A DNA stretch of 13,880 bases. Origin: Gammaproteobacteria bacterium. Lineage in GTDB: Bacteria > Pseudomonadota > Gammaproteobacteria > Arenicellales > JAOTYS01. The translations under genes and the position numbers were made by a program. The notes under the pieces were generated by a model. That model made no database searches. It saw only the letters and a program-made list of their open reading frames with translations, and was not told where the DNA came from. The stretch spans positions 1 through 13,880 of the forward strand of contig JAOTYS010000077.1 in assembly GCA_029861795.1 (NCBI GenBank), read 5' to 3'. This document shows, piece by piece, positions 1 to 13,880 of this stretch (position 1 is the first letter of the stretch; each line of letters starts with the position of its first letter).

Positions 1-2
1 AA

Positions 3-1265
3 GTGACCAATCTTCGTGCTTGCCTATTAAGGACGCTGTCTGAAGTGTTTGATCCGGTCTGGGTTCTTGTATTGTTATTGCCTGTGGCGGTGTTGTCAGG
101 TTGGTATGCGGGTCGACGCGATGCAATCAAGAGGACGTCACAATCCTATGATTTGCCATCGGCATACTTTAAGGGTTTGAACTTTCTTCTCAACGAGCAG
201 CCGGACAAGGCAATAGAGGTGTTTATCAAGGTTCTCGAGGTCGATATTGAAACCGTAGAAATGCATTTGGCTTTAGGGAATCTATTTCGTCGACGCGGAG
301 AAATCGAGAGGGCGACACGAATTCATCAAAACCTAATCGCTAGACCGAATTTGGAAAAGCAACAACGATTGCAGGCGCTATTTGAGTTAGGTCACGATTA
401 TCTCAAGGCCGGACTGCTTGATCGGGCTGAAAACCTGTTTCAGGAACTGGCGGAGTCCAGTCAGCACGGAGAGCAGGCATTGACCCATTTGGTTCAAATC
501 TACGAACAAGAGAAGGAATGGGATAACGCGATCTCAACGGCGCAAAAGTTGTCTAGGGTATCAGGGCGGGATATGTCTGGTGTGATTGCACAATACTTCT
601 GTCAGCTTGCAGATGCGGCAATCACAGAAGGAAACCACATTGCGGCCCGTACTCACATTGATCGGGCGCTTTCCAGCGACGAAGCATGTGTGCGCGCAAC
701 CATCCAACTAGGAAAATTGGAGGTTTTGAAAAACGACCATCAACAGGCTATTCAAACATGGAGACGAGTAGAGGATCAAGGTCCAGTATATTTGGGAGAA
801 GTGGTGGAGCTTATCGCGGAGAGTTATCGTACTTTAGGAGACGAACAGGGACTGAGGCGATACTTATTGTCCGTGCTCGATAAGCATGGTGGGGTCAAAT
901 CCATGCTCACCTTAGTGGATACCATCGAACGCCAAGACGGAAGGGGGGGTGCAGAAGAGTTCCTCGTAAAGTGGGTTCGTACCCATCCCTCCATACAGGG
1001 ATTATATCGGTTGATCGAACTCAAGATGGATCGAGCCGAAGAGCCAGTTAACAGTGACTTGGGCATCCTACAGGTATTGATCGGAAGTATTTTAGAGCGA
1101 GAACAGGGATATGAATGCCATCAATGTGGCTACAAGGCGAAGGCACAGCATTGGCAGTGCCCGGGATGTAAGGGCTGGACTACCATCGAACCGACTGCCG
1201 TCAGCGAAATACCGGATCTAGAGGAACTCTCAAACGGTAAGAGACAGGCTGTTTTGAGTGCTTAA
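3..1265 (+). CDS. lapB: LapB (YciM): TPR/rubredoxin-like lipopolysaccharide assembly regulator
   Basis: An inner-membrane protein that, in E. coli, works with FtsH to control LpxC turnover and so balances LPS synthesis. Seen here: one N-terminal membrane segment (about residues 18-36, ending GWYAGRR as in the family), a long TPR-like helical region on the cytoplasmic side, and a C-terminal zinc-binding knuckle with Cys372, Cys375, Cys386 and Cys389 (CHQCG...CPGCKGW). Two starts are possible. GTG at 3 overlaps a TGA at 4-6 (GTGA coupling) but gives about 14 more residues than E. coli LapB before the membrane segment. GTG at 45 follows TAAGGA and gives 406 residues, closer to the usual ~390, and another frame closes at TGA 41-43 just before it. 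I slightly prefer 45 on protein homology. The upstream gene (probably lapA by family context) lies outside the window. Confidence 0.93.
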   Translation: MTNLRACLLRTLSEVFDPVWVLVLLLPVAVLSGWYAGRRDAIKRTSQSYDLPSAYFKGLNFLLNEQPDKAIEVFIKVLEVDIETVEMHLALGNLFRRRGEIERATRIHQNLIARPNLEKQQRLQALFELGHDYLKAGLLDRAENLFQELAESSQHGEQALTHLVQIYEQEKEWDNAISTAQKLSRVSGRDMSGVIAQYFCQLADAAITEGNHIAARTHIDRALSSDEACVRATIQLGKLEVLKNDHQQAIQTWRRVEDQGPVYLGEVVELIAESYRTLGDEQGLRRYLLSVLDKHGGVKSMLTLVDTIERQDGRGGAEEFLVKWVRTHPSIQGLYRLIELKMDRAEEPVNSDLGILQVLIGSILEREQGYECHQCGYKAKAQHWQCPGCKGWTTIEPTAVSEIPDLEELSNGKRQAVLSA

Positions 1266-1335
1266 GTGGATCGGTCTTAAACCAGTTCCATTAGTCAAAA
1301 ATTTGTTAACGTACAGCATTAAGGAAAGAGAAGGG

Positions 1336-1351
1336 TGTGATTTTTCTCACT
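1336..1351. promoter_or_regulatory. CRP/Vfr-like inverted repeat upstream of the comEA-like gene
   Basis: TGTGA-N6-TCACT matches the CRP consensus half-sites TGTGA-N6-TCACA at 9 of 10 positions. Its centre is about 88 bp before the start site expected from the promoter at 1398-1425, a distance at which class I CRP sites can act. The match is by eye only, and no CRP gene is in the window. Confidence 0.4.
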
Positions 1352-1357
1352 TAATCG

Positions 1358-1374
1358 TCCTATACTCTATAGGA
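1358..1374. promoter_or_regulatory. Perfect 7-bp inverted repeat containing a -10-like TATACT
   Basis: TCCTATA and TATAGGA are exact reverse complements separated by CTC. The left arm runs into TATACT (1361-1366), so this could be an operator over an alternative promoter for the comEA-like gene, without a clear -35. It is adjacent to the CRP-like dyad. The function is inferred. Confidence 0.35.
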
Positions 1375-1397
1375 TGGTAGTTGTTTCATCGTAGGTA

Positions 1398-1425
1398 TTG
1401 ACAACTGGTAGAGTTGCAGTAAGAT
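1398..1425 (+). promoter_or_regulatory. Sigma70-type promoter for the comEA-like gene
   Basis: A perfect -35 TTGACA (1398-1403), a 16-bp spacer, and TAAGAT (1420-1425, 4/6 of TATAAT). It predicts a start near 1432 and a leader of about 55 nt that contains a small CGCAT/ATGCG hairpin (1434-1449) before a strong GGAGGT ribosome site (1473-1478), 8 nt from the ATG. Confidence 0.5.
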
Positions 1426-1486
1426 TGTCGTGTCGCATCGGTTCATGCGGCTTAATACTTAAACGGAAACATGGAGGTAATTCAGG

Positions 1487-1774
1487 ATGAAACTCACTAG
1501 AACCATTCTTGCTTCAATTTTTTTTGCTGTCTTTTCATTTACCACCTACGCCGAGCCCGTTGATATCAATTCAGCGGATGCAGAGGCGTTAGCCGAAGCT
1601 ATCAAAGGTGTGGGGCCCAAAACCGCTGCCGCTATCGTCGGCTATCGGGATCAACATGGTCCATTCCAATCCGTTGATGAGCTCCAAGATATTAAAGGTA
1701 TTGGACCGAAGGTTGTGGAAAGTAACCGGGAGAATATGAAGGTTAGTGGTGCTAAGACGGCCGACACAAACTAG
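1487..1774 (+). CDS. Small secreted helix-hairpin-helix protein, ComEA family
   Basis: 95 residues. A clear Sec signal peptide (about residues 1-22: basic start, hydrophobic core, cleavage after TYA) is followed by a ComEA-type double helix-hairpin-helix domain: DINSADAEAL at 26-35, then hairpins GVGPKTAAAI (41-50) and GIGPKVV (71-77). Family knowledge: these domains bind DNA without sequence preference. In competent bacteria periplasmic ComEA pulls in incoming DNA, but many proteobacteria carry this short form without proven competence. It is a single-gene unit: its own promoter and strong Shine-Dalgarno upstream, an intrinsic terminator 26 bp after the stop. The family assignment is firm. 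A role in DNA uptake cannot be shown from this window, which holds no other competence gene. Confidence 0.88.
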   Translation: MKLTRTILASIFFAVFSFTTYAEPVDINSADAEALAEAIKGVGPKTAAAIVGYRDQHGPFQSVDELQDIKGIGPKVVESNRENMKVSGAKTADTN

Positions 1775-1799
1775 TCTACAGTCTATTCTTTGGTAGTTT

Positions 1800-1830
1800 A
1801 AGAGGGTGCCTAGCAGCACCCTCTTTTTTT
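1800..1830 (+). terminator. Intrinsic terminator after the comEA-like gene
   Basis: A 10-bp perfect stem, AAGAGGGTGC (1800-1809) with GCACCCTCTT (1816-1825), a 6-nt loop and an uninterrupted T tract to 1830. This is a textbook Rho-independent terminator and separates the comEA-like unit from the ugd operon. Between it and the promoter at 2002 I see no gene or clear motif. Confidence 0.92.
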
Positions 1831-2001
1831 CATCTGCTACATTGAATGAGGATGTCGTGGCGGCCGGGCATGGTCGTATGCGTCGAGAGATCATTGCTGT
1901 GCACAGGTTAACTTAAGGGGCTTGACGCTCAAACGAGTGATCAGTGGTCCCAGTCGGGTACAAAGAGATATCGATCTAAATTCTTGTTGGAAGGACAACG
2001 G

Positions 2002-2029
2002 TCGACATTGGAGAGAAAAAAAGGATAAT
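2002..2029 (+). promoter_or_regulatory. Probable sigma70 promoter of the ugd-hldE-hldD-rfaH operon
   Basis: TCGACA (2002-2007, 5/6 of TTGACA), a 16-bp spacer and GATAAT (2024-2029, 5/6 of TATAAT) lie 58 bp before ugd. The predicted start is near 2036. It is the best promoter match in the interval after the terminator at 1800-1830. Confidence 0.55.
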
Positions 2030-2045
2030 ACGTAAACTTTTAAAA

Positions 2046-2066
2046 TAGACGATTCGTCTAATTTTT
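2046..2066 (+). promoter_or_regulatory. Hairpin plus T tract in the ugd leader (attenuator-like)
   Basis: TAGACG (2046-2051) pairs with CGTCTA (2055-2060) across a 3-nt loop and is followed by AATTTTT, between the predicted promoter and the ugd start. The stem is short and only half GC, so it may be a weak terminator, an RNA pause or simply a dyad. Confidence 0.35.
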
Positions 2067-2086
2067 CAGAATATGGTGGCGCTTGG

Positions 2087-3406
2087 ATGAAAGTAACGAT
2101 AATTGGAACTGGATATGTAGGATTAGTAACAGGGGCCTGTCTGGCGGAAGTAGGGAATCAAGTCTTGTGTGTAGACAACGATGTCAGGAAGGTCGAATTA
2201 CTACAAGGGGGAGGGGTCCCCATATATGAGCCCGGCCTGGAACCTCTGGTCAAGGACAATCTTGCATCAGGTCGCCTGGAGTTCACATCCGATATTGCTG
2301 AAGGTGTTCTTCATGGGGAGATACTTATCATCGCAGTGGGGACTCCTCCGGACGAAGATGGTTCTGCAGATTTGCAGCACCTTCTTGCGGTCGCCAGCGA
2401 TATCGGTAAGTACATTGGGGAGTTTCGATTAATCGTGACCAAATCCACAGTTCCAGTTGGCACGGCAGACAAGGTTCGGAGCTGCGTGAGCTCCGAACTT
2501 GCGCAGCGTGGGGTCACAATTCCTTTCGATGCAGTGTCGAATCCCGAATTTCTAAAGGAGGGGGCGGCGGTAGAGGATTTCATGAAACCGGACAGGATTA
2601 TCGTCGGAGCAAGCAGCGAGCGATCAATCGAGCTAATGCGTTCGTTGTATGCACCGTTCAACCGGAATCGTGAACGCGTGATTGTTATGGATATTCGGTC
2701 GGCCGAGTTGACGAAGTATGCAGCTAACGCGATGCTCGCAACCAAGATCTCTTTTATGAACGATATGGCTAACCTTGCCGAACGTGTGGGTGCGGACATT
2801 GAGGCCGTGCGTCAAGGAATCGGTGCGGACCCTCGAATTGGTTATGAGTTTATCTATCCCGGGTGTGGATACGGTGGATCTTGTTTCCCCAAGGATGTAC
2901 AGGCGCTAATAAAAACAGCGGGCAACGCAGGTTACGATGTAAAGATCCTGAAGTCGGTCGAAGAGGTCAACCTGGCTCAGAAGCACGTACCTGTGCATAA
3001 GGTAGTGGATAAATTTGGAGATGACTTGTCAGATCGGCTTTTTGCGGTCTGGGGCCTTGCGTTCAAGCCGGATACTGATGACATGCGTGAGGCTCCTAGC
3101 CGTATTGTCATGGAGGAGTTGTGGCGGCGTGGCGCGCGGGTAGCGGCATACGATCCAGTGGCTGAATCCGAAGCACAGCGCATTTATGGATCCAGGGCGG
3201 ATTTAACGCTGCATACTGATCCCTATAACGCGTTGGAGGGCGCCGATGCGCTGATCGTTCTTACTGAATGGAAAATATTTAGGAGTCCAGATTTTCCTGA
3301 GATGGCGCGCCGTATGAAGTCGAATGTGATATTCGACGGGCGCAATATATTTGATCCAAGTACTGTCAAATCGGAGGGCTTTGAGTACTACGGGATTGGA
3401 CGTTGA
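2087..3406 (+). CDS. ugd: UDP-glucose 6-dehydrogenase
   Basis: Oxidises UDP-glucose twice with NAD+ to UDP-glucuronate, a precursor for acidic surface glycans. 439 residues, the usual size. N-terminal Rossmann motif [10 protein letters not shown] (7-16), TKSTVPVGT (118-126), NPEFLKEG (152-159), the structural Lys in [11 protein letters not shown] (K210), and the catalytic cysteine C266 in [10 protein letters not shown] (261-270). The C-terminal UDP-binding domain includes [19 protein letters not shown] is preceded only by a weak GGTGG. It is the first gene of an operon: its stop TGA overlaps the TTG start of the heptose kinase. The downstream epimerase at 8253 would use its product. UDP-GlcNAc/ManNAc dehydrogenases share the fold, but the active-site wording here is that of Ugd. 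Confidence 0.95.
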
Positions 3407-4368
3407 CCACGCTAATCTCTGCGGTCGAGCAACTGCGCGGCACACGCGTACTTGTGGTTGGCGACGTTATGCTAGACCGCTACTGGTTTGGCGGCGTTGA
3501 TCGGATTTCTCCAGAAGCACCCGTGCCCGTTATCGGGATAACAGATACTGAAGAAAGACCCGGAGGTGCGGCAAACGTCGCGACGAATGTCGCCGCTTTA
3601 GGCGCTAAATGTACGCTTCTATCTGTGATCGGCGACGATGAGGCAGGCACGCACCTCACTGATTTATTGTCGCATTCAGATATTGCGGCGAGCCTACATC
3701 GAGATTTTGCCTCGGCGACTACAGTCAAGCTGCGAATTATTTCGCGTAATCAACAGCTGTTGCGTGCTGATTTTGAACAAACTCCAGGGTATGAGGTTCT
3801 CTCACGTTGCATGGATGACATTAGGGTAAAGCTTAGAGATACAGATGTCTTAATCATCTCGGACTACGGTAAAGGTGGATTGGTTCATATCGCCGATATG
3901 ATTCATCGTGCCAGAGAGGTTGATATACCAGTGATGGTCGATCCAAAGGGTAAGGATTTTTCCAGGTATCGTGGGGCCACTTTCATTACACCTAATCGAC
4001 GCGAGTTTGAGGATGCGTTTGGACCTTGTGTCGACGAGGCCGCGCTTTTCGCTCGAGCTAAATCCACAATAGCGGAACTCGGGGTCGAAAAGCTCCTTAT
4101 CACGCAAAGCGATAAAGGAATGACGTTATTTCGACAAGACGGGAGCTCTGTTCATAAGTCGGCTAGGGCAAGGGAGGTGTATGACGTAAGCGGTGCGGGA
4201 GACACAGTCATTGCTGTAATGGCAACAGCGTTCGGATCCGGGCTCCCAGACGAATCCGCGATGGAGCTTGCTAATGTGGCTGCGGGGATCGTCGTTGGCC
4301 GGTTGGGTACGGCGGCAGCCACGAAAGAGGAGATCAGCGGCGTGTTGTTGGCCGATACTGTGGACTGA
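3403..4368 (+). CDS. hldE: D-glycero-beta-D-manno-heptose-7-phosphate kinase (kinase-only HldE, RfaE domain I)
   Basis: Phosphorylates D-beta-D-heptose 7-phosphate to the 1,7-bisphosphate in the ADP-heptose pathway for LPS inner core. A PfkB/ribokinase-fold protein: family signature [10 protein letters not shown] (53-62), DYGKGGL (154-160), [12 protein letters not shown] (206-217), and the catalytic anion-hole motif [11 protein letters not shown] with D267. It is 321 residues long, whereas the bifunctional enterobacterial HldE is about 477; the C-terminal cytidylyltransferase domain is absent, so a separate HldC (RfaE2) is needed elsewhere. The start is TTG in TTGA, overlapping the ugd stop by 4 nt, which suggests coupled translation. 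There is an 89-bp gap to hldD with no feature I recognise beyond a small GAAGC/GCTTC hairpin. rfaE1 and hldA are alternative gene names. Confidence 0.92.
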
Positions 4369-4457
4369 TGAGGTCATGTCAATGGAATGGAGATGCCGGT
4401 TGTGGTTCGGTGTCGCAACAGAAGCGCTAGTAATGCTTCGAGCCTGCGGATAATTTC

Positions 4458-5468
4458 ATGATTGTGGTTACAGGTGGCGCTGGGTTTATCGGGGCAAACC
4501 TAGTAAGGAAACTAAACGATCGCGGGTTCATAGATATCGTTGTAGTGGATAATCTCGAGCATTCCGACAAGTTTCGTAATCTCTCCGATTGCCAAATCCG
4601 GGACTATATGGATAAGAACGAATTTCGAGATAAGGTGCGCAGCTTCCACCAATTCCATGACATCGAAGTCATATTTCACCAAGGTGCTTGCTCCGATACT
4701 ATGGAATCCAATGGCCGTTATATGTTGGATAACAACTTTACCTATTCAAAGGAGCTTTTCGAGTATTGTCGCCACACCGGGGTTCGGTTCATTTATGCGT
4801 CCTCCGCCGCCGTCTACGGAGTAGGACAGAAATTTAGAGAAGTGCCAGGCTGTGAAGCACCAGTGAACATTTATGCGTATTCGAAACTCTTGTTCGATCA
4901 GTATGTGCGTCTAAATCTCCCCGATGTAAAAAGTCAGGTTGTGGGATTGAGATACTTTAATGTGTATGGTGAGCGCGAGCAGCATAAGGGTCGGATGGCT
5001 TCGGTGATCTATCACTTCTACAGGGAATTCGTGACCAGAGGTGTTGTCTCTTTATTCGAGGGAAGCGGTGGATATGACGACGGAGAGCAACAGCGTGATT
5101 TTGTGTTTGTTGAGGATGTTGCAAAGGTTAACCTGTATTTTCTGGACCAACCTGAACGCAGTGGAATATATAACGTTGGTACGGGAGTTGCTCAGAGTTT
5201 CAACGACATTGCTGTCGCCGTAATCAAGGGTGTGCGCAAATATCGAGGTGACACCAATTTATCCCTAGCCGAGCTTATCTCCGAAGGTATGATCGAATAC
5301 GTTCCGTTTCCGCCGAACTTGTTGGACAAATATCAGAGTTATACTCAAGCAGATACTAGTGAACTCAAACGGGCTGGATACATAGATACAATGTCTAGCG
5401 CGGCACAGGGCGTAGCGCGCTATATAGATTGTCTTTGGCACAGCGAATCTACTGGTTCGAAGAACTAA
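4458..5468 (+). CDS. hldD: ADP-L-glycero-D-manno-heptose 6-epimerase
   Basis: Catalyses the last step of the heptose pathway, ADP-D-glycero-D-manno-heptose to the L-glycero form used by LPS core heptosyltransferases. 336 residues, an extended SDR: nucleotide-binding GGAGFIG (6-12), the HldD hallmark HQGACSDTME near residues 74-83, ASSAAVYG with S116, and the catalytic pair Y139/K143 in YAYSK, matching E. coli Y140/K144. NVYGEREQHKGRMAS and the DGEQQRDFVFVEDV stretch are also typical of HldD rather than of other epimerases. The ribosome site before the ATG is poor. It lies 19 bp ahead of rfaH, probably on the same transcript. Confidence 0.96.
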   Translation: MIVVTGGAGFIGANLVRKLNDRGFIDIVVVDNLEHSDKFRNLSDCQIRDYMDKNEFRDKVRSFHQFHDIEVIFHQGACSDTMESNGRYMLDNNFTYSKELFEYCRHTGVRFIYASSAAVYGVGQKFREVPGCEAPVNIYAYSKLLFDQYVRLNLPDVKSQVVGLRYFNVYGEREQHKGRMASVIYHFYREFVTRGVVSLFEGSGGYDDGEQQRDFVFVEDVAKVNLYFLDQPERSGIYNVGTGVAQSFNDIAVAVIKGVRKYRGDTNLSLAELISEGMIEYVPFPPNLLDKYQSYTQADTSELKRAGYIDTMSSAAQGVARYIDCLWHSESTGSKN

Positions 5469-5487
5469 AGCCCATGGTTGCAAAACT

Positions 5488-5985
5488 ATGAGAAAGTGGT
5501 ATCTGGTTTATTCTCGACCACGTCAAGAGCGCATAGCCATGGAGAACCTTGAGCGCCAGGGCTATGAAAGCTACCTACCCCTGATTAAGCGTCACCGCCG
5601 ACGTCAGGGCCGACGAGTTGTGCAAGTCGAGCCTATGTTTCCTCGATACCTGTTCATATGTCTTGATACGCAGACCGATAATTGGGCGCCGATCAGGTCC
5701 ACGAGAGGGGTGAATAGACTGGTACGGTTTGGCTTAGATCCGGCGGTGGTCCCGATGGACCTGCTAGAGATTTTGAAAGCCAGGGAGAACGAGGAGGGCG
5801 TACAGAATGTTTCGCCGGTGGACTTTAGACATGGTGATCGGGTGCGGATTAGCGAGGGGCCTTTAATGGGATATGAGGGCATTTTCCTGGCAAAATCTAG
5901 CCAAGAGCGGGTCACCATCTTGTTAAATGTCGTCAATAAACAGATGCGAATTAAGGCGAATCCCGCGCAGCTCGAAACTGCCTAG
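5488..5985 (+). CDS. rfaH: Transcription antitermination protein RfaH
   Basis: A NusG paralogue that binds RNA polymerase paused at ops elements, suppresses Rho-dependent termination in long envelope operons and, in E. coli, recruits ribosomes through its C-terminal domain. 165 residues (E. coli 162). N-terminal NGN domain about 1-100 with WYLVYSRPRQE, PMFPRYLFICL and STRGVNRLVRFG (71-82, close to the E. coli TRGVSHFVRFG). KOW-type C-terminal domain about 113-160 with GDRVRISEGPLMGYEG and ILLNVVNKQ, the part that switches fold in RfaH. These features favour RfaH over housekeeping NusG. An exact ops sequence lies at 6879-6890, so the likely target operon is immediately downstream. No clear Shine-Dalgarno precedes the ATG, and I see no terminator after the gene. 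Confidence 0.94.
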   Translation: MRKWYLVYSRPRQERIAMENLERQGYESYLPLIKRHRRRQGRRVVQVEPMFPRYLFICLDTQTDNWAPIRSTRGVNRLVRFGLDPAVVPMDLLEILKARENEEGVQNVSPVDFRHGDRVRISEGPLMGYEGIFLAKSSQERVTILLNVVNKQMRIKANPAQLETA

Positions 5986-6070
5986 CTCTGTAAGCGTATA
6001 TACCGCAAGCTTGTGGGGTGGTACGGCTTGCAGCAAAGTCTCCGTGGGCCGAGGTATTTACAAAGTTCGT

Positions 6071-6131
6071 TTAACTTACGGCTGTAACTCGTTTAAAACA
6101 TTAGCTTAACTGGATGAGAACCAGCTTGACT
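6071..6131 (+). repeat. Irregular TTAACT-like direct repeats upstream of the regulator gene
   Basis: TTAACT (6071), GTAACT (6084), TTAACT (6106) and TTGACT (6126) recur in the same orientation with offsets of 13, 22 and 20 bp. The last is also the candidate -35. They could be activator or response-regulator sites, but such short AT-rich words recur by chance. Confidence 0.25.
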
Positions 6132-6152
6132 TAATGGTTTGGCTCGTATAGT
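6126..6152 (+). promoter_or_regulatory. Candidate promoter of the winged-helix regulator gene
   Basis: TTGACT (6126-6131) and TATAGT (6147-6152) each match the consensus at 5/6, but the spacer is only 15 bp. The expected start falls at about 6159-6162, on or just before the GTG start codon at 6162, and there is no Shine-Dalgarno. The message may therefore be leaderless. Confidence 0.45.
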
Positions 6153-6170
6153 GTTCACACCGTGAACACT
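6150..6170. promoter_or_regulatory. Perfect 9+9 bp inverted repeat over the regulator start (likely autoregulatory operator)
   Basis: AGTGTTCAC (6150-6158) and GTGAACACT (6162-6170) are exact reverse complements separated by ACC. The left arm overlaps the -10 candidate, and the right arm begins with the GTG start codon of the regulator. Size, symmetry and position are those expected of an operator for a dimeric winged-helix protein. The same sequence could also fold as a hairpin hiding the start codon in RNA. Confidence 0.65.
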
Positions 6171-6812
6171 GATAGTTCTAAAGAAGATCGAATCACCCTC
6201 GAACTTCTTGACGCAATTGACCAACGCAGTGACGTTAGCCAACGACACTTAGCAAGGCAAATGGGGGTGGCCCTAGGACTTGCAAATTCTTATCTCAAGC
6301 GGTGCGTGCGCAAAGGCTTTGTAAAGATCAGTGAGGCCCCTGCGAACCGCTATGCCTACTACTTGACTCCCAAGGGTTTCGCCGAAAAATCTCGACTGAC
6401 CGCTCGTTATCTGTCGACCTCCTTAGCGTTTTACCGACAAGCTGGAAGATCATGTGATCGGATATTCGAGGCTTGCGTTCAGAAGGGCGTGAAGGAAGTG
6501 TTGTTATGTGGCCTTTCGGACCTCGCTGAAATCGCGCTGCTGCGTGCAATGGAGTCAAAGGTGGAGGTTGTCGGGTTATATGATCCGCGTCAGACGCAAA
6601 AGAAATTTTTCTCAAAAGTTATATGGAGCGAACTTGAACAAGTGAACGGATATGAGGCTTTCATGATTACGGAGTTGAGCGAGCCCGTCGCCATGTATGA
6701 GCGGCTCTCTGAGACGATCAGCCCTGACAGGTTGTTAGTACCCGATGTATTGAGATTGGGTGGTGAGTTGTCCACCCGTCACAAAGTGGCTCTCGAACAG
6801 AAGCTAGATTAG
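6162..6812 (+). CDS. Winged-helix (EPS-associated MarR-like) regulator with Rossmann-like C-terminal region
   Basis: 216 residues. Residues about 8-85 form a winged helix: SQRHLARQMGVALGLANSYL is the HTH, followed by KGFVKI and YAYYLTPKGFAEKSRLTARYL, wording I recognise from the EPS-associated MarR-type regulators beside exopolysaccharide loci. Residues about 110-165 look like a Rossmann beta-alpha-beta unit: KEVLLCGLSDLAEIALL, then VEVVGLYDP ending the second strand with an acidic residue. This resembles NAD- or nucleotide-binding folds, although the loop is GLSDLAE and not GxGxxG. Inference: a repressor or activator that senses a small ligand, possibly a nucleotide sugar or NAD(H). GTG is chosen because no other start lies near the N-terminal end of the HTH domain; it sits inside a perfect dyad. 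It is encoded between rfaH and the ops site, so the polysaccharide operon is the likely target. Ligand and sign of control are unknown. Confidence 0.8.
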   Translation: MNTDSSKEDRITLELLDAIDQRSDVSQRHLARQMGVALGLANSYLKRCVRKGFVKISEAPANRYAYYLTPKGFAEKSRLTARYLSTSLAFYRQAGRSCDRIFEACVQKGVKEVLLCGLSDLAEIALLRAMESKVEVVGLYDPRQTQKKFFSKVIWSELEQVNGYEAFMITELSEPVAMYERLSETISPDRLLVPDVLRLGGELSTRHKVALEQKLD

Positions 6813-6878
6813 TGCAGTAACAGCGACCGGAGCGGTCTTGTGATGAGCTGAGCTGTGCGGAACTTGAGTGTTCTGCAT

Positions 6879-6890
6879 GGCGGTAGCGTG
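6879..6890 (+). promoter_or_regulatory. ops element (RfaH recruitment site)
   Basis: GGCGGTAGCGTG is identical to the E. coli ops sequence, including the invariant GGTAG core. It lies in the 131-bp gap after the regulator and 53 nt before the TviB-like gene. ops acts in the non-template strand of a paused elongation complex to recruit RfaH, which is encoded at 5488-5985. The remaining JUMPstart sequence upstream is only loosely similar. I see no convincing separate promoter in this gap, so transcription may come from the regulator promoter. Confidence 0.9.
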
Positions 6891-6943
6891 CCCAAACGAA
6901 ACGACGTCATCATCGCCGGAAAAAAGCAAATAGGGTTGATACC

Positions 6944-8221
6944 ATGAAGATTGCTGTGATGGGACTTGGCTATGTGGGCATACAGCTGGCCGCGGCCCTC
7001 GGTCGTTGTTACGACACAGTGGGATTCGATCCTGATCGGAACAAGGTTAGGCATCTCAATACTGGATTTGATCCCACGGGCGAGATTCAGAAAGAAGAGC
7101 TGGAGTCGGCGGTCGAACTCCACTGCACCTCCGATGTTTCGGAGTTAGTTGGTAGAGATATCTATATTGTTGCGGTACCCACTCCTGTGGATAGTGCACG
7201 TCGTCCAGATTTTCAGGCACTGACGTCAGCTAGCCAAACGATAGCAGGGGCTATGACGCCCGGTGCTGTAGTGATATATGAATCGACCGTTTATCCCGGG
7301 GCCACAGAAGACATCTGTGTCCCGGTTTTAGAACGCCATTCCGGCCTGAAGTGGGGAAAGGATTTTCACGTGGGCTACTCTCCCGAACGCATTAATCCGG
7401 GCGACGCGCAGCATAAGTTGGCGAACATCGTTAAGCTAGTAGCCGCGGACGATGAATCTACTCTAGATATGATGGAACAAGTGTACGGTAAGATCGTGGA
7501 GGCGGGCGTATATCGAGTCTCGAGCATTAAAGTTGCTGAGGCGGCAAAGGTAATCGAAAACACTCAACGCGACATTAACATAGCGCTGATCAATGAACTG
7601 GCTCTTTTGTTCGAGCGGATGGGTATAGACACATCAGCGGTGATTGAGGCCGCTAGCACTAAATGGAATTTCCTACCTTTCAAACCAGGCCTTGTCGGCG
7701 GCCACTGCATAGGCGTTGACCCATATTATTTGACTTATAAGGCGGAGATGCTTGGCTACCACCCAGAGATCATTCTGGCAGGCCGTCGAATAAACGACGG
7801 TATGGGGAAATTTGTGGCTGAACAGACGATCAAGCAGATGATTCAGGCCGGTCAAATAATAAGCGATTGCAAAGTAAACGTATTAGGTCTGACGTTTAAG
7901 GAGGACTGCAAGGATATTAGGAATTCCCAGACTGCTTCAGTCGTAGAAGAGCTAAAGTCTTACGGTGTTGAAGTATGCGTACATGATCCGCTGGCGGACC
8001 CTGAAGAAGCGCGGGAAGAGTACGGCTTGAAGTTGTTTCGGTGGAACGAATTGCCGAAGGCTGAAGGTGTAGTGATGGCAGTACCCCATTCGCCTTTTAT
8101 GACAAAATCGGTGGACGAATACTTGGGTATACTTCGGACGAAAGGGGTGTTTGTGGACGTGAAGTCTGTTTTTGAACCGGCTGTGTTCGAGAAGGCAGGC
8201 ATGCGAGTGTGGCGACTTTAA
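6944..8221 (+). CDS. tviB: UDP-N-acetylhexosamine 6-dehydrogenase, TviB/WbpA/CapL type
   Basis: Oxidises a UDP-N-acetylhexosamine (UDP-GlcNAc or UDP-GalNAc in characterised TviB/WbpA enzymes) to the uronic acid using NAD+. 425 residues, standard length. Rossmann GLGYVG (7-12), VAVPTPVD (76-83), YESTVYPGATED (112-123), GYSPERINPGD (144-154), EAAKVIENTQRD (199-210, K202), and the catalytic C255 in GLVGGHCIGVDPYY. KWNFLPFKPG and YHPEIILAGRRIND are hallmarks of the Vi/O-antigen group and not of the UDP-ManNAc dehydrogenase WecC. It is the first gene after the ops element and has a weak AGGG ribosome site. Whether the substrate is the gluco or galacto epimer cannot be read from sequence alone, and the symbol is given by family only. 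Confidence 0.88.
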   Translation: MKIAVMGLGYVGIQLAAALGRCYDTVGFDPDRNKVRHLNTGFDPTGEIQKEELESAVELHCTSDVSELVGRDIYIVAVPTPVDSARRPDFQALTSASQTIAGAMTPGAVVIYESTVYPGATEDICVPVLERHSGLKWGKDFHVGYSPERINPGDAQHKLANIVKLVAADDESTLDMMEQVYGKIVEAGVYRVSSIKVAEAAKVIENTQRDINIALINELALLFERMGIDTSAVIEAASTKWNFLPFKPGLVGGHCIGVDPYYLTYKAEMLGYHPEIILAGRRINDGMGKFVAEQTIKQMIQAGQIISDCKVNVLGLTFKEDCKDIRNSQTASVVEELKSYGVEVCVHDPLADPEEAREEYGLKLFRWNELPKAEGVVMAVPHSPFMTKSVDEYLGILRTKGVFVDVKSVFEPAVFEKAGMRVWRL

Positions 8222-8252
8222 TGTCATCATTTAGCGGGATTCGACAAACGCT

Positions 8253-9266
8253 ATGAGCAACATTTTGGTCACAGGTGCGGCCGGATTTATAGGGTACTCG
8301 TTATGTGCTAAGTTGATTGAACGAGGAGATCGACTAATCGGCGTAGATAACCTTAACGACTATTATGACCCGAGTTTGAAACAAGCTAGACTAGATCAGA
8401 TTTCGAACGATCTTGCATTTTCCTTCCACAAGATTGACATTGGCGATAGGTTCGCGGTCCAGCGCTTATTTAAGGATAATGAGATCGATATTGTGGTCAA
8501 CCTTGCTGCACAGGCTGGGGTGAGATATTCCATCGAGAATCCGGCTGCATATATAGATTCTAACCTCGTCGGTTTTGGAAATATTTTGGAAGGTTGCCGA
8601 TCAAGCAAAGTCGCGCACCTTGTTTATGCATCTTCAAGCTCTGTATATGGGGCGAATACGTCGTTGCCGTTTTCAGAGCAAGACAATGTAGACCATCCAC
8701 TGTCGTTGTATGCGGCGAGCAAAAAGGCGAATGAGCTGATGGCGCATACTTACTCACATCTCTATGGATTGCCCACCACGGGATTACGATTCTTTACTGT
8801 ATATGGGCCATGGGGTCGACCGGACATGGCTTTGTTCAAGTTCACCAAGGGGATCATAGAGGGGACGCCTATTCCGGTCTTTAACCGAGGACAGATGACC
8901 AGAGATTTCACCTATATTGACGACATCATCGAAGGTGTTGCTCGGGTGGTAGACACTCCTGCCCAGTCAGACCCTGGTTGGTCAGGAGATAGACCCAATC
9001 CTGCAACTAGTCTAGCGCCATACCGCATTTACAATATTGGTAACAATACTCCGGTTGAACTCATGAAATACATCCGGATCTTGGAGAAGTATTTGGGGAA
9101 GCAGGCAAACCTAGATCTTTTGCCGATGCAGGCAGGGGATGTGCCAAATACCTGTGCCAGTGTGGAGGCACTCTCCGACACTGTCGGATTTCGACCCAAG
9201 ACCACGGTCGAGGAGGGTATATCGCGCTTTGTCGAGTGGTACAAGGGGTACTATGGCATTGCTTGA
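8253..9266 (+). CDS. UDP-glucuronate 4-epimerase-like SDR (CapI/LpsL type)
   Basis: Interconverts UDP-glucuronate and UDP-galacturonate, so it would act on the product of Ugd. 337 residues, an extended SDR: GAAGFIG (8-14), VDNLNDYYDPSLKQARL (31-47, a signature of the UDP-GlcA epimerase group), AAQAGVRYSIENP, ASSSSVYG (126-133), catalytic Y153/K157 in YAASK, and FTVYGPWGRPDMA, which marks uronate epimerases as against plain GalE. The tight link to the TviB-like gene (31 bp) raises the alternative of a UDP-GlcNAcA 4-epimerase (TviC/WbpP role), but the N-terminal wording fits CapI better. No real Shine-Dalgarno precedes the ATG. The 99-bp gap to gmd holds nothing I recognise. Confidence 0.85.
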   Translation: MSNILVTGAAGFIGYSLCAKLIERGDRLIGVDNLNDYYDPSLKQARLDQISNDLAFSFHKIDIGDRFAVQRLFKDNEIDIVVNLAAQAGVRYSIENPAAYIDSNLVGFGNILEGCRSSKVAHLVYASSSSVYGANTSLPFSEQDNVDHPLSLYAASKKANELMAHTYSHLYGLPTTGLRFFTVYGPWGRPDMALFKFTKGIIEGTPIPVFNRGQMTRDFTYIDDIIEGVARVVDTPAQSDPGWSGDRPNPATSLAPYRIYNIGNNTPVELMKYIRILEKYLGKQANLDLLPMQAGDVPNTCASVEALSDTVGFRPKTTVEEGISRFVEWYKGYYGIA

Positions 9267-9365
9267 TGTCAGTTATCGATGCCACTACGCGATCCGTCGG
9301 TCACATCGCTAAGTGATTCTGCGTTTATTGGCGCACCACTTGGTTTTTGAGGGCTGATCTAACTT

Positions 9366-10466
9366 ATGAAAAAGGCACTAGTCACTGGAATTACAGGTCA
9401 GGATGGAGCCTATCTGGCCGAATTCTTGCTATCCAAGGGTTACGAAGTCCACGGCATAAAACGACGAACGTCTCTCTTCAACACTGATCGCATCGATCAT
9501 CTATACGAAGATCCGCATCAGCGAACCCGCGGGTTGGTTTTGCATCACGGGGATATGACTGACTCCAGTAGCTTACTGCGTATTGTTCAGCATGTGCAGC
9601 CCGATGAGTTATACAACTTAGCTGCACAAAGCCATGTAGCAGTTTCATTTGAAGAGCCCGAGTATACGGCAGACTCCGACGCTTTGGGGACGCTACGACT
9701 GCTTGAGGCGATAAGGATCTTACAACTAGAGAACAAGACGCGTTTTTACCAGGCATCAACCTCCGAGCTATTTGGAAAGGCGCGAGAGACTCCGCAAACT
9801 GAATTAACACCTTTTTATCCCAGGTCCCCCTATGGCGTTGCTAAACTATATGCATATTGGATTACCGTGAATTATAGAGACGCCTATGGTATGTACGCGT
9901 GCAATGGTATCCTTTTTAATCACGAATCTCCCAAACGAGGTGAAACATTTGTAACACGTAAGATTACTCGCGGGTTAGCGCAAGTGGTTCTGGGTCAGCA
10001 AGACTGCATCTATCTTGGAAACTTGGACGCGAAGCGAGACTGGGGACATGCGCGTGACTATGTCGAAATGCAATGGCTGATGTTGCAACAAGACTCGCCG
10101 GACGATTATGTGATCGCCACCGGCGAACAATACTCGGTGCGGGAGTTTGTCGAAACCGCAGCAGCAGAACTGGGACTGGTCATAGGCTGGTATGGGGAAG
10201 GTATCAAGGAAACCGGCGTAGTTGAGAAGATCGAATGGAAATCGGATTTTGAGCCGGTGATCAAACAAGGAGATTTAGTCGTGAGAATAGATCCCAGGTA
10301 CTTTAGACCCGCTGAGGTGGAAAGCTTGTTAGGCGATCCAACAAAGGCTCACAAAAAGCTCGGCTGGTCCCCTAAGACGACATTCAGAGAACTTGTAGCG
10401 GAGATGGTGCTATCTGACATTTGTCAGGCCCGGAACGGATTGATTTCCCGGAGAATTAGTTCCTAG
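9366..10466 (+). CDS. gmd: GDP-mannose 4,6-dehydratase
   Basis: Converts GDP-D-mannose to GDP-4-keto-6-deoxy-D-mannose, the branch point for L-fucose, D-rhamnose, perosamine and related sugars. 366 residues, typical. [15 protein letters not shown] (8-22), the NADP-binding [21 protein letters not shown], the catalytic set T132/E134 in STSELFGK with Y156/K160 in YGVAK, then [18 protein letters not shown] and [17 protein letters not shown], which are diagnostic for Gmd. The usual partner (fcl, rmd, per) is not in the window: the next 880 bp hold only decayed glycosyltransferase sequence, so the partner lies elsewhere or is lost. A GAGGG stands 13 nt before the ATG, far for a ribosome site. Confidence 0.96.
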
Positions 10467-10479
10467 CTGCTTGCAGTGG

Positions 10480-10650
10480 TAATCGACGAACGGGTTTCGA
10501 TATCGTGTTCGGCCACCACCCCGACTCATCGCTTTTGCCCGTGACGGATTACACAACTGGTTAACGCAGCGATTTCGTTTGCGACAGGAATTGGGCATCG
10601 CACAAGAATGTATCGTAATTGGTCTAGTGACTCGTTTTCATCCTCTAAGC
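10480..10650 (+). pseudogene. Remnant A: hinge region of a GT4 glycosyltransferase
   Basis: No intact frame, but fragments in two frames follow the order of a GT4 (GT-B fold) enzyme. TGFDIVFG (10490-10513) resembles the NGFD...F motif at the start of the C-terminal domain. Then, after a frame change, RFRLRQELGIAQE and IVIGLVTRFHPL (10570-10647) resemble the family text RxxLRxELGI...VIGxVARFHPxKDH. Everything before and after this stretch of about 55 residues is missing. The N-terminal domain would have lain where gmd now ends, and the fragment stops exactly where remnant B begins. Assigned from remembered family patterns, without a database search. It is too short to say which sugar it transferred. 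Confidence 0.6.
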
Positions 10651-11339
10651 TAGTGATCTTAGGGTCATTGGCGGCGAGGTCACCGGGAATAAAAATGATA
10701 TTTTCAATGGTGCCGGGTCTTGGCTATGTATTCGGCAAAGGATGATTGCGAAGAACTCTACTTCGCGGCGTTGTATTGCAGCAGTATAAATTCGCTATGA
10801 AATGTAACGAGCGAATAACTTTTCAGAGCTAGCATGATCGAGACTTCTTTGTAAGTAGAGGATTTTTTGATCCGGCAAAAGACCGCTGTAATTATGGGTT
10901 CAGAAGTCGATACAGCTGAGTTTTTTCCTCAAAACGCTGCGATTAGAAAGGACGGTTTCTTGTTTGTGGCCAACGCTTTTTTTGGGGAAAAAAAGCACCC
11001 AGTAGTATGTAGATGCGGCAAGAATGCTGAAGAAGAAGTACCCACAAGCGATGTTTAAGATTTTGGATCCCATTGAGAAGGGTCCGTCATCCGTTTCTAT
11101 ATCGTCTTCACGCTTGGGAGCAAGAGGGGATTATCGAATATTTGACTGTCGCGAAACGGGGAAGGAATGAATGGATTCCTTGTGCCAATGAAGAATTCGA
11201 TTGCCCTGGCTGAAAGAACGGAGCTATTCCTACTGAATCCCAGTCTCGTGCACAGATGGGGGAACATTCAAGACGAGTAGCAACCGCACGGTATGATGTC
11301 CATGAAGCCAACAAAGTGATAAAAATGGCGTGCGCTTGA
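10647..11339 (+). pseudogene. Remnant B: decayed GT4 glycosyltransferase with frameshifts, stops and an internal deletion
   Basis: The pieces run in family order across all three frames. ILGSLAARSPG...MVPGLGYVFGKG, stop at 10743, then QYKFAMKCNERITFQ, stop at 10830, then HDRDFFVSRGFFDPAK (GT4: DDRDLFV.LGL). A frameshift in AAAA near 10876-10879 leads to KTAVIMGSEVDTAEFFP and FLFVANAFFGEKK. A further shift near 11000 gives YVDAARMLKKKYPQAMFKIL and PIEKGPSSVS. Then WEQEGIIEYL-like text passes directly into CRETGKE and NGFLVPMKNSIALAE, and finally RAQMGEHSRRVATARYDV ends at a TGA (11337-11339). About 45 residues that usually carry the REGxPRxLLEA EX7E motif are missing between EYL and CRET, and the first ~80 residues are absent. 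It resembles glycosyltransferases of O-antigen/capsule loci (PglA/RfbU-like family text). It cannot be functional as read. Confidence 0.75.
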
Positions 11340-11349
11340 TGTCCTCGTA

Positions 11350-12744
11350 ATGTGGAGGTATTTCTTTTCCAAGTCTAAGTCGGGTGCAGTGTTACTTATT
11401 TCCGATTTGATTGGATTCATGCTCATATTCGGGTTCGTGCATCAGCAACGTGAAGGTCATTGGATCGATTTGACTTCGATCCCTTTAATCAGTGTCATGA
11501 CGGTCACTGTTATAGTCATGTACATTTTCGACGTATATCGAACTGATACAGAAAGCCTGAATTTGGCCTTGCCGTTAAGGGCCGTTGCGGCGGTTGCCCT
11601 ATCGGGTGGCATCATTGCTGCGGTTGTTTACTTGTTGCCAGGTCAATCCCATGCTGCAAGCAGAGATAGTGTGCTTTGGCGAGGAGTATTGTTCTTCGGT
11701 CTGTTCATCTTTGCCATATGGGCATCGGTCAGCAGGGTGTTGTTAAGTTCTTTCGTTCAGAGACTGCAGAAGGATTTGCGTTGGTTGATATTGGGCACCG
11801 GAGAGTATGCATATCATATTTGGTGCGACTTTAAGAATGTGCAGCCCAGGGACAAACTACAGTTTTTTAGAATCAACCCTCTGGAAAATCGAATCGACGG
11901 CGAACACACAGGTTCTCATGTATTGGAGGATATTGACTCACTGGATGAATGTCTGAGTAGGACATGGTCTGGGGTCGTATTGGCTACGGATAGACCGTTA
12001 GAGGAAGGGCTCCTGAGAAAACTGATGGGGGCGCGATTGAGAGGGATTAGAATTTACGACTTGGTAGATTTTTATGACAAGTTTCTGTTTAAGATCCCAG
12101 TGTTTTACTTGAAGGACGTCTGGTTCGTACTTTCCCAGGGATTTGATCTTCTGCATCACAATATGCAATTAAGGATTAAGCGCGTAATGGATTTTGTGCT
12201 GGCAGGGATTCTGTTGGTGGTGTGTATGCCGCTTATGATTGTAATCGCCATCTTAATACGCATCGATGGTCCCGGCCCAATCATTTACAGTCAAATGCGT
12301 ACCGGCGCGAGTAAAAAACAGTTCCGGGTTCATAAATTTCGCACGATGGTGAAAGATGCTGAACGCAACGGAGCGCAGTGGACTGCGCATAACGATAGTC
12401 GGATTACAAAGGTAGGCCGAGTGTTACGCACCATGCGTATAGATGAATTACCCCAGATGTGGAACGTCTTAAAGGGAGAAATGAGTTTTATTGGTCCTCG
12501 CCCTGAGAGGCCGGATTTCAATAAAGACTTCGCACAGAAGATTCCTTATTACGATCTGAGGCACTTAGTAAAACCCGGAATCACTGGGTGGGCCCAGATA
12601 CAATATCCCTATGGGGCATCCTTGGAGGATGCGAAACAGAAGCTAGAATATGACTTGTACTACATCAAGAATTACTCCGTTTTTTTGGACATTGCAATTG
12701 CGATCAAGACAATGCGTCTAATGCTTTTTCGAAGGGGACGATAG
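11350..12744 (+). CDS. Undecaprenyl-phosphate sugar phosphotransferase (polyprenyl glycosylphosphotransferase, WbaP/EpsB type)
   Basis: Starts the repeat unit by moving a sugar 1-phosphate from a nucleotide sugar to undecaprenyl phosphate at the inner membrane. 464 residues. About four N-terminal membrane segments (near 13-33, 43-62, 75-95, 107-127), a degenerate Rossmann-like central domain (WLILGTGEYAYHIW, 145-158), then the C-terminal catalytic domain: KRVMD (277-281), a membrane re-entrant helix (about 282-304), HKFRTM (328-333), the catalytic Asp-Glu in IDELPQ (D375/E376), and GPRPERPDF with VKPGITGWAQI. This large architecture matches the WbaP/WcaJ/EpsB group; the sugar (Glc, Gal or other) is not predictable. 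The start lies just 10 bp after the end of remnant B and has no Shine-Dalgarno, but no better in-frame start precedes the first membrane segment. Confidence 0.92.
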   Translation: MWRYFFSKSKSGAVLLISDLIGFMLIFGFVHQQREGHWIDLTSIPLISVMTVTVIVMYIFDVYRTDTESLNLALPLRAVAAVALSGGIIAAVVYLLPGQSHAASRDSVLWRGVLFFGLFIFAIWASVSRVLLSSFVQRLQKDLRWLILGTGEYAYHIWCDFKNVQPRDKLQFFRINPLENRIDGEHTGSHVLEDIDSLDECLSRTWSGVVLATDRPLEEGLLRKLMGARLRGIRIYDLVDFYDKFLFKIPVFYLKDVWFVLSQGFDLLHHNMQLRIKRVMDFVLAGILLVVCMPLMIVIAILIRIDGPGPIIYSQMRTGASKKQFRVHKFRTMVKDAERNGAQWTAHNDSRITKVGRVLRTMRIDELPQMWNVLKGEMSFIGPRPERPDFNKDFAQKIPYYDLRHLVKPGITGWAQIQYPYGASLEDAKQKLEYDLYYIKNYSVFLDIAIAIKTMRLMLFRRGR

Positions 12745-12762
12745 TAAACTACGCTGAAAACA

Positions 12763-12799
12763 AGCTGCTCTTAGCTGCTCTTAGTATATATGCTCTTAG
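12763..12799 (+). repeat. Short tandem repeat between the transferase and rmlB
   Basis: AGCTGCTCTT occurs twice back to back (12763-12772 and 12773-12782), then after AGTATATA a third partial copy, TGCTCTTAG (12791-12799). It lies in the 123-bp gap before rmlB, which has no other feature I recognise. Probably slippage, with no evident function. Confidence 0.7.
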
Positions 12800-12867
12800 A
12801 TGATCCGATTGCTGTGGGGTGAATCCAGGTCGTGGCGGGCGCGATTGCCGTTGTGTAACTGTCATTG

Positions 12868-13880
12868 ATGCAAAACGTTCTTCTTATTACTGGTGGCGCC
12901 GGTTTTATTGGATCGACACTGATCCGATACATCATTAATACCACCGACTGGATCGTTGTAAACATCGATAAACTTACATATGCGGGTCATCGAGAAACGC
13001 TGCGCGATATCGAATCGAATTCGAGGTATGAATTTCAACGTCAAGATATCTGCGATCGATTGGCAGTGGAGAATATTATTGAAAAGCACAAGCCTGGGGG
13101 GATTATACATTTAGCAGCGGAATCCCATGTAGATAGATCTATCGATGGGCCTGCCGAGTTTATTCATACCAATGTTGTTGGCACATACACATTGTTGGAG
13201 GTTGCAAGAAGTTACTGGGGCGGGTTACCAAAGGATCAGCAACATAACTTCCGGTTTCATCATGTCTCGACGGATGAAGTCTATGGGAGCTTAGGTTCTC
13301 GCGGACTGTTCACTGAGCAGAGCCCATATCGTCCAAATTCTCCATACTCATCTAGCAAAGCCGCCTCGGACCATTTGGTTCGGGCATGGCACAAGACTTA
13401 CGGTCTACCCATAGTGGTATCGAATTGCTCAAACAATTATGGTCCTTATCAATATCCAGAAAAGCTTATTCCAGTCATCATCACCAGAGCGCTGGTTGGC
13501 CAATCCATTCCAATATACGGTGCTGGGAAGAACGTTCGAGATTGGATTTACGTCGAGGATCATGCGCGGGCGCTAATGGGCATATTTACCGATGGAGTTG
13601 CTGGCGAGACCTACAATGTGGGTGGAAACAATGAAGTCAGCAATATCGAACTTGCAAACTTAGTATGCAAGACACTCGACGAATTGAGACCAACTAACAG
13701 GCAGGGAGGGTATAAGTCACTGATACAGTTTGTGGCAGATCGACCAGGACATGATCTACGATACGCAATCGATGCAACCAAGATCCGGACAGAGCTCGGT
13801 TGGGAACCAAGGGAATCATTAGAAACGGGGTTGCGTAAGACGGTCGACTGGTTCCTTGGTAATCAAGATTGGTGTCGAAG
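12868..13880 (+). CDS. rmlB: dTDP-glucose 4,6-dehydratase (3' end outside window)
   Basis: Second step from dTDP-glucose to dTDP-L-rhamnose and other dTDP-6-deoxysugars, giving dTDP-4-keto-6-deoxyglucose. Open from ATG to the window edge, 337 codons of a usual ~350-360, so only the extreme C-terminus is missing. GGAGFIG (9-15), DKLTYAG (34-40), [12 protein letters not shown] (81-92), catalytic T135/D136/E137 in STDEVYG, Y160/K164 in YSSSK, then [31 protein letters not shown] and [11 protein letters not shown]. All are diagnostic of RmlB rather than of other SDRs. No Shine-Dalgarno is visible before the ATG. rmlA, rmlC and rmlD are not in view and probably follow downstream. Confidence 0.95.

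Follow-up and report, generated by a model that had tools for sequence, protein, structure and literature searches.

The gene for a winged-helix regulator in the 13,880-nucleotide stretch of DNA analyzed here (the window) opens with a GTG codon that lies inside a perfect palindrome, directly behind a candidate promoter. This locus raises the question of whether one short sequence can serve as the operator, the transcription start, and the translation start of the same gene, as an earlier note on the sequence had proposed. The features that bear on this question are collected in Table 1.

The dyad and the start codon

The exact inverted arms described in the earlier note, 3 nt apart, are present (AGTGTTCAC at 6150-6158, ACC at 6159-6161, and GTGAACACT at 6162-6170), and the right arm does open with the GTG start at 6162. 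Among ATG, GTG, and TTG codons, this GTG alone gives a reading frame that includes the complete winged helix; the next possible in-frame start, an ATG, corresponds to residue 34. The left arm was said to touch the -10 candidate, and contact there is, but the word is too weak, for the AGT flank of the arm belongs to the -10 hexamer TATAGT, so that the two elements overlap.

The dyad sequence has one match in the window at up to three mismatches and none in 200 shuffles. An unspecified perfect 9-bp inverted repeat, taken alone, is not rare in the window: four distinct repeats with a loop of at most 10 were found (six counted), and the same class of repeat averaged 0.55 in 60 shuffles of the window, with at least one in 23 of the 60. 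Since such repeats are common in the window, a chance dyad was considered; it was ruled out by the orthologues. The weight of the dyad comes not from the 9-bp repeat itself but from the orthologues, which carry GTTCA-N5-TGAAC at the start.

Table 1. Features of the regulator locus in window coordinates (fused loci are those in which the operator core overlaps an in-frame start codon)
Feature	Position	Strand	Basis or remark
rfaH-like gene, NusG family antiterminator	5488..5985	+	TIGR01955 RfaH, 171.3 bits (cut-off 144.5)
-35-like hexamer TTGACT	6126..6131	+	Window sequence; TTGA.. 15-18 nt before the -10 position in 51/69 fused loci
-10 hexamer TATAGT, overlapping the left arm	6147..6152	+	Spans -15 to -10 of the GTG
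Perfect 9-3-9 dyad AGTGTTCAC-ACC-GTGAACACT	6150..6170	.	Window sequence
Conserved operator core GTTCA-N5-TGAAC, right half = start codon + codon 2	6153..6167	.	69/81 loci
Predicted transcription start zone, leader ~1-3 nt	6159..6161	+	Deduced from the gap between -10 and start
Regulator gene, GTG start, 216 aa: MarR_EPS-like winged helix + C-terminal Rossmann-like domain	6162..6812	+	
Rossmann-like C-terminal domain	~residues 106-199, 6477-6758	+	Predicted structure
RNA stem TGCGGAAC / GTTCTGCA, directly before ops	6856..6877	+	7-pair helix
ops element GGCGGTAGCGTG, RfaH recruitment site	6879..6890	+	Identical to ops12
First polysaccharide gene after ops, UDP-sugar dehydrogenase family	6944..8221	+	Pfam UDPG_MGDP_dh domains

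Conservation of the operator core

The alignment of orthologous upstream regions that the earlier note had put forward as a check was run on 81 loci, namely the window and 80 relatives (the best 80 of 164 confirmed in a scan of a genome collection); the rows are related, so the counts are not independent. One of the relatives, L056, comes from the cultured environmental bacterium Methylohalomonas lacus. The alignment bore the prediction out. The right half of GTTCA-N5-TGAAC lies in an in-frame start (RTG AAC) in 69 of the 81 loci, here called fused, with the last spacer base and TG forming ATG in 59 and GTG in 10, followed by AAC. An exact core is found at most 625 bp upstream of the start estimate in all 81 loci. 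What stands of the proposed palindrome is an operator site conserved in orthologues, in the form of this core of 5+5 bp rather than of the 9-bp arms: only the inner 5+5 bp are common to the 69 fused loci, conservation does not extend to the outer part of the right arm (codon 3 varies), and the sixth position lacks covariation, with C facing A in 21 of the 69 and A facing A in 10. Pairing stops before the sixth position, and the operator thus has just 10 specified bases, in half-sites that would lie about one helical turn apart. Further exact pairs of half-sites in the 80 loci have a spacing of 5 in 35 cases, while each of the other spacings from 0 to 12 accounts for 0-4.

As a guard against circularity, the start codon nearest the alignment start was chosen blind to the operator and the two halves were scored separately. 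Both the left half and AAC were present in 69 of the 81 loci, the left half only in none, AAC only in two, and neither in 10. Codon 2 is AAC in 69 of 69 loci with GTTCA versus two of 12 without it (Fisher p 3.5e-11, a value that is too small because the sequences are related and relatedness was left uncorrected). Elsewhere in the same genes asparagine is encoded by AAC 230 times and by AAT 291 times; because other asparagine codons are AAC in 230 of 521 cases, the AAC of codon 2 seems to be constrained at the DNA level.

The same pattern of conservation bears on a reading of the dyad as an RNA hairpin, acting in translation control or as an end signal for rfaH in transcripts from upstream. The RNA of the window does fold into a 10-bp hairpin that buries the GTG, but the folding is moderately above that of shuffles (z -1.85, with nine of 200 as good), orthologues share just 5+5 bp without covariation at the sixth position, and the distance between core and gene is not the same in all loci, as expected of a DNA operator. 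The hairpin was rejected on the 5+5 bp conservation and the moderate folding score, and its probability is put very low indeed.

Candidate promoter and predicted transcription start

The -35 and -10 hexamers of the window are separated by 15 nt, which is short for sigma70, and a consensus promoter scan that asks for a spacer of 16-18 nt did not list this promoter (TTGACT/TATAGT). The best sigma70 score before the regulator beats that of shuffled sequence (9.47 vs 7.73), and the hexamer adjoining the core in the 69 fused loci is TATAGT in 52, TATACT in seven, TATAAT in one, and another sequence in nine. TATANT occurs 63 times within 40 nt upstream of the 81 starts, and 60 of these occurrences end exactly 9 nt before the start. 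In the 59 loci that have TATANT and a sufficiently long upstream sequence, positions -24 to -16 are variable and no two loci share the same combination of spacer and loop, core invariance inside this subset being by selection.

The usual discriminator has a length of 6-8 nt; because of this length and the gap of 9 nt between the -10 and the start, a leader of about 1-3 nt is expected, and transcription would begin about 1-3 nt before the start codon. The leaderless start that had been claimed thus has comparative support as a near-leaderless one, not strictly without a leader, given that the -10 ends 9 nt before the GTG. The accompanying claim that there is no Shine-Dalgarno sequence agrees with the alignment, in which none of the 69 fused loci has a Shine-Dalgarno-like motif. 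A -10-like element about 10-12 bp before the start without a Shine-Dalgarno sequence, which is the criterion for leaderless genes in the available text of PMC3160421, is found in the window, where TATAGT spans -15 to -10. According to the same text, leaderless genes are uncommon in Gammaproteobacteria and were reported in 15 of 239 genomes.

Loci that depart from the fused arrangement

The fused site is absent from 12 of the 81 loci. The rfaH match ends 5-64 nt before the regulator in six of these (L015, L022, L029, L036, L039, and L041), and the nearest core lies 570-624 bp upstream of the regulator, before rfaH; L015 and L022 have a second copy further upstream. Fused loci, too, have rfaH as near as 55 nt, so the nearness of rfaH alone does not explain the position of the site. 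Among the others, the core of L065 lies at an in-frame ATG that precedes the alignment start by 15 codons; in L070 the core at the start carries a single mismatch, and an intact copy is present 144 bp upstream; L074 and L080 have two cores just upstream with the start further downstream; and in L032 and L058 a core is found some 130-160 bp upstream. In L080 (5975-5995), the ATGAAC of the operator begins a five-codon frame that ends in a TGA overlapping the regulator's ATG, an arrangement reminiscent of translational coupling.

Additional cores are present in several loci. A second exact core lies 30 bp upstream (31 in one), over the -35 region, in 13 of the 69 fused loci: L046, L047, L049, L052, L059, L060 (31 bp), L061, L063, L064, L069, L075, L078, and L079. 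This distance is about three helical turns. A further exact core is found about 143-154 bp upstream in L007, L008, L017, L023, L067, and L070, and it has its own TATANT in all of these except L023.

The second core with its own TATANT in five loci favors an arrangement in which the operator is real but the regulator is an activator, or in which the main transcript has a leader from an upstream promoter, and the sign of regulation is unreadable from sequence. The gap of 9 nt between the -10 and the start in 60 of 63 TATANT occurrences speaks against this arrangement, which is considered improbable. A core that immediately follows the -10 and covers the start codon is where a repressor, rather than an activator, would be expected to bind.

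The regulator and its family

The regulator matches Pfam HTH_24 with 33.2 bits and the MarR_EPS model TIGR04176 with 66.2 bits, which is below the equivalog cut-off of 88; it contains a homologous winged-helix domain and lies within an EPS gene cluster. The mean pLDDT of the AlphaFold2 model is 93.3 for the whole regulator and 94.4 for the C-terminal part alone, and the structural match to the MarR/PadR-like winged-helix fold covers approximately residues 1-95. A structure search with the C-terminal domain gave no match at E 0.001; the best was UDP-glucose dehydrogenase 3pid (E 1.1e-3, TMq 0.63), and the next were 2g6t (TMq 0.71) and WbaP 8t53 (TMq 0.70). The O-methyltransferases in the Foldseek list for the whole model have an rmsd of at least 11 and are uninformative. 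Sequence search for relatives with solved structures found none at E 0.01. The modeled Rossmann-like domain may sense a nucleotide or nucleotide-sugar.

Of 7999 candidates scored, 7783 proteins belong to the wider family at E 0.001. In the alignment of the full-length clade, the region of the predicted recognition helix contains many invariant residues. The N-termini of 10 of 36 aligned homologues (P0003, P0017, P0019, P0021, P0046, P0052, P0061, P0092, P0093, and P0101) read YSV[HQ]xxN, which is the promoter translated as protein; because of this, the start codons of these ten are probably annotated too far upstream.

The family resembles MarR_EPS in its related winged helix and its EPS setting, and all 80 members of set A2 match TIGR04176 at E 1e-5; unlike MarR_EPS, the window protein has 216 aa, an added Rossmann-like domain, and a score below the cut-off. 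Short relatives of the MarR_EPS type also have the exact core upstream, at varied distances, in 11 of 12 loci within the fetched stretch; the core of the twelfth is 1.15 kb upstream, before a preceding ORF. In contrast to the full-length loci, the core of the short relatives overlaps an in-frame ATG, GTG, or TTG start in none of the 12, and L150 has an in-frame CTG there.

Specificity of the site

A second sample consisted of 369 genomes of the same class, some of which are also among the 80 loci. A relative at E 1e-15 was found in 48, of which 37 have a full-length relative and 11 short ones only; in one of the 37 a short relative is present as well. The core lies in an in-frame start in 29 of the 37 full-length loci (the script counted 30, and L142, with an upstream TTG without a -10, was dropped as doubtful). 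The arrangement is absent in eight of the 37, L142 included, and an exact core is present at most 1.25 kb upstream in all 37.

The association of the site with the gene bears on the possibility that the site is the operator of another regulator that controls the whole cluster, the adjacent gene being merely one target. Room for this possibility comes from the fact that binding by the window regulator is deduced from the company that the site keeps, with the gene and with its short relatives. Several observations count against it. The composite TATANTGTTCAN5TGAAC occurs in 25 of the 37 genomes with a full-length relative, in one of the 11 with short ones only, and in two of 321 without a relative at E 1e-15, and the backward control of this pattern gave one match in the 369 genomes. 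The two composite sites in genomes without a relative lie inside a coding frame and before an endonuclease-like ORF (a symmetrical site), respectively. The strict form TGTTCAN5TGAACA, sought in 23 genomes, gave 17 sites in 13 genomes and none in 10 (backward control 0); 14 of the 17 are at the regulator start or at most 160 bp upstream, and the other three are in L177, in L179, and 4.7 kb upstream in the cluster of L043 itself. In the six loci in which the regulator follows rfaH unfused, the core sits before rfaH, and the full-length alignment shows many invariant residues in the stretch around the predicted recognition helix. Control by another regulator is therefore given little credence, and the fused site is most likely the control site of the regulator itself, recurring before most of the relatives examined.

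The composite site is present in 38 of 42 genomes, with 41 matches (backward control 0), of which 39 are regulator starts (one genome holds two) and two are tandem copies upstream. A wide regulon is unsupported at this stringency, because the composite and strict patterns fall almost only at the regulator; the genome-wide search used these patterns and not weaker sites. In L160 (1560-1720), from a genome without a relative, there are two GTTCA-N5-TGAAC sites, one of them inside the symmetrical TATAGTGTTCA...TGAACACTATA, and the ORF downstream resembles endonuclease I by eye.

Position before a polysaccharide operon

In 53 of the 80 loci, some of them truncated by contig ends, the regulator is preceded by an RfaH match, which is no more than 300 nt away in 43. 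The ops element of the window, which the earlier note does not mention, equals the ops12 oligo printed as GGCGGTAGCGTG in the available text of PMC5995543. GGCGGTAG[CT] follows the regulator stop by 44-344 nt (median 74) in 63 of the 81 loci and is absent there in 18; across the 80 loci, the plus strand carries this motif 64 times and the minus strand three times.

The stem before ops, which was defined after inspecting the same sequences, is paired in 89.2% of cells over 62 distinct sequences, versus at most 57.6% in slid controls, and 53 cells changed on both sides versus 17.7 in shuffles. Rfam JUMPstart (RF01707) matches 6866-6890 weakly (19.1 bits, E 0.47), short of the gathering score of 35. 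The locus therefore resembles RfaH/ops/JUMPstart RNA systems in its exact ops12 and the covarying stem before it, but its ops lies behind a regulator gene and the Rfam score is below gathering. About 13 nt separate the 3' foot of the stem from the end of ops, which is close to the spacing of a hairpin-stabilized pause. About 880 bp between polysaccharide genes (window 10467-11349) have no ORF of at least 80 aa.

A sigma70-like promoter was sought in the 110 bp before ops at 63 loci, and the best score was no better than that of shuffled sequence (7.38 vs 7.53); a separate promoter just before ops was thus not seen within 110 bp. Because ops and the polysaccharide genes follow the regulator without a promoter signal just before ops, the same switch probably sets EPS transcription. 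The scores before ops and before the regulator suggest, short of proof, that the promoter of the regulator is the head promoter of the EPS operon.

Proposed mode of control

Comparison of the loci establishes a fixed promoter-operator-start geometry that is tied to the regulator family and lacks a Shine-Dalgarno-like motif, and it lends support to each of the operator, the near-leaderless start, and autoregulation. Taken jointly, it is highly probable that a winged-helix repressor acting on GTTCA-N5-TGAAC controls its own near-leaderless promoter, with the head promoter of the EPS operon a probable further target. The fuller proposal is held with less assurance, as somewhat more likely than not: a clade-wide 21-bp element, TATAGT-GTTCA-N4-RTGAAC, would be -10, operator, transcription start, and start codon at once, would dictate residue 2 (Asn, AAC) of its own binder, and would head an RfaH/ops-gated EPS operon.

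In such a scheme, a sigma70-type promoter (TTGACT/TATAGT) would run straight into the operator, and because the promoter abuts the operator, RNA polymerase would start within about 3 bases of the GTG, giving a message nearly without a leader and without a Shine-Dalgarno sequence. Bound to the operator, a dimer of the regulator would occupy the DNA from the -10 to codon 2 and block the promoter, which would amount to negative autoregulation. Release, perhaps by a ligand in the C-terminal domain, would allow polymerase to transcribe the regulator gene and reach ops, at which point RfaH would join and make transcription of the EPS operon processive.

Relation to known systems and significance

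Leaderless autoregulated repressors are already known, for example lambda cI, TetR, and AcuR. A close parallel is acuR-acuI-dddL of Rhodobacter sphaeroides, in which, according to the available text of PMC3017554, a proteobacterial autoregulated repressor is the first gene of an operon, its mRNA begins at the AUG without a Shine-Dalgarno sequence, an inverted-repeat operator overlaps the promoter, and a similar arrangement exists in other bacteria. AcuR differs in being a TetR-family protein of a catabolic operon, and the same text places its operator, TAATAGAC-n6-GTCTATTA, upstream of acuR and overlapping the promoter and does not say that the start codon lies within it. CvkR of type V-K CRISPR-associated transposons (PMC9938897, in the text compared) likewise has a leaderless mRNA, a start annotated too far upstream, and a 15-nt palindromic motif; however, it is a MerR-type protein of cyanobacteria that represses cas12k and tnsB, and the text compared does not place the motif in the start codon of the regulator. 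Lambda cI and Tn1721 tetR (PMC9938897 and PMC3017554) and PY54 cI/cro (PMC4488713) are described in the portions of these papers compared as repressors made from leaderless mRNAs with operators nearby, but these are phage or transposon genes of other protein families. A mycobacterial SufR homologue is another leaderless autoregulated repressor in the available text of PMC6034842. The open-access literature searched (titles and the starts of abstracts) yielded neither a study of the operator of the present family nor an experimental study of the family. Searches of that literature turned up neither the operator of the family, nor a clade in which its right half is merged with the start codon and codon 2, nor its placement ahead of an operon under ops control.

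The comparison predicts an operator for this regulator family and flags start codons that are annotated too far upstream. Near-leaderless starts seem to be a conserved design tied to autoregulation in the regulator clade, which offers many natural replicates for asking why repressors favor leaderless mRNAs. The arrangement also points to a way in which EPS operons could combine two layers of control: if the proposal is true, a lock on initiation and a key for elongation (RfaH at ops) would act in series, and a DNA-binding site would dictate the second residue (Asn, AAC) of the protein that binds it.
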